From Candidatus Accumulibacter aalborgensis (GTDB lineage: Bacteria > Pseudomonadota > Gammaproteobacteria > Burkholderiales > Rhodocyclaceae), in the NCBI RefSeq assembly GCF_900089955.1, contig NZ_FLQX01000095.1, positions 1-64,000 of the forward strand: a stretch of DNA of 64,000 nucleotides. The letters run 5' to 3'. Shown piece by piece: positions 1-64,000 of the stretch. Each line of letters opens with the position of its first letter. Positions within the stretch are counted from its first letter, which is position 1. Below the pieces are notes generated by a model. It was not told the DNA's origin and made no database searches. It saw only the letters and a list, made by a program, of their open reading frames with translations. The position numbers were made by a program, and so were the translations under genes.

Positions 1-484
1 CGTCAGGGGCGTCGAACATATGCAAAAAATATATGCTAAATAAGTTATGTGTAAGGGTATGGCCTTTGCCCCGGAAGTTCTCGGCGATTCTGGCTTGAAT
101 TTCCGGATTGGCAATATGTCGACAATTCCAAGTCAGCAAATAGTCGGAGAAATGAACCGTGGCTATCGAGATATGTAATGCGTCCTCACTCGCCTTTGCG
201 GGAACGATACCGGCTATTACGAGATCCTTGGCAAGTTCGATGCTGTAGGATGTGATGTCAAGCAACTTTATGCCACGCAAAGCGGCAAGGCGTTTGGTTG
301 CAGCTTCAGGATCGCCAGCGGCACATTCTGTAAGGACAAGTTCAGAGGCGAACAGATCAAACTCATCCCGCCTATCCCAGAATTGATATGTACTTTGCTG
401 ATGGCCAGCCTCAATCACATTCTTGCTCGGACGAGCTGCCAGGTAACTGATGACCGAGGTTTCAAGGTATACCTTGCGCTTCAT
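1..484 (-). CDS. PIN-domain protein (VapC-like), cut by left edge
   Basis: Reading the minus strand from an ATG at 484 gives an open frame with no stop before base 1, so the C-terminus lies outside the window. The protein begins MKRKVYLETSVISYLAARPS, the classic N-terminus of PIN-domain RNases of the VapC type. Further family marks are LVLTECAAG, an AKASEDALHISIA segment carrying conserved acidic residues, and LLTWNCRHIANP near the end. The family cleaves RNA with a Mg-binding acidic cluster, usually as the toxin of a toxin-antitoxin pair. No antitoxin can be recognised directly upstream (485-637). The region is visibly more AT-rich than the housekeeping genes, which suggests acquisition. The family is clear; toxin activity is inference. 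Confidence 0.8.
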   Translation of the reverse strand, partial: MKRKVYLETSVISYLAARPSKNVIEAGHQQSTYQFWDRRDEFDLFASELVLTECAAGDPEAATKRLAALRGIKLLDITSYSIELAKDLVIAGIVPAKASEDALHISIATVHFSDYLLTWNCRHIANPEIQARIAENFRGKGHTLTHNLFSIYFLHMFDAPD

Positions 485-637
485 TGGAATACTTGTAATT
501 TTTCTCTTAACAGTACATTAAAAACGCGATGCCTGGGAATGTTGGGTAGCGATAGATCTGCAACCCAATCTACGCTGCTTTATGCAGCCGGTCGCCTGGA
601 GCGTAGAGTTGGCCTGTCTTTGACGACTTCTGTGATA

Positions 638-1174
638 TCAGGTGGCTACTTCTTGTATGGTTTGCCATTGATTATCTAAGGGAATGTATCTTTGTTTCAT
701 TTCGAACTTGTATTGTTTCCCGCCGGATAGTGCTGAGTATCTTATGAGGACATCTCTTCTGAGAAGGCCTATATTTTCTCTGTTCATCAAGTTCATAAAG
801 GTCGCTTCGTCCATGCCAAATTGCCATTCGGATTGACTGTCGGGGAAGCGAACCTGGCGCTCTTCTTTGCTATGAAATAGTCGATCATTGCTATGAAATA
901 TACTAATCTCTATCGCTGCGATCGTTGCTGGTGAATTGCTGATGCGAAAGGCTACTCGATATGGAATGGGTTGAATAATCTTGGCCTCCTTGTCGATATA
1001 TCCGTAACTAGCTGCCCAGACAAAAGGCCTACGCGAGTAGATGGCCGACTTACGAGTATGGTAGGCGGTGAATACTGAGAGCAATAGTGAAGTGACTGCT
1101 ATAAATATTGGTACACACGTCGCCCAATAGCTTGGAGTTGGCCAGTTTTCGACAATGACATTTAGTGCTTGCAT
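638..1174 (-). CDS. Hypothetical protein with N-terminal membrane anchor
   Basis: This is a 178-residue protein I do not recognise. Residues about 17-40 (YWATCVPIFIAVTSLLLSVF onward) form one hydrophobic segment followed by a basic stretch (HTRKSAIYSRR). This suggests a single-pass anchor with the rest in the cytoplasm. The remaining 130 residues are mixed and soluble-looking, with no catalytic motif I can name. It sits alone between the PIN-domain gene and the zinc-ribbon gene, all on the minus strand. Base composition is lower in GC than the gyrA region, as expected of horizontally acquired DNA. The reading frame looks genuinely protein-like. Confidence 0.6.
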   Translation of the reverse strand: MQALNVIVENWPTPSYWATCVPIFIAVTSLLLSVFTAYHTRKSAIYSRRPFVWAASYGYIDKEAKIIQPIPYRVAFRISNSPATIAAIEISIFHSNDRLFHSKEERQVRFPDSQSEWQFGMDEATFMNLMNRENIGLLRRDVLIRYSALSGGKQYKFEMKQRYIPLDNQWQTIQEVAT

Positions 1175-1266
1175 AGAAGATAGACGTCTAAGTTCGGGTT
1201 GGTCTGGAGTGACGGCTTAACGTTCGACATGAGCGGTCTTTGGAACGTCCGCTCGATGGAGGGGGT

Positions 1267-1740
1267 TCAGGTGACTGCCGCATAGATGACCAGGACAAGT
1301 GGCACGCTGATGAGTACCAGTGCAGTGCCGAGGCAGCCGCTTGGCGCCCGAACTCTCGAGGGCGACGGGCTCGAGTGACTTGCGCCACTTTGCGAATGCG
1401 ATTCCGCGGCGTAAGTGCAACCCCTGACCTCGCGTAATGAGCGTTCTTCGACGGCGACAGGGCGTTGCTCGCGAGGACGGTCGGATACCCACTTGCCGTG
1501 GCAAGCATTGCAAAACAAACGCGTTGTGCCGCGCTCAAATGCGCCGACCGTTCGCTTGGTGTGCGGAAAGCGCTGCGAGCAGCCCGCGCATACGAACTGA
1601 AGATCCCTTGGTGCTCGCAACCGAGCCGATGGCAGCCGCTGATTGCTACGACCGCGGCGCCGAGCCAACGCCAGCACGCCGACGAGAAGCAACGCCGCGA
1701 CAAGCGCGATAGCTGCGATTGAAACGTTTTCGAGAACCAC
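1267..1740 (-). CDS. Putative zinc-ribbon membrane protein
   Basis: This 157-residue reading frame starts at a GTG with AGGTGA a few bases upstream. Residues about 6-25 are a hydrophobic segment (IAAIALVAALLLVGVLALA) followed by arginines. The central part holds two CxxC pairs, FVCAGC and LFCNAC, about 26 residues apart, consistent with a zinc ribbon. The last about 20 residues are again hydrophobic (ALVLISVPLVLVIYAAV). A zinc-binding domain held between two membrane segments is the visible architecture; function is unknown. Other frames are open here because of high GC, but only this one gives membrane segments plus paired cysteines. Confidence 0.55.
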   Translation of the reverse strand: MVLENVSIAAIALVAALLLVGVLALARRRGRSNQRLPSARLRAPRDLQFVCAGCSQRFPHTKRTVGAFERGTTRLFCNACHGKWVSDRPREQRPVAVEERSLREVRGCTYAAESHSQSGASHSSPSPSRVRAPSGCLGTALVLISVPLVLVIYAAVT

Positions 1741-2304
1741 AAGTCACCTAACTTTGTTATCGGAAGACAGTTTTGCGCCCGAACTCCGACGCCCGCTCCC
1801 TAACTCGGCGTTGTCCAAAACGCTTAAAGGCGCCCGTAGTCTGGTTTTCGGACCGCCATGCTGTTTTTTGCATACAGTACTCTAAAGGTCCGTCAAAAGC
1901 GGCACGGCGACGGCCCCGCCTCTGATGTTCGCGAAGGCGCTCGGCAAGAGCGCCAGGACATCCACTACCGGCCGCAAGCTTACCGACAGAGGTGGCGCAT
2001 GTCCATTGGTTGCGATCTTTCGCCTCGCAGGATGTGCTGACTAGAAGCCCATCGCTCGCGACCGATGCGCTTCCCTTCGGTCAGCACATCCTACGGCCAT
2101 ACGGCCCGGCAAGACACGGCCATATCATTGATCATCCGACTACCAGCCGCCGCGCAGGCGCCCGTGTCGGGCCAGGCCGGCAAGGGGCCTTCACGTCCCT
2201 GAATCCGCGACTCGCCCGGCCAGAGACCTCGCCGGCGTGATAGAATCACGGGCTTGACCACGACGCCGACATTCTCCCGAAGTCGCGTCACCAGCGGATA
2301 GAAG
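1741..2304. other. Non-coding stretch upstream of gyrA
   Basis: I see no convincing gene here. It holds a REP-like palindrome (about 2024-2096, listed separately) and the gyrA promoter region. A TAGAAT hexamer at 2241-2246 is a possible -10 box, but no good -35 lies 16-18 bases upstream, so the promoter is not assigned. Short open frames in this stretch lack ribosome-binding sites and protein-like composition. Confidence 0.5.
2024..2096. repeat. REP-like palindromic element
   Basis: The 11-base arms GGATGTGCTGA (2030-2040) and TCAGCACATCC (2081-2091) are perfect inverted repeats around a 40-base centre. On the minus strand the element reads GTAGGATGTGCTGACC, then GAAGGGAAGCGCATCGG. This has the layout of intergenic REP-type elements in many proteobacteria. 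A diverged relative with GTAGGGTGTTGAAG and GAAGCGCATCG occurs at about 24674-24734. Confidence 0.6.
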
Positions 2305-4944
<2,640 letters not shown>

Positions 4945-4978
4945 AGCGGGTGTATTTCATCGCGACGATCGCTGCCCG

Positions 4979-6091
4979 ATGGCAGACAGGGTTGATGGCG
5001 TGAGCGATGATCTGCAACGCGAGCTGGGCGTCGTCCGGCAGCAGATCGACCTCCTCGACGGGCAACTGCTCGGTCTGCTGAACCAGCGCGCCAGGTATGC
5101 GCAGCAGGTCGGCGAGATCAAGGCGCGCCATGGTGAGGCCGGTTTCATTTACCGCCCCGAGCGCGAAGCGCAGGTGCTGCAGCGAGTCCAGGAAATGAAC
5201 TCCGGTCCGCTGAGCAACGAAACGCTGACCTGGTTCTTCCGCGAAGTGATGTCGGCGTGTCTGTCGCTCGAACAGCCGCTGGGCATCGCTTTCCTCGGGC
5301 CGCTCGGCACTTTCTCGGAGAGCGCGGCGACCAGGCACTTCGGCCACGCTGCCCGCCTGATGCCACAGCTCTCGATCGACGATGTCTTCCGCGAAGTCGA
5401 GGCTGCGCATGGCGACTACGCGGTGGTGCCGATCGAGAACTCGACCGAGGGCGCGATCGGACGGACGCTCGACCTCTTGCTGACCACGCCGCTGAAGATC
5501 TGTGGCGAGGTCGTGTTGCGCATCCATCAGCATCTGCTGTCGAACGAGCGCTCACTGACCGAGGTCAAGAAGGTCTATTCGCACGCCCAGTCGCTGGCGC
5601 AATGCCACGAGTGGTTGAATCGCTCGCTGGCCGAGGCGCAGCGCATTCCGGTCGGCAGCAATGCGCAGGCAGCGCAACTGGCGGCCGCTGAGGCGGGCGC
5701 GGCGGCGATCGCCGGGCAGGCGGCTGCTGACCGCTATCAGTTGCCACAGTTGGCCAGCAACATCGAGGACGAGCCGAACAACACGACCCGTTTCGTCGTC
5801 CTCGGCCGCCACGATGCCGGTCCTTCGGGACGCGACAAGACCTCGTTGATCATGTCGGCGGCCAACCAGACCGGCGCCTTGAGCCAGTTGCTGTCGCCTT
5901 TTTCCGATGCCGGCGTTTCGCTGAGCCGACTCGAGTCGCGTCCGGCGCGACACACGCTATGGGAGTATGTCTTCTTCGTCGATCTCGAAGGCCACCGCGA
6001 CGACGCGCCGGTACGCTCAGCGCTGGCCGAACTCGCCAGGCGTGCTCCCTATCTGAAGCTTCTCGGTTCCTACCCGATGGCCGCCTACTAG
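4979..6091 (+). CDS. pheA: Bifunctional chorismate mutase / prephenate dehydratase
   Basis: The P-protein converts chorismate to prephenate and then to phenylpyruvate in phenylalanine synthesis. From the N-terminus it has an AroQ chorismate mutase helix domain (ELGVVRQQIDLLDGQLLGLL and the GEIKARHG segment), the dehydratase domain (FLGPLGTFSESAA, VVPIENSTEGAIG, NTTRFVV), and a C-terminal ACT domain (GALSQLLSPFSDAGVSLSRLESRP) for phenylalanine feedback. The open frame extends upstream to 4847 inside gyrA. I chose ATG 4979 (370 residues); GTG 5000 (MSDDLQREL) is an equally plausible start. hisC follows after 24 bases. Confidence 0.96.
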   Translation: MADRVDGVSDDLQRELGVVRQQIDLLDGQLLGLLNQRARYAQQVGEIKARHGEAGFIYRPEREAQVLQRVQEMNSGPLSNETLTWFFREVMSACLSLEQPLGIAFLGPLGTFSESAATRHFGHAARLMPQLSIDDVFREVEAAHGDYAVVPIENSTEGAIGRTLDLLLTTPLKICGEVVLRIHQHLLSNERSLTEVKKVYSHAQSLAQCHEWLNRSLAEAQRIPVGSNAQAAQLAAAEAGAAAIAGQAAADRYQLPQLASNIEDEPNNTTRFVVLGRHDAGPSGRDKTSLIMSAANQTGALSQLLSPFSDAGVSLSRLESRPARHTLWEYVFFVDLEGHRDDAPVRSALAELARRAPYLKLLGSYPMAAY

Positions 6092-6115
6092 ATCCACTTT
6101 TTGCGAGCACCGCCG

Positions 6116-7204
6116 ATGGCACTCCACGAGCAGTCATTACCGTACGTCCGGGCCATTTCGCCGTACCAGCCGGGCAAGCCGATGACCCAACTGGCACGCG
6201 AGATGGGTATTGCCGTCGAGCAGATCGTCAAGCTGGCCTCCAACGAGAATCCGCTCGGCATGAGCCCGAAAGCGCGCGCGGCGGCCGAACAGGCGATGGC
6301 CACGCTGGCGCGCTATCCGGATGATTTCGTTCTCAAGCAGGCGCTCGCCGAACGGACCGGGATCGGCATCGAGCGCATGGTCCTCGGCAACGGCTCGAAC
6401 GATGTCCTGGATCTGATCGCGCGCGTCTTTCTCGCACCCGGACGCTCGGCGATCTTTGCCCAGTACGCTTTCGCCGTCTATCCGCTGGCGACGCTGTCGA
6501 CCGGCGCTGAAGCGATTGCCGTCGCGGCCAGCGATTACGGTCATCACCTCGCCGCGATGCGGGCGGCGATCAGGCCAGATACGCGGCTGATCTGGATTGC
6601 CAACCCGAACAACCCGACAGGAACCTTCGTCCCGTATCCTGATCTGCGAGACTTTCTCGCGTCCGTTCCTCCGGAGGTGGTCGTCGTGCTCGACGAAGCC
6701 TACAACGAATACCTGTCGCCCAGCGAGCGGGTGGACACGACGGACTGGCTGGCGGATCTGCCGAATTTGGTCATCACGCGCACCTTCTCGAAGATCTACG
6801 GTCTGGCAGGCCTGCGCGTCGGCTATGCGCTGACTTCGGCCGAGCTCGCCGACCTGATGAATCGCGTTCGCCAGCCTTTCAACTGCAACAACATCGCGCT
6901 GGCGGCGGCGGCCGCGGCGCTCGACGACGACGAGTTCGTCGCTCGCAGCTATGCGCTGAACCGGACCGGAATGGAGCAGATCGTCGGCGGCCTGAAGCGC
7001 CTCGGCTGCCGGCGCCTGCCGTCGCATGGCAACTTCGTGACCTTCCGGGTAGCCGACGCGGCGCTGGTCAATCAGAGGCTGCTCAAACAGGGAGTCATCG
7101 TTCGTCCGCTCGCCGCTTACGCGATGCCGGAGTGGCTGCGCGTGACGATCGGCACGGAAGGCGAAAACGCTCGTTTTCTCGCTGCGTTGGCGGGGTCGCT
7201 GTGA
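6116..7204 (+). CDS. hisC: Histidinol-phosphate aminotransferase
   Basis: This PLP enzyme transaminates imidazole acetol phosphate to histidinol phosphate in histidine synthesis. Relatives in this gene context can also act on aromatic keto acids, which fits the pheA/tyrA neighbourhood. Fold-type I marks are LASNENPLG, NPNNPTG, VLDEAYNEY and the PLP-binding Lys226 in TFSKIYGLAG. ATG 6116 gives 362 residues beginning MALHEQSLPYVRAISPYQPG, the usual family start; a TTG at 6101 is less likely. The stop overlaps the tyrA start, indicating translational coupling. Confidence 0.95.
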   Translation: MALHEQSLPYVRAISPYQPGKPMTQLAREMGIAVEQIVKLASNENPLGMSPKARAAAEQAMATLARYPDDFVLKQALAERTGIGIERMVLGNGSNDVLDLIARVFLAPGRSAIFAQYAFAVYPLATLSTGAEAIAVAASDYGHHLAAMRAAIRPDTRLIWIANPNNPTGTFVPYPDLRDFLASVPPEVVVVLDEAYNEYLSPSERVDTTDWLADLPNLVITRTFSKIYGLAGLRVGYALTSAELADLMNRVRQPFNCNNIALAAAAAALDDDEFVARSYALNRTGMEQIVGGLKRLGCRRLPSHGNFVTFRVADAALVNQRLLKQGVIVRPLAAYAMPEWLRVTIGTEGENARFLAALAGSL

Positions 7205-8136
7205 GCAGTCACTGTGTGGACACCCCGGCGGTGAACGACACGCCTGTTCACCAGCACACTCCGCGGTTTGGCAAGGTCGTCGTCTTTGGCGTCGGTCTGA
7301 TCGGCGGTTCGTTCGCGCTGGCGCTGAAGGCGGCCGGCGAGGTCGGCGAGGTCGTCGGTTTCGGGCGACGGCTGGGTTCTCTGACGCAGGCGCTCGAACT
7401 GGGCATCCTGGACCGCGCTGGTTTCAACGTCGGCCAGGAGGTGTCGAACGCCGACCTGGTTCTGATCGCCACGCCGGTCGGCAAGACCGCCGAGATCATG
7501 GCCCGCATTGCCCCCTGCCTGGGCGCGCAGACCGTCGTCACTGACGCCGGCAGCACCAAGGGCGACGTCGTGGCGGCGGCGCGCGCCCACTTCGGCGACC
7601 GCCTCGGACAGTTCGTTCCGGCACATCCGATTGCTGGCGCCGAAAACAGCGGCGCGCTGGCTGCGCGCGCCGACCTCTATCGCCAGAAGCAGGTGGTGCT
7701 GACGCCGCTGCCCGAAAACACGCTGGCCAACATCGCCCGCGTGCGTGCGGCGTGGGAGTGCTGCGGAGCTCTGATCAAGGAGTTGGCTCCGGCCGAGCAC
7801 GACCGCATCTTCGCCGCGGTCAGCCATCTGCCGCATCTCCTGTCGTTTGCCCTGGTCCATGAGTTGGCCCGACGCGAAGACCAGGCGCTGTTTTTCAGTT
7901 TTGCCGCCAGTGGCTTTCGCGACTTCACGCGCATTGCCGCCAGTCATCCGGTGATGTGGCGCGATATCTGCTTGGCCAATCAGGCGGCGCTGATCGATGA
8001 ACTCGACCGCTATCGGGAGCAGCTCGACGAACTGCGCGCAGTACTGCAACGCGGCGACGGTGCCCGCCTCGAAGCGACTTTCGAAGCGGCGCGAGCGGCG
8101 CGTCGCGCCTGGGCCGAGAGCCGGGCGCCCGAATGA
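7201..8136 (+). CDS. tyrA: Prephenate dehydrogenase
   Basis: TyrA oxidatively decarboxylates prephenate (or arogenate) with NAD(P) on the route to tyrosine. The Rossmann glycine motif [13 protein letters not shown] lies near residues 26-38, followed by [18 protein letters not shown] and [12 protein letters not shown], then an all-helical dimerisation domain with [13 protein letters not shown]. The start is a GTG at 7201 overlapping the hisC stop (GTGA), giving 311 residues. The frame also runs open upstream inside hisC, but that part has no family similarity. Its stop overlaps the aroA start by four bases. Confidence 0.94.
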
Positions 8137-10133
8137 GCGCCGACTACCTCGATCTGCCGCAACTGCTCGCCGCCCGCGGTACGGTACGCTTGCCCGGCTC
8201 GAAGAGCATCTCCAACCGGGTCCTGCTGCTGGCGGCGCTGGCCGCCGGGGAGACCGAAGTGCGCGACCTACTGCTCTCCGACGACACGGCGCACATGCTC
8301 GCAGCGCTGCGCACGCTGGGCGTTGGCGTCGAGCAGGTGGCGGACAAGGCTTTTCGCGTCGTCGGCGTGGCTGGGGTTTTCCCGCTGCGCGAAGCCGATC
8401 TTTTTCTCGGCAATGCGGGCACCGCTTTTCGTCCGCTGACCGCGGTGCTGGCGCTGACCGGCGGCGATTACCGGCTGTCGGGTGTGGCGCGCATGCATGA
8501 ACGGCCGATTGCCGACCTGGTCGATGGCCTGCGTCAGTTGGGTGCCGACATCAGTTATCTGGGGCAGGAGGGTTTTCCACCGCTGGCCATCCGGCCGCCG
8601 ATGCCTGGCGTGGTGGAGGGCGATGGCCTCGGCGAAAACAAAGTGGTCAGGGCCATCAGAGTGATCACGCTTCGCGGCGACGTGTCGAGCCAGTTTCTGA
8701 CCGGTATCCTGATGGCGCTGCCTCTGCTTGGCAGCGAAACGACGGTGGAAGTCGTCGGTGAGCTGATCTCCAGGCCCTACGTCGAGCTCACGCTGGCCAC
8801 CATGGCGCTTTTCGGCGTGCAGGTCGTTCGCGAGGGCTGGCGGCGCTTCACGGTGCCTGCCGACAGCGCCTATCGTTCGCCGGGCGTGGTGTACGTCGAA
8901 GGCGATGCCTCGTCGGCATCTTACTTCCTGGCCCTCGGCGCCATCGGCGGCGGCCCGCTTCGCGTCGAGGGGGTTGGCCGAGACTCGATTCAGGGTGACG
9001 TCCGTTTTGCCGATGCGCTGGCGCAGATGGGGGCGAAAATCACTTCCGGCGCCAACTGGATCGAGGCGTCGGCTCCGGGCGGCACAAGACTGCAAGGCCT
9101 GCAGATCGACTGCAACCACATTCCGGATGCGGCGATGACGCTGGCTACCACTGCCCTGTTTGCCGAAGGGCCAACGGTCTTGCGCAATATCGCCAGTTGG
9201 CGAGTCAAGGAAACCGACCGCATTGCGGCGATGGCCACCGAGTTGCGCAAGCTGGGAGCGATCGTCGACGAGGGTGACGATTTCATCGCTGTTGCTCCGC
9301 CCGCCAGCGGTGCCAGTCTGCATCCGGCAGCGATCGACACCTACGACGACCACCGCATGGCCATGTGTTTCTCGCTGGCCGCGCTGGCCACGCCCTTGCG
9401 GATCAACGACCCGCAGACCGTGGCCAAGACCTTCCCCGACTATTTCGAACGTTTTGCCGAGGTCACCGAGCCGGTGCCGGTGGTGGCCATCGACGGCACC
9501 TCGGCTTCGGGCAAGGGGACGATCGCCTCGCGCGTCGCCGCGGCACTCGGCTGGCACTACCTGGACTCCGGTGCCCTGTATCGACTGACCGCACTGGCCG
9601 CTCGTCGCGCCGGCGTCGGCTGGGACGATGAAGCACGCGTCGCGGCGATCGCCGGCGATCTGGCGGTCGACTTCGCTGGCTCGGCGATCACGCTGTCCGG
9701 CGAGGAAGTGGGTGATGCCATCCGCAGCGAGGAGATTTCTGCCGGGGCTTCCAGGGTGGCCGCGCTGCCGGCCGTGCGCGACGCACTCCTGTTCCGGCAA
9801 CGGGCATTTCGCCGCCCGCCGGGACTGGTGGCCGACGGGCGCGACATGGCCTCGGTAGTCTTTCCCGATTCGGCGAGCAAGGTCTTTCTCACCGCCAGTG
9901 TCGAGGTGCGCGCGAAGAGACGCCATAAGCAGTTGATCGACAAAGGGAACGCTGCTAGTATTGCAGCCCTCTCGCTGGATCTGCGCGAACGTGATGAACG
10001 TGATAGCCAACGTAGCGTCGCGCCGCTGCAGCAGAGTGCGGATGCCCACTTGCTCGACACGACGAACCTGACCATTGAAACGGCGGTGGCACAGGTGCTG
10101 GACTGGGTGCACAAGGTTCCGCAGAAAGGGTAA
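8133..10133 (+). CDS. aroA-cmk: EPSP synthase fused to cytidylate kinase
   Basis: One 666-residue frame carries two enzymes. Residues 1 to about 447 are 5-enolpyruvylshikimate-3-phosphate synthase of the shikimate pathway. Marks are [45 protein letters not shown] and the C-terminal [11 protein letters not shown]. Within about ten residues it continues into CMP kinase, with the P-loop [10 protein letters not shown] (residues 454-463), [11 protein letters not shown] and [14 protein letters not shown]. Most relatives encode the two as adjacent genes; fused annotations are known in some proteobacteria. There is no stop, frameshift or long linker at the join. It links aromatic synthesis to CMP/dCMP phosphorylation, with rpsA next, preserving the common cmk-rpsA order. 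Confidence 0.95.
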
Positions 10134-10149
10134 AACGGCGCCGCCGTTT
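10133..10149 (+). terminator. Weak hairpin at the aroA-cmk stop, ahead of rpsA
   Basis: AAACGGC and GCCGTTT form a seven-base stem with a three-base loop directly after the cmk stop. There is no T-run beyond the stem itself, so it could be a weak terminator, attenuator or mRNA end-protecting hairpin. It opens the 190-base rpsA leader (10134-10323), where no other element is clear to me. Confidence 0.4.
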
Positions 10150-10323
10150 GCCACAGGGGTCACCTTTTCAACGCGTCGTCGGCCTGGCACTGCCCGCTTG
10201 TCGGGTCTGCCGGTTCGGTGTCCTTCAGCGTCCTTGCCTCGCGGCGAGTTCGCCGAAGTCGCCAGAACGGGTGATCGTTTTTTAACGCACCCCGCAGCTT
10301 TGCGGATAGGTAACTCAACTCAT

Positions 10324-12021
10324 ATGTCAGCCAATCCCACCATGTTAGAAAGCTTTGCCGAACTCTTCGAAGAGAGCCTCGGGCGCCAGGAAATGCGTCC
10401 CGGAGAGGTGATCACCGCGGAAGTCGTGCGCATTGACCAGAACTTCGTTGTCGTCAATGCCGGCCTCAAGTCGGAAAGCTATATTGAACTCGAAGAGTTC
10501 CGCAATGATCAGGGCGAACTCGAAGTCGCGGTCGGTGATTTCGTCCAGGTCGCCATCGAGCAGCTCGAGAACGGTTTCGGTGAAACCCGTTTGTCGCGTG
10601 ACCGTGCCAAGCGCGTCGCTGCGTGGAATGCGCTCGAACAGGCGCTGAACGACGGTACCCTGGTCATCGGCACGATCACCGGCAAGGTCAAGGGCGGGCT
10701 GACGGTGATGACCAACAGCGTCCGCGCTTTCCTGCCCGGCTCGCTGGTCGACATGCGTCCGGTCAAGGACACCACGCCATACGAAGGCAAGACCTACGAA
10801 TTCAAGGTCATCAAGCTCGACCGCAAGCGCAACAACGTGGTGGTTTCTCGCCGCGCCGTTCTCGAAGCGAGCGTTGGCGAAGAGCGCGATGCACTGCTCG
10901 CCGCCCTCAAGGAAGGCAGCATCGTCAAAGGCGTGGTCAAGAACATCACCGATTACGGCGCTTTCGTCGATCTGGGTGGTATCGATGGCTTGCTGCATAT
11001 CACCGACCTGGCCTGGCGTCGTGTTCGCCACCCGTCCGAAGTTCTCGCCGTTGGCGACGAAGTCCAGGCCAAGATCCTCAAGTTCGACCAGGAAAAGAAC
11101 CGTGTTTCGCTCGGCCTCAAGCAACTCGGCGAAGATCCATGGGTCGGCATCTCGCGTCGCTACCCGCCGACCACCCGCCTCTTCGGCAAGGTCACCAACC
11201 TGACCGATTACGGTGCTTTTGTCGAGATCGAGCAGGGCATCGAAGGTCTGGTGCATGTCTCGGAGATGGACTGGACGAACAAGAACGTTCACCCGTCCAA
11301 GGTCGTGCAACTGGGCGACGAAGTGGAGGTGATGATCCTCGAAATCGACGAAGATCGCCGGCGTATTTCGCTGGGCATGAAGCAGTGCGCAGCCAATCCG
11401 TGGGACGACTTTTCGATGAACTACAAGAAGGGTGACCGAGTACGCGGCGCGATCAAGTCGATCACCGACTTCGGCGTGTTCATTGGCCTGCCCGGCGGTA
11501 TTGACGGTCTGGTCCATCTTTCGGATCTCTCGTGGTCTTTGCCCGGCGAGGAAGCGATCCGCAACTTCAAGAAGGGCGACGAAGTCGACGCGGTCGTGCT
11601 GGCCATCGATACCGACAAGGAGCGGATCTCGCTGGGTATCAAACAGCTCGACGGCGATCCCTACACCAGTTACATCGCCACCCACGACAAGAACAGCCTG
11701 GTGCGGGGAACGGTCAGGTCGGTTGATGCCCGTGGTGCAGTGGTGATCCTCGATGGTGACATCGAAGCCTATCTGCGCGCCTCTGAAGTGTCGCGTGACC
11801 GGATCGACGACCTGACCAAGGTGTACAAGGAAGGCGACAAGGTCGAGGCGATGATCATCAACGTCGATCGCAAAACGCGTTCGATCAGCCTGTCGATCAA
11901 AGCCAGAGAGCAGGCCGAGCAGCAAGAGGCGATGCAGAAGTTTTCTGCCGACAGTAGCGCCAGTTCCGGCACCACCAATCTTGGTGCTCTGCTGAAAGCC
12001 AAGCTGAACAACCCACAGTAA
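10324..12021 (+). CDS. rpsA: 30S ribosomal protein S1
   Basis: S1 binds mRNA on the 30S subunit and helps start translation on structured or weak-Shine-Dalgarno leaders. The 565-residue product has the N-terminal FAELFEESL and six S1/OB repeats. The repeats are recognisable from lines such as [32 protein letters not shown] and their echoes ([40 protein letters not shown]). I chose ATG 10324; ATG 10342 (MLESFAELF) is possible. The open frame upstream to 10075 overlaps cmk and is not S1-like. ihfB follows after nine bases, a conserved pairing. Confidence 0.97.
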
Positions 12022-12030
12022 GGGTAGAGG

Positions 12031-12324
12031 ATGACCAAGTCGGATCTGATCGCCCAATTGGCCGAGCGCTTTCCTCAACTGGTGGCAAAGGATGCTGACT
12101 TGTCGGTCAAAATGATTCTCGAAGCGCTAGCCGAAGCCCTGGGCAAGGGCGACCGCATCGAGATTCGGGGCTTTGGGAGCTTTTCTCTGAATTACCGGCC
12201 GCCGCGCATCGGCCGCAATCCCAAGTCCGGCGAGAAAGTCGACGTTCCCCAAAAATGGGTGCCGCATTTCAAGGCCGGCAAGGAATTGCGCGAACGTGTC
12301 GACGGCGCAGTTGAATCGATCTGA
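12031..12324 (+). CDS. ihfB: Integration host factor beta subunit
   Basis: IHF-beta pairs with IHF-alpha to bend DNA sharply at specific sites. It acts in site-specific recombination, replication and sigma-54 promoter activation. The 97-residue protein has the DNABII signature [20 protein letters not shown] and the intercalating-proline region, and starts [17 protein letters not shown] as in other IhfB. It shares the rpsA transcript and is followed by a strong terminator. IHF would be a natural co-factor for the sigma-54 promoter proposed at 27870. Confidence 0.97.
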
Positions 12325-12346
12325 GTGGTCAGTCAGTGACGTATTG

Positions 12347-12372
12347 CGGGCGGCCATGGGCCGCCCGTTTTC
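12347..12372 (+). terminator. Rho-independent terminator after ihfB
   Basis: GGGCGGCC and GGCCGCCC form an eight-base GC stem with a three-base loop, followed by GTTTTC. It lies 23 bases after the ihfB stop and should end the rpsA-ihfB transcript. Confidence 0.85.
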
Positions 12373-12482
12373 TGTCAGGGTGTTCGCTGCGTGCACTACG
12401 GTAGGGGCCTCGCAGCCATCGTCCTTTTCGCGTTTGCCATCCGGAACACCGACCTGTTGGCGCGCAAAAAGGAGAAGCAGCA

Positions 12483-12695
12483 TTGCTGTCGGCCATTGAA
12501 CAAACAAGGTTGAGAGTATCGAAAGACACCGAAGCGAAAAAGAAATCGCAACTTGGTCAGTTTTTTACGCCCGCAAGAACAGCTCAGTTCATGGCCAGCT
12601 TGTTTGTCGCAGGGGGTAGCCGTGAGTGTCGTTTGCTTGACGCTGGTGCAGGTATTGGCTCGCTTGCAAGTGCCTTCCTTGAAGAGACTGAATGA
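12483..12695 (+). pseudogene. N-terminal fragment of an N6-adenine DNA methylase
   Basis: The 70-residue frame starts at a TTG. It carries KSQLGQFFTPARTAQFMASLF and then CRLLDAGAGIGSLASAFLEE. These are the opening motif and the SAM-binding motif I of Eco57I-type/type I-like N6-adenine methyltransferases, which are several hundred residues long. The frame stops right after motif I, so the catalytic NPPF region is gone and the fragment cannot methylate DNA. Its TGA overlaps the lapB ATG (ATGA), so the break lies at the very start of lapB. The expected neighbour here is lapA, which I cannot find. It looks like the scar of an insertion and deletion. Confidence 0.75.
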
Positions 12696-13861
12696 TTGAA
12701 TTCGAGTACTGGCAGCTCCTGCTTTTCCCGCTCTTCTTCGGGCTGGGCTGGGCAGCGGCGCGCGTCGATATCCGGCATCTGGTGAAGGAATCGCGCGCTC
12801 TGCCGCGTTCGTATTTCCAGGGGCTCAACTTCCTGCTCAACGAGCAGCCGGATCGTGCCATCGAAGCCTTTGTCGAAGCGGTCAGGGTTGACCCAGAAAC
12901 CATCGAGCTGCATTTTGCCCTGGGCAGTCTGTTTCGCCGCCGCGGGGAAACCGAACGCGCCGTCCGCATGCACCAGAACCTCGTCGAGCGCGACGATCTC
13001 AAGCAGGACCTGAAGCTGCAGGCATTGGCGGAACTGGGGCAGGATTACCTCAAAGCGGGGTTACTCGACCGGGCCGAGGCCATTTTTGACAAGCTGCGCG
13101 ACTCGGAGCTCGCGGAAGACGCCAAGCGAAACCTGCTCGAGATCTATCAGTTGGAAAAGGATTGGGAAAAGGCGATCGCGATCGCCTCGGAGCTGCCGGA
13201 TTTCGCATCGCACAAGGAAATCGCCGAATACTATTGCGAACTGGCCGCCGCCGAGATGATTCGCTCGCGTCGGGATCTGGCGCTGAGCTACCTGCAGACC
13301 GCCTTTGAGAGTAACCGGAAGTGCGTCCGCGCCAGCCTTCTGCAAGGCGACATCCAGTTCCAGCAGGATCAGGTGGTCGCCGCGATCGAATCGTGGCAGC
13401 GGATCGAACAGCAGGAGCCGCCCTACCTGGCGCTGGTCGCCCAACGCCTGCTCGACGCTTTCCGCAAGCTGGATCGGCGGCAGGAAGGTCTGCAGTTGTT
13501 GCGCGGCTATCTTGAACGTTACCCTTCGCTGGACCTGCTCGACGTGGTCTTTCAACTGGTGCTCGAAGCTGATGGGCCGGAGGCCGCGTACCGGCTGGTT
13601 CGTGACGAACTGAAGCGCAACCCGACTCTGCTCGGTTTCGACAAGTTGCTCGAGGCAAGACTGCTGCTCGCGTCAGCAGAAATTCGCCCCGATCTGGATC
13701 TGGCAAAAGGGATCGTTCAGGGCTACACGCGGCGTCTGGCGCGCTATCGGTGCGATAATTGCGGTTTCAAGGCGCGCCAGTTCTATTGGCGCTGCCCGGC
13801 TTGCGGCGGTTGGGAAACCTATTCGCCCAAACGCACCGAAGAATTCGACCTCACACCTTAG
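12692..13861 (+). CDS. lapB: LPS assembly protein B (TPR, rubredoxin-like tail)
   Basis: LapB is an inner-membrane adaptor that controls LPS synthesis, in E. coli by steering FtsH to LpxC. The 389-residue protein has an N-terminal membrane helix (WQLLLFPLFFGLGWAAARV), about nine TPR helices from residue 45 on (PDRAIEAFVEAVRVDPETIELHFALG is the clearest), and a C-terminal metal-binding knuckle, CDNCGFKARQFYWRCPACGGW, with four cysteines. The start ATG overlaps the stop of the methylase remnant. Downstream are the heptose genes, in line with an LPS role. lapA, normally just upstream, is absent. Confidence 0.93.
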   Translation: MIEFEYWQLLLFPLFFGLGWAAARVDIRHLVKESRALPRSYFQGLNFLLNEQPDRAIEAFVEAVRVDPETIELHFALGSLFRRRGETERAVRMHQNLVERDDLKQDLKLQALAELGQDYLKAGLLDRAEAIFDKLRDSELAEDAKRNLLEIYQLEKDWEKAIAIASELPDFASHKEIAEYYCELAAAEMIRSRRDLALSYLQTAFESNRKCVRASLLQGDIQFQQDQVVAAIESWQRIEQQEPPYLALVAQRLLDAFRKLDRRQEGLQLLRGYLERYPSLDLLDVVFQLVLEADGPEAAYRLVRDELKRNPTLLGFDKLLEARLLLASAEIRPDLDLAKGIVQGYTRRLARYRCDNCGFKARQFYWRCPACGGWETYSPKRTEEFDLTP

Positions 13862-13868
13862 GAGTTGC

Positions 13869-13946
13869 ATGTTCCCATTCAGCGTGTTTGGCAGCGGCTG
13901 CACCCGCCGCCTGCGCACATTCTGCGGCGCCGATGCAGATCGGTGA
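13869..13946 (+). CDS. Possible 25-residue leader ORF overlapping hldE
   Basis: A strong TAGGAG sits five bases before ATG 13869, which opens a 25-codon frame (MFPFSVFGSGCTRRLRTFCG and five more residues) ending at TGA 13944-13946. The hldE ATG at 13933 lies inside this frame and has no ribosome-binding site of its own. The short frame may therefore deliver ribosomes to hldE by termination and restart. No known peptide family is recognised. It could also be chance. Confidence 0.35.
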   Translation: MFPFSVFGSGCTRRLRTFCGADADR

Positions 13947-14865
13947 TCTGTCGGCAGCGAGGCTGCTGGTCGTCGGCGATGTGATGCTGGATCGTTACTG
14001 GTTCGGTGACGTGGCACGCATCTCGCCCGAGGCCCCGGTGCCGGTGGTCAAGGTCCAGCGTAGCGAAGAGCGCCCCGGTGGGGCCGCCAACGTGGCGCGC
14101 AACGTCGCCGCGCTCGGTGCCGAGGTCGGCCTGCTGTCGGTCGTCGGCGACGACGAAGCCGGCCGGAGCCTGCAGCACCTCCTCGAGGCGAGCGGGATCG
14201 ACGTCAGCCTGCATATCGACCCAGCGATCAGCACCACCGTCAAACTGCGCGTGATCGGCCGGCAGCAACAACTGCTGCGCATCGATTTCGAAACTTCGCC
14301 ATCGCACGAAGTACTGCGCGCCAAATTGCTCGAATTCGAATCGCGCCTGCCTGCCTGCGATGCCGTGATCCTCTCCGATTACGGCAAGGGTGGCCTGGCG
14401 CATATCGGCGAGTTGATCCGCCTGGCGTGCGATGCCGGCAAGAAGGTTCTCGTCGATCCCAAGGGCGACGACTTCTCGAAGTATGCCGGGGCGACCGTCG
14501 TGACACCGAATCGCGCCGAGTTGCGCGCCGTGGTCGGTCGCTGGCACGACGAGGAAGAACTGGCGCGCAAGGCCGAGGCGCTGCGTGTCAGCCTCGGACT
14601 GCAGGCCTTGCTGGTGACCCGGAGTGAGGAGGGGATGTCGCTCTTCCACGCCGACGGCAGGCTCCATGAGAAGGCCGTGGCGAGAGAGGTCTTCGATGTT
14701 TCCGGCGCCGGCGACACGGTCATCGCCACTCTGGCGGTGATGCTGGCCGGCGGTGCCGCCTGGGCTGAAGCGGTGCACGCGGCGAACGTCGCCGCCGGGC
14801 TGGTGGTTGGCAAGCTGGGTACGGCGGTCGTCGGCGGCGCCGAGCTCGATGCCGCACTGAAATGA
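13933..14865 (+). CDS. rfaE1: D-glycero-beta-D-manno-heptose-7-phosphate kinase
   Basis: This PfkB/ribokinase-family enzyme phosphorylates heptose 7-phosphate at C1 on the way to ADP-heptose for the LPS core. Marks are [50 protein letters not shown] and the anion-hole/catalytic signature [13 protein letters not shown] with Asp as base. The 310-residue length corresponds to the kinase domain only; the adenylyltransferase half of E. coli HldE is not attached and not seen in this window. The open frame extends upstream to 13759 over lapB, but residues before ATG 13933 are not family-like. hldD follows after seven bases. Confidence 0.94.
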
Positions 14866-14872
14866 GGTAGAT

Positions 14873-15877
14873 ATGTACACGATCGTTACCGGCGCGGCCG
14901 GTTTCATTGGCTCCAATCTGGTGCGCGCGCTCAACGCGCGCGGTGTGCGCAAGATCATCGCGGTCGACAACCTGACCAGAGCGGACAAGTTCAGGAACCT
15001 CGTCGATTGCGATATTGCAGATTACATCGACAAGCAGGACTTTCTCGATCTCCTGCTTGGCGGCGACTTCGATGGGGATATCGATGCCATCCTGCACCAG
15101 GGGGCCTGTTCCGACACCACGGAGAGCGATGGGCGCTACATGATGGAGAACAATTATCGCTATTCCCTGGCCATCCTCGACTGGTGCCTCGATCAGGAAG
15201 TGCCTCTGCTTTACGCGTCGAGTGCCGCGACCTACGGTGGCGGCGGCGTTTTCAGGGAAGAGCGCGAGTATGAGGCGCCGTTGAACGTTTACGGATATTC
15301 GAAGTTCCTGTTCGACCAGGTCGTCCGTCGGCGCCTGGCCGATATCGGTTCGTTCAACTCGCAGGTTGTCGGCTTTCGCTACTTCAATGTTTATGGGCCG
15401 CGCGAGTCGCACAAGGGGCGCATGGCGTCGGTCGCCTTTCATCACTATCAGCAGTTTTGCAGTGCGGGCAAGGTCAAGCTGTTCGCAGCCTGCGATGCTT
15501 ACGCCGCCGGCGAGCAGCGGCGCGATTTTGTCCATGTCGACGACGTGGTGCAAGTCAACCTCCACTTTCTCGATCATCCTGAAAGCTGGGGCATCTTCAA
15601 CGTCGGTACGGGCCGCGCGCAGACCTTCAACGATCTGGCGGCGGCCAATGTCAATGCCTGCCGTGCGCTGAGCGGGCAAGCGGCGCTACCGCTCGCCGAG
15701 CTGGTGGCGCAGCGCTTGATCGAGTACATCCCGTTTCCAGAGGATCTCAAGGGCAAGTACCAGAGTTTCACCGAGGGCGACCTGTCGAAGCTGCGCAAGG
15801 CGGGCTATACCGCACCTTTCGTCGGCGTCGAAGAGGGCGTAGCGAAGTACGTTCTGTGGCTGAACAGCCATGGATAA
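14873..15877 (+). CDS. hldD: ADP-L-glycero-D-manno-heptose 6-epimerase
   Basis: HldD inverts C6 of ADP-D,D-heptose to give the L,D form used for the LPS inner core. The extended short-chain dehydrogenase fold shows the NADP-binding [15 protein letters not shown] near the N-terminus, [12 protein letters not shown], the family-typical [20 protein letters not shown], and the catalytic [10 protein letters not shown]. At 334 residues it is normal length. It follows the kinase gene and overlaps cysM by eight bases, so the heptose genes and cysM are probably one transcript. Confidence 0.96.
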
Positions 15878-16769
15878 GACGCTTGAAGACTACGTTGGCG
15901 ACACGCCGCTGGTGCGTCTGAAACGGCTGCCGGGTGCGGCCAGCGAAGCGCGCGGCAACCGGATTCTGGCCAAGCTCGAGGGCAACAACCCCGCCGGTTC
16001 GGTGAAGGACAGACCGGCGCTGTCGATGATCGCGCGCGCCGAGGAGCGTGGCGACATCAAGCCCGGTGACACGCTGATCGAGGCCACCTCCGGCAACACC
16101 GGAATCGCGCTGGCGATGGCTGCGGCCTTGCGCGGTTACCGGATGATTCTGGTCATGCCGGAGAATCAGAGTGTCGAGCGTCGGCAGACGATGCAGGCTT
16201 TTGGCGCCGAACTGGTGTTGACGCCCAGGGATGGCAGCATGGAACTGGCGCGCGATGTGGCCGAGGGCATGCGCAACGACGGGCGCGGCATCATCCTCGA
16301 TCAGTTCGCCAACCCCGACAACCCGCTGGCGCACTACGAAGGAACCGGACCGGAATTGTGGCGCCAGACCGAGGGGAAAATCACCCATTTCGTCAGCAGT
16401 ATGGGTACCACCGGAACGATCATGGGCGTTTCACGTTACCTCAAGGAACAGAACCCGGCGATCTGCATCGTCGGTTGCCAGCCCGAAGACGGCTCGCAGA
16501 TTCCCGGTATCCGCAAATGGCCGGAAGCCTACCTGCCCAGGATCTTCGACCGTTCGCGGGTCGATCGTATCGAATCGGTTTCGCAGGGAGAGGCTGAGGA
16601 CATGACTCGCCGCCTGGCTCGTGAAGAAGGCATTTTTGCCGGCATTTCCTCCGGCGGCTCGCTGGCGGTCGCGCTGCGGCTGGCCAGTGCGGTGGACAAT
16701 GCGACCATCGTCAGCATCGTCTGCGATCGCGGCGATCGCTATCTGTCGACCGGGGTCTTTCCGGCTTGA
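15870..16769 (+). CDS. cysM: Cysteine synthase B (O-acetylserine sulfhydrylase)
   Basis: CysM makes cysteine from O-acetylserine and sulfide, and in the B form can also use thiosulfate. The PLP-binding Lys46 lies in [12 protein letters not shown]. The phosphate-binding loop [10 protein letters not shown] and the GTTGTIMG loop are intact, and the C-terminus [11 protein letters not shown] is typical. The start [11 protein letters not shown] and the 299-residue length fit CysM rather than the longer CysK. It overlaps hldD by eight bases, an order conserved in betaproteobacteria. Confidence 0.94.
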
Positions 16770-16773
16770 GCGA

Positions 16774-17577
16774 ATGATGAAGCCGGTTCTCGTCTTCGAT
16801 ATCGAAACCATTCCCGATGTCGCCGGTTTGCGTCGTCTGCACGATCTCGATCCGGAACTGTCCGATGCCGAAGTCGCTGAACTGGCTTTTCAGCAGCGGC
16901 GGGCCTCGAACGGCAACGATTTTCTGCCGCACCACCTGCAGCGCGTGGCAGTCATCTCGTGCCTGCTCAGGGTGGGCCAGGATCTGCGCGTCTGGTCACT
17001 GGCCGAGCCCGACCAGGGTGAAGCTGAAATCATCCAGCGCTTCTTCGATGGCGTGGAGAAGTTTACGCCGCAGATCGTCTCCTGGAACGGCGGCGGCTTC
17101 GATCTGCCGGTACTGCACTATCGCGGGCTGATTCATGGCATCGTCGCCCAGCGCTACTGGGATCTCGGTGACGGCGACTACGCCGACAGTCGCGACTTCA
17201 AGTGGAACAACTACATCAGCCGCTATCACACGCGTCACCTTGACTTGATGGACCTGCTGGCCATGTATCAGCCGCGCGCCAGCGTGCAGCTCGACCAGCT
17301 TGCCAAGCTGATTGGCTTTCCCGGCAAACTCGGCATGGATGGCGGCAAGGTGTGGCAGGCCTGGCTGGCCGGCAAGGCGACCGACATACGCGACTATTGC
17401 GAGACCGATGTCGTGAACACCTACCTCGTCTCGGTTCGTTTTCGTCTGCTGCGTGGCGAGCTTTCGCGGGTCGAATACGCGGCCGAAATGGCGTTCGTGC
17501 GCGCTGAACTGGAAAAAATCGGCAAGCCGCACTGGCAGGAGTTTCTCGCGGCCTGGCAAATGGGAGGAATGGCATGA
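16774..17577 (+). CDS. Predicted 3'-5' exonuclease, PolB-like
   Basis: The 267-residue protein belongs to the DnaQ-like/PolB-like exonuclease group. Motif I is VFDIETIPD, with the DxE metal ligands at residues 9-11. Motif II is SWNGGGFDLPVL, and motif III is YCETDVVNTYLV with the last metal-binding Asp. It probably trims single-stranded 3' ends in repair, but its substrate is not known from the sequence. The ATG at 16774 (MMKPVLVFDIET) follows cysM by four bases. Its stop overlaps the next gene's start (ATGA), so the two are coupled. Confidence 0.85.
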   Translation: MMKPVLVFDIETIPDVAGLRRLHDLDPELSDAEVAELAFQQRRASNGNDFLPHHLQRVAVISCLLRVGQDLRVWSLAEPDQGEAEIIQRFFDGVEKFTPQIVSWNGGGFDLPVLHYRGLIHGIVAQRYWDLGDGDYADSRDFKWNNYISRYHTRHLDLMDLLAMYQPRASVQLDQLAKLIGFPGKLGMDGGKVWQAWLAGKATDIRDYCETDVVNTYLVSVRFRLLRGELSRVEYAAEMAFVRAELEKIGKPHWQEFLAAWQMGGMA

Positions 17578-18446
17578 GGCTCGAGCGCTGGATTCTAGGG
17601 ATCACGATAGGTATCACGACCGCGCTGGCACTGTGCCTGCCAGTGCACACGCAGGCCGCCGGCACACTCGAAAAGATCCAGGCGTCGAAGACGATTCTGC
17701 TCGGCTATCGCGAGACGTCGATTCCCTTCTCGTACACCGGCGACGACAATCAGCCCTGGGGTTATTCGGTGGACCTGTGTACCAAGGTGGCGGCGGCGAT
17801 TGTCAAGCAGTTGGGTCTGCAGGAACTCCAGTTGCAGTGGGTGCCGGTGACGCCCGAAACGCGCATTGCCAAACTGAACTCCGGGGCGATCGATCTTGAG
17901 TGTGGCTCGACCACGAGTACGCTTTCGCGAATGGAAGAAGTCGATTTCAGCCTCCTGATCTTCATCGACGGGGGTAGTTACCTGACGCGCAGAGCAGCCG
18001 GGATCAAGCGCTTCGAGGATCTGGCCGGCAAACGAATTGCCGTCGCCGCTGGCACCACCAGTGAGCGGACGATGGTCGATGCCCTGATGCAGCACAAGGT
18101 GGTTGCCGACTTGGTCAAGGTTAGCGACCACCAGCAGGGGATGGCCGCGATGGCCAAGGGGAAAGTCGACGCCTATGCCTCGGATCGGTCGCTGTTGATC
18201 GGGCTTGCTCTCGACTCAGGCAACCAGAACGACTGGGTGCTCGGGCCGGAAACCTTTTCCTATGAGCCCTATGCCCTGATGATGCGCCGCAACGATGCGG
18301 ACTTTCGCCTGGCCGTGAATCGTGAACTGGCTCGCCTCAGCCGTAGCCGCGAGATCCATGCCATTCATGACCGCTGGTTTGGCTTGCTCGGCAAACCGGG
18401 GCCTCGCCTGGAAAGTCTCTACTTCCTGAATGGCTTGCCGGAGTAG
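17574..18446 (+). CDS. Periplasmic amino-acid-binding protein (SBP family 3)
   Basis: This is a 290-residue exported solute-binding protein. An N-terminal signal peptide (WILGITIGITTALALCLP, with a likely cut near THTQAAG/TLEK) is followed by the family 3 pattern. Marks are SKTILLGYRETSIPFSY, GYSVDLCTKVAAA, RIAKLNSGAIDLECGSTTST, and a second lobe starting FEDLAGKRIAVAAGTTSE. It resembles glutamate/aspartate-binding GltI. No permease or ATPase gene is adjacent, so it may serve a transporter elsewhere. It is coupled by ATGA overlap to the exonuclease gene, with no obvious functional link. A convergent gene lies 12 bases downstream. Confidence 0.85.
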   Translation: MRLERWILGITIGITTALALCLPVHTQAAGTLEKIQASKTILLGYRETSIPFSYTGDDNQPWGYSVDLCTKVAAAIVKQLGLQELQLQWVPVTPETRIAKLNSGAIDLECGSTTSTLSRMEEVDFSLLIFIDGGSYLTRRAAGIKRFEDLAGKRIAVAAGTTSERTMVDALMQHKVVADLVKVSDHQQGMAAMAKGKVDAYASDRSLLIGLALDSGNQNDWVLGPETFSYEPYALMMRRNDADFRLAVNRELARLSRSREIHAIHDRWFGLLGKPGPRLESLYFLNGLPE

Positions 18447-18458
18447 CGGCTGTTGGTT

Positions 18459-19268
18459 CTAACTCCTGGCTTTTTCGTCCGCTTCGCTGCTCGTTGCGAC
18501 CAGGTCCCGATAGGCGTGCCAGGTGGCGTGGCCGATCAGCGGCATGGTCACTATCAGGCCAATGAAAAGCGTGGCAAAGCCGAGGGCGGTGAGCAGGACG
18601 ATACAGGCGGCCCAGGCGAGCATCGGACCAGGGTTGTAGCCGAAGGTGACCAGGCTGGCAATGGTGGCGGTGACCGCATCGGTCCTGCGGTCGAGCATCA
18701 AGGGCAGGGCGACCACACTGATCGCGAAAAGGAAGAGCGCGAAGAAGATGACGACGATAAAGTAGGCGACGGCGAAGTCCGCCTGCTCGAAGGTCAGGAC
18801 GGTCCGCACGACGTCCGCGAAGGTCGGTAGTCCGCCATCAAAAAAGAGCGCAAAAACAATCAGGGACGCGCGTGCCCAGAGCAGCAGGACGACCACCATC
18901 AGGGCCGCAAAGACGCCCACATTGGCCAGATTGGGGCGCCAGGCGGCGATGCTGAGGCGCAGCTCTGGCGATTCTCCGCGTTCGATTCGCCGACTCAGGT
19001 CGTAGAGGCCCAGCGCCAGGAAGGGCCCGAACAGCAGCAGGGCGATCGTCAGGCCGGCAAAGAGGACGTAGGCGTTGGCAAAAACCGCCTGGATCAGCCA
19101 GCCGGCGCCAGCGAAACAGGCGCCATAGAACAGGCTGGCCCGGCCACCCCGGCGAAAGTCCTGCCAGCCGGCATTGAGCCAGCCCGGGATGGCGCCGGCA
19201 GTGATCTGGCGGATGACCGGGAAGCGGCTGGCAGGGTTTTCGCTGTCTGCCGTCTCATTTTCGCTCAT
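18459..19268 (-). CDS. DUF2189-type integral membrane protein
   Basis: The 269-residue protein starts at ATG 19268 (MSENETADSENPA). After a soluble N-terminus carrying the family segment GWLNAGWQDFRRGG come about six hydrophobic segments. These include LFYGACFAGAGWLIQAVFA, LLLFGPFLALGLYDLSRR and FIVVIFFALFLFAISVVALP. The charged LYDLSRRIERGE and the late PLIGHATWHAYRDLV are typical of the DUF2189 family, whose function is not established. It ends convergently 12 bases from the binding-protein gene. Confidence 0.85.
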   Translation of the reverse strand: MSENETADSENPASRFPVIRQITAGAIPGWLNAGWQDFRRGGRASLFYGACFAGAGWLIQAVFANAYVLFAGLTIALLLFGPFLALGLYDLSRRIERGESPELRLSIAAWRPNLANVGVFAALMVVVLLLWARASLIVFALFFDGGLPTFADVVRTVLTFEQADFAVAYFIVVIFFALFLFAISVVALPLMLDRRTDAVTATIASLVTFGYNPGPMLAWAACIVLLTALGFATLFIGLIVTMPLIGHATWHAYRDLVATSSEADEKARS

Positions 19269-19412
19269 GGATGCGGCCCTTGCAATGGAAGTCGTGCTGT
19301 GAGAATCGTAACATGTTGCTCGGGCGCGTCCACAATCCCCTTTGCTGTGGCGTACAATCCTGGCGGGTAGCGCCTTGGCGGCGCCTCGTTCTTCACGCAA
19401 AGGGGGTCAGAA

Positions 19413-19631
19413 ATGGATGGTTTTCTTCTGTTGCTGGGGCGGGTCGCCGGCATTGGTGGCCTGGGGCTCTGTCTTGTCGCTTTGGTCGCTCGTCTGCTCG
19501 GGATCTTCTACCTGGGCACTCTCCAGGTGGGAACCCTCCTGCAGGGCGGTATCGGCGCGATCGTCATTGCTTGTTTCTTCCTCTTGCTGGTGCTGGTCGC
19601 TCAAGGCAGGGCAGAGCGTTCGCTGCGCTAG
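19413..19631 (+). CDS. Small two-span membrane protein
   Basis: This is a 72-residue hydrophobic protein preceded by AAAGGGGG about eight bases before the ATG. Two membrane segments are visible, LLLLGRVAGIGGLGLCLVAL and AIVIACFFLLLVLVAQG, separated by a short loop. No family is recognised. A TACAAT hexamer at 19353-19358 could serve as a -10 box, but the -35 region is poor. Confidence 0.65.
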   Translation: MDGFLLLLGRVAGIGGLGLCLVALVARLLGIFYLGTLQVGTLLQGGIGAIVIACFFLLLVLVAQGRAERSLR

Positions 19632-19798
19632 CCGCAGTGGTCTGCTGATTAACGTGGGCTGACGCCTCGGTCAGTGCTCCGCTACAAAGGGGAGTGGGTT
19701 GTCCTGCGAGCGTGCCGCTGAATATCGGCGCCAGATCGGTGGTAGTTGTGGTTTCGTTCCAGTTTCGTTGGCTAACCAAGGGGTGTATGCTGCGACCC

Positions 19799-20038
19799 AT
19801 GAGCACCGTGACTTTCGACACCTTGGAAGCCCTTCGCCGGCTTCGCGAAGCTGGCTTCGACGAGAAGCAGGCAGAGACCGTGGTGCGCGTGCTATCGGAC
19901 GCCCAAGACAGTCTGGTGACGCGCGAGCATTTCGACGCGAAAATCGAGATACTCCGGATCGAGAACGCGCATACCCGATGGATGCTTGGCGCCGTCCTGG
20001 CCGTAGCTGTTGCCAACTTCGCCAAGCAGTTCTTCTGA
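19799..20038 (+). CDS. Small coiled-coil, tail-anchored protein (DUF1640-like)
   Basis: The 79-residue product starts MSTVTFDTLEALRRLREAGF. It continues with EKQAETVVRVLSDAQDSLVT and a charged helix, and ends in one hydrophobic segment (MLGAVLAVAVANFAKQFF). This is the layout of short bacterial relatives of the DUF1640/CCDC90 coiled-coil family, which are anchored in the membrane by the C-terminus. I chose ATG 19799 over an upstream start at 19694 because only the later part is family-like. Function is unknown. Confidence 0.7.
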   Translation: MSTVTFDTLEALRRLREAGFDEKQAETVVRVLSDAQDSLVTREHFDAKIEILRIENAHTRWMLGAVLAVAVANFAKQFF

Positions 20039-20108
20039 TCGATCTTCATCCGGCTTCGGCTGTCGACGGGCCGCTGCCTGCTTCGGGTCGCTGAATCGGA
20101 GATAGCTG

Positions 20109-20114
20109 TATACT
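20109..20114 (+). promoter_or_regulatory. Possible -10 box for rimO
   Basis: TATACT lies 29 bases before the rimO ATG, at a sensible distance for a short leader. No clear -35 is seen 16-18 bases upstream, so this is tentative. Confidence 0.3.
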
Positions 20115-20142
20115 CTCGGATTATCCATCTGAACAGTTTGTC

Positions 20143-21468
20143 ATGCAAACCCCTAAAAGTATAGGTATGGTGTCGTTAGGATGCCCGAAGGCGCTGGTCG
20201 ACTCCGAACAGATCCTTACCAGGCTGCGCGCCGAGGGCTATCTGATCTCACCTTCCTATGAAGGTGCCGATCTGGTGGTCATCAACACCTGTGGTTTCAT
20301 CGATGCCGCTGTCGAGGAGTCGCTAGACGCCATCGGCGAGGCATTGGCCGACAACGGCAGGGTGATCGTCACCGGTTGCCTGGGGGCGAGGGAAGATCTG
20401 ATCCGCAAGGCGCATCCGCGGGTTCTGGCGGTGACCGGTCCGCATGCTGCTGACGAGGTGCTGCAGCACGTGCATGCGCATCTGCCGCAGCCGCACGACC
20501 CGTTCAGCAGTCTGGTTCCGCCACAGGGGATCAAGCTGACGCCACAGCATTTTGCCTACCTCAAGATTTCCGAGGGCTGCAACCACAGTTGCACCTTCTG
20601 TATCATCCCCTCGATGCGCGGCCCGCTGGTCAGTCGACCGATCGGTGACGTGATCCAGGAGGCGAGGACGCTGGCCGACGCAGGCGTGCGCGAACTGCTC
20701 GTCATCTCGCAGGACACCAGCGCTTACGGCGTAGACCTGAAGTACCGGACCGGCTTTGTCGGTGGTCGTCCCCTGCGCACCCGGCTGCGCGAACTGTGCG
20801 CGGCGCTCGGCGACCTGGGAATCTGGGTGCGCCTGCACTACGTCTATCCCTATCCGAGTGTCGACGCGCTGGTACCTATGATGGCCGAGGGCAGGATACT
20901 GCCGTATCTCGATGTCCCTTTCCAGCACGCCAGCGCACGCATTCTGACGGCCATGAAGCGCCCGGCCAGTGCCGAGAACAATCTGGAGCGCGTCCGCGCC
21001 TGGCGGGCGGTCTGCCCCGAGATCACCATCCGCAGCACCTTCATCACCGGCTTCCCCGGTGAAACCGAAGCGGAGTTCGAGGAGCTGCTGGCTTTTCTCA
21101 AGGAGGCTCGTCTCGACCGTGTCGGCTGTTTCGCCTATTCGGCGGTCGAGGGTGCGGCAGCCAATGCTCTACCCGGTGCGCTACCGGAAGAGGTTCGCGA
21201 GGAGCGTCGACGGCGTCTGATGGAATTGCAGGAGGACATTTCTGCCGAGTTGCTGGCCGCCAAGATCGGGCGTGAGATCGTCGTCCTGGTCGATGAGGTG
21301 GACGACGAGGGAACGATCGCTCGTTCGGCGGCCGACGCGCCCGAAATCGATGGGCTGGTGTTCATCAATGACCACTTCGACGCAGAGCCCGGCGATTTTC
21401 TGCGCGTGCGGGTCGTTGATTCCGACGAGCACGATCTTTACGCCGAGGTCGCTGTCAGCGCCGCCTGA
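20143..21468 (+). CDS. rimO: Ribosomal protein S12 methylthiotransferase
   Basis: RimO adds a methylthio group to a conserved aspartate of ribosomal protein S12. The 441-residue protein has the N-terminal UPF0004 domain ([16 protein letters not shown], with cysteines for the auxiliary cluster), the radical SAM motif CNHSCTFC (Cys146, Cys150, Cys153), and a C-terminal TRAM domain ending in [22 protein letters not shown] and IPSMRGP separate RimO from the tRNA enzyme MiaB. It stands as a single gene, convergent with dnaE2. Confidence 0.96.
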
Positions 21469-21493
21469 GCGGCTGCCCCGGTACCCTTGCCGC

Positions 21494-24400
21494 TCAATGA
21501 AAATCCCGGCTCGCGGTCGGTAGCCGGCCGAGCAGCGCCGAGAGGTCAACCAGGCGTTTGGCGACCAGATGGACGACCTCGCCTTCACGCTGGATCTGGC
21601 CAAAGACGCCGAGCAGGCGGGCGCCGAGCAGTTCGCGCCGCTGCCGGTCGACCAGTCGGGAGTGTACGACGATGTTGGCCAGCCCGGTTTCATCTTCGAG
21701 GGTGACAAAAACGATACCGCTGGCCGTTCCCGGCCGCTGGCGGCAGGTGACGATCCCGGCGGCGCGCGCGAGCTGGCGGTCGGCAGCGTTCTGCAATTGG
21801 CTGGCGGAAACGAAGCGTTGTGCGGCGAGTCGGTCGCGCAGCAGGGCCAGCGGATGGCGGCCGAGGGTGAGGCCGGTACTGGCGTAGTCGGCGATCAGGT
21901 TCTCACCTTCGGATGCTACGGCGAGATCGGCAAAGGCTTCAGGCGGCGGCGTGCTGCTCAGGAGATCGAGCTGTACGGCGACCCCGGCAACGGCCCAGGC
22001 GGCTTGCCGACGATCACCGGCGAGACTGCTCAGGGCGCCGGCGGCGGCGAGCCGATCGAGATCCTTGCGCGCCAGCGGCGCTCGTGCTGCGAACTCGGCA
22101 AGGTTGACGAAAGGCCTCTGCTGGCGGGCGGCGACGAGATGAGCTGCAGCCGCCTGCGACAGGCCTCTGATGCTGGCCAGGCCCAGGCGGACGGCCGGCG
22201 CGCCGGCCGTCATCGCCGGCGTCGCGTTTTCGAGCAGCGCTTCCCAGCCGCTGGCGGTGACCGTCGCCGGCAGCACTTCCACCCCATGCCGACGGGCATC
22301 CTGTACCAGTTGCGAGGGAGAGTAAAAGCCTAGCGGCTGGCTGTTGAGCAACGCGCAGAGAAAAGCGGCCGGGTGGTGGCGCTTGAGCCAGGCCGAGACG
22401 TAGACCAGCAAGGCGAACGAGGCGGCGTGTGACTCCGGGAAACCGTATTCGCCGAAGCCTTGAATCTGCGCGAAGATGCGCTGGGCAAAAACTTCATCGT
22501 GGCCGCGCTGGCGCATGCCGGTGATCAGCTTCTGCTCGAAGGGCTCCAGTCCGCCCTTGCGCCGCCAGGCAGCCATCGCGCGACGCAATTGATCGGCCTC
22601 GCCGGGGGTGAAACCGGCGGCGACGACAGCCAGTTGCATCACCTGTTCCTGGAAAATCGGCACGCCGCAGGTACGCTCAAGAACGGCGGCGATCTCCGGG
22701 CGCATCGGCCCGATAGCTTCTTCGCCGTGCCGGCGACGCAGGTAGGGGTGCACCATGTCGCCCTGGATCGGTCCTGGCCTGACGAGCGCCACTTCGATCA
22801 CCAGATCGTAGAAGTTGCACGGTCTGAGGCGCGGCAGCATGGCCATCTGCGCACGGGATTCGATCTGGAAGACGCCGACCGTATCGGCGGCGCAGATCAT
22901 CTCGTAGACTGCCGGGTCCTCAGGTGGGACGTCCGCCAGTCGGTAGCCGACCAGATCGAGCGCCCGATGGATCGCCGAGAGCATGCCGAGGGCCAGCACA
23001 TCGATCTTCAGCAGGCCGAGGGTGTCGAGGTCGTCCTTGTCCCACTGGATCACGGTACGTTCCGGCATGGCGGCGTTTTCTATCGGCACCAGGCGCGCCA
23101 GTGGGCCGCGCGAGATGACGAAGCCGCCGACGTGCTGCGACAGATGACGCGGAAAGCCGCGCAGGGAGTCGGCCAGCGCCAGCCATTTGGCCACCCGTGG
23201 CGCCGCCGGGTCGAGACCGACCGAGCGCAGGCGATCGGGTAGTTGATCGCGTTTGTCCCACCAGGCGAGAGAAGCGCTCAGGGCGTCGATCTGCGCGCTG
23301 CCAAGACCCAGCGCTCGGCCGACGTCGCGCAGGGCGCCACGAGTCCGGTAGGTGATCACGGTGGCCGTCAGCGCGGCTCGCTCACGCCCGTAGCGCGTAT
23401 AGATGTACTGGATCACCTCCTCGCGGCGCTGGTGCTCGAAATCGACGTCGATATCCGGCGGCTCACCGCGTTCACGGGAGATGAAGCGCTCGAAAAGGAG
23501 CTGCGACCGTGCCGGGTCGACTTCGGTGATGCCGAGGCAATAACACACCGCGGAGTTGGCTGCCGAACCGCGTCCCTGGCAGAGGATGTGGCGACTGCGG
23601 GCGAAATTGACGATGTCGTAGACGGTCAGAAAGTACGCTTCGTAGGCCAATTCTCCGATCAGTGCGAGCTCGTGCTCGACGCGCTCCGACACACCAGGGG
23701 GTATGGCTTCGGGATAGCGCCGGCGCAGTCCACGGTACACCTCGGCGCGCAGGAAAGCAGACGGCGTCTGGCCCTCGGGAACCGCTTCGTCGGGATATTC
23801 GTAGCGCAGTTCGTCGAGCGAGAAATGGCAGCGAGCGGCGATCACTTGCGTTTCGGCGAGCAATTCGGGCGGGTAGATCCTTGCCAGTCGCAGGCGCGTG
23901 CGCAGGTGGCGTTCGCCGTTGGCAAAGAGCGCCTGGCCGGCAGCGAACAGCGTCGTATTCAGACGGATCGCGGTCAGCGTATCCTGCAGTGGGCGGCGGG
24001 AGCGCAGGTGCATGTGCACGTCGCCGGCGGCCACTGCCCGCAGGCCGCTCGCTCTGGCGAGATCCTGCAGCATCACCAGTCGCGTGGCGTCATCGGACCC
24101 GGCATGCAGTTCGACGGCCAGCCAGGAACGTCCTGGAAAGCGACTCGCCAGCCAGCGACCGTCTGCCGCGCTGGCGCCGGGGTCCGGGATCCACAGCGCC
24201 AGGCAGTCTGGCAGCGCGCCACTGCCGAAGGCTTGCTGGCCGGGGTGCTCGAAGTCGTTGCCATACAGACGGTACTCGCCCTTGACCGAGCGCCGCCGCG
24301 CGAGCGTGATCAGGGCCGACAGGTTGCCGTAACCGGCGAGGTTCTGAGCCAGGAGGACTAACTTGTAGCTGCCTCCTGGCTCAGTGGCGAGACGAAACTC

Positions 24401-24610
24401 GGCGCCGACGATGAGTGGCAGGCCACGCTCGCTGGCGGCCTTGTGCGCACGCACGATACCCGCCAGCGAGGCTTGATCGGTGATCGCCAGCGCACTGTAG
24501 CCCAGCGCCTGTGCGCGCTCGACGAGTTCCTCCGGATGCGATGCACCGCGCAGGAAGGAAAAGTTTGAGCAGCAGTGCAGTTCGGCGTAGGGTGGGAGAG
24601 CTTCGGCCAT
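21494..24610 (-). CDS. dnaE2: Error-prone DNA polymerase DnaE2 (ImuC)
   Basis: This is a C-family polymerase used in damage-induced mutagenesis. The 1038-residue protein starts with a PHP domain (YAELHCCSNFSFLRGASHPEEL, ALAITDQASLAG). It has the catalytic PDIDVDFEHQRREEV and GRGSAANSAVCYCLGIT of the palm, and ends SRDFH as full-length DnaE2 does. The short length and N-terminus distinguish it from replicative DnaE. A perfect LexA box covers the bases just upstream of the ATG, so it should be SOS-induced. imuA and imuB, the usual partners, are not next to it or elsewhere in the window. Confidence 0.95.
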   Translation of the reverse strand: MAEALPPYAELHCCSNFSFLRGASHPEELVERAQALGYSALAITDQASLAGIVRAHKAASERGLPLIVGAEFRLATEPGGSYKLVLLAQNLAGYGNLSALITLARRRSVKGEYRLYGNDFEHPGQQAFGSGALPDCLALWIPDPGASAADGRWLASRFPGRSWLAVELHAGSDDATRLVMLQDLARASGLRAVAAGDVHMHLRSRRPLQDTLTAIRLNTTLFAAGQALFANGERHLRTRLRLARIYPPELLAETQVIAARCHFSLDELRYEYPDEAVPEGQTPSAFLRAEVYRGLRRRYPEAIPPGVSERVEHELALIGELAYEAYFLTVYDIVNFARSRHILCQGRGSAANSAVCYCLGITEVDPARSQLLFERFISRERGEPPDIDVDFEHQRREEVIQYIYTRYGRERAALTATVITYRTRGALRDVGRALGLGSAQIDALSASLAWWDKRDQLPDRLRSVGLDPAAPRVAKWLALADSLRGFPRHLSQHVGGFVISRGPLARLVPIENAAMPERTVIQWDKDDLDTLGLLKIDVLALGMLSAIHRALDLVGYRLADVPPEDPAVYEMICAADTVGVFQIESRAQMAMLPRLRPCNFYDLVIEVALVRPGPIQGDMVHPYLRRRHGEEAIGPMRPEIAAVLERTCGVPIFQEQVMQLAVVAAGFTPGEADQLRRAMAAWRRKGGLEPFEQKLITGMRQRGHDEVFAQRIFAQIQGFGEYGFPESHAASFALLVYVSAWLKRHHPAAFLCALLNSQPLGFYSPSQLVQDARRHGVEVLPATVTASGWEALLENATPAMTAGAPAVRLGLASIRGLSQAAAAHLVAARQQRPFVNLAEFAARAPLARKDLDRLAAAGALSSLAGDRRQAAWAVAGVAVQLDLLSSTPPPEAFADLAVASEGENLIADYASTGLTLGRHPLALLRDRLAAQRFVSASQLQNAADRQLARAAGIVTCRQRPGTASGIVFVTLEDETGLANIVVHSRLVDRQRRELLGARLLGVFGQIQREGEVVHLVAKRLVDLSALLGRLPTASRDFH

Positions 24611-24617
24611 GGAGAAA

Positions 24618-24637
24618 TACTGTATGTATTTACAGTA
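24618..24637. promoter_or_regulatory. LexA (SOS) box upstream of dnaE2
   Basis: TACTGTATGTATTTACAGTA contains CTGT, eight bases, ACAG, an exact match to the E. coli-type LexA consensus with the preferred flanking TA pairs. It ends eight bases from the dnaE2 start codon, so bound LexA would cover the promoter start or ribosome-binding region. Confidence 0.92.
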
Positions 24638-24673
24638 TAACTTCCTGTCGGGCTTCCGGGGTCGCTGAATATG

Positions 24674-24734
24674 CCGAGCGAAGGGCTGCGCATCGATGGC
24701 TATCGATGCGCTTCCTGCTTCAACACCCTACCGG
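24674..24734. repeat. REP-like palindromic element, second copy
   Basis: GCGCATCGAT (24688-24697) and ATCGATGCGC (24702-24711) form a perfect ten-base stem with a four-base loop. Read on the minus strand, GTAGGGTGTTGAAG precedes it and GAAGCGCATCG is shared with the element near 2060. The stop codon of the adjacent nucleotidyltransferase gene (TAG, 24728-24730) lies inside the element, and the hairpin could act as its transcript end. Confidence 0.5.
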
Positions 24735-25840
24735 CTGATCGTCAGCGCCTTGCGGGCCAGGTGCGGAATCAGCAAAGAAGGCGGCATGCGCAACCAATGG
24801 CTGCGCACGTAGAGCTGCCAGCGGGCCAGTGCCGTGAGACGGTCCGAGGTGGTGGCATGCGCCGGCCGCAAGGCGCGCAGGAAGAGCGAATCCATGAAGG
24901 CCAGAAACGCTCCCGGCTGGCGACCACCCGGAGCATTGACTGCCGCCTGCACGACGGATTCGGGCAGCGGCGTCCCCAGCATCAAGTTTGCATAACGCAG
25001 GGCATAGAACAGGGGCCGCGACAATTCCAGTTCCACAGCGCGCGGAACGAGCACCTGCCAGAAAGCATCGGCCGTCCCGAAGTGGCGCAGGAGACTGTCG
25101 ATGTCGACCAGATCGCGCAGCCCATGCGCCAGTTCCCCTTCCTGAAAAAGGTGCGTGGCGCTGTGCAGGAGCATATCCTCTGGCGCCAGGACCATGATCC
25201 TGCCGTCGAGTTTGTCGAGTTCATCGAGTTCATTGACTGCGACCGGGAGTGCCGCCGCCAACAGTTTTTCGGAGCTCGGATGCCAGCGTGCCGATAGCGG
25301 CAGAATGGCGTGGTGCACATCGATCACCGTGCCTCGCCGAAAATGCCGCATGGGCGGCAATTCATGCATCCAGGTACGATAATAGCGCTGGTCGTAGGCA
25401 CTCTTGGCTTCGGAAACCCAGCCCTTCATCATCAGAGCCGACTCGACCGCGACCAGGTGTTGGCGTGGAACGAGGATGTCCACGTCGGAAACCATCCGCC
25501 CTTCGGCGGCCGGCAGTTCGGCAACGGCGTAAGCGGCACCCTTGAGCAGGACGACCGGCAGTCCGGTCGGTGCCAGTGCGTCGGCGATCTGCTCGACTTC
25601 CCAATACACTTCCCGCCGCTGGCGCAAGGCCAGCTTGGCCGCCGCTTCGAGATGGCGGCGGGGCCGGGCGGGAATCTGCTCCAGCAAGGCATGCGCGGTG
25701 CACACGGAGGCGATACGTGCCAGCAGGTCGGCGTTGCGCCCCTGTCGGATGAGCAAATCCCATTGCGCTGCATCGAGCTGCGTCAGCCTCGTCGGGGCCA
25801 ACAAGGCATCGACCAGCAAATCGATCGCCGGCAAGTTCAT
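24728..25840 (-). CDS. Nucleotidyltransferase-like protein of the HPr-rel-A cassette
   Basis: The 370-residue protein belongs to the uncharacterised nucleotidyltransferase group (NTP_transf_5 type). The pol-beta-like core is seen as VVLLKGAAYAVAEL (Lys100-Gly101) followed by GRMVSDVDILVPR, with the metal-binding pair Asp119 and Asp121. It may transfer a nucleotide to a protein or peptide; the substrate is unknown. It is last in a four-gene minus-strand run and overlaps the kinase gene by four bases. Similar nucleotidyltransferases accompany HprK-like kinases in some peptide-modification clusters, including phosphorylated lasso-peptide clusters, which guides the inference. Confidence 0.8.
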   Translation of the reverse strand: MNLPAIDLLVDALLAPTRLTQLDAAQWDLLIRQGRNADLLARIASVCTAHALLEQIPARPRRHLEAAAKLALRQRREVYWEVEQIADALAPTGLPVVLLKGAAYAVAELPAAEGRMVSDVDILVPRQHLVAVESALMMKGWVSEAKSAYDQRYYRTWMHELPPMRHFRRGTVIDVHHAILPLSARWHPSSEKLLAAALPVAVNELDELDKLDGRIMVLAPEDMLLHSATHLFQEGELAHGLRDLVDIDSLLRHFGTADAFWQVLVPRAVELELSRPLFYALRYANLMLGTPLPESVVQAAVNAPGGRQPGAFLAFMDSLFLRALRPAHATTSDRLTALARWQLYVRSHWLRMPPSLLIPHLARKALTISR

Positions 25841-26751
25841 GGCGGCAAAGGCAGGCGGTCAAAGACCTCGATTGCTTCCGCCAGCCGGCTATAGGTGAAG
25901 TCATAACAGTCGCTACGGGCGACCAGATCCGAAAGCGCTTCGAAGCCAGGCCGGCCATGCACATTCTGGTTGAAAGAGTTCTCTGCCAGTTGCATGAAGC
26001 CTTCGCTCTTGGCGCGTGCTACCAGACGGGCAGGTGACTCGGGTAGATAGCGGGGGAAGATCAGCCAGCCAGGCAAGGCCGGTTCGGCAGCACGGGCCAG
26101 GCTGTCGGACGGAACGCGCATATGCGCGACCGTACCCTTCATGGTGTCACGCGCCAGCGGTCCAAAGATGGCGTGCGGCGCCAGTTGACGGATTATTTCG
26201 ATGGACTGGTTCTTGAGGCTCACCGGGCGTGGCGCAGGCAGAATCAGTCCCGTGCGCGGATCGAGCAGGGCCATCTCGTCCGACAGCAGGCGCCAGCCGT
26301 TGAGGAGCAATGCCGCACACAGGGTGCTCTTGCCCGATCCCGGAGGCGCGGGCATGATGAGCACGCGTCCGTGGCGCTCGAGCACTGCCGCATGAATGCT
26401 GATCAGCGTGTGACAGTAGCCGGTGACGCACCAGTTCAGCCCCCATTCGAGAAAGGCAAAAGCCTCGCCCACCGCCAGCGGCGTAAATGGCCGCAGCCCA
26501 TCCATCTCGAAAACACAGAGGGCCTTCGGAAAGCGCCGACCGTAGACTACGGCGACATGAAAATCGGCGAAAGTCCCGTCGCTCGGCAGCAACTCGTACT
26601 CGGCGTAAAGGGTGGCGAGTCCTTCGCCGACGATCGGAATCGGGCTTCTGATACGCGCGGTGAAAGGGGGTATCCGTAAACAAACGCCTTCGCTGCCAAG
26701 GTGCCGCCTGAGAACATCCCTCGGGACGCTGGCCAGAGTCGGTGCGGTCAA
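25837..26751 (-). CDS. HprK-related kinase (HPr-rel-A type)
   Basis: The 304-residue protein resembles the catalytic domain of HPr serine kinase. ISIHAAVLERHGRVLIMPAPPGSGKST carries the conserved His120 and a P-loop at residues 135-143, and LLSDEMALLDP follows as the acidic motif. The N-terminal 100 residues are not the HprK regulatory domain. No HPr or PTS gene is nearby, so the target is unlikely to be HPr. The PqqD-like gene upstream suggests the substrate is a peptide or small protein, perhaps the secreted protein at 27047. Overlaps of four bases on both sides show tight coupling. Confidence 0.85.
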   Translation of the reverse strand: MTAPTLASVPRDVLRRHLGSEGVCLRIPPFTARIRSPIPIVGEGLATLYAEYELLPSDGTFADFHVAVVYGRRFPKALCVFEMDGLRPFTPLAVGEAFAFLEWGLNWCVTGYCHTLISIHAAVLERHGRVLIMPAPPGSGKSTLCAALLLNGWRLLSDEMALLDPRTGLILPAPRPVSLKNQSIEIIRQLAPHAIFGPLARDTMKGTVAHMRVPSDSLARAAEPALPGWLIFPRYLPESPARLVARAKSEGFMQLAENSFNQNVHGRPGFEALSDLVARSDCYDFTYSRLAEAIEVFDRLPLPP

Positions 26752-27047
26752 TCCGGCAAACGTTCGATAAGGCTCAGCGACTGGAAACTGGCGAGAGCAT
26801 TCGCCACCAGTTCGATGTCCTCAGCAGCGGGGATTTCACCGAAAATCCGCTGGGCGAGCGTGCACGACGTCCACTCCGGGGTATCCAGAAACAGGGCCAT
26901 CATGCCACCTGCGGCAGGGGTAAGGCGCTGCAACTGGCCGTTGGCTTCGTCAAAGAGAACCGAACCGTCGGGCCAATTGCGTAGGGCGAAATCCGCTCTG
27001 CGGCGGCAAACCCAGCGTTCGTCACGCCGGGAAGTGTTCAGGCTCAT
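26748..27047 (-). CDS. PqqD-like peptide chaperone (HPr-rel-A system)
   Basis: The 99-residue protein starts at ATG 27047 (MSLNTSRRDERWVCRRRADF). LFDEANGQLQRLTPAAGGMMALFLD is the typical PqqD-fold line: a short beta segment, a charged turn, then 'hydrophobic-LTPAA'. In RiPP pathways this fold binds the leader peptide and presents it to modifying enzymes. Its start overlaps the stop of the secreted-protein gene (TGATG) and its stop overlaps the kinase start. This order puts the likely substrate first, then chaperone, kinase and nucleotidyltransferase. Confidence 0.75.
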   Translation of the reverse strand: MSLNTSRRDERWVCRRRADFALRNWPDGSVLFDEANGQLQRLTPAAGGMMALFLDTPEWTSCTLAQRIFGEIPAAEDIELVANALASFQSLSLIERLPD

Positions 27048-27724
27048 CAGCCGTAAATGTATTTGAAGTAGGCCAGTGTTTCCGTCAGGTCCCAGTTGGC
27101 GCCGGTGAATGGCGACCATGTGCCGCCTCCGGCGAGGCTCATCCAGAGCGTGCGGCACTGGGCTTGCGTCAGCAGAACGGTTTGCGGATTGTCACCGTAT
27201 TGAACCGCCGTCAGGAAGGTGGCGACGGTGTTTCTCGCCAACTCATTAAAGCTTCCGCCACTCAGTTCAAGTATCTGCTGCAGTGTCTTGCCCGAAAAAG
27301 TGCCGCCCGGATTGCCCGAGAAACCTGCCGATACGGACCCGCTCGCGCCTCGCGGGACGCCAAGAAAATAAGAGGTAGCCTTGTTGCCGTAGGGAGCGGG
27401 AAACGGTTGGTTTTTCCAGTAGCCGTGCGAAAAACACGTGAAAGTCTCGACCGCATGGCTGACCGTCGTATTGGCCTGAAGGGACGCAAAGGCCGAAGCT
27501 TTGATGCAGATATCCGCTGCCAGCACCGATCGGCTCTTCAGTGCCATGAGCACGGGTGCCGCCGCCAGGCCGGCACGCATCAACCGACGCCGGCCATCGG
27601 ACGTGCCGGCGGTCATGGTCGAGGTTTGCACCCCTGTCGCGAGGCTCTTGGCGTCCATTGGCAATCGCTCCTGCTGCCCTGCCGCTTGGCGCTGCTGGCT
27701 TGGTTCCGACTGAGTTGTTGACAT
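27047..27724 (-). CDS. Exported GYWKN-motif protein, candidate substrate
   Basis: The 225-residue protein (ATG 27724) has a polar N-terminus of about 44 residues rich in Ser, Thr and Gln. A twin-arginine-like signal follows (GRRRLMRAGLAAAPVLMAL, residues 44-62), with a likely cut near SVLAA/D. The mature part has three cysteines (73, 97, 190), the motif CFSHGYWKNQPFP around residues 97-109, and a Gly/Ser-rich middle, and it ends YFKYIYG. The GYWKN motif occurs in various secreted proteins of unknown function. As first gene of the cassette behind a sigma-54 promoter match, it is the obvious candidate substrate of the downstream enzymes; that role is inferred only from position. Confidence 0.7.
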   Translation of the reverse strand: MSTTQSEPSQQRQAAGQQERLPMDAKSLATGVQTSTMTAGTSDGRRRLMRAGLAAAPVLMALKSRSVLAADICIKASAFASLQANTTVSHAVETFTCFSHGYWKNQPFPAPYGNKATSYFLGVPRGASGSVSAGFSGNPGGTFSGKTLQQILELSGGSFNELARNTVATFLTAVQYGDNPQTVLLTQAQCRTLWMSLAGGGTWSPFTGANWDLTETLAYFKYIYG

Positions 27725-27869
27725 GTGCGCTCCTTGAGATCGATCTTTGGCGGAATGAACAAATAATAGCACTCGCGGTGCGGGATGCTTGCGTAATACG
27801 TCACGCTCTTGTCACACCACCAGAGGGAACATCCCCAACATCGCAGAATCACCTTTTCCGCAATCTATC

Positions 27870-27885
27870 AGCAAATTCTATGCCA
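27870..27885 (-). promoter_or_regulatory. Sigma-54 (RpoN) -24/-12 promoter for the cassette
   Basis: On the minus strand the sequence is TGGCATAGAATTTGCT. The GG and GC dinucleotides are separated by ten bases, as required, and TGGCA and TTGCT match the RpoN consensus with one substitution (T for C). Transcription would start near 27859, about 135 bases before the exported-protein gene. Sigma-54 promoters need an activator bound upstream; see the palindrome at 27968. Confidence 0.72.
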
Positions 27886-27967
27886 GGAGTAAGGAGAAAA
27901 AAACTAAATAGCAAAAGCAATGAGTTATGCCTTATCGCCAGGTCGTGGAGCGCGACATGCTGACGCG

Positions 27968-27988
27968 AGTGTAAAAAAAACCGACACT
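27968..27988. promoter_or_regulatory. Upstream palindrome, possible activator site
   Basis: AGTGT, 11 bases (including eight A), then ACACT form an interrupted palindrome centred about 119 bases upstream of the predicted sigma-54 start. That distance is typical of enhancer sites for RpoN-dependent activators. The activator cannot be named from this window. Confidence 0.45.
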
Positions 27989-28072
27989 TTTGTGCCTGGC
28001 TTTGATCGCTTCGTTGGCCCGTCCACAGTCTTCCGGCACGATTCCCATCCTTTCGCCGATTTGCGAACAGTG

Positions 28073-30661
28073 TCACAGCTTCAAACGTTCCAGCAATTCG
28101 GTTTCCAGCCTGATGCGGCTGGCTGCCTCACCGAGGTCGCCGCCGCTGATCAGGAAGGTGTCCTCGACGCGTTCGCCGAGCGTCGAAATCTTCGCTGTAT
28201 GCAGATTAGCACCATGTGCAGCCAATGTCATGGCGATCGTGTAGAGCAAGCCCGGGCGATCGGCAGCGTTCACCGAAAGCACGTAGTGCGAGCCTTTTTC
28301 GTCGGGCTCGATGGTGACCACCGGCTGAATTGGAAAGTGCTTTACCTGCCGCGAGATACGTCCACTGCCTGGCGCCTCGGGTGGATTCTGCTGACGGAGG
28401 CGGGCTGTCAGCTCATGTTCAACATAGCTGATCATGGCGCGTTCACTGCCGCGATCACTGATGTCGAGGAGCATGAAACTGTCCAGTGCGTAGCCGTGAC
28501 GCGTGGTATGGACCTTGGCATCGACGATGGTGTAGCCCGCACGAGCGAAAAAACCAACCAGACGCGCGAACAGGTCGCGCTGGTCGCGCGTATAGATCAT
28601 GACTTCGAGTCCATCGCCCTGCGGGTTGACGCGCGCCCTGACTACTGGCTCCTCGATGCCGGTCCGATAATGCAGCGAACGGGTGTGCCAGGCGACTTCT
28701 TCTGCCGAGTGGCGCAGGAAGTAAACCGTATCCAACTGTTTCCAGAGCCGATGGTGAACCGCGTCGGGAAGCGCGAAATAGCGCAGCAGGCGCAGCGCCT
28801 CCTGCTGACGTTCCTCAATGAGTCCTTGTCGCACGGGTACCTGGCCGCCGGCCAGCAGGGTTCGGCAGGTGGTCCTGAACAACTGTACGAGGAGTTGCCC
28901 TTTCCAGCTGTTCCAGACTTTTGGGCTGGTGCCGCGGATGTCAGCGACGGTGAACAGATAGAGTGCCCTCAGATGACGTTCGTCCCTGACCTGTGCGGCA
29001 AATGCCCCAATGACGTCAGGGTCGGCGATGTCCTGTTTCTGTGCGACGGAGGACATCAGGAGATGCTGCCGGACAAGCCAGACGATCAACTCGCTATCAT
29101 CCTCGTCGATGCCGTGGTCAACGCAGAACGCCGCGGCATCGACGGCGCCCAGTTCGGAGTGGTCACCACCCCGTCCCTTGGCAATGTCGTGGAAAAGGGC
29201 GGCAACGTAGAGGACCCAGCAGCGAGGAAAGTCGCTGATCAGTTCGCTGCACAGCGGGTACTCGTGCGTGAACTCGTCGGCGAGAAAACGGCGCAGGTTG
29301 CGCAGGACCTGCAGCATGTGCTGGTCCACGGTGTAGACGTGGAACAGGTCGTGTTGCATCTGGCCGACGATCTTGCCGAAGTTTGGCAGGTAGCGACCCA
29401 GGATGCCGAACTGGTTCATCCGCCGGCATTCATGCAGTACCCCGCGCGGCTGCTGGAGTATGGCCAGAAAACGCAGACGATTGGCAGAGTCACGGCGGAA
29501 ATCCTTGTCGATCAGCGTACGCGCGTGCCACATCGCGCGCAGGGTGCGCGCGCTCATTCCCTGCAGTTCGGGATGTTGCTGCATCAACAGAAACGCTTCG
29601 AGAATGACGCCCGGTTCTTTGCTGAAGGCCTCTTCGTCGACCACATCGAGCAGGTCTTGCGTATTCTGGAAATGTTCATTGAGTGGCTGCGGTGGCTGAT
29701 CGGGCAGTGGCGCTATGGCCGCGCCGAGGTTCAGCAGCAGGATCGTGTTGATCTGCGTCACCTCTTTCGCCGCTCGGTAATAGTGTTGCATCAACAGTTC
29801 ACTGGCGCGGCGGGTCGGTGTCGCCCGGTAGCCCCACTGTTCGGCGAGCGCACTCTGATAGTCGAAGAGGAGGCGATCCTCGCGCCGGCCGACGTGAAGG
29901 TGCAGGCGGGTTCGCAACTCCTGCAGGAAACGGACGCTGCGCTGCAACTGCGCTTGTTCTTCCTGGGTCAGGAAGCCCTGTCGCGCCAGATCTTCCCAGG
30001 TCTTGCCGTAGCCTGCCGCACGGGCAATCCAGACGATGGTCTGCAGGTCGCGCAGCCCTCCTGGAGCTTCCTTGCAGTTGGGTTCCAGAGGGTAGGGCGA
30101 GCCCTGGTGGCGCAGGTAGCGCTCGTCTTGTTCGCTCTTCTTGGCTTCGAAATAGATGTGCGGATCGAGGACTTCTTCGAGTGCCGCCGACAGTTCCTTG
30201 AACAGTTCCTCGCTGCCGGCAAGCCAGCGGGCTTCGAGCAGCGCGGTCTGAATCGTGAGATCGCCGGCGGCAGCCTGCGAACACTCGTCGACGGTGCGCA
30301 CGCTGGGTGCGATCTCCAGGCCGAGGTCGTAGAAAACCGTCACTACCCGCTCAAGCTGCGTGGTCAGGGCGCTGTCGGGTGGTGCGGGTAGCAGGACGAG
30401 GAGATCGACGTCCGAGGCGGGATAGAGTTCGCCGCGTCCGTAGCCGCCGACGGCGACCAGGGCCAGAGTAGCCGGCAAATCGAGTTCCTGCCATAGATCG
30501 CTGAGCACCGCGTCGATCAAGAGGCAACGCTCGCGCAACAGGTTTGGCGCGTTACCTTCGGCAAGATAACGCTCGCGGACCGTCGCCTGGCCTGCCTTCA
30601 AGCGTAATCGGTAGCCGGCCACCAGCGATTGGCAATCGACGGCCAGGGTATCGAGGGTCAC
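28073..30661 (-). CDS. glnD: Bifunctional PII uridylyltransferase / uridylyl-removing enzyme
   Basis: GlnD senses glutamine and adds or removes UMP on PII proteins to control nitrogen assimilation. The 862-residue protein has the nucleotidyltransferase motif [19 protein letters not shown] (residues 72-90, with Asp84 and Asp86 as metal ligands). An HD hydrolase domain follows ([16 protein letters not shown]), then two C-terminal ACT domains beginning near [20 protein letters not shown] and [20 protein letters not shown]. Length and domain order are complete. The gene follows map with one base between stop and start, the usual betaproteobacterial pair. Confidence 0.96.
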
Positions 30662-31462
30662 CTAACTGATCCAGGCGGGTTGTCGACCGGTACCCTCGGA
30701 GAGGGTAAGGACTTCGTAGCCGGTCTCGGTGACCAGGATGGTGTGCTCCCACTGCGCGGACAGACTATGATCCTTGGTGACGATGGTCCAGCCGTCGGCC
30801 ATGGTCCGGATCGCTGCCTTGCCGGCATTGATCATCGGCTCGATGGTAAAAACCATGCCGCTCTGCAGTCGGACGCCGGTGTGCGGTCGGCCATAGTGAA
30901 GGACCTGTGGCTCTTCGTGGAATTTGGCGCCGATACCGTGTCCGCAGAATTCGCGGACTACCGAATAGCCGGATTTCTCTGCGTGCTGCTGAATCGCATG
31001 GCCAATGTCGCCGAGGTGCGCGCCGGCCCTGACCTGCACGATGCCCAGCCAGAGGCATTCAAAGGTCACTTCGCAAAGCCGCCGCGCCTGAACAGAGGTC
31101 TCGCCGACCTGAAACATGCGGCTGCTGTCGCCATGGTAGCCATCGGCGATCACGGTGACATCGAGATTGACGATGTCGCCGTTCTTCAGTTGTCGATCAC
31201 CGGGCACGCCATGGCAGACCTGGTGGTTGACCGAGGAGCAGATCGATTTCGGATACGGCCTGTAGCCCGGTGGTGCGTAGTTCAAGGGCGCCGGAATGCA
31301 ACCCTGAACATTCACGATGTAGTCGTGGCAGAGTTGATCGAGCTCGCCGGTGGTGATTCCTGATTTCACGTAGGGAGCGATGTAGTCGAGCACCTCGGCC
31401 GTAAGGCGGCCTGCGACGCGCATTCTCTCGATTTCTTGGGTGGACTTGGTGGTAATGCTCAT
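30662..31462 (-). CDS. map: Methionine aminopeptidase, type I
   Basis: Map removes the initiator methionine from nascent proteins. The 266-residue enzyme shows the five metal ligands of the pita-bread fold. These are Asp in IVNLDVTV, Asp in YHGDSSRMF, His in FCGHGIGAKFHEEP, Glu in FTIEPMI and Glu in WEHTILVTE. It begins MSITTKSTQEIERMRVAGRL as in type I enzymes. It is divergent from rpsB, an arrangement conserved in many proteobacteria, and is followed at once by glnD on the same strand. Confidence 0.97.
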   Translation of the reverse strand: MSITTKSTQEIERMRVAGRLTAEVLDYIAPYVKSGITTGELDQLCHDYIVNVQGCIPAPLNYAPPGYRPYPKSICSSVNHQVCHGVPGDRQLKNGDIVNLDVTVIADGYHGDSSRMFQVGETSVQARRLCEVTFECLWLGIVQVRAGAHLGDIGHAIQQHAEKSGYSVVREFCGHGIGAKFHEEPQVLHYGRPHTGVRLQSGMVFTIEPMINAGKAAIRTMADGWTIVTKDHSLSAQWEHTILVTETGYEVLTLSEGTGRQPAWIS

Positions 31463-31810
31463 GGTTTGAGGCCTGCGCCAGGGTGAAGATGAGCAAGGAT
31501 AAAGGAAGCGAACCGCTTAGGCAATTTGACCCGCGGTGTGTGCGGCGTGTACCATCCCCGCCTCGAACAGTCGCCAATGAGGCCAACGAATGGCGTCCAG
31601 ATTGGAATTCGGCTGGTCTTTGATGGTACTATCGCCCACTTTTCCTGGCCTGGGTCAGCGAAAAGAAACGAGCGTGCCCTTGGGGTGCGCAGGGCGCGCC
31701 GGCGAGGCACGCCCCATTACGCACATTCGCCTGTTCAAGGGTGCTGGCCAGTATGGCCGGCTGTAGGTGGGCGGATGGTGGTCCAACCCTGATATTGAGA
31801 GCAAAAACAT
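31463..31810. other. Divergent promoter region between map and rpsB
   Basis: No gene is seen. The stretch must carry promoters for map (minus) and rpsB (plus). TGGTACTAT at about 31624-31632 has the form of an extended -10 for rpsB, but the nearest TTGGAA is 19 bases further upstream, longer than ideal. The roughly 180 bases between it and the rpsB ATG may hold an S2-controlled leader; I cannot define its structure by eye. Confidence 0.35.
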
Positions 31811-32554
31811 ATGTCCACAACGATGCGTCAGATGCTTGAGGCCGGTGTCCATTTCGGTCATCAGACACGATTCTGGAATCCCAAGATGGCGCCCTATATT
31901 TTCGGCGCCCGCAACAAGATTCACATTGTAAACCTTGAACAGACGCTGGCTAGATACAACGAGGCGATGACCTTCGTGCGCAAGCTGTCGGCCAACAAGG
32001 GCAACATCCTGTTTGTGTCCACCAAGCGCCAGGCGCGCGAGATCATGGCCGAGGAAGCGACACGCTGCGCTTCGCCGTATGTCGAACAGCGTTGGCTGGG
32101 CGGCATGCTGACGAACTTCAAGACCATCAAGCAGTCGATCAAGCGCCTCAAGGACCTGGAAGCGATGTCCGAAGATGGTTCTCTTGCACGACTCGGCAAG
32201 AAAGAGGCGCTGATGATGACGCGCGAGCTTGAGAAGATGCACAAGTCGATCGGTGGCATCAAGGAAATGGCCGCATTGCCGGACGCGCTCTTCGTGATTG
32301 ACGTGGGTTACCACAAGATTGCGATCACCGAAGCCAACAAGCTGGGTATTCCGGTGGTGGCCGTGGTCGATACCAACCATTCCCCGAACGGCGTCGACTA
32401 CGTCATTCCGGGCAACGATGACTCGTCACGTGCGATTCGCCTGTACGCCCGCGGTGTGGCTGATGCCGTGCTTGAAGGCCGCAGTCAGTTTGTCGAGGAG
32501 ATCCTCGATGCCGTTTCAGGCGACGAGTTTATTGAAGAAGCCGACGACGAATGA
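31811..32554 (+). CDS. rpsB: 30S ribosomal protein S2
   Basis: S2 is assembled late onto the 30S subunit and needs S1 contacts. The 247-residue protein starts [20 protein letters not shown]. It carries [25 protein letters not shown], the [13 protein letters not shown] signature and [26 protein letters not shown], all hallmarks of bacterial S2. It ends in an acidic tail. tsf follows, as in most bacteria. Confidence 0.98.
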
Positions 32555-32691
32555 CCGACGACGTTTCTGGCCATCGGTGACGGCGGTAGCCTTCGGCGAG
32601 CGGGTTTGAGTGGAGTGGAGTTGAGTTGTCTTGAACGTGTTGAGTGAGGCTCGGCCCGCACTGCGGGTCGGGTTCGCAAGTGGAGAATGAA

Positions 32692-33588
32692 ATGGCGGAA
32701 ATTACCGCAAGTATGGTCAAAGAGTTGCGCGAAAGAACCGACGCGCCGATGATGGAATGTAAGAGAGCGCTGACCGAGTCAGGCGGCGACATCAGCAAGG
32801 CCGAAGAAATCCTGCGCGTCAAGCTCGGTTCCAAAGCCAGCAAGGCAGCGAGTCGCATCACCGCCGAGGGTGTCGTGGCGATTCACCTGTCTGAAGACGG
32901 CAAGGTCGGGGCCATTATCGAGGTCAACTGTGAAACCGATTTCGTCGCCAAAAACGATGATTTTCTGACGCTGGCCCGTGAGTGCGCAGCGCTCGTCGCT
33001 GTGCATGACCCTGCCGACGTCGCAGCCCTGGCGGCTTTGCCGATGGGCGAGGGCACTGTAGAGTCGAGTCGCATGGCTCTGGTCGGCAGAATCGGCGAGA
33101 ATTTGTCGATTCGTCGCTTCGCCCGCAAGGCCAGCGAAGGAAAGCTCGCTTCCTATATCCATGGCGGTGCCAAGATCGGCGTTCTGGTCGAGCGCATCGG
33201 TGGTGACGATCAAGTAGGCAAAGACCTGGCCATGCACATCGCCGCGGCCAAGCCGAAAGCGCTCGATTCAACCGGCGTCGCCGCCGACCTGATCGAGACC
33301 GAGCGTCGTATTGCGATCGAAAAAGCGAGGGAAGCGGGAAAACCGGAAGCCATGATCGAAAAGATCGCTGACGGCACGGTACAGAAATTCCTCAACGAAG
33401 TCACCCTGATGGGTCAGGTCTTTGTCAAGGCCGAAGACGGCAAACAAACCATTGCCCAGTTGCTCAAGGCCAAAGGCGCTTCAGTTGCCGGCTTCACGCT
33501 GTTCGTGGTTGGCGAAGGCCTGGCCAAGCGGTCCAGCGACTTTGCCGCCGAAGTGGCTGCCCAGGCAGCCGCTGCTGCCCAGAAGTAG
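32692..33588 (+). CDS. tsf: Elongation factor Ts
   Basis: EF-Ts recycles EF-Tu from GDP to the GTP form. The 298-residue protein has the N-terminal UBA-like segment [20 protein letters not shown], the core [17 protein letters not shown] with the TDFV contact to EF-Tu, and VEPI-like dimer segments in the C-terminal half. It starts at ATG 32692 after GGAGAATGAA. The 137-base gap after rpsB includes a CCCGC/GCGGG hairpin about 25 bases before the start codon, which might influence its level. Confidence 0.97.
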
Positions 33589-33607
33589 GCCAGGGAGCCC
33601 GACACCG

Positions 33608-34330
33608 ATGGCCAATAACTCTCCGAGATACAAACGTATCCTGCTCAAGCTCTCCGGTGAAGCCCTCATGGGGGGGGATGCGTACGGCATAAATCGGCAA
33701 ACGATCACCGGCATCGTTGCCGAGATCAAGGCAGTGGTCGATTTGGGTGTGCAGGTCGGGGTGGTCATCGGTGGCGGCAACATCTTTCGTGGTGTGGTCC
33801 ATGCTGCGACGGGAATGGACCGTGCTCAGGCGGACTACATGGGCATGCTGGCCACAGTAATGAATGGTCTGGCGCTGCACGATGCGATGCGCGTAGCGGG
33901 AATGGTTTCACGTGTGCAGTCGGCGCTAAGTATCGAACAGGTCGTCGAGCCGTATATTCGCGGCAAGGCGATCCGCTACCTGGAACAGGGGCGGACCGTC
34001 ATCTTCGCGGGGGGGACCGGCAACCCCTTCTTTACCACCGATACGGCAGCCGCTTTGCGCGGTGCCGAGATCGGCGCCGAAATCGTGCTCAAAGCGACCA
34101 AGGTGGATGGTATTTATTCGGCCGACCCCAGGAAGGATCCGCTGGCCGTGCGTTATGACCGGATCAGCTTTGACGAGGCGATCGGGCAAAACCTGGGGGT
34201 CATGGACGCCACTGCTTTCGCGCTCTGTCGCGATCAGAAGTTGCCGATCAATGTCTTCTCGATTTTCAAGCCGGGGGCGTTGAAGCGGGTTACGATGGGT
34301 GAGAACGAAGGCACGCTGGTGTCTTGCTGA
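33608..34330 (+). CDS. pyrH: UMP kinase
   Basis: PyrH phosphorylates UMP to UDP and belongs to the amino-acid kinase fold, unrelated to eukaryotic UMP/CMP kinases. The 240-residue protein shows [63 protein letters not shown] and [16 protein letters not shown] 33608 lies 19 bases after tsf. The upstream extension of the frame overlaps tsf and is not kinase-like. The stop overlaps potential upstream starts of frr. Confidence 0.97.
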
Positions 34331-34341
34331 CGGAGATGGCG

Positions 34342-34902
34342 ATGGTCCTGGCAGATGTGAAGAAGGCTACTGAGAGAAAAATGGAAAAGTCACTTGAGGC
34401 GCTCAAGGCAGACTTGGCCAAGGTGCGAACCGGCCGTGCCCACACCGGCTTGCTCGACCACGTGCAGGTCGAGTATTACGGATCTCTGGTGCCGGTCAAC
34501 ACGGTGGCCAACGTCACCCTGATCGATGCCCGTACGCTCGGTGTCCAACCCTGGGAAAAGGGCATGGCAGCGAAGGTCGAAAAGGCGATTCGTGACTGTG
34601 ATCTGGGTCTCAATCCGGCCTCGCAGGGAGAGTTGATCCGTGTGCCCATGCCGCCGTTGACCGAGGCCAGGCGGCGGGATCTGATCAAGGTGGTCAAGGG
34701 TGAGGCCGAGGGCGCGAAGGTTGCGGTGCGCAACTTGCGGCGCGACGCCAACGCGACGCTCAAAGAGATGCTCAAGAACAAGGAGTGCTCGGAGGATGAC
34801 GAGCACCGTGCTCAGGATGAGGTCCAGAAGCTCACCGACCGCTACGTGGTCGAGATCGACAAGCTGCTCAGTCACAAGGAAACCGAATTGATGGCCATCT
34901 AG
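34342..34902 (+). CDS. frr: Ribosome recycling factor
   Basis: With EF-G, RRF splits the post-termination ribosome. The 186-residue protein starts [34 protein letters not shown], very close to the family N-terminus. The hinge region then shows [24 protein letters not shown], and it ends [22 protein letters not shown] 34342 is preferred over TTG 34324 and ATG 34336 because it gives the usual length. Confidence 0.97.
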
Positions 34903-34925
34903 CGGCTGCCGGGTGACCAGTCAGA

Positions 34926-35720
34926 ATGGCACACTTCGTCAGTTCCACTCGCGATATACCGGCAACCTCTGCGCTGCCGCGTCATGTGGCGATCATCATG
35001 GACGGCAACGGACGCTGGGCCAGGAAGCGCATGCTGCCGCGCTTTGCCGGGCACCATCGCGGGGTGGAAACGGTGCGTGCCACGGTCAGGGGGTGCCTCG
35101 AGCGCGGCATCGAGTATCTGACCCTCTTCGCTTTCAGTTCCGAGAACTGGCGCCGCCCGGAAGAGGAGGTTTCCGTGCTCATGCAGCTCTTCGTGCGCGC
35201 ACTGAAGGAGGAGGTCACCAAGATGCATCGCAACGGCGTACGCTTGCGAGTGGTCGGTGACCTGTCACGTTTCGATCCGGAGTTGCGGGCGCTGATCGAC
35301 GCTTCGGAGCAACGGACGGCGACCAACAAACGTTTGATTCTGACCATTGCCGCGAATTACGGCGGACGCTGGGACATCCTCCAGGCGGTCAACCGCGCTT
35401 TGCTCGGTCAGCCGAAGAAAAGCCGGGAATTGACCGAAGGCGATCTGGCTTCGCATCTGGCGATGAGTTATGCGCCCGAACCCGATCTGTTCATCCGTAC
35501 GGGTGGGGAGCAACGGATCAGCAACTTTCTTCTCTGGCAACTCGCGTATTCCGAGATCTACTTCACCGATGTCCTCTGGCCTGAGTTTGATGCGGCGGCT
35601 TTTTCTGCCGCGCTGCTTTCCTATCAGCAGCGCGAACGTCGCTTCGGGAGAACCAGTGAACAATTGCTGGCCAGTTCGCCACCTGTAGGTCCCCCGACCG
35701 GCACGCCGATAGATGCTTAA
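34926..35720 (+). CDS. uppS: Undecaprenyl diphosphate synthase
   Basis: UppS builds the C55 lipid carrier for peptidoglycan and LPS from isopentenyl diphosphate. The 264-residue protein has the cis-prenyltransferase signature [16 protein letters not shown] with catalytic Asp26, the [10 protein letters not shown] and [11 protein letters not shown] segments, and the C-terminal [23 protein letters not shown]. It overlaps cdsA by eight bases, coupling carrier-lipid and phospholipid synthesis. Confidence 0.97.
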
Positions 35721-36549
35721 GACGCGGGTCATCACCGCGGTCTGTTTGTTTGCCGCTGTATCTTTCGCGCTCTTCTACCTGCCACCGGTGGGTTGGTTGA
35801 TGTTCGTTACCGGAGTAGCCGCCATTGCCGCCTGGGAGTGGGGCGCGCTGATGCGCCTTGGCGGGTCGGCACGAATCTTTCTTGGCGTCATGCTGGTCAT
35901 CTTGTGTGCGCTATTCGCCGCTGTCGAACCGGCCGCGGTCGGCCTCGGAGAGGGCTTCAGCGAGTCGGCCTGGCGTGTCGGCGCGCTTCTCTACCTGCCA
36001 GCGGCGGTTTTCTGGCTGTTGGTCGTGCCGATCTGGCTGCAACGGCGCTGGGTCCTGTCTCACGCTGGAGTCGGCCTGGCCACCGGCGCCGTGCTCATCC
36101 TGCCCGCCTGGCTGGCCCTGGTGCAACTGCGGCAAGTGGGCGCGCTGGCCTTGCTGGCGATCATGGGCGTCGTCTGGGTGGCCGACATTGGCGCCTATTT
36201 TGCCGGACGAAGTCTGGGCAAACACAAGCTGGCGCCGAATATCAGCCCCGGCAAGACATGGGAAGGTGCCATTGGCGGCGGCGTCGCGGTACTCGCCTAC
36301 GGCGTGTCGTTGGCAGCGAAACTGCCGGCGATACTGGCCGGCAACCTTGGTCTGTTGCTGCTGACCCTGGTCCTGCTGACGGCGATCAGCATCCTTGGCG
36401 ATCTCTTCGAGTCGATGCTCAAGCGCCAGGCGGGGCTTAAGGATAGTAGCAAGGTGTTGCCCGGTCACGGCGGCGTACTGGACCGTATCGACAGCCTCAC
36501 CTCAACGCTCCCGCTGGTGGCCCTGCTTTGGCTCGTGACGCTGCGCTGA
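35713..36549 (+). CDS. cdsA: Phosphatidate cytidylyltransferase
   Basis: CdsA makes CDP-diacylglycerol from phosphatidic acid and CTP in the inner membrane. The 278-residue protein has about eight hydrophobic segments. Its C-terminal signature runs from [17 protein letters not shown] through [19 protein letters not shown] to [13 protein letters not shown], holding the metal-binding aspartates. It overlaps dxr by one base. A second CdsA-like gene (47510) with the same signature lies in the ynb-type island. Confidence 0.96.
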
Positions 36550-37745
36550 TGGCCTCGGTGAGCCATCTCACGATCCTTGGGTCAACGGGGTCCATTGGGG
36601 TGAATACTCTGGATGTGGTTCGCCGCCACCGGCAGCGCTATCGGATCGTCGCTCTTTGCGCGCACCGTCAGGTGGCCCGCCTCTTCGACCAGTGCCTCGA
36701 GTTCGAGCCGCGCTATGCAGTCGTTGGCGACGCGTCTCTGGCAGCCGATCTCGCAGCCCGACTGTTGGCTGCCGGCTGCCGGACCGAAGTCGCGCACGGT
36801 CCCGAGGCGCTAGTGCGCATGGTGGAACTGCCGGAAGTGGATTCGGTGATGGCCGCAATCGTCGGTGGTGCCGGCTTGCCACCTGCCCTGGCCGCCGCGC
36901 TGGCTGGCAAGAAGATCCTGCTGGCGAACAAGGAAGCCCTGGTCATGGCCGGTGCGCTTTTCATGCGTGCCGTGAGCGAGAGTGGCGCCACCCTGCTGCC
37001 CATCGACAGCGAGCACAACGCCATTTTTCAGTCCCTGCCAAGCGACTATGCAGGCGATCCGGCGGACAGCGGCGTCCTCGGGCTCTTTCTCACGGCGTCT
37101 GGTGGCCCGTTTCGAACGATGGCGCTCGCCGATCTAGAGGCAGTGACACCCGAGCAGGCCTGCGCCCATCCCAACTGGGTCATGGGACGAAAGATATCGG
37201 TCGATTCCGCGACGATGATGAACAAGGGGTTGGAGGTTATCGAGGCGCACTGGCTGTTCAACGTTGCCGCCGACAGAATCCAGGTAGTGATCCATCCCGA
37301 GAGTGTGATCCACTCGCTGGTTCAATATGCCGATGGCTCGGTGATCGCGCAACTGGGCAACCCGGACATGCGCACGCCGATCGCCCACGCACTGGCCTAC
37401 CCGCAGCGCATTGCGGCAGGCGTTGAGCCACTCGATCTTTACAGCGTCGCAGCACTGCATTTCGAGCGGCCCGACCTTGAGCGTTTTCCGTGCCTGGCTC
37501 TGGCTTTTCGCGCGCTCAGCGATGGCGGGTGCGCCCCGACGACGCTGAATGCGGCCAACGAAGTGGCCGTGCAGGCGTTTCTTGATCGCCGCATCGCCTT
37601 CACGGCGATTCCCGAGGTCATTGCACGCGTCCTGGATCAAGTGCCTCCGGGCCGGACTCCCTGTTCGCTGGCGGAAGTCCTGACCGCCGATCAGCAGGCG
37701 CGCGAAGCTGCCGAGCAGCTCACGGCCCAATGGGTGCGACGATGA
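36549..37745 (+). CDS. dxr: 1-deoxy-D-xylulose-5-phosphate reductoisomerase
   Basis: Dxr makes MEP, the first committed intermediate of the non-mevalonate isoprenoid route, which supplies UppS. The 398-residue protein has the NADPH loop [24 protein letters not shown], the metal and substrate site [10 protein letters not shown], and [21 protein letters not shown]. The start ATG shares one base with the cdsA stop. The stop overlaps rseP by four bases. Confidence 0.97.
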
Positions 37746-39109
37746 GTGGCTTCCTCTACTACCTGGTCGCGTTCGCCCTGGCGCTGGGGATTCTTGTCGT
37801 GGTACACGAGTTCGGACACTATCTCGCGGCCTGCTGGGCAGGGGTCAAGGTCTTGCGCTTTTCCGTCGGCTTCGGGCGTCCGCTATGGGCCAAGCGCCTG
37901 GGCCCGGATGGTACCGAGTGGGCCATCGGTGCGTTCCCGCTCGGCGGTTATGTCAAGATGCTTGACGAGCGTGAGGGCGAAGTTCCAGCCGAGGATGCGC
38001 ATCGCAGTTTCAATCGGCAGCCGGTGCTACGACGGATGGCCATCGTCGCCGCGGGTCCGCTGGCCAATTTTCTGTTGGCGGTCCTCCTGTATTGGGCTCT
38101 GTTCTGGCACGGCACGGACGAATTCAAGCCTGTTCTCGGTACGCCGACTGCGGCGAGTCCGGCCGCCGCCGCTGGATTCGAGAATGGCGAGATGGTGCTC
38201 AAGGTTGCCGGGGAAGCCGTGCAGACCTGGCAGGAGATGCGCTGGGTCTTGCTGCAACGGGCTGCCGACGAGGACGAGGTTGCGCTCGAAGTGCTCAACC
38301 CGCGCCACGAGATAGCGATCCGCCGCCTTGATGTGTCGTCGGTTCGACAGTCGGGTTGGCAAGGCGATGCGCTGGACCGGCTCGGGCTGGGGCTCTTCCG
38401 TCCCCGCTTGCGTCCCGTGCTCGGCAGGGTCAACGCGAACAGCGCTGCAGCCCTTGCCGGTCTGCGTGCCGGAGACGAGATTGTCGCTATCGACGACCAG
38501 GCGATCGACCATTGGGCGGAGGTGGTGGCGACCATTCGCAAGTCCCCGGGGAAAGCGCTGGTCCTGGACGTCGTGCGCGCCAGCGAGCGACTCTCGATAG
38601 AGGTAACGCCGCTCGCTGTCGACGAGCAGGGACGAGAGATTGGTCGAATCGGTGCAGCGGTCAGCGACAGTGGTCAGGCGCGGGCCGAAATGATGATTCG
38701 CGTCAGCTACGGCCCCGTTTCGGCACTGGGCAAGGCGGTCGCCGAGACTTGGGACAAGTCGGCGTTCACGCTGTTGATGATTGGCAAGATGATCACTGGC
38801 GAGGTTTCTTGGCGAAACATCAGCGGGCCGGTGACCATCGCCGACTACGCCGGACAGTCGGCGAGACTGGGAATCAACTACTACCTCAAGTTTCTTGCTC
38901 TGGTCAGCATCAGCCTGGGTGTCCTTAATCTGCTGCCGATCCCGATTCTGGATGGCGGGCATTTGTTGTACTATCTCGTCGAAATCATCAAGCGTGGGCC
39001 GGTTTCCGAGAAAACCATGGAGATCGGCCAGCAAATCGGCCTGGCGCTCCTGCTCATGCTTATGGCGTTTGCCTTTTACAACGACATCAATCGATTATTT
39101 TCCGGCTGA
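37742..39109 (+). CDS. rseP: Intramembrane zinc protease RseP
   Basis: RseP is a site-2 protease that cuts anti-sigma factors and signal-peptide remnants within the inner membrane. The 455-residue protein has the catalytic HEFGH (residues 22-26) in the first membrane segment. Two PDZ domains follow (the second around [22 protein letters not shown]), and the C-terminal metal ligand motif is [13 protein letters not shown]. It is coupled to dxr by an ATGA overlap and precedes bamA, the usual arrangement linking envelope stress and outer-membrane assembly. Confidence 0.96.
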
Positions 39110-39113
39110 GTTC

Positions 39114-41411
39114 ATGAAGAAAAACCTGCTCGCAGGTCTGGTGGCGATGCTCTTTGTCTCCGGCGCGACCGCCATGGAGCCGTTCACGGTCAAGGATATC
39201 CGCGTCGAAGGAATCCAACGGGTCGAGGCCGGGACCGTTTTCAGCTACCTGCCCGTCAAAGTCGGCGATACGATGAATGACGAAAAGGCCGCACAGGCGA
39301 TCAAGACCTTGTTCGCAACTGGTTTTTTCAAGGATGTCCGGATTGAAATTGCCGGTGACGTGCTCATCGTCGTGCTCGAAGAGCGCCCGGCGATTGCGCA
39401 GATCGACTTTGTCGGGCTGAAGGAGTTTGAGAAGGATCAGTTGCTCAAGGGCCTGAAGGAGGTGGGTATCTCCATCTCGCGCACCTTTGACCGGGCCACT
39501 CTTGAGAAGGCAGAGCAGGAGCTGAAGCGCCAGTATCTGTCGCGCGGCAGGTACGCGGTGACCATCACGACGACGATCACGCCGCTGGATCGCAACCGGG
39601 TGGCGATCAACTTCAATATTGACGAGGGCGAGGCAGCCAAGATCAGGCAGATCAACATCGTTGGCGCACAGGCTTTCAAGGAAAAGGACCTGGTTGCCGT
39701 GATGCAACTCAGGACGCCCAACTGGATCAGTTGGTATACCAAGAGTGATCAGTATTCGAAACAGAAGCTTTCCGCCGACCTTGAAACGCTGCGCTCGTAT
39801 TACCTCGATCGCGGCTATCTGGAATTCAGCGTCGAGTCGACCCAGGTATCGATCAGTGCGGACAAGAAGGACATCTATATCACGGTCAGCATCAACGAGG
39901 GCGAGCGCTATCAGGTCTCCTCGGTGAAACTGGCGGGTGACCTGATGCTCTCCGAAGAAGAGTTCAGGAAGGCGGTCAAGATCAAGGCCGGTGATGTTTT
40001 CTCTCGTGAAAAACTCAATGAGAGCACCAAGGCAATCAGCGACAAACTCGGCGCGCAAGGCTACGCCTTTGCCAACGTGAACGCGGCTCCGGAAGTCGAC
40101 AAGGAAAAGCGGCAGGTCGCCTTCACCATCTTCGTCGATCCGGGCAAGCGAGCCTATGTTCGGCGGATCAACATCACCGGTAACACAAAAACCCGTGACG
40201 AAGTGATCCGTCAGGAAATGCGGCAGATGGAAGGGGCCTGGTATGACGCCGACCGCGTCACGGCATCACGTGAGAGGATAGACCGGACAGGTTACTTTGC
40301 CGAGGTCAACGTGGAAACGCCGCCTGTACCGGGGAGCATCGATCTGGTTGATGTGAACGTCAATGTGACTGAAAAATCGACCGGCAACATCTCGATCGGA
40401 GCCGGTTACTCGAGTTCGGAAAAACTGATCCTCTCCGGTTCGATCTCGCAATCGAACATTTTTGGCAGCGGCAAGTTCCTCTCCCTGCAGGTGAACACCG
40501 GCAAGTTGAACCGCACGCTGGGAATCAACTACACCAATCCGTATTTCACGGTTGACGGCATCAGTCAGGGCTTCGACCTCTACGACCGGAAGCTCAACCC
40601 GACCTCGCTCGGCTATGCCTTCCAGTCGCACTCGGTCGGTGGCGGGATCCGCTTTGGCTATCCGATCGACGAAAAGGAAACGCTCAGTTTTGGCCTGGCG
40701 GTCGATCAGACGACGATCGACATCACCCCGGTCACGGTCTCGACGCCACCCCAGTACATCAAGTTCCAGCTCGAGCACGGCGACTCGAACATCACGCTGC
40801 CGGCAACCGTCTCGTGGACCAAGGATACCAGGAACAGCGCGATCTATACGACCAGCGGCGGCATTCACCGTGCCGGGGTCGAGCTCGCGGTTCCCGGTGT
40901 GGACCTGACTTTCTATCGGCTCACCTACCAGTACCAACAGTACTTTCCGCTTACCAGAGACCTGGTGCTGATGGTCAACGCCGAACTCGGCTATGCGAAT
41001 GGTTTGCAGGGGCAGTCCCTGCCGTTCTACAAGAACTTCTACGCCGGCGGTGCCAACTCGGTGCGGGGTTACGACACCGCCAGTCTTGGCCCGGTCGACC
41101 CCTTGTATCCCGATACGCGGCTCGGTGGGACGCGCAAGGCAGTGTTCAATGCCGAGATCCTGATGCCATTTCCCGGGCTGGACAAGGCGTTTCGCTTCGG
41201 CCCGTTCTTCGACGCCGGCAACGTGTTTACGGACAACAATTCGACCCCTTCCTATACCTACGCCAAGGAAGGGTTGCGCTATTCGGCTGGTCTGACCGCG
41301 GCCTGGATTTCGCCGCTAGGGCCTTTGAAATTCAGTTATGGACAGCCGATCAACGAGCAAAGTAATGATAAGATCCAGAAGTTCCAGTTCCAGCTTGGAA
41401 CAACCTTTTGA
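39114..41411 (+). CDS. bamA: Outer membrane protein assembly factor BamA
   Basis: BamA folds and inserts beta-barrel proteins into the outer membrane. The 765-residue precursor has a signal peptide (MKKNLLAGLVAMLFVSGATA, cut likely before MEPF). Five POTRA domains follow, starting FTVKDIRVEGIQRVEAGTVF and repeating through INITGNTKTRDEVIRQEM. The C-terminal Omp85 barrel contains the conserved NSVRGYDTASLGP and ends with the aromatic FQFQLGTTF signature. ATG 39114 is four bases after the rseP stop. skp follows. Confidence 0.97.
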   Translation: MKKNLLAGLVAMLFVSGATAMEPFTVKDIRVEGIQRVEAGTVFSYLPVKVGDTMNDEKAAQAIKTLFATGFFKDVRIEIAGDVLIVVLEERPAIAQIDFVGLKEFEKDQLLKGLKEVGISISRTFDRATLEKAEQELKRQYLSRGRYAVTITTTITPLDRNRVAINFNIDEGEAAKIRQINIVGAQAFKEKDLVAVMQLRTPNWISWYTKSDQYSKQKLSADLETLRSYYLDRGYLEFSVESTQVSISADKKDIYITVSINEGERYQVSSVKLAGDLMLSEEEFRKAVKIKAGDVFSREKLNESTKAISDKLGAQGYAFANVNAAPEVDKEKRQVAFTIFVDPGKRAYVRRINITGNTKTRDEVIRQEMRQMEGAWYDADRVTASRERIDRTGYFAEVNVETPPVPGSIDLVDVNVNVTEKSTGNISIGAGYSSSEKLILSGSISQSNIFGSGKFLSLQVNTGKLNRTLGINYTNPYFTVDGISQGFDLYDRKLNPTSLGYAFQSHSVGGGIRFGYPIDEKETLSFGLAVDQTTIDITPVTVSTPPQYIKFQLEHGDSNITLPATVSWTKDTRNSAIYTTSGGIHRAGVELAVPGVDLTFYRLTYQYQQYFPLTRDLVLMVNAELGYANGLQGQSLPFYKNFYAGGANSVRGYDTASLGPVDPLYPDTRLGGTRKAVFNAEILMPFPGLDKAFRFGPFFDAGNVFTDNNSTPSYTYAKEGLRYSAGLTAAWISPLGPLKFSYGQPINEQSNDKIQKFQFQLGTTF

Positions 41412-41426
41412 TCTGGGAGAATTAGT

Positions 41427-41945
41427 TTGAAGACGAAAATTGCCATGCTGCTGGTGGCGTTGATGGCCTCTTTGCCGCTGTCCTATGCGTCGGCGGTGGA
41501 ACCACTGAAGATCGGTTACGTCAATACCCAGCGTCTTTTTCGTGACGCACCGGCGGCGGTCAGGGCGGCGAAGAAGATCGAGCAGGAATTCTCCAAGCGC
41601 GACCAGGACCTGCAGCGTCTGGCCAAACAGGTTCAGGGCCTGCAGGAATCGCTAGAGAAGAATGGTCTGACGATGAACGAGCCGGAACGCCGGGCCAAAG
41701 AGAAGGACCTTGGCGAGATGTCGAGGGAGTTTCAACGCAAGCAACGCGAGTTCCGCGAGGATCTGAATCTGCGCCAGAATGAAGAAAACGCCGCGATCAT
41801 AGAAAAAGCCAACAAGGCGATCAAGCAACTCGCTGAAAGCGAGAAGTACGACCTGATCGTCCAGGATGTGGTTTGGGTCAGCCCGAAGCTCGACATCACC
41901 GACAAGGTCGTCAAGGCGCTGTCCGATTCCAAGGACGTAAAATAA
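41427..41945 (+). CDS. skp: Periplasmic chaperone Skp/OmpH
   Basis: Skp is a trimeric chaperone that carries unfolded outer-membrane proteins through the periplasm to BamA. The 172-residue protein has a signal peptide (KIAMLLVALMASLPLSYASA), the IGYVNTQRLF core strand, and a long charged coiled-coil region (about residues 45-130). A C-terminal strand (YDLIVQDVVWVSPKLDIT) closes the body domain. Translation starts at TTG 41427 behind GGGAGA; the next ATG would remove the basic N-terminus of the signal peptide. Confidence 0.92.
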   Translation: MKTKIAMLLVALMASLPLSYASAVEPLKIGYVNTQRLFRDAPAAVRAAKKIEQEFSKRDQDLQRLAKQVQGLQESLEKNGLTMNEPERRAKEKDLGEMSREFQRKQREFREDLNLRQNEENAAIIEKANKAIKQLAESEKYDLIVQDVVWVSPKLDITDKVVKALSDSKDVK

Positions 41946-41964
41946 TCCCGGCCCGCTCGACAGA

Positions 41965-43002
41965 GTGTACGTTTCAGCAGGCCTGCGTCTGGACGAGATC
42001 GTCACTCGTCTAGGCGGCGAGCTACAAGGCGACGGGTCGGTCGTCGTCACGCAGGTGGGCTCCCTGCTCTCGGCGGGCAAGGGCCAGATCGCTTTTCTTG
42101 CCAACCCGAAATACCGCTCGCAACTGCAGACCACTCTGGCCACGGCGGTCATCGTGCCGCCACAGTTTGCCGCAGAAACGGCGTTGCCGCGAATCGTCGA
42201 TGCCAACTCCTACGCCTACTACGCACGCGTCGTTGCCCTGCTCAATCCGCCTGTAAAGCGCCGCCCTGGAGTTCATGCCGGGGCAGTGGTCCATTCTGAG
42301 CTACCACTGTCGGCGAGCATTGGCGACAACGTCGTGATCGGCGAAGGCGCCCGGTTTGGTGAGCGTGTCACCGTCTATCCTGGTTGCGTTATCGGTGACC
42401 AAGTGTCGATCGGAGACGACTCCGTGCTTTACCCGAATGTCGTTGTCCATGACCGGTGCGTGATCGGCAAGCGGGCGATCATCCAGGCGGGCGCGGTGAT
42501 CGGCGGCGACGGCTTCGGCTTTGCCAAGGACGGCGAACGCTGGGTGAAAATTCCGCAGATTGGTCGTGTGCTCATCGGCGACGATGTCGAGATCGGCGCC
42601 AATACTTCGATTGATCGCGGCGCGCTGGACGATACGCTGATCGGCAACGGCGTCAAACTCGACAACCAGATTCAGATTGCCCACAACTGCAGCATTGGCG
42701 ATCATAGTGCGCTGGCTGGCTGTGTCGGTATTGCCGGCAGTACGAAAATAGGCCGGCGCTGCACCATCGGTGGCGCCGGCATGATCAGCGGCCATCTCGA
42801 ACTGGCAGACGACGTGCATATTTCGGGTGGCACTCTGGTCGGCAAGAGTTTGCCCAAGCCTGGCCAGTATACCGGCGTCTTTCCGCTCGATGCGCACAAG
42901 GAGTGGTTGCACAATGCGGCACAAGTCAGGCGTCTGGCGAAGCTTGCCGAACGCGTAGCCGAACTCGAAAAGAAACTCGAACTCATGGAGAAAACATCTT
43001 GA
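41965..43002 (+). CDS. lpxD: UDP-3-O-acylglucosamine N-acyltransferase
   Basis: LpxD adds the second hydroxyacyl chain in lipid A synthesis. The 345-residue protein starts at GTG 41965. It has the uridine-binding N-terminal domain ([12 protein letters not shown]), then many hexapeptide repeats of the left-handed beta helix, with the catalytic histidine in [17 protein letters not shown]. It ends in a C-terminal helix ([16 protein letters not shown]). It is followed by fabZ, lpxA and lpxB as in most Gram-negatives. Confidence 0.96.
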
Positions 43003-43007
43003 CCGCA

Positions 43008-43445
43008 ATGGATATCCACGAAATCCTGGAGCATTTGCCCCATCGCTACCCCTTTCTGCTGGTCGATCGGGTGGTCGATTGCGAGCCCGGGAAAGCAATC
43101 CATGCGTACAAGAACGTGACCATCAACGAGCCCTTTTTCGGCGGCCATTTTCCGAATCACCCGGTGATGCCGGGGGTGTTGATCATGGAAGCGCTGGCCC
43201 AGGCTTGCGGTATCCTGGCATTCAGGACGCTCGGCGAGAAACCCGACGCGGCGTCGATTTTCTATTTCGTCGGCATAGACAAGGCGCGCTTCAAGAAGAC
43301 GGTGACAGCGGGTGACCAGTTGCACCTGCATGTCCGGATACTGCGCCAGTTTCGCAATATCTGGAAGTTCGAGACCGTTGCCTCGGTTGATGGCCAGACC
43401 GTGGCCGAGGCCGAGATGATGTGCGCCAAGAGCAGCATCGGCTGA
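43008..43445 (+). CDS. fabZ: 3-hydroxyacyl-ACP dehydratase FabZ
   Basis: FabZ dehydrates hydroxyacyl-ACP in fatty acid elongation and competes with LpxA/LpxD for the same pool. The 145-residue hot-dog protein has [13 protein letters not shown], the catalytic His in [21 protein letters not shown] and its Glu partner in MEALAQ. ATG 43008 is chosen; a TTG at 42999 overlapping the lpxD stop is also possible. The upstream part of the frame is antisense-like and not FabZ. Confidence 0.96.
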
Positions 43446-43464
43446 CTTTCGGGGTGCTGCGGCC

Positions 43465-44235
43465 ATGATCCATCAAAGTGCAATCATCCATCCCGGCGCG
43501 CAACTCGGCACGGGCGTTCAAGTCGGCGCTTATTCGATCATCGGCGAGTACGTGGAGATTGGCGACAATACGACGATCGGCCCGCATGTGGTGATTTCGG
43601 GACGGACTCGCATCGGCCGTGATAACCACATTTTTCAGTTCTGTTCGCTAGGCGAAGCGCCTCAGGACAAGAAATACGGCGGCGAACCGACGCTCCTGGA
43701 GATTGGCGACCGCAATACGATTCGCGAGTTCTGCACCTTCAACATCGGCACCGCGCAGGATGCGGGGATTACCCGTGTCGGCGACGATAACTGGATCATG
43801 GCCTATGTTCACGTCGCGCATGACTGCCAGGTGGGCAACCGGACGATATTCGCCAACAACGCGCAGTTGGCGGGCCATGTGCACGTCGATGACTGGGCAA
43901 TCCTTGGCGGCTTCACCGGCGTACACCAGTTCTGCCGCATCGGAACTCACACCATGACCGCTGCCGGAACGGTGCTGGTCCAGGATATTCCCCCTTACGT
44001 GATGGCCGCCGGAAACACCGCCAGTCCCTATGGAATCAATGCCGAAGGACTGAAGCGCCGCGGCTTTTCGGCGGAAGCGTTGTTGGCGCTGAAACGCGCC
44101 TACCGGACGCTCTACAAATCCGGCCTGATGCTCGAGGAGGCGCGAGCCAAACTTGAGCAGGAGGTCGCTGCCCATCCGGAGATACAACCGCTGATCGATT
44201 TCCTTGCGGCATCGAAGCGCGGCATCATCCGATGA
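43465..44235 (+). CDS. lpxA: UDP-N-acetylglucosamine acyltransferase
   Basis: LpxA performs the first acylation of lipid A synthesis. The 256-residue protein starts MIHQSAIIHPGAQLGTGVQVG and consists mainly of hexapeptide repeats. The catalytic histidine lies in MAYVHVAHDCQVGN, and HQFCRIGTHTMTAAG is typical. A C-terminal helical domain follows (GFSAEALLALKRAYRTLYKSGL). Its stop overlaps the lpxB start by four bases. Confidence 0.97.
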   Translation: MIHQSAIIHPGAQLGTGVQVGAYSIIGEYVEIGDNTTIGPHVVISGRTRIGRDNHIFQFCSLGEAPQDKKYGGEPTLLEIGDRNTIREFCTFNIGTAQDAGITRVGDDNWIMAYVHVAHDCQVGNRTIFANNAQLAGHVHVDDWAILGGFTGVHQFCRIGTHTMTAAGTVLVQDIPPYVMAAGNTASPYGINAEGLKRRGFSAEALLALKRAYRTLYKSGLMLEEARAKLEQEVAAHPEIQPLIDFLAASKRGIIR

Positions 44236-45416
44236 CCGTAGCCGCGGTCCGCATCGCCATGGTCGCCGGTGAGGCGTCGGGCGACATTCTGGCCAGCCAG
44301 TTGATACAGGCACTCAGGGCAAAGCTGCCGACGGCGGTTTTTTTTGGTGTCGGTGGGCCGAGAATGCTGGGCAACGGCTTCGAAGCCTGGTATCCGCTAG
44401 AGACGCTGGCGGTTCGCGGTTACGCCGAGGTTTTTGGTCGCTTTCGCGAAATTATCGCGATCCGCCGGGGCCTCAAGCGTCGCTTGCTGGCCGATCCCCC
44501 CGATGTGTTCATCGGCGTCGATGCCCCTGACTTCAATCTGGCGCTCGAAAAAGCCCTCAAACGGCACGGCATCCCGACCATTCATTACGTCAGTCCGTCG
44601 ATCTGGGCCTGGCGAGGGGGGCGCATCCACAAGATCGGTGCCGCCGTTTCGCGGGTGCTCGCCCTGTTTCCCTTCGAGCCGGCGCTATATGAGAGGCATG
44701 GAATTCCGGTCAGCTATGTTGGCCACCCGCTCGCCGACATGCTGCCGCTCGCAGACGGGCGCGATGAAAGCAGGGCGCTGCTCGGCTTGTGCGCACAGAA
44801 ACCAGTCTTTGCCCTCCTGCCGGGCAGCCGTCAGGGCGAGGTGCAGTACATGGCCGATACCTTCATCGAAACGGCGCGCCGAATCCATCGCGAGATCCCG
44901 GATGCCGTTTTTATCGCTCCAATGGCGACACGCGAGACGCGCCTGTTGTTCGAGGCGGCGCTGCACCGGTGTCAGGCCCGGCAATTACCGATTCGCTTGC
45001 TGTTTGGCCATGCCCATCAGGCAATGATGGTTGCTGACGTGGTCCTGGTCGCCAGTGGCACCGCGACGCTCGAGGCAGCGCTGCTCAAGCGGCCGATGGT
45101 CATGGTCTACAAGATGGCGCCATTTTCGTACTGGCTGATGCAACGCATCGGTGGCTATCTTCCCTACCATAGCCTGCCAAATATTCTCGCCGGTCGCTTT
45201 ATCGTCCCGGAATTCATCCAGGACGAGGCGACGCCAGAGAACATCGCGCAGGCAGTGCTCAATCTGTACGCCGATACTGTGGTGCGCGAACGCCTCAAGG
45301 CAGTCTTCCGGGAGATGCACCTCAAGCTACGGCAGAATGCAGCCGAGAAAGCCGCCGCTGCGGTTCTCGGCTGCATCTCGGTGGCCGTGCGCGGTAATGC
45401 CCTTGCAGCCGCCTGA
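44232..45416 (+). CDS. lpxB: Lipid A disaccharide synthase
   Basis: LpxB joins UDP-diacylglucosamine and lipid X to give the lipid A disaccharide. The 394-residue GT-B enzyme has the N-terminal [56 protein letters not shown] and the C-terminal [13 protein letters not shown] and [22 protein letters not shown]. It overlaps lpxA by four bases and rnhB by about 20 bases. Confidence 0.97.
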
Positions 45417-45993
45417 GGGTCTGGTCTGCGGCGTCGACGAGGCGGGCCGCGGTCCCCTGGCCGGACCAGTGGTGGCGGCCGCGGTGATCCTTGATCCGGC
45501 GCGGCCGATCGCCGGCCTGAACGATTCCAAGAAGCTGTCGGCCAGGCGACGAGAGGCGCTGGCCGAGGAGATCCGTGCCACAGCGCTGGCCTGGGGCGTG
45601 GCGGAAGCAAGCGTCGAGGAGATCGAGCGGATGAACATCCTGCAGGCCAGCCTGCTGGCCATGCAGCGCGCCGTGGCGGTACTGACTGGCCGGCACGGTC
45701 TTGCACCGGTGCATGCGCTGGTCGATGGCAACCAGTGCCCGCGATTGCCGTGCACCGTTGAAACCATCGTCGGCGGCGACGGTAAGGTGGCGAGCATCGC
45801 AGCGGCATCGATTCTCGCCAAGACGACGCGCGACGAGGGAATGCGCCAACTGCATGCCGCGTACCCGCAGTACGGTTTTGACCGACACATGGGTTATCCG
45901 ACCGCGCTCCACCTGAAGGCGCTGGCCGATCACGGTGCGTGTCCGTATCATCGCCGCAGCTTCGCCCCGGTCGCCCGGTTGATGTTCAGGTGA
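45397..45993 (+). CDS. rnhB: Ribonuclease HII
   Basis: RNase HII removes ribonucleotides from DNA and RNA of RNA-DNA hybrids. The 198-residue protein shows [23 protein letters not shown] with the first catalytic Asp-Glu pair, [24 protein letters not shown], and [17 protein letters not shown] with the late Asp. ATG 45397 lies within the end of lpxB. The upstream extension is not family-like. The stop overlaps the GTG of the next gene. Confidence 0.95.
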
Positions 45994-46802
45994 GACGGAT
46001 CGTCTCGCGCGAGAATGCGCACTACAAGGCGCTGAAACGCTTGTGTGGCAGTGGCCGTGAACGGCGCCGGAGTGGTCGCGTGGTGCTCGACGGAATGCAT
46101 CTGATCGAGGCCTACGGTCGGCATTGCGCGATCCCGGAGGAAGTGCTGGTCAGCGACAGCGGCGCCTGTCGCTGCGAAATAGCCGCCTACCTGGACGGCG
46201 GCAGCGCCGCCACGACGATCACCCTTCTGGCCGATTCGCTGTTCGACGATCTCGCGGTGGTCGACACGCCAAGCGGCATCATGGCCATCGTTGCCCGCCC
46301 ATCACCGGCGCCAGGGTTCGATTTCGACGACGATACGGTCGTCCTCGATGGCGTTCAGGACCCTGGCAATGTCGGTTCCATCCTGCGCAGCGCCGCGGCC
46401 GCCGGGTTTCGCCAGGCCCTCTTGTCGGCCGATTGTGCGGATGGTTGGTCGCCGAAGACGCTGCGCGCGGCGATGGGCGCGCATTTTCAGCTCGCTATTC
46501 ATGAAGGCAGCGATTTGCCCGCATTCCTTGCCGCTTATCGCGGTCAGTCGATCGCAACCTTGGTCGATGCCGCCACCGATCTCTACACCGCCAGGCTCGA
46601 GGGCTCGGCCGCCTGGGTCTTCGGCAGCGAAGGGCAGGGCGTCAGGCCCCTTGTGGCTGCCGCGACGGGTCTGCATTTGCGCATCCCGATGGCCGAGGAC
46701 TGCGAATCGCTGAATGTCGCGGCCGCTGCCGCGATCTGTCTTTTCGAGACCTTCAGGCGCCGCCAGTCGCGGGTGAACTTGCCGGCGGCAGCTTCGAACT
46801 AG
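45990..46802 (+). CDS. TrmH/SpoU-family RNA 2'-O-methyltransferase
   Basis: The 270-residue protein belongs to the SPOUT (SpoU) RNA methyltransferases. An N-terminal substrate-binding domain ([31 protein letters not shown]) is followed by the knot domain. Motif 1 is [24 protein letters not shown], motif 2 [11 protein letters not shown], and motif 3 [22 protein letters not shown]. It methylates rRNA or tRNA ribose; the exact site is not predictable here. GTG 45990 overlaps the rnhB stop (GTGA), and this is the last gene of the long run. Confidence 0.9.
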
Positions 46803-46890
46803 AGCGCCAGCGCGCGCGGGCAAGGTGTTCAGCGACGCGAGAGCAGGCTATCATTGCTGCTTGTCCCTGTTCCCCCTGAATGGAGATGCG

Positions 46891-47490
46891 ATGCGGCTGC
46901 TTCTGAACTTGCTCTGTGTGCTTCTTCTGCTCCTGCTCGCACCGTGCAGCGTGCTTGCCGTCGACGCCGATCCCCACGCGGCCGATCGTCAGGCGCTGAT
47001 CAAGCTGTTCCGGGAGATCGAGGCGAGCATCAATGCCCAGGATGTCGACCGGATGGTCGCTCAGATGCATCCGCAGGCGACCGTCACCTGGCTCAACGGC
47101 GAGGTTTCGCGTGGGCACGAAGAGATCAAGGCTTACTATCACCGGATGCTCAAGGGCGATCAGCGCATTCTCGACCGCTACCTGACCGGCGCCAGGCTCG
47201 GCGCTCCGGCGCATTTCTTCGGCAACGGCGACGTGGCGGTGGCCGACGGCACGATGGAGGACGAGTTCTTTCCGGTCGCCCGAGGGCCCTTCCGACTGAG
47301 TTCCAACTGGACCTCGACATCGGCGAAGATCGACGGGCGATGGCAGGTAGTCTCCATGCACCTGTCGTCGAACGTGTTTACCAATCCGCTGATTGCCGAA
47401 GCGAAAGCGGCCATCTGGTATGCCGGCGGCGGCGGTGCAGTGCTCGGCCTGCTGGTCGGCTGGTTGCTCGCCAGGCGGCGGCGGACGTAG
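46891..47490 (+). CDS. NTF2/SnoaL-like exported protein with C-terminal anchor
   Basis: The 199-residue protein starts at ATG 46891. A strong signal or anchor (LLLNLLCVLLLLLLAPCSVLA) is followed by a cone-fold domain of the DUF4440/SnoaL kind: DRQALIKLFREIEASINAQDVDRMVAQMHPQATVTW, then GHEEIKAYYHRMLKG and FRLSSNWTSTSAKIDGRWQVVSMH. A final membrane segment (GGGAVLGLLVGWLLARRRR) ends it. The topology suggests the domain faces the periplasm. Function is unknown, and it is convergent with the ynb-type island. Confidence 0.75.
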   Translation: MRLLLNLLCVLLLLLLAPCSVLAVDADPHAADRQALIKLFREIEASINAQDVDRMVAQMHPQATVTWLNGEVSRGHEEIKAYYHRMLKGDQRILDRYLTGARLGAPAHFFGNGDVAVADGTMEDEFFPVARGPFRLSSNWTSTSAKIDGRWQVVSMHLSSNVFTNPLIAEAKAAIWYAGGGGAVLGLLVGWLLARRRRT

Positions 47491-47509
47491 GTAGCTGCAC
47501 CGTCTCGTC

Positions 47510-48493
47510 TCAGTTGGCCCAGCCGTAGCGCAGCAGGTAATAGAAGGCGGGCGCGGGGAGGAACAGCGAGTCGATTCGGTCGAGGATTCCGCCATGGCCA
47601 GGAATCAGGCTGCCCCAGTCCTTGATTCCGCGGCGGCGTTTGACGGCCGACATCGCCAGACCGCTGGCGAAGCCGAGCAGCGTGATCAAGAGCGAGATCA
47701 GCGTTCCTTCGACGATCGTGAACGGGGTCAGCGAAGACAGTCCGGCGCCGAGCACGGTGGCCGTCACGATCCCGCCCACCGTTCCCTCGACGGTCTTCGA
47801 CGGTGACAGTCCTGGCGTGATCAGGTGCCGACCGGCCAGTCGGCCCCACAGATACTGCAGCACATCGCTGGCCTGGACGACGAGCAGAAGATAGATCAAC
47901 AGGTAGCCATTGCGTTCCGGATGGCCGTCGATTTGCAGCGTGAGCAGGGCCGGGATGTGCGAGATGCTGAACACGCAGATCAGGAGCCCGGCCTGCAGCG
48001 TGTGCATGCGGCTCTGCAACCCGGGGATGCGTGCCGACAGCAAGCCGCCCAGGATCGGCAGAACGACCCACACCAGACAGGGAATCAAGGCGGTGAAGAG
48101 CAGGTAGCTGCCTTTCCAGACCAGGAGGTACTGCAAGGGCACGATGAGCAGGACCGTGCCCGGAATGATGGCCCGCGGGTAACTGCCGGGCACGTCGGGC
48201 ATGTTGGGTATGCCGGCGGCGACAAACTCACGCAGAGCTGCCAGCGACACCAGGGCAAACAACAGGGTCACGCCGCTTCGCCCGCAGAGAAGAGCGAATC
48301 CAACGACGATGGCGATTACCCACCAGGAATTGATGCGGCTGATCGCATTGTCGATGGTCGCATGCGTCGCACGTCTGGCAACCGTGATCTTCAGCAGGCA
48401 GCCAAGCAGCGAGGCGATGACCAGCACCGAGGCGATGCCGGCTACCAGTAGCCAGGCCTCTTCGTCGAGCGCCGGCCAGTGATCATGGGTCAT
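47510..48493 (-). CDS. ynbB: CDP-diglyceride synthase-like protein (YnbB type)
   Basis: The 327-residue membrane protein starts at ATG 48493 (MTHDHWPALDEEAW). It has about eight hydrophobic segments and the CdsA signature: GLSPSKTVEGTVGG, then AVKRRRGIKDWGSLIPGHGGILDRIDSLF. It should make CDP-diacylglycerol for the CDP-alcohol phosphatidyltransferase at 51669. It matches E. coli YnbB in family and company. The essential housekeeping cdsA is at 35713, so this is a dedicated second copy. The open frame continues upstream through the neighbour gene, but that part is not CdsA-like. It overlaps ynbD by four bases. Confidence 0.85.
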   Translation of the reverse strand: MTHDHWPALDEEAWLLVAGIASVLVIASLLGCLLKITVARRATHATIDNAISRINSWWVIAIVVGFALLCGRSGVTLLFALVSLAALREFVAAGIPNMPDVPGSYPRAIIPGTVLLIVPLQYLLVWKGSYLLFTALIPCLVWVVLPILGGLLSARIPGLQSRMHTLQAGLLICVFSISHIPALLTLQIDGHPERNGYLLIYLLLVVQASDVLQYLWGRLAGRHLITPGLSPSKTVEGTVGGIVTATVLGAGLSSLTPFTIVEGTLISLLITLLGFASGLAMSAVKRRRGIKDWGSLIPGHGGILDRIDSLFLPAPAFYYLLRYGWAN

Positions 48494-49947
48494 TCGGCAG
48501 TCGTTATGATGACCGTTTGCGCTTGATAGACGAGCTGCCAATGGCGGAGGAGGTCGACCTGCGCGGCACCGAGGACGACCGCCGGGCGTGCCCTTTGCAC
48601 CTGCGCCACGGCGTCTTCCGCTGAGGAAGCCAAACCCGTGCGCAGCAGCCAGGCGGCGACCGCCAGCGCGCTGCGGGCCAAACCGAGCGCGCAGCAGACC
48701 AGAACCGCTCCTCTTTGGTGAGCCTCGTCGATGGCTGCCGAGGCCTCTTCGATCTGCTCGACGGTCGGCAGGACCAGATCGAGCCGCGGCACGACCCGAT
48801 GCGACAAGCCGGGCGTGGGACAGGGTAGCTCGGCGCACAGGTCGACGATTGCCACGACGTGTTGTCGCTGCCAATCGCTCTGGCTGGGTAGCCGCCCGAG
48901 CAGGATTCCCGCTGCCACGGGATCGGCCGCAGCGAGCCGCTTCGTCCACCAGCGCGAATTCAACCACGCGCCGAGCAGATATGGCCCAAGCAGGCAGCAC
49001 ACGGCGCCCGGCATCGATCCGTCAGCGCGCTTCCCGAAGGATGCGGCGTCGAGAAACAGGTAGATCAGCGCCACGATGAACAGCGAGCCCGCCGCCCAGA
49101 GCAGGTACAGCCAGGCGCCACCGGCGTTCGCCACCAAGAGACCGAGGGTCATCGCGGCGCCGGCATAGCAGGCAGCGAGCCGCCGGCGCAAGGGATCGCG
49201 ACTCAGAGCCGCGCGCCGCAGCGGCGAGCCGGCGTCGGTGGGCAACAGCCAGACCACGAAACAGCCCAGCCACAGGCCGGTCGGGATGTCGAAGAAGTGG
49301 TGCTGCCAGGTGGTCATCACCGATACGCCGATCAACAGTGCCGCTGCATAAACCAGCGCGTGCCAGGCCCTTGGCACAACGCGCAGATACGGTTCGAGCA
49401 GGACGACGAGTAGCGCGATGTGCAGCGATGGTGCCTGGTTGAAGGGCTGGTCGAAGCTCATCAAAAGGTCGAAAAGCCCGCCGAAGGCACCTCCCACATC
49501 GCCGCGCACGAAAGTGCAGCGCAGCGGGAAGAGCAGGAAGCAACTGACGGCCAGCAACTGGGTCACGAGCAGTCGCCGGGCATGCGTATCGAGTTCACGC
49601 CGCGTGGCACAGAGCAGCAGCGACAAGCCATAGAGCACGTCCATCAGCCAGTAGGGGACGATCGTCCACGGCAGCAGCGGGACGTGCTGCTCCCAGTCGA
49701 AGACGATGTAAGCGACTGCGGAGCGCTGGGCGCTTACCCAGGTCGCAAAGCCGTAACTGAGAAAGAAGAATGGACCGAGGACCAGCAGCCAGGCGAGTGC
49801 CCGTCGCCAGGGGCGGCCTGCGGCAGTTCCACCCGGTGCATGAGATGCGCCGGGCGCGTCAGGCGCACCAGGCGCACGATAGGCGTGGCGCAAACTCAGT
49901 CCCGGCGCGCCAGAGAGACGGTGAACATCCCCCACTCGTCGACCCAC
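48490..49947 (-). CDS. ynbD: PAP2 phosphatase fused to dual-specificity phosphatase (YnbD type)
   Basis: The protein has an N-terminal PAP2-type membrane phosphatase domain with six segments and the motifs FNQAPSLHIALL and TTWQHHFFDIPTGLW. Two more hydrophobic segments follow, then a soluble phosphatase domain with VLVCCALGLARSAL, a C-x5-R loop in which the usual His before Cys is Cys. This is the domain order of E. coli YnbD. It probably dephosphorylates a lipid intermediate made by the neighbours. The longest frame starts at GTG 49947, overlapping ynbC by 52 bases; TTG 49893, just after the ynbC stop, is an alternative start. Confidence 0.82.
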   Translation of the reverse strand: MGRRVGDVHRLSGAPGLSLRHAYRAPGAPDAPGASHAPGGTAAGRPWRRALAWLLVLGPFFFLSYGFATWVSAQRSAVAYIVFDWEQHVPLLPWTIVPYWLMDVLYGLSLLLCATRRELDTHARRLLVTQLLAVSCFLLFPLRCTFVRGDVGGAFGGLFDLLMSFDQPFNQAPSLHIALLVVLLEPYLRVVPRAWHALVYAAALLIGVSVMTTWQHHFFDIPTGLWLGCFVVWLLPTDAGSPLRRAALSRDPLRRRLAACYAGAAMTLGLLVANAGGAWLYLLWAAGSLFIVALIYLFLDAASFGKRADGSMPGAVCCLLGPYLLGAWLNSRWWTKRLAAADPVAAGILLGRLPSQSDWQRQHVVAIVDLCAELPCPTPGLSHRVVPRLDLVLPTVEQIEEASAAIDEAHQRGAVLVCCALGLARSALAVAAWLLRTGLASSAEDAVAQVQRARPAVVLGAAQVDLLRHWQLVYQAQTVIITTAE

Positions 49948-51644
49948 TGTTCGATCTTCGTAAAACCGGCGGCGCGCACCAGTTCGTCCATTTCGGCTTG
50001 CGTTCGGCGGCGCATTACCCAGGCCTGCTGGTTGCGGTGGCTGGTTAGCGTACGGGCGATCATCTCGATTTGCGGATGCCAGGGCTGTCCCGTATAGACC
50101 AGGTAGCCGTCCGTGTCGACGGCGCGGGCCACGCCGCGCAGCGAGCGCGCCACGAGTTCGTTGTCGGAGAACAACTCGTAGAGGCCGGAGACGATCGCCA
50201 GGTTCGGTCTCGGCGAGAGACTCGCCAGCGCGCCTTCGTCGAAAGCGTCGCCCAATTCGAAGCGCGCGATGTCGGTCAAGCGTCGGTCGGCGATCAGAGC
50301 CCGTCCCTGGCGGACATTCAACTCGCTGTAGTCGCGCAACAGAATCGATTGCGGCTGTTCGGGCAAGCGCTCGACGCTGTCCAGCACATAGCGTCCATGG
50401 CCAGCGGCGATATCAGCGATGCGCACCGCCTGGCCCGCCACCCTCAGTTCCTGTGCTGCGGCAACGATGGCCTGTATCAGATGCTCGCGGCGCACGCGAA
50501 TCCCACGCCAGCCGAGCGCATCAAGGTAGCCGCGGTCGATCAGCTTGCCGACGAGCAGCGCGCCGCTAGCCTGGTTGCGATACACGTAGTCGAGGCTGCT
50601 GCCGGAATCGAAACCCGTCGCCAGTCCGATGCGGATCCCCGCGGAGAGCCGGCCGAGGCTACGCATGCTCAGGCGGGTCAGGGCAAAGTTCATCTTGCGC
50701 AGGGAGAGCGCGGGCAGTGGTTCGCCGAGACGGATCTCCTCGTCACGCGTGTAACCGCTGCGATGCGCGTTCAGCAGCGAGTCGACTGCCGGAGGGGTGC
50801 TGAAAGTTCGCTCGATGAAGTCACGAATCTTGTCGATGGCGAGCTGCCGATCGCGTTCGCCTAGCGTGTCGTGGAGGAAACCGGCGAGCAGATGACGTTC
50901 CTTGACCGGCGATCCCAAGCGGTCGAAAAACGCATCCTGCGGCCCGCGGTGGACGACCCAGTCCTTTTCCGAAATCAGCAGTTGCAGGGGCAGACGGATC
51001 GCCTGCGCATCCGCGAGCAAACGGTCGGCCGCATCGTAGAGGCCGAGCAGGACGCGCGCCGAGATGGCTTTGGTGACCAGCGGGTCCTCGCCATACGAAC
51101 GGATCCGATCAGGATCGTGCGTCAGGAACTTTGGTTTTACATACGAGGTGATGAAAAAGTTGCCGAAGAGTCGGCTGATCAGCGCCAGTCCGCTTCGCGC
51201 CAGCGGAACATAGAGCTTGACCTTGAAAGCCGGCGCGGTCAGCACCAGGCAGCGGATCCGCGGGGCATAGTCGTGGGCCCAGGTCGCCGCCAGGACAGCG
51301 CCGACGCTCTGGCCGATGACGGCAAGGTGAGTGCTCGCGATGCCATGAGTATGGCTGATGTGACGGATGAAGCTGTCGACGTCCTTGACCAGAGCGCCAA
51401 AACTGGGACTATCACCGCGAGCTCCCGGAGAGCGACCGTGTCCGCGCGCATCCCAGGCGAACATCGCGAAGCCATCGAGCCCAAGCTCGTCGACGACATG
51501 CTGGAGTCGTCCCGAATGCTCATGCCCCCGGTGAAAGAGCACCACCGCACGGTCGGCCGCTGCTGCGCCAGCCGGCGGCCAGTAACGATAAAACAGGGTG
51601 CTGCCGTCGTGGGTCGTGAATTCTCTTTCCTGTGCGATTCGCAT
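49896..51644 (-). CDS. ynbC: Alpha/beta hydrolase fused to SAM methyltransferase (YnbC type)
   Basis: The 582-residue protein has two parts. Residues 1 to about 290 are an alpha/beta hydrolase of the monoacylglycerol lipase kind, with AWDARGHGRSPG and the nucleophile elbow VIGQSVGAVLA (Ser113). Residues about 300-580 are a class I SAM-dependent methyltransferase with VRIADIAAGHGRYVLD as motif I and IVSGLYELFSDNE later. Length and fusion match E. coli YnbC. ATG 51644 has GGAG nine bases upstream. The pair of activities suggests removal of an acyl group and methylation of a lipid head group, but the substrate is unknown. Confidence 0.85.
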   Translation of the reverse strand: MRIAQEREFTTHDGSTLFYRYWPPAGAAAADRAVVLFHRGHEHSGRLQHVVDELGLDGFAMFAWDARGHGRSPGARGDSPSFGALVKDVDSFIRHISHTHGIASTHLAVIGQSVGAVLAATWAHDYAPRIRCLVLTAPAFKVKLYVPLARSGLALISRLFGNFFITSYVKPKFLTHDPDRIRSYGEDPLVTKAISARVLLGLYDAADRLLADAQAIRLPLQLLISEKDWVVHRGPQDAFFDRLGSPVKERHLLAGFLHDTLGERDRQLAIDKIRDFIERTFSTPPAVDSLLNAHRSGYTRDEEIRLGEPLPALSLRKMNFALTRLSMRSLGRLSAGIRIGLATGFDSGSSLDYVYRNQASGALLVGKLIDRGYLDALGWRGIRVRREHLIQAIVAAAQELRVAGQAVRIADIAAGHGRYVLDSVERLPEQPQSILLRDYSELNVRQGRALIADRRLTDIARFELGDAFDEGALASLSPRPNLAIVSGLYELFSDNELVARSLRGVARAVDTDGYLVYTGQPWHPQIEMIARTLTSHRNQQAWVMRRRTQAEMDELVRAAGFTKIEQWVDEWGMFTVSLARRD

Positions 51645-51668
51645 AGCCGCTTTCTCCACCTGCCTGTC

Positions 51669-52328
51669 CTAGGGACGTATGCTTATGCCATCATCGGCAA
51701 CGCCGCGCCTGACCCGGTTGGCGATCGTGACGAGCAGCAACAGAGCGACGACTGACAGCAGCCAGGATAACCACGAAGTCCACGAAGTCCACGAACTCCA
51801 CGAACTCCACGAACCGGGAGCGATGCCTGCCCCAACGAGAAGCCCGGCGACGCCGAAAACCAGGGCGCGATCACTCTTGCCCAGCGGCCCATCGTTGCGG
51901 CGGCTGCTCGCGGTGGTGAGGCCAAGGACGCCTGCCGTCTCCGCGAGATTCGCCAGGAAGATGACGAGCATGGTCAGCGGAACGTTACCTTCCGGGAGGT
52001 ATGCAAAAGGCAGGTACAGCGCCGCATCCGACACCGGATCGGCAAGTTCATTGAGGTAAGCGCCGAGTGTCGAACGTTGCCCGAAATCGCGGGCGAGCAT
52101 CCCGTCAATCGCATTCAGCGCCATGCGCAGCAGAAACCACACCGGCAGCAGAAGAAACCATGTCACTTGGCCAGCGTCGGCGGCCAGGGCGAGTCCCGTG
52201 CCAAGCACGACCGACCCCGCACAGGCGCCCAGCGTCACCTGATTGGCCGTCACCCCCAGCCCATGGACTACTCGCACCGCCGGGCGCAACAAGGCCTGAA
52301 AACGAGGCTTCAAGGTGTAGAGGCTCAT
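51669..52328 (-). CDS. ynbA: CDP-alcohol phosphatidyltransferase (YnbA type)
   Basis: The 219-residue membrane enzyme should transfer a phosphatidyl group from CDP-diacylglycerol to an alcohol. The family motif is present as D75-G76-x2-A79-R80-x8-G89-x3-N93-x3-D97, so the third of the usual four acidic residues is Asn; another Asp follows at 101. It starts MSLYTLKPRFQALLRPAVR and has GVTANQVTLGACAGSV, typical of this subfamily. Near residues 173-189 it carries a repeated S-W-S/T tripeptide encoded by a nine-base tandem repeat. It is the first gene of the island on the minus strand. Which alcohol it uses cannot be told. Confidence 0.85.
   Translation of the reverse strand: MSLYTLKPRFQALLRPAVRVVHGLGVTANQVTLGACAGSVVLGTGLALAADAGQVTWFLLLPVWFLLRMALNAIDGMLARDFGQRSTLGAYLNELADPVSDAALYLPFAYLPEGNVPLTMLVIFLANLAETAGVLGLTTASSRRNDGPLGKSDRALVFGVAGLLVGAGIAPGSWSSWSSWTSWTSWLSWLLSVVALLLLVTIANRVRRGVADDGISIRP
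51771..51815 (+). repeat. Five tandem 9-base repeats inside ynbA
   Basis: CCACGAAGT occurs twice, then CCACGAACT twice, then CCACGAACC, with no gaps. On the coding (minus) strand each unit encodes a Trp-Ser-Ser or Trp-Thr-Ser tripeptide, so copy-number changes keep the frame and only lengthen or shorten the Trp-rich segment of the membrane enzyme. Confidence 0.9.
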
Positions 52329-52430
52329 GGTCGGAGTCGGCAAAAGGTGGCGAATGATAGCACTGGCCGCGCTGTGAAGTGCGCCGGGGCGGGGCGCTCG
52401 CAAGTGACTCCTCGTTCGTTGGATGCGCGT

Positions 52431-52459
52431 TTGGTGTTCTCGCTACCTTCTGCTAAAAT
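52431..52459 (+). promoter_or_regulatory. Sigma-70 promoter of tRNA-Ser
   Basis: TTGGTG (52431-52436) and TAAAAT (52454-52459) are spaced by exactly 17 bases and end 12 bases before the tRNA, a good constitutive-type promoter. Confidence 0.7.
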
Positions 52460-52471
52460 CGCCGGCTTATC

Positions 52472-52561
52472 GGAGAGATGGATGAGTGGTTTAAGTCGCA
52501 CGCCTGGAAAGCGTGTGTAGGAGCAATCCTACCGCGGGTTCGAATCCCGCTCTCTCCGCCA
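52472..52561 (+). tRNA. tRNA-Ser (anticodon GGA)
   Basis: The 90-base sequence folds as a class II tRNA. The acceptor stem is GGAGAGA with TCTCTCC, the anticodon loop CTGGAAA lies in the CACGC/GCGTG stem, a long variable arm (TAGGAGCAATCCTA) is present, and the T arm is GCGGGTTCGAATCCCGC. CCA is encoded at the 3' end. GGA reads UCC/UCU serine codons. Accessory genes begin immediately downstream, so the gene probably served as an insertion site. Confidence 0.97.
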
Positions 52562-52721
52562 TAAATGGCCCGCAAAGCTAGTGGTAGCAAAGGTTTCATG
52601 TTTATGCGCATGGGAATACCATCATTCGCCCCATCATTTTCCGTGCGCTTGCATGGCATGTTGTGAGACAACGATCATTGGCCGGTAGAATTCGGTGACC
52701 GTCACGGAAAGCCCGGCAGCG

Positions 52722-53099
52722 TTACTTGGTCGGCGATCTGGCCACCGTCAGTCGCAACAGCTTGTCTTCCTTGTCGACGAAGCGGTCGTTGTAGATGAAG
52801 TCGCGGTTGCCGGTATTGTAGGGCGGGTCGATGTAGATGCACTTGACGCGGCCGGCGTGGGTCATGCGCAGGGTGCGCAGGGCGTCGAAGTTGTCGCCCT
52901 CGATGATCAGATTGCGCTGCGGCCCTTCGCCGCACGATAGCTCGGCATCCCAATCGAGCGCGGCGAAATCGTTGTTGACCGACAGGTCGTGGTCAATCTC
53001 GTCGCGCTCCCACACCAGCCCGAAGCGCGGCCGACGGTCGCGCTCGCGGAGCAGGCGCAGGAGTTGATCGCGGGTATAGTCGTCGTAGTTGTCGGCCAT
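52722..53099 (-). pseudogene. N-terminal fragment of a type III-like DNA methylase (Mod)
   Basis: The 125-residue frame starts MADNYDDYTRDQLLRLLRER. It contains DLSVNNDFAALDWD, LIIEGDNFDALRTL and the catalytic motif CIYIDPPYNTGNRDFIYND (DPPY at residues 91-94), as in type III restriction-modification Mod subunits, which are usually 500-700 residues. After FVDKEDK the sequence departs from the family and ends within 12 residues, so target recognition and the SAM-binding second half are missing. No Res subunit is nearby. It is a decayed remnant at the tRNA-proximal edge of the island. Confidence 0.78.
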
Positions 53100-53132
53100 C
53101 GGGGAGGAACGATCAGGGGGTTGCGGAGCAAC

Positions 53133-53429
53133 TCAGGTGACCGGAGGAGCCTCCACGACTCCGACCTCGATCAGCTTGCGCTCGTAGCTATCGCGATCCA
53201 GCGGGCAGTCGATGAGCCGGTCAAAGTCTTGCCGGGTGAGCTTGCATTGGCGGGACATCATGCCCAGCAAGCTGTCGTCGAGTTCCTTGACGCCGTGGGT
53301 GGTCTTGGTGAACACCTTGGTTTTCTTGCCCGCCTTGGTGTAGTAGTTGAAATAATGGTGATCACCTTCTTTGCGTTGAAAGCCTTTTTTCTCCAGGCTT
53401 TTTTCCACATCGTTTGGCTTACGCGCCAT
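53133..53429 (-). CDS. HicA-like toxin-family protein
   Basis: The 98-residue protein starts at ATG 53429 (MARKPNDVEKSLEKKGFQRKEG). It has the HicA/YcfA-type core: GFQRKEGDHHYFNYY, with the histidine of the double-stranded RNA-binding fold, then VFTKTTHGVKELDDSLLGMM. A C-terminal extension of about 35 residues (DFDRLIDCPLDRDSYERKL) goes beyond minimal HicA. The usual HicB antitoxin is not next to it. Instead it overlaps by 11 bases the gene for a 354-residue unknown protein, upstream in the same operon. Confidence 0.65.
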   Translation of the reverse strand: MARKPNDVEKSLEKKGFQRKEGDHHYFNYYTKAGKKTKVFTKTTHGVKELDDSLLGMMSRQCKLTRQDFDRLIDCPLDRDSYERKLIEVGVVEAPPVT

Positions 53430-54483
53430 GGGCCACCTCGCTGAACGCGGCAAGCAACGCTTGTTTCACCTTGATCGCCTCGCCGTCGAGCGTATCGTCG
53501 GCGGCCAGCGCGTATTCCTGCCACAGCATGCCGATCTGCTCATTGAGTTCGGCGACGAGCACCTCGCGTGTGCGCGCAAAGGCGTCGATACCCAATTCGC
53601 TATTCGACACGCAAACGAGTTGCTGCGTCTCGTCGGTCGCCGGTTCGAGGGTAATGCTCCGTGTTGCTTTGAGCATTAGATCGCCGACTTTGACCGTATC
53701 TACTGCCAGCGGCGACAAGTCCAATTCTCGGATGTCGTTGACGTCGATGATTTTTTTCGGTGCGCCTGCATCATCCAAAACGACTCGGCCCGTGACCTGA
53801 ATCAGTCCGCGCCGGTTTTCGATCAACAATTCGTCAACTGCATCGTCGTAGACGCACTCCATCTCGCGCTTGGTCGGGGGGTAAATGATCGTGACGATCC
53901 GATTGGTGAAATTGATATTGGTGAGCTGACCAGTTACGACCTGCGAAGCTTCTCGTTCCTCGATCGGTACAATCGCCTCGCGAATGACCGCCTCGCTTTC
54001 AATATTCAGTTCCCCGAACTCGACATCCGTTGCATCCCACAGCTTGAGGCTCCACTTGTCATCAGCGCGGGGGGTCATACCTCTTATCGCTTCCAGTACG
54101 CGGTGACGTAGCGCTTGGTCTGGCAAGGCGGCGCTGATTCGCCCCGTATCGCGCAGGGTAATCCCCTCGATCATCTTGCGGAAAGCATCAAGGGCCGCCG
54201 CGATATGCTCGGCCAGCAGGTCTTTGCCGCCTAATTCGACCGGAACGGCGTAGCAACCTGGCTCCGGTAGGCGGCATACCAACTGGAAACGGCTCCGGGT
54301 AGCAGCAGAAATCCTTGCACGCTCGCGGATCGTTCGCCCCTCGACGTACGTTCCGATAAGCTCGAACGCGCGCTGAGAACCACTGAGAATCTGCGCCAAC
54401 ACGGCGGCCGGAACAGCATCACCATTCTGGATACCGCCCTCGATATGCAGGCTAAACGAGACTTTTCCATCAGGGTTGGTCAT
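53419..54483 (-). CDS. Unknown 354-residue protein coupled to HicA-like gene
   Basis: I do not recognise this protein. It starts MTNPDGKVSFSLHIEGGIQ and seems to be a soluble, mixed alpha/beta protein without membrane segments. Visible stretches include LAQILSGSQRAFELIGTYVEGR, an OB- or barrel-like run VVTGQLTNINFTNRIVTIIYPPTKREMEC, and the parallel IQVTGRVVLDDAGAPKKIIDVNDI. No catalytic motif stands out. The 11-base overlap with the HicA-like gene indicates coupled translation. It could neutralise or partner that protein, or be an unrelated defence component. Confidence 0.7.
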   Translation of the reverse strand: MTNPDGKVSFSLHIEGGIQNGDAVPAAVLAQILSGSQRAFELIGTYVEGRTIRERARISAATRSRFQLVCRLPEPGCYAVPVELGGKDLLAEHIAAALDAFRKMIEGITLRDTGRISAALPDQALRHRVLEAIRGMTPRADDKWSLKLWDATDVEFGELNIESEAVIREAIVPIEEREASQVVTGQLTNINFTNRIVTIIYPPTKREMECVYDDAVDELLIENRRGLIQVTGRVVLDDAGAPKKIIDVNDIRELDLSPLAVDTVKVGDLMLKATRSITLEPATDETQQLVCVSNSELGIDAFARTREVLVAELNEQIGMLWQEYALAADDTLDGEAIKVKQALLAAFSEVAHGA

Positions 54484-55373
54484 GGGTCAGTTGTCCCGAG
54501 AAGCAGAAGCCCGCTGAAGCAACGGATCGCGTATGGAGAAATTATAGGGGCAAGGTGACATTGGCGATACCATCACGCCCGAACAGTGCCTTGCGCGACC
54601 TACCAGTTGTGGCAGCTTCACCACTGGCAGCCGCCCTTCCAGCACCGGCCGATACTGCGCCCGCAGGTTGCCCGATCCTGCGAAACAGATTGGGTGTGGA
54701 TCTTTTCGGCCACGGAGGACTCTAAAAGAATCCAATATGTAGCAGATCAATGGCTTGGCAGATTACCCCGAAGGCGCCACGTAACTTTTCGGGCCGGCAT
54801 TACTCAGGCCTAAACCGAGCTTTTGACGCTCTTAGCAGGCGGAAATTGACCATTTTTTGGCTTCAAAGGCGTGGCCGAAAAGAGCCGCACCCAAACAGAT
54901 TCAGCCCTTGGGTTTCAGCACGTCACCCAAACCGGCAAACCGCCTTACTCCGCTTCGGGGTTCGCCACTGGGCCCCACTTTATCTCCTGACTTCGGAAAT
55001 TTAGTACGTTTTTTAAGCTATTGTTTTGGCGGGAGTTTTACAGTTGTCTTGGCGTGTTTTGCGATGGCGTGTGTTTTGGTCTGGTGAGTTTCGCCATCGC
55101 GAAATGTCTCGTTGGTGGTGACAGGTCAGAGGACCGTCAGCCGTGATTCTTTCCAAACCCATCGGCCCAAGATTGCCGTGATCTTCAGCTTGACGGTCGG
55201 GAATTCAGCGCGGGCCAGTGGGTGTAATATGCGGTCTGACAGTTGCAGATCACAAGTCGGCACCTGTTCTATTTCCTCATAGCAGGCGGTCAGGCTCTGA
55301 CTTGCCCGGGCAGAAATGCCTGGCTGCATTGCAGCCGCGCGATCCGCTCAGATAACGAATAAGAATTGACGAG
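54484..55373. other. 890-base stretch without a convincing gene
   Basis: Short open frames exist on both strands, but none has a clear ribosome-binding site or family motif. The clearest structure is an imperfect inverted repeat (54686-54714 and 54870-54898). A minus-strand frame at 55126-55329 ends KLKITAILGRWVWKESRLTVL, which is protein-like, and may be a decayed gene end. The hsdM promoter must lie near the right end. Confidence 0.45.
54686..54898. repeat. Imperfect inverted repeat, possible small mobile element
   Basis: CGTGGCCGAAAAGA is shared perfectly in opposite orientation by 54701-54714 (as its complement) and 54870-54883. The match continues imperfectly through CCACACCCAA versus CCGCACCCAA. 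The arms of about 29 bases enclose about 155 bases with no gene. It could be a non-autonomous mobile element or a large hairpin; no target-site duplication was identified. Confidence 0.45.
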
Positions 55374-57506
55374 ATGACCGCCAACGCCTTCCATAACATT
55401 GCACAGGTAGAAACCAGCCTGTGGGAGGCCGCCGACCAGCTCCGCGCCAACTCAAACCTCACCGCCACCGAATACTCCATGCCGGTGCTCGGCGTCATCT
55501 TTCTGCGCCACGCCACCAATCGCTATCAGTTCGCGCTGCAAGCCATTGAAGCGGACCAGGCCGCAGGCACCATGCCCCAGCGCCCACTGGTCAAGGCCGA
55601 CTTCATCAAGCGCCGTGCCCTCATGCTGCCAAAGGCCGCGCGTTATGACGCCCTGCTCAACCTGCCCGCCGGTGCCGATCTGGGCGGCGCACTGGTGGCC
55701 GCCATGAACGCCATCGAGGCGGACTTTCCTCCGTTGACCGGCAGCCTGCCCAAAGACTATGACCGTTTTGACAACAAGCTGCTCGAAAATCTGCTGCGTT
55801 GCTTCGACTCCCAGGCCCTGCGCAGCGCGACGGGCGACGTGTTTGGCCGCATCTACGAATACTTCCTGATGAAATTTGCCATGCAGGGAGCGCAGGACAA
55901 CGGCGAGTTCTTTACGCCGCCGTCGCTGGTGCAAACCCTGGTCAACGTGATCGAACCCGATCACGGCGTGGTCACTGACCTGGCCTGTGGCTCGGGCGGC
56001 ATGTTTGTGCAAAGCAGCCACTTCATCGAGCAGGAAGGCTTTGAGACGATGAAGCGCGTCACCTTCTATGGCCAGGAAAAAACCCCGACGACCATCCGCC
56101 TGGCCAAGATGAACCTGGCCGTGCACGGCCTGGAAGGCGACATTCAGGAAGCCAACACCTTCTACCAGGACGAACACCGCCTGCCAGACGGCCGCCCGCT
56201 GTGGGGCAATGTCGACTTCATGATGGCCAACCCGCCGTTCAACGTGGACAAGGTCGATGCCGAATCGATCAAGACCGACCGTCGCCTGCCCTTTGGCCTG
56301 CCCGGCGTCAACAAGGACAAGCAGGTCTCCAACGGCAACTACCTGTGGATTTCGTACTTTCACAGCTACCTGTCGCCCACCGGCCGCGCCGGCTTCGTCA
56401 TGTCGTCGCAGGCCAGCAGCGCCGGCCATGGCGAAAAGGAAGTGCGGCGCAAGCTGGTGGAAACCGGCGACGTGGACGTGATGATTGCCATCCGCTCCAA
56501 CTTCTTCTACACCCGAACCGTTCCCTGCGAGCTGTGGCACTTTGACCGCGCCAAGCCGAAAGCGCGCAAGGATCAGGTGCTGATGCTCGACGCGCGCAAT
56601 GTGTACCGCAAGGTCACGCGCAAGATTTACGATTTCTCACCAGAGCAGCAGGCCAACCTGTCGGCCATTGTCTGGCTGTACCGTGGCCAGCAAGAGCGCT
56701 TTCTGGGGCTGGTGCAAAGCTACATCACCCGCCTCGGTACCGAGGCCGCCGCCGTCGATGAAGCGCTCACCGTGTTTGACGCCGCGCTGACGGCCAGCAG
56801 TACGCCGCTGGCCGCATTCGTGGACAGCGTCAAGGCCATCGAAGCCCTGCAGCAAGACAAGCGACAAGTCCTTGTTGATGCCATGGGCGAGTGGAGCAGC
56901 GCCGCTACTGCCTATGTCGCCGACCGTTCCGCCCTGGTGACCAAACTGGCGGCGTTTTGCCATAGCGTTGCCAAACCTCCGCAGACCAATAGCGCCCAGC
57001 ACGCCGCCCGCCAGGCCTTCGGCCCGCTGGCCGAGTCCGCGCGAGGTCTGGTCAAGCAGATCGACCTGCTCTACAAGCTGGCCGCGCGCGCCGCGCACCT
57101 GGCGCAAGAACTCGCCGTGCAGGAGGATGCCGCCGAGTTTTTCGACCGCCGCGCCGTCGGCAAGCTCACCAGGCAGCTCGACGAAGAACGCAAGTCCGCT
57201 GTCGAACAGCTCAAGGACTGCGCCTACCTGCACCGCCAGATCGTCTGGCTGCACGAGCGCTTCCCCGATGCGACGATGCAGGACGTGCCTGGCCTGTGCA
57301 AAGTCGTCACCCACGCCGAGATCGAAGCCGCCGACTGGAGTCTGACCCCCGGCCGCTTTGTCGGCGTGGCTCCTGCCGAGGTGGATGAGGATTTCGACTT
57401 CGAGAAAACATTGCGCGATATCCACCTGGAACTGGCCGATCTCAACCGCGAGTCGGTGGAATTGGCAGCGAAGATTCAGACCAACTTTGAGGAGTTGGGG
57501 GTATGA
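55374..57506 (+). CDS. hsdM: Type I restriction-modification methylase subunit HsdM
   Basis: HsdM methylates adenine in the site chosen by HsdS. The 710-residue protein has an N-terminal helical domain (SLWEAADQLRANSNLTATEYSMPVLGVIFLRHA), SAM-binding motif I DLACGSGGMFVQS near residue 202, and catalytic NPPFNV at about residue 286. FFTPPSLVQTLV lies just before motif I. The last about 250 residues are a long helical, coiled-coil-like extension, making it longer than classic EcoKI-type HsdM. Its stop overlaps hsdS (ATGA). Confidence 0.94.
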   Translation: MTANAFHNIAQVETSLWEAADQLRANSNLTATEYSMPVLGVIFLRHATNRYQFALQAIEADQAAGTMPQRPLVKADFIKRRALMLPKAARYDALLNLPAGADLGGALVAAMNAIEADFPPLTGSLPKDYDRFDNKLLENLLRCFDSQALRSATGDVFGRIYEYFLMKFAMQGAQDNGEFFTPPSLVQTLVNVIEPDHGVVTDLACGSGGMFVQSSHFIEQEGFETMKRVTFYGQEKTPTTIRLAKMNLAVHGLEGDIQEANTFYQDEHRLPDGRPLWGNVDFMMANPPFNVDKVDAESIKTDRRLPFGLPGVNKDKQVSNGNYLWISYFHSYLSPTGRAGFVMSSQASSAGHGEKEVRRKLVETGDVDVMIAIRSNFFYTRTVPCELWHFDRAKPKARKDQVLMLDARNVYRKVTRKIYDFSPEQQANLSAIVWLYRGQQERFLGLVQSYITRLGTEAAAVDEALTVFDAALTASSTPLAAFVDSVKAIEALQQDKRQVLVDAMGEWSSAATAYVADRSALVTKLAAFCHSVAKPPQTNSAQHAARQAFGPLAESARGLVKQIDLLYKLAARAAHLAQELAVQEDAAEFFDRRAVGKLTRQLDEERKSAVEQLKDCAYLHRQIVWLHERFPDATMQDVPGLCKVVTHAEIEAADWSLTPGRFVGVAPAEVDEDFDFEKTLRDIHLELADLNRESVELAAKIQTNFEELGV

Positions 57507-58669
57507 GTTGGGGCTGGCCGAGCGTCAAGATCGATTCGATCAGAGCTAACACGCGGTATTCCCTTGTTGGTGGACCTTTTGGCTCAAACCTCACCACTCG
57601 TGACTATGCCGATGATGGGGTGCCCGTCATTCGGGGTGCCAATCTTCCAGAAAAGGGCGGGTTTGAGGATGGCGGGTTTGTTTTCGTTACAGACGACAAA
57701 GCAAATGCGTTGACTGCAAACTTGGCACACCCTGGCGACATCGTATTCACTCAGCGTGGAACATTAGGGCAAGTGGGCATCATTCCTGCAACTGCGTCCT
57801 TTCAACGATACTTGATATCGCAGAGTCAGATGAAGCTGACGGTCAACGAAGAGATTGCCAATGCTCGATTTGTCTACTACTTTTTTCGGCATCCGAACAC
57901 TGTGCAAGAAATCAAGAATCGTTCTATTACATCTGGTGTGCCACACATCAATCTCGGAATACTGAAAAACTTCAAGATTCCTCTTCCAGCACTCCATGTT
58001 CAGGGTGCGATTGTTGAAATCCTGTCCACCTACGACGACCTGATCGAAAACAACCGCCGCCGCATGGCCCTGCTCGAAGAGTCCGCCCGGCAACTTTACA
58101 GCGAATGGTTCGTCCGCCTGCGCTTCCCTGGCTATGAGCACACCCCTATCGTCGATGGCGTGCCGCGGGGGTGGGAGCGCGAGACGCTGGGTGAGTCGAT
58201 CACGCTAAACTATGGCAAGGCGTTGAAGGCCGAAATTCGTGTCGAAGGCGACTATGCTGTTTACGGTTCCAGCGGCATCGTCGGAACTCACGAAAAGCCC
58301 TTGGTCCAAGGCCCTGCCATTATCCTGGGCCGCAAGGGAAACGTCGGTAGCGTCTATTGGTCCAGCAAGAGCTTCTACCCCATCGATACCGTTTATTTTG
58401 TGAGTACCGAAAGCAGCAGCCTGTACCTTTTCTATGCGCTGAAGAATATGCACTTCATCAGCACAGATGTCGCAGTTCCCGGTCTCAACCGCGATTTTGC
58501 GTACAGCCGACCGCTATTGCAGCCGCCACCACCATTGCTGCGTGCCTTCCATGAAACGGTCGGACTAATTCATGCGCAACTGGATAAGTTAAATGAGGTA
58601 AATCAGAAACTCCGCGCCGCACGTGACCTGCTGCTACCGCGCCTGATGAGTGGAGAATTGGCGGTATGA
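57503..58669 (+). CDS. hsdS: Type I restriction-modification specificity subunit HsdS
   Basis: HsdS gives the DNA target of the type I enzyme. The 388-residue protein has two target-recognition domains. The first covers about residues 1-165 (VGGPFGSNLTTRDYADDGVPVIRGANL onward) and the second about residues 210-360. Each is followed by a conserved helix, QGAIVEILSTYDDLIENNRRRMALLEES and then DKLNEVNQKLRAARDLLLPRLMSGEL. The first recognition domain is visibly more AT-rich than hsdM, as is common where these domains are exchanged. It overlaps hsdM and the next gene by four bases each. Confidence 0.93.
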   Translation: MSWGWPSVKIDSIRANTRYSLVGGPFGSNLTTRDYADDGVPVIRGANLPEKGGFEDGGFVFVTDDKANALTANLAHPGDIVFTQRGTLGQVGIIPATASFQRYLISQSQMKLTVNEEIANARFVYYFFRHPNTVQEIKNRSITSGVPHINLGILKNFKIPLPALHVQGAIVEILSTYDDLIENNRRRMALLEESARQLYSEWFVRLRFPGYEHTPIVDGVPRGWERETLGESITLNYGKALKAEIRVEGDYAVYGSSGIVGTHEKPLVQGPAIILGRKGNVGSVYWSSKSFYPIDTVYFVSTESSSLYLFYALKNMHFISTDVAVPGLNRDFAYSRPLLQPPPPLLRAFHETVGLIHAQLDKLNEVNQKLRAARDLLLPRLMSGELAV

Positions 58670-59184
58670 GCCCGCGAATCATCATCATCGCTGGCCCCAA
58701 CGGCGCGGGTAAAACCACGTTTGCCCGCGAGTTTTTGCCCTTTGAGGCGGACTGCCCCATCTTCGTCAATGCCGACCTGATCGCCGCTGGCATTGCGCCG
58801 TTTCAACCTGAAACCGTGGTGTTTCGGGCGGGCAGGCTGATGCTGCAAGAGCTGGCGCACCATAGCGCCGAGGGGTGCAGTTTTGCTTTTGAAACCACGC
58901 TCTCGGGCCGCTCCTACGCGCCCATGATCGACACCTGGCGTGCCAACGGATATACCGTCAAGTTGATCTTCCTGTCACTGGCCTCAGCCGACGAGGCTGT
59001 CGCCCGCGTCGCCAACCGCGTTCGCCAGGGCGGTCATAACATTCCGACTGAGACCATTCGCCGCCGTTTTGAGTCAGGCCTGATTCATTTCCGGGACACC
59101 TATCGACACCGAGTCGATTTCTGGCAGTTGTTTGACAATAGTGGCGATAGCCCACTGCTGATAGAAGAAAGAGCCAATCCATGA
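58666..59184 (+). CDS. Zeta-toxin-family P-loop kinase
   Basis: The 172-residue protein has a Walker A loop IIAGPNGAGKTTFAREFLP (residues 7-25). It continues with FVNADLIAAGIAPF, SFAFETTLSGRSY, and VRQGGHNIPTETIRRRFESGL with the conserved arginines, the pattern of zeta-toxin-like kinases. Classic zeta toxins phosphorylate UDP-N-acetylglucosamine; chromosomal relatives are less well known. It sits between hsdS and hsdR, overlapping hsdS by four bases and the following small gene by four bases. Confidence 0.85.
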   Translation: MSPRIIIIAGPNGAGKTTFAREFLPFEADCPIFVNADLIAAGIAPFQPETVVFRAGRLMLQELAHHSAEGCSFAFETTLSGRSYAPMIDTWRANGYTVKLIFLSLASADEAVARVANRVRQGGHNIPTETIRRRFESGLIHFRDTYRHRVDFWQLFDNSGDSPLLIEERANP

Positions 59185-59393
59185 GTGCTGCTTTGACACC
59201 CCCCAACCGTTCCCAACTCCCCGATGCCGACATGCAGGCGGTACCTGTCGCCCTGGCTCGTGCCGCCCAACGCGCCCGTGAGATTGCCATTCACACAGGC
59301 ACGCCCTTGGTGGTTACCCGCGACGGCAGATTGATCGAAGTGGTTCAACCCGAACTCGCAAAACCCATGGACGGTGTTTCGCCAAAATATTGA
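59181..59393 (+). CDS. Small putative antitoxin paired with the zeta-type gene
   Basis: The 70-residue product starts MSAALTPPNRSQLPDADMQA. It has ALARAAQRAREIAIHTGTPLVVTRDGRLIEVVQPE, with the helix-then-hairpin style of small antitoxin-like proteins found beside zeta-type genes. Its ATGA start overlaps the toxin stop, so the pair is translated together. Note the toxin-first order. The antitoxin role rests on position and size. Confidence 0.6.
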   Translation: MSAALTPPNRSQLPDADMQAVPVALARAAQRAREIAIHTGTPLVVTRDGRLIEVVQPELAKPMDGVSPKY

Positions 59394-59487
59394 GACGGTA
59401 GCGCACAGCATGATTGATTCGGCGCAAAAGCCTGCCGCTCCACTGGTTTCGATCCAAATCTGAGCCCATAGCGAACCTATAGAACCC

Positions 59488-62400
59488 ATGGCCTACACCG
59501 ACATCAACGGCGAAGACCGACTGGTACAGGCGACCTTCGCCGAGCATTTGGCGTCGGTACTGGGCTGGGACAGCATCTATGCCTGGAACCAGGAAATCTT
59601 TGGCCCGACTGGCACCCTGGGCCGCATCAACGAACGTGACGCGGTGCTGGTGCGCGACTTGCGCACGGCGCTGGTCAAGCTCAATCCGCAGTTGCCGCCC
59701 CCGGCCATTGAAGAAGCGATCAGCAAGCTCACGCGCCACGACTTTTCGCGCTCGCTGCTGCAACACAATCAGGCGTTTCACAAGCTGATCCGTGACGGCG
59801 TTCCGGTGAGCTACCGCAACGCCCGAGGGCAACTGAGTCACGCCCAGGCGGCGGTGATCGACTTTCGCACCGCCGCCAACAACCGCTTTCTGGTGGTTCG
59901 CGAACTCAAGCTGACCGGTCTGCGCACGCCCAACTACAACCGCCGGGCCGACCTGGTGTGTTTTGTGAACGGTTTGCCACTGGTTTTCATTGAACTCAAA
60001 GCCGTCTACAAAAACATCCGCGCTGGCTTTGACGGCAACCTGCGCGACTACATGGACGAAAACGTGGTAGCCCATGCCTTCCACCACAACGCCTTCCTGA
60101 TCGTCAGCAACGGGCATAACGCCCGCTTTGGCTCGATCACCAGCACCTGGGAACACTTTGCCGAATGGAAACGCCTGCATGAAAACGAGGTGGGCAATTT
60201 GGCTGCCGAGGTGTTGCTCAACGGCATGCTGGCCAAAGACCGCTTGTTGGACATTGTGGAAAACTTCATTCTGTTCGATGCCAGCAAGGCGGGTGGCACG
60301 CGCAAGATCATGGCGCGTAACCACCAGATGCTGGGCGTGAACCAGGCGGTCGCTTCGGTGGTACGGCAAGAGACCTTGAAGCGCGAATTTCCGACTGGCC
60401 AACGACTGACCCATCGCACTATCGAACTGCCGTATTTCGAGGCTGAAAAGGCGGCCAACGAGGCGCAACGGTGCCACCCGATCGCCGCCGAACCCGCGCC
60501 ACGGCATCTGCAAATCATCGAACGCGCGCACCCGGACCTTGGCCGCCTGGGTGTGGTGTGGCATACGCAGGGCAGCGGCAAGTCGTATTCGATGGCCTTC
60601 TTTGCCGAGAAGGTGCGGCGCACGGTACCGGGCAATTTCACCTTTGTTCTGATGACCGACCGCGACGACCTGGACAGCCAGATTTACAGGACCTTCATCG
60701 GCTGCGACGTGGCCGACGAGCAAACACCGCGGGTCAGCTCGGGGCGCGAGCTACAGCGGCTGCTTTCGGAAAACCATCGCTATGTGTTCAGCCTGATCCA
60801 CAAATTCAACCAGGAAGTCACGCCCGATTCTCCGTATAGCGAGCGCGACGACATCATCGTGGTCTCCGACGAGGCGCACCGTACCCAGTCCGGCAGGTTG
60901 GCCCGCAACATGCGCATGGCGCTGCCCAACGCGGCCTTCATTGGTTTCACCGGTACGCCACTGTTCAAGCACGACCAACTGACCAAACGCATTTTCGGCG
61001 ACTATGTGTCGCGTTACGACTTCAAGCGCAGCGAAGAAGACGGTGCTACCGTCAAGCTGGTCTATGAGAACCGGGGCGAGAAACTGGGCCTGGCCAAGCT
61101 TGACCTGAACGACCGGATTGCCGACGCCGTAGACACTGCCGATCTCAACCCCGATCAAACCGCCTTGCTGGAGAAGCTGCTGGGCAAGGACTACGAAGTG
61201 ATCACCGCCGATGAGCGACTGGACCGAATAGCCACTGATTTTGTCGAGCATTGCAGCACCCGATGGGAAGCCGGCAAAGCCATGCTGGTGTGCATCGACA
61301 AGATCACCTGCGCCCGCATGCTCAAGCTGATTGGCCCGAAATGGAAGAGCAAAGCTGTCGCCGTGCGGTCTGAAGCCCATTCCAGGCTGGCGGCGATCGC
61401 CGTAGCCGCCGATGACGAAGCCCGCCACGTGCTGCATGCGCAACGCGACCGGCTACTCGCCAAGGCGGCGTGGATGGACGAAACAATCATCGAGCTGATC
61501 ATCAGCGAAGCGCAAAACGAAGTGGCTGATTTCAAGCGCTGGGGCTTTGACATCATCCCCCACCGCTCGGTCATGAAGCTGGGGTTTGAAACCGCTGACG
61601 GCCTGCGCGTCGATGTGGAAACCGCGTTCAAGAACCCCAAGCACCCTTTCCGCATTGCCATGGTGTGCGCCATGTGGCTCACCGGGTTTGACGTGGAATG
61701 CCTGGCTACGCTCTACATCGACAAGCCGATGCGCGCGCATACGCTGATGCAGGCCATTGCCCGCGCCAACCGGGTGTACCCCGGCAAGGACTTTGGCCTG
61801 ATTGTGGACTACAACGGCATGCTCAAGAGCCTGCGTGAAGCACTGGCGCAGTACGCGCTGGGTGACGACGGTGGCGAAGCCGAGATTGTCGCGCCGATCG
61901 AAGAACGCGTCGCGGCGCTGGCCGATGCCATTGCCGTCACCGAGTCCCACTTGTGCAGCCTGGGTTTTGACGCCAACAGCCTGCTGGGCAGCAAAGGGTT
62001 CACCCGAATCCAGTTTCTGGCCGATGCGGTCGAAGCCGTGTACACCAGCGACGAATCCAGACGCCGCTATGAAATCCTGGCGCGGGTGGTGTTCAATCGA
62101 TTCAAGGCGTTGCTGGTCGAGCCTTCGGCGCTCCTGTATGCCGAGCGCCATGACAACATCGAGGCTATCTACAAAAAGCTGGGTGAACGGCGCGACACGG
62201 CGGATGTGACGGAACTACTCAAGCTACTGCACCGCATCGTCAACCTGGCCATCGCGTCGCACGGTGCGGGTATCGACCAGGCCAGCGGTTTGACGGTGGA
62301 CTTGTCGCAGATCAACATGGAAAAACTGTGCGACGAGTTTGCCAAGAAAGTGAAGCACAAGGCCACGTTGATCGAGGACATCCGCCAGATTGTGGAAGAA

Positions 62401-62895
62401 AAGCTGGCCCAAATGCTGGCCCGAAACCCGCTGCGCATGAACTACGAGAAGAAATACCAAGAAATAATCGCCGCCTACAACCAGGACAAAGACCGGGCCA
62501 CGGTGGAAGACACGTTCGCGAAGTTGATCGACCTGGCCAACAGCCTGAATGACGAGCAGCGCCGCGCATTGGACGAGGGCTTGAGCGAAGACCAACTGGC
62601 GCTCTTTGACCTCGTGCAGCGAGATGATTTGAGCAAAGTAGACCGTGAACGCATCAAGCAGGCCAGCAAGGAATTACTGGCGGGCGTGCTGGCCATCATC
62701 GCGCCGCTAGACCACTGGACCGAGAAAGAACAAACGCAGGCCGAGGTGGAGACGTTCATTCTGGATCATGTCTACCAGGCGCTGCCGGAGCCGCCCTACA
62801 CTCCAGACGACAAAGCACAGGTGGCGCAGTTGGTGTATCGGCATATCTGGCAACAGAGTGTGCAGAATCAGTTTTTACACGCTGTCCCGGCTTGA
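59488..62895 (+). CDS. hsdR: Type I restriction enzyme subunit HsdR
   Basis: HsdR is the DNA-translocating and cutting subunit. The 1135-residue protein has an N-terminal nuclease domain with the E-x-K element FIELKAVYKN (Glu169, Lys171). The superfamily 2 motor follows: Walker A VVWHTQGSGKSYSM near residue 361, DEAH in VVSDEAHRTQSGR near 462, GFTGTPLF, and motif VI QAIARANRVYPGK. A C-terminal helical region binds HsdM. It lies 94 bases after the toxin-antitoxin pair and reads in the same direction as hsdM and hsdS, so the full system appears intact. Confidence 0.95.
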   Translation: MAYTDINGEDRLVQATFAEHLASVLGWDSIYAWNQEIFGPTGTLGRINERDAVLVRDLRTALVKLNPQLPPPAIEEAISKLTRHDFSRSLLQHNQAFHKLIRDGVPVSYRNARGQLSHAQAAVIDFRTAANNRFLVVRELKLTGLRTPNYNRRADLVCFVNGLPLVFIELKAVYKNIRAGFDGNLRDYMDENVVAHAFHHNAFLIVSNGHNARFGSITSTWEHFAEWKRLHENEVGNLAAEVLLNGMLAKDRLLDIVENFILFDASKAGGTRKIMARNHQMLGVNQAVASVVRQETLKREFPTGQRLTHRTIELPYFEAEKAANEAQRCHPIAAEPAPRHLQIIERAHPDLGRLGVVWHTQGSGKSYSMAFFAEKVRRTVPGNFTFVLMTDRDDLDSQIYRTFIGCDVADEQTPRVSSGRELQRLLSENHRYVFSLIHKFNQEVTPDSPYSERDDIIVVSDEAHRTQSGRLARNMRMALPNAAFIGFTGTPLFKHDQLTKRIFGDYVSRYDFKRSEEDGATVKLVYENRGEKLGLAKLDLNDRIADAVDTADLNPDQTALLEKLLGKDYEVITADERLDRIATDFVEHCSTRWEAGKAMLVCIDKITCARMLKLIGPKWKSKAVAVRSEAHSRLAAIAVAADDEARHVLHAQRDRLLAKAAWMDETIIELIISEAQNEVADFKRWGFDIIPHRSVMKLGFETADGLRVDVETAFKNPKHPFRIAMVCAMWLTGFDVECLATLYIDKPMRAHTLMQAIARANRVYPGKDFGLIVDYNGMLKSLREALAQYALGDDGGEAEIVAPIEERVAALADAIAVTESHLCSLGFDANSLLGSKGFTRIQFLADAVEAVYTSDESRRRYEILARVVFNRFKALLVEPSALLYAERHDNIEAIYKKLGERRDTADVTELLKLLHRIVNLAIASHGAGIDQASGLTVDLSQINMEKLCDEFAKKVKHKATLIEDIRQIVEEKLAQMLARNPLRMNYEKKYQEIIAAYNQDKDRATVEDTFAKLIDLANSLNDEQRRALDEGLSEDQLALFDLVQRDDLSKVDRERIKQASKELLAGVLAIIAPLDHWTEKEQTQAEVETFILDHVYQALPEPPYTPDDKAQVAQLVYRHIWQQSVQNQFLHAVPA

Positions 62896-62904
62896 CTACC
62901 GCTG

Positions 62905-63123
62905 ATGCCCTTGATGCGCAATGGATCCACTTTAGTCATTCGGGCGGATGGAATCGCCGAGATCAATGCCAACGGCCTCACCGGCAACCCGGACACGACG
63001 CTGGGCCGCGTTTCGCCAAGCACTCCCTACTCCTACCGCATGCGCGGTACCTTCACACAAGTGAGCGGAAAGGCACCACGCATCGAACTCAGGCCCTGCG
63101 AGGCTACCTTCTTCAAGAATTGA
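62905..63123 (+). CDS. Small ORF after hsdR, doubtful
   Basis: The 72-codon frame contains ADGIAEINANGLTGNPDTTLG and ends RGTFTQVSGKAPRIELRPC plus eight residues, which reads like the tail of a secreted or phage-type protein. No ribosome-binding site is convincing and no family is recognised. It may be a gene remnant. It starts nine bases after hsdR. Confidence 0.25.
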   Translation: MPLMRNGSTLVIRADGIAEINANGLTGNPDTTLGRVSPSTPYSYRMRGTFTQVSGKAPRIELRPCEATFFKN

Positions 63124-63163
63124 ACACGTGGCAACTGCACGACGAGCTACCCGTGACAGCCGA

Positions 63164-63664
63164 TCAATTCGACTGCGCGTTCATGATCAGAAGCGTGCTG
63201 TCCTTGCGGTATTCAATATCGGCTTTGTTCCAAAGGTCGGCGGCCGGCGTTTTCTTGAAGAATCGGCGAACGAGCGTTTTCCCGTCCCACTCGTAATACG
63301 AAATGCCCGCCTTGGGGCCGTCATTCTGTGGCCCGAATCCATCAAGCTGGGCGGGCAGGAAGACTTCTCCGGTTTTGGCGTCAATGATTCCTGCCTGGCC
63401 GCAAGCGGTGCCGCAGGACCACCTTGCCAGCATGTAGTGACCGGCAAAACTGACCCCGGCGGCGAAACTCTTTTTCAGACTCGAATTGAACTCTCGCCCG
63501 TCGGGGTTGCTGCGCAGGAGTTTGAGTTGATCGGCGCTGAGCTTGACGGCGGTGGCAGTCGCCTGCTCAACGTTGGCGGGGTAGGATGCAAACGTAGGCG
63601 CTCCCTGCCCGTGGGCGAGCGTCGCGCAGAACGCGATGAGCGAAAGTGCAATCGATTTCTTCAT
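63164..63664 (-). CDS. Exported protein of unknown function
   Basis: The 166-residue protein has a clear signal peptide (MKKSIALSLIAFCATLAHG, cut likely before QGAPTF). The mature part contains FAGHYMLARWSCGTACGQAGIIDAKTGEVFLP, a compact two-cysteine motif conserved in a group of small periplasmic proteins, and ends DIEYRKDSTLLIMNAQSN. No function is known. It reads toward the hsdR end and away from the right-edge region. Confidence 0.75.
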   Translation of the reverse strand: MKKSIALSLIAFCATLAHGQGAPTFASYPANVEQATATAVKLSADQLKLLRSNPDGREFNSSLKKSFAAGVSFAGHYMLARWSCGTACGQAGIIDAKTGEVFLPAQLDGFGPQNDGPKAGISYYEWDGKTLVRRFFKKTPAADLWNKADIEYRKDSTLLIMNAQSN

Positions 63665-63961
63665 GCCCGTGGGGCTCCTTATGGCGGCGCGGCAAGCAGC
63701 GGAATTTGCTACTGGACAGCCGTTCGATGGTGAGTCTGAACCTTGACTTCATAGACCTCGTAGGGTCACCGGCGCATGTTTCAGAGTAAGGCGAAAGTTA
63801 CCGAATAAACAATCGCTTGTTCATGAACAATGGCGGGCATTGGTGACCATTGTGAGTGTAGCAGCATTCGTTCTCCCGGGTGACCCATAAAGTCTGTGGC
63901 GCGAACGAAGAGTCTGATGGTATGCTCCATCGGTTTTCCATTCTGATTTCATCCGCCACCC
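63665..63961. other. Intergenic region with a perfect 14-base palindrome
   Basis: This divergent region should hold promoters for the exported-protein gene (minus) and the gene starting at 63962 (plus). TTGTTCATGAACAA at 63817-63830 is a perfect palindrome of operator type. A TATGCT hexamer at 63921-63926 could be a -10 box for the plus-strand gene. I see no other gene. Confidence 0.45.
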
Positions 63962-64000
63962 ATGAACAGGCTTGGCTGGCATCGTCTCTTGTGGTGGCTC
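63962..64000 (+). CDS. Start of a gene cut by the right edge
   Basis: ATG 63962 opens MNRLGWHRLLWWL, 13 codons to the window end. The basic-then-hydrophobic pattern suits a signal peptide or membrane anchor. Too little is present to identify it. Confidence 0.3.
   Translation, partial: MNRLGWHRLLWWL

Follow-up and report, generated by a model that had tools for sequence, protein, structure and literature searches.

A four-gene cassette on the minus strand

The window, i.e., the whole stretch of 64,000 nucleotides analysed here, holds four minus-strand open reading frames (P0001 to P0004; 24728–27724), with overlaps of 1, 4 and 4 bases between neighbours; the third starts with a TTG codon (Table 1). 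This run and its short overlaps had been picked out in an initial annotation made from the letters alone, and its layout was confirmed. The genes flanking the cassette encode an error-prone DNA polymerase, RimO, GlnD and a methionyl aminopeptidase.

Table 1. Genes of the cassette and features of the first gene product (positions in the window).
Feature	Positions	Strand	Remarks
P0001, exported-looking precursor (candidate substrate)	27047..27724	-	225 aa; core of the GYWK type; outside the named families
R45-A69 of P0001, RR leader resembling a Tat signal	27518..27592	-	conserved; R45 and R46 invariant in A1
S77-A-F-A-S81, candidate acceptor motif (S-x-hydrophobic-x-S)	27482..27496	-	S77 and S81 invariant in A1
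S89, third invariant serine of P0001	27458..27460	-	A1
G101-Y102-W103 of the GYWK domain of P0001	27416..27424	-	G101 and W103 at 90% or more
P0002, PqqD-like (RRE-type) chaperone	26748..27047	-	99 aa; TIGR04353, weak
P0003, HprK-related kinase A	25837..26751	-	304 aa; TIGR04352
P0004, PF14907 nucleotidyltransferase-fold protein	24728..25840	-	370 aa

Two of the enzymes proposed earlier are well above their model cut-offs: the HprK-like kinase P0003 matches TIGR04352 with 364.9 bits (cut-off: 200) and the nucleotidyltransferase P0004 matches PF14907 (NTP_transf_5) with 190.3 bits (cut-off: 31.2). The PqqD fold suggested for P0002 agrees with its sole NCBIfam match, TIGR04353, although the score of 19.6 bits is below the cut-off of 35; all 16 cassette PqqD-like proteins chosen for comparison, P0002 included, match this model at E ≤ 0.01. 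Because P0003 belongs to TIGR04352, P0002 matches TIGR04353 (below cut-off) and P0004 belongs to PF14907, the enzyme trio turns out to be named already in NCBIfam, as “HPr-rel-A”, a system in which we take the PF14907 neighbour to have a defining role; what remains of the claim to an uncharacterised system is that this name comes without a substrate. A copy of the cassette on a Sphingomonas plasmid is publicly annotated as HPr-rel-A. None of the four proteins had a match in PADLOC at E ≤ 0.01, and a defence system was rejected on that ground.

In alignments of the enzymes (leaving out L099, L122 and L143), the invariant residues are H120, K141, D158 and E159 for P0003 (44 rows) and K100, G101, D119, D121 and D174 for P0004 (50 rows). 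P0003, for which the comparison with the HprK superfamily gave a best E-value of 0.0022, retains three residues typical of both HprK and the lasso-peptide kinases, the His, the Lys and the first Asp, but has Asp-Glu where these kinases have Asp-Asp. The structure model of P0004 (pLDDT: 94.9) retrieves nucleotidyltransferase-fold proteins as its best PDB matches, at E-values of 0.0019 or worse that fix neither donor nor acceptor, while its profile finds PDB sequences from E 0.042 onwards.

Leader, serines and core of the first gene product

P0001 itself matched neither a Pfam nor an NCBIfam family at E ≤ 1, and A1, an alignment of 53 precursors hand-chosen for spread from 89 GYWK-type references (a few of the 89 being doubtful), yielded only scattered weak matches to family profiles (best E: 0.014 and 0.016), so that a known family was rejected. 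A known fold was rejected as well, the best PDB fold for its model (pLDDT: 77.8) standing at E 4.6 and the best PDB sequence at E 0.59. The mean column identity of A1 is 20%, and its only invariant columns are R45, R46, S77, S81 and S89. The exported character announced in the initial annotation rests on the twin arginines, a hydrophobic stretch and the sequence VLA-A, which together read as a putative signal peptide. That annotation had also proposed testing the PqqD-like protein for binding to the N-terminal 44 residues; the conserved N-terminal part is instead the RR segment, at residues 45–69.

Across cassettes, twin arginines are found in 217 of the 219 anchored precursors (the anchoring itself seeks Arg), the form [ST]RRx-hydrophobic in 106/219 and an A-x-A-like signal end in 190/219, L081, L147, L189 and the second piece of L122 being excluded from this set, and five unanchored precursors (L291, L313, L315, L319 and L326) being left out of the counts as well. 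The Tat model TIGR01409 matches one of 53 precursors (E: 0.073), and TatC is present in the genome. The RR signal-like leader is common to partner cores that are otherwise interchangeable; a second core type occurs in 12 loci of the genus (tree and list). The GYWK domain was rejected as the defining part, since it is found leaderless in other proteins (L342–L346) and is missing from many cassette precursors.

A serine motif recurs in cores unrelated to the GYWK type. An EM search started from random seeds on 59 non-GYWK cores returned [ST][CA][WA]xS[FL] (log-likelihood: 249 vs. 87–95 in three shuffles), the last motif serine being Ser in 97% of them, and its SCWxSF form is often C-terminal. 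Given the full set of 103 representative cores, or the 44 of GYWK type, the same search yields [ST]PGYWK rather than the serine motif. Strict SCWxSF-type ends occur in 52/219 cores vs. 8/11,219 other ORFs, for a pattern chosen after inspection of the sequences. A matrix built from the 19 SCWxSF-type cores of other classes scores 4.58 on the 40 other non-GYWK cores (at most 1.07 in 50 shuffles), a clear gain in score but not in position; on GYWK cores its mean of 1.70 (vs. 0.90, maximum 1.72, in 50 shuffles) is borderline. It is suggestive, at the level of sequence patterns, that the serine motif of GYWK cores and the C-terminal SCWxSF motif are related despite their differing position. A simple serine motif near either end is missing in 19/103 cores, and both its form and the number of conserved serines differ among core types. 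In these tests, from which the mis-anchored L090 was excluded, the division of cores into GYWK and non-GYWK is post hoc, as are both regular patterns.

Co-occurrence of precursor and kinase

A precursor-like gene lies near the kinase in 34/34 relatives’ loci and in 80/80 named loci (the best 80 of 284), on which the profile was trained. Kinases consistently standing without the exported protein, named in the initial annotation as contrary to its reading, are not what was found outside this training set, where a precursor relative is near the kinase in 38/39 loci at the class level, 28/28 at the order level and 47/56 at the phylum level. In the first sets, 115 of 117 profile matches are on the kinase strand and within 900 bases, and both plasmid cassettes examined contain a precursor-like gene, annotated in each record as “hypothetical protein”. 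The same annotation had proposed to check the conservation of the gene order across Rhodocyclales; among the genomes covered here, ranked by kinship, the same four families adjoin in many, and the grouping is for this reason more than chance. These tallies exclude L065–L070, which either score below cut-off or are interrupted by the end of a contig (the precursor match of L069 was judged false). The order-level count covers 28 new loci out of 68 genomes over cut-off; among 61 at the phylum level 56 were used, four being already in the sets and one (G582) being truncated.

Seen from the precursor side, the GYWK-precursor profile matched 40 of 369 class genomes, 34 of which have a kinase over cut-off; in the other six, four matches are leaderless domains in other proteins. 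One genome has a second leader-bearing precursor (L339) distant from the kinase, its cassette being on another contig, which would fit recruitment of the enzymes in trans by the leader. For seven of the 56 phylum loci, inspection did not find the precursor, two of them (L292 and L312) being near a contig end. The PqqD-like gene was not detected in L218, L313, L315 and L317–L319, although L218 gives a weak match (E: 0.068) and a related Vibrio plasmid carries, at the PqqD position, an unannotated 91-aa ORF that looks PqqD-like by eye.

Related systems, proposed pathway and rival readings

The closest studied system is the LPP pathway (linear polyphosphorylated peptides), which is described as restricted to Bacillota (PMC13381572). 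There, LppK phosphorylates one core serine, a reaction abolished by S3A, while LppN had no visible activity in the authors’ own study (PMC13381572). Both systems cluster a discrete RRE (here a weak PqqD-type match), an HprK-like kinase and an NTP transferase, both have precursors with a conserved N-terminus and a variable C-terminus, both have a serine near the start of the core (phosphorylated in LPP, a candidate here), and both are frequently found next to polysaccharide loci. In contrast, the SpI-like leader peptidase and the MsbA-like exporter of LPP are absent from the four cassette genes and the flanking genes, and the cassette has four genes only, protein-sized cores and a distribution mainly in Pseudomonadota. 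Its leader is RR signal-like instead of carrying [Y/W]xxP (YxxP in LPP): P0001 has no Tyr or Trp before residue 102, and the motif is found in 9/219 precursors in the region searched.

The parallel with phosphorylated lasso peptides drawn in the initial annotation was apt, LPP being the closer one. Paeninodin and pseudomycoidin share with the cassette an HprK-like kinase (theirs with His-Lys-Asp-Asp), a PqqD-like B1, a nucleotidyltransferase (PsmN) and a Ser acceptor in the precursor, for which there is a candidate here (PMC9266682, PMC7533575); lasso precursors are phosphorylated by PadeK and PsmK, and the addition of a hexose has been linked to PsmN (PMC9266682). The cores here differ in being large and exported-looking, and the candidate acceptor of P0001 is not a C-terminal Ser. 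Neither a B2 leader peptidase nor a macrolactam cyclase is among the four cassette or four flanking genes, and a lasso peptide was rejected accordingly. With HPr-rel-A (TIGR04352/TIGR04353), the cassette shares a kinase far over cut-off, a PqqD-like partner and a nucleotidyltransferase neighbour, whereas the names of these NCBIfam models state no substrate.

Gene content, conservation, co-occurrence and invariant residues form the basis on which we regard the cassette as probably a pathway in which a leader guides the serine modification of a single, dedicated exported protein; our best reading is that it would be an LPP-like variant, mainly of Pseudomonadota, with cytoplasmic phosphorylation of S77/S81 before export. 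P0001 would be made with its N-terminal RR signal segment and presented by P0002, presumably through binding, to P0003, which may phosphorylate one or both serines of the S-x-hydrophobic-x-S motif, close to the start of the mature protein. P0004 would then add to or cap the phosphate, possibly with a nucleotide or a sugar, and the modified protein would leave the cell, probably via Tat, with the signal putatively cut after VLA. We infer the order of these steps, i.e., phosphorylation before transferase before export.

The exported protein could be the substrate while its serine motif serves the kinase or the chaperone as an element for docking or folding, the modified residue lying elsewhere. 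The motif is predicted to form a short helix beside the leader (residues 76–84 of the P0001 model), which makes a docking helix plausible, and the variation of motif form and serine number by core type would suit it too. The serine is nevertheless conserved (97% in non-GYWK cores, two invariant in A1) while neighbouring residues vary, a pattern more in keeping with a hydroxyl that reacts than with a surface for docking, and LppK modifies a serine at a comparable place (PMC13381572); we therefore hold this alternative to be rather unlikely. Modification by the trio of a peptide or protein encoded elsewhere, with the exported protein either merely transcribed along with it or acting as effector in another step, would account for the seven phylum kinase loci without a visible nearby precursor, but appears quite improbable in view of the co-occurrence, the placement of the genes, the single leader with its interchangeable cores, and the leaderless nature of four of the six profile matches in class genomes without the kinase.

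The reading of the cassette as a PTS-family regulatory switch with HPr-type phosphorylation draws on P0003 being a P-loop kinase of the HprK superfamily with the same His/Lys/Asp pattern. The absence of HPr and PTS genes noted earlier is true of the window’s contig but not of the genome, which has two HPr matches (contigs C113 and C5) and a bona fide HprK, the one TIGR00679 match of the genome (323 bits, contig C135; none on the window’s contig, C95). P0003 is only 28% identical to this HprK over 109 residues, has another partner and Asp-Glu for Asp-Asp, and P0001 bears a signal-like segment and has no HPr family match. Such a switch is very improbable, and HPr/PTS regulation was rejected because HprK and HPr are encoded elsewhere in the genome.

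The new part of the leader-guided serine-modification reading is the first gene, for which no description was found in print within the literature searched: it supplies a likely substrate, with single candidate residues, for an enzyme trio that was catalogued without a purpose. If correct, the RRE/HprK-like kinase/transferase chemistry of small Bacillota peptides would extend, in many Pseudomonadota, to the marking of entire exported proteins, recognised through a signal-like leader. A broader version, which is speculative and which we consider unlikely as a whole, would have a portable RR leader doubling as modification leader and a short serine motif mark unrelated exported proteins, kinase first and transferase second, before folded export; the transferase might attach a sugar or a polysaccharide precursor to the phosphoserine, giving phosphodiester-linked protein–glycan conjugates in the extracellular matrix. 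The cassette is often near exopolysaccharide genes: those of the exosortase-A type adjoin it in 56 of 209 loci. If secreted proteins do receive a tag under kinase guidance, this would raise the question of how matrix proteins are marked or attached.

Cassette anatomy and family assignments

The cassette is real, conserved and richer in information than the initial annotation had described. The four overlapping minus-strand genes proposed there were recovered by ORF calling, with overlaps of 1, 4 and 4 bases in the order from P0001 to P0004, and they lie between an error-prone DNA polymerase gene on one side and glnD on the other. The HprK-like kinase and, at the family level, the nucleotidyltransferase were equally confirmed, while the model matched by P0002 below its cut-off is named "HPr-rel-A system PqqD family peptide chaperone". 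Only part of the description as an uncharacterised system stands: the enzymes are a known set, already catalogued under a name, whereas the first gene is not, and in two annotated plasmid records the gene at this position is a "hypothetical protein". As far as our literature searches show, what is new is that a substrate is assigned, that the leader is portable and that certain serines are invariant.

Features of the cassette, of related loci and of the remainder of the window
Feature	Position	Strand	Length	Assignment or setting
Four-gene cassette	window 27724 down to 24728	-		ORF calling
P0001, precursor		-	225 aa	no match in Pfam or NCBIfam
P0002, PqqD-like chaperone		-	99 aa	sole match TIGR04353, 19.6 bits (cut-off 35)
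P0003, kinase		-	304 aa, TTG start	TIGR04352, HprK-related kinase A, 364.9 bits (cut-off 200)
P0004, nucleotidyltransferase fold		-	370 aa	PF14907, 190.3 bits (cut-off 31.2)
Second leader-bearing precursor	L339 3905-5110	-		genome G356
Very short RR-leader peptide	L340 2434-2709			divergent HprK-like kinase at 3287-4141 and PqqD-like ORF alongside
Very short RR-leader peptides	L341 3113-3346 and 3759-4016			two in one 6.5 kb stretch of one genome
Unannotated ORF	L331 6712-6987	+	91 aa	Vibrio alfacsensis plasmid NZ_CP140104
Type I restriction-modification-like set	window 55374-62895	+		HsdM-like, S-like ORF, HsdR

In P0003, H120, K141, D158 and E159 are invariant across 44 kinases, and the best matches of its profile to solved structures are HPr kinases (E 0.0022), aligned across these four residues. 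An Asp-Glu pair stands where the genome's own HprK has Asp-Asp, and lasso kinases have been reported with His-Lys-Asp-Asp (PMC9266682). The claim that no HPr or PTS gene is present holds for the window's contig but not for the genome, which elsewhere encodes HPr (in two places), HprK and TatC; the cassette kinase is thus an extra one, and these HPr and HprK genes rule it out as a missing PTS part. In P0004, K100, G101, D119, D121 and D174 are invariant across 50 proteins of the nucleotidyltransferase fold, which we take to be the pattern expected of an active nucleotidyltransferase core; its structure model is confident (pLDDT 94.9), and its PDB matches are general and therefore fix neither donor nor acceptor. 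Finally, the PqqD-like gene was not detected in six loci featuring precursor, kinase and nucleotidyltransferase (L218, L313, L315, L317-L319). Since L218 shows a weak PqqD-like match and the Vibrio ORF, at the expected place, looks PqqD-like by eye, a divergent version may exist in such loci.

Co-occurrence of precursor and kinase

Profiles were built from the relatives' loci (34 besides the window; 35 of 61 genomes had a kinase over the cut-off) and from the named loci (the best 80 of 284), then run on the later samples. Within these two sets, a precursor-like ORF was found in 34/34 and 80/80 loci and a PqqD-like gene in 33/34 and 80/80, respectively; 115 of 117 precursor matches lie on the kinase strand, at most 900 bases from the kinase ORF, the remaining two being a rearranged cassette (L064) and a match judged false (L069). 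Out of sample, the precursor was found in 38 of 39 class-level loci (all but L210, whose contig begins just upstream), in 28 of 28 order-level loci (downstream and cut in L265 and L274) and, by profile, in 47 of 56 phylum-level loci, counts that do not amount to independent events, loci of one taxon being kin. At the phylum level, two further precursors were identified by eye (L325, L328), and seven loci with a kinase A over the cut-off have no recognisable precursor nearby (L292, L293, L299, L306, L312, L316, L330), L292 and L312 being near a contig end. Both plasmid cassettes examined also have one. Homologous kinases consistently devoid of the exported protein, which the initial annotation had set against its own proposal, are thus not what we observed.

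Conversely, a profile of the GYWK-type precursor (the core type of P0001, with G101-Y102-W103) matched 40 of 369 class genomes, of which 34 also have a kinase over the cut-off; in one of these 34 (G075), the matched piece is a leaderless GYWK domain on a different contig. Seven of the 41 kinase genomes went unmatched because they have a precursor of another type or one that is truncated. In the six matched genomes without such a kinase, the match was either a leaderless GYWK domain within another protein (four genomes) or short leader-bearing peptides (two genomes, one with a divergent HprK-like kinase alongside). No Pfam or NCBIfam model clearly matched the GYWK-type domain of cassette precursors. 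This domain also occurs in proteins without RR leader or cassette (L342-L346), in open frames of 207 to 1352 aa. The second precursor of G356 is possibly a substrate served in trans: no cassette enzyme gene was detected in the 9 kb fetched around it, and the cassette of this genome is on another contig. As for the very short peptides of L340 and L341, they possibly belong to a second kinase lineage with the same leader.

A shared leader, diverse cores and a serine motif

The precursors have in common an RR segment at the N-terminus and a hydrophobic stretch after it, usually with an A-x-A-like end (190/219), while the cores fall into several types without mutual resemblance. The GYWK-type domain is found in the window protein and most named relatives, the window's genus has a second core type in 12 loci and a third in 14, and loci of other classes in the phylum feature yet further types. 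This single genus has three unrelated cassette lineages (the window; L031 and L033-L043; L047 and L049-L061), each with its own core type. Across 53 hand-picked GYWK-type precursors (20% mean column identity), only R45, R46, S77, S81 and S89 are invariant; in the window protein, S77 and S81 lie within SAFAS, 8 and 12 residues into the core assuming cleavage after A69.

In 59 non-GYWK representative cores, a randomly seeded search found the motif [ST][CA][WA]xS[FL] at a log-likelihood of 249 (87-95 for three shuffles), Ser being present in 97%. Its best sites are at most 20 residues from the C-terminal end in 32 cores and within the first 20 core residues in 22, very short cores possibly counting at both ends. 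For a looser pattern composed after viewing the sequences, [ST]-x-hydrophobic-x-S, 35/44 GYWK representatives have a match among the first 28 residues of the core (mean of 200 shuffles 9.8, maximum 18); of the non-GYWK cores, 35/59 have one in the last 45 residues (shuffle mean 13.2, maximum 21) and 22/59 in the first 28 (mean 11.5, maximum 21). The strict pattern [ST]C[WFYLI]xS[FLIV] is present in the last 40 residues of 52/219 cores, a number that includes many kin. For the remaining ORFs at these loci, of which many do not represent genes, the corresponding count is 8/11,219.

A link between the N-terminal and C-terminal motif positions is suggestive, and is carried mainly by relatives of the window protein with intermediate forms (e.g., SVWSSF, SCYASF, SVWASL) at the N-terminal position. 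It goes no further because the motif search on all 103 representatives, as on the 44 GYWK cores, returned [ST]PGYWK instead of the serine motif; because a matrix from 19 SCWxSF-type cores scored GYWK cores no better than borderline against 50 shuffles (1.70 vs. mean 0.90, maximum 1.72) and placed its best site among the first 30 residues for 17/44 (shuffle mean 7.6, maximum 19); because on 40 other non-GYWK cores the same matrix gave a clear gain in score (4.58 vs. maximum 1.07) and no clear one in position; and because 19/103 representatives have no looser pattern near either end.

Proposed mechanism, neighbours and kinship

The closest studied system is that of the linear polyphosphorylated peptides (LPPs), whose precursors were observed with one to four phosphates, assigned to core Ser3, with S3A abolishing phosphorylation (PMC13381572). 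In pseudomycoidin, the kinase phosphorylates a Ser, and an annotated nucleotidyltransferase has been linked to hexose addition, a host glycosyltransferase not being excluded (review PMC9266682). By analogy with both, the cassette would most likely work as follows: P0002 would present P0001, P0003 would phosphorylate S77/S81, P0004 would elaborate the phosphate, and the signal segment would export the product, probably by Tat. A further likeness lies in the neighbourhood: LPPs are often near polysaccharide loci (PMC13381572), and 56 of the 209 loci (L071, L283 and L310 among them) have genes of the exosortase-A exopolysaccharide system next to the cassette, i.e., 30/56 phylum, 21/80 named, 5/39 class and 0/34 genus/family-level loci, in raw counts over flanks of differing lengths. 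These exosortase-A/PEP-CTERM genes encode PrsK, an amidotransferase and the TIGR03087 glycosyltransferase; in the window's genome, PrsK is on another contig. However, we do not file the cassette as an LPP system, because a search of the cassette and its four flanking genes found neither SpI peptidase nor MsbA-like exporter, because the YxxP leader of LPPs is seen in just 9/219 precursors, and because LPPs are described as confined to Bacillota (PMC13381572). The same paper makes no mention of Proteobacteria, Pseudomonadota, twin-arginine or Gram-negative.

In a tree rooted at midpoint, the window kinase clusters with Comamonadaceae kinases, apart from its own genus, which suggests horizontal transfer. 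It is 71% identical to a Rhodoferax kinase, vs. 46% at best within its own genus and 48% for the best same-family locus compared. The kinase also occurs outside Pseudomonadota, in Malonomonas rubra (L142), placed in Thermodesulfobacteriota. Elsewhere in the window, the restriction-modification-like set consists of an S-like ORF without NCBIfam match at E<=1e-20, an HsdM-like gene below the cut-off (84.5 bits) and HsdR over it (456.8 bits).
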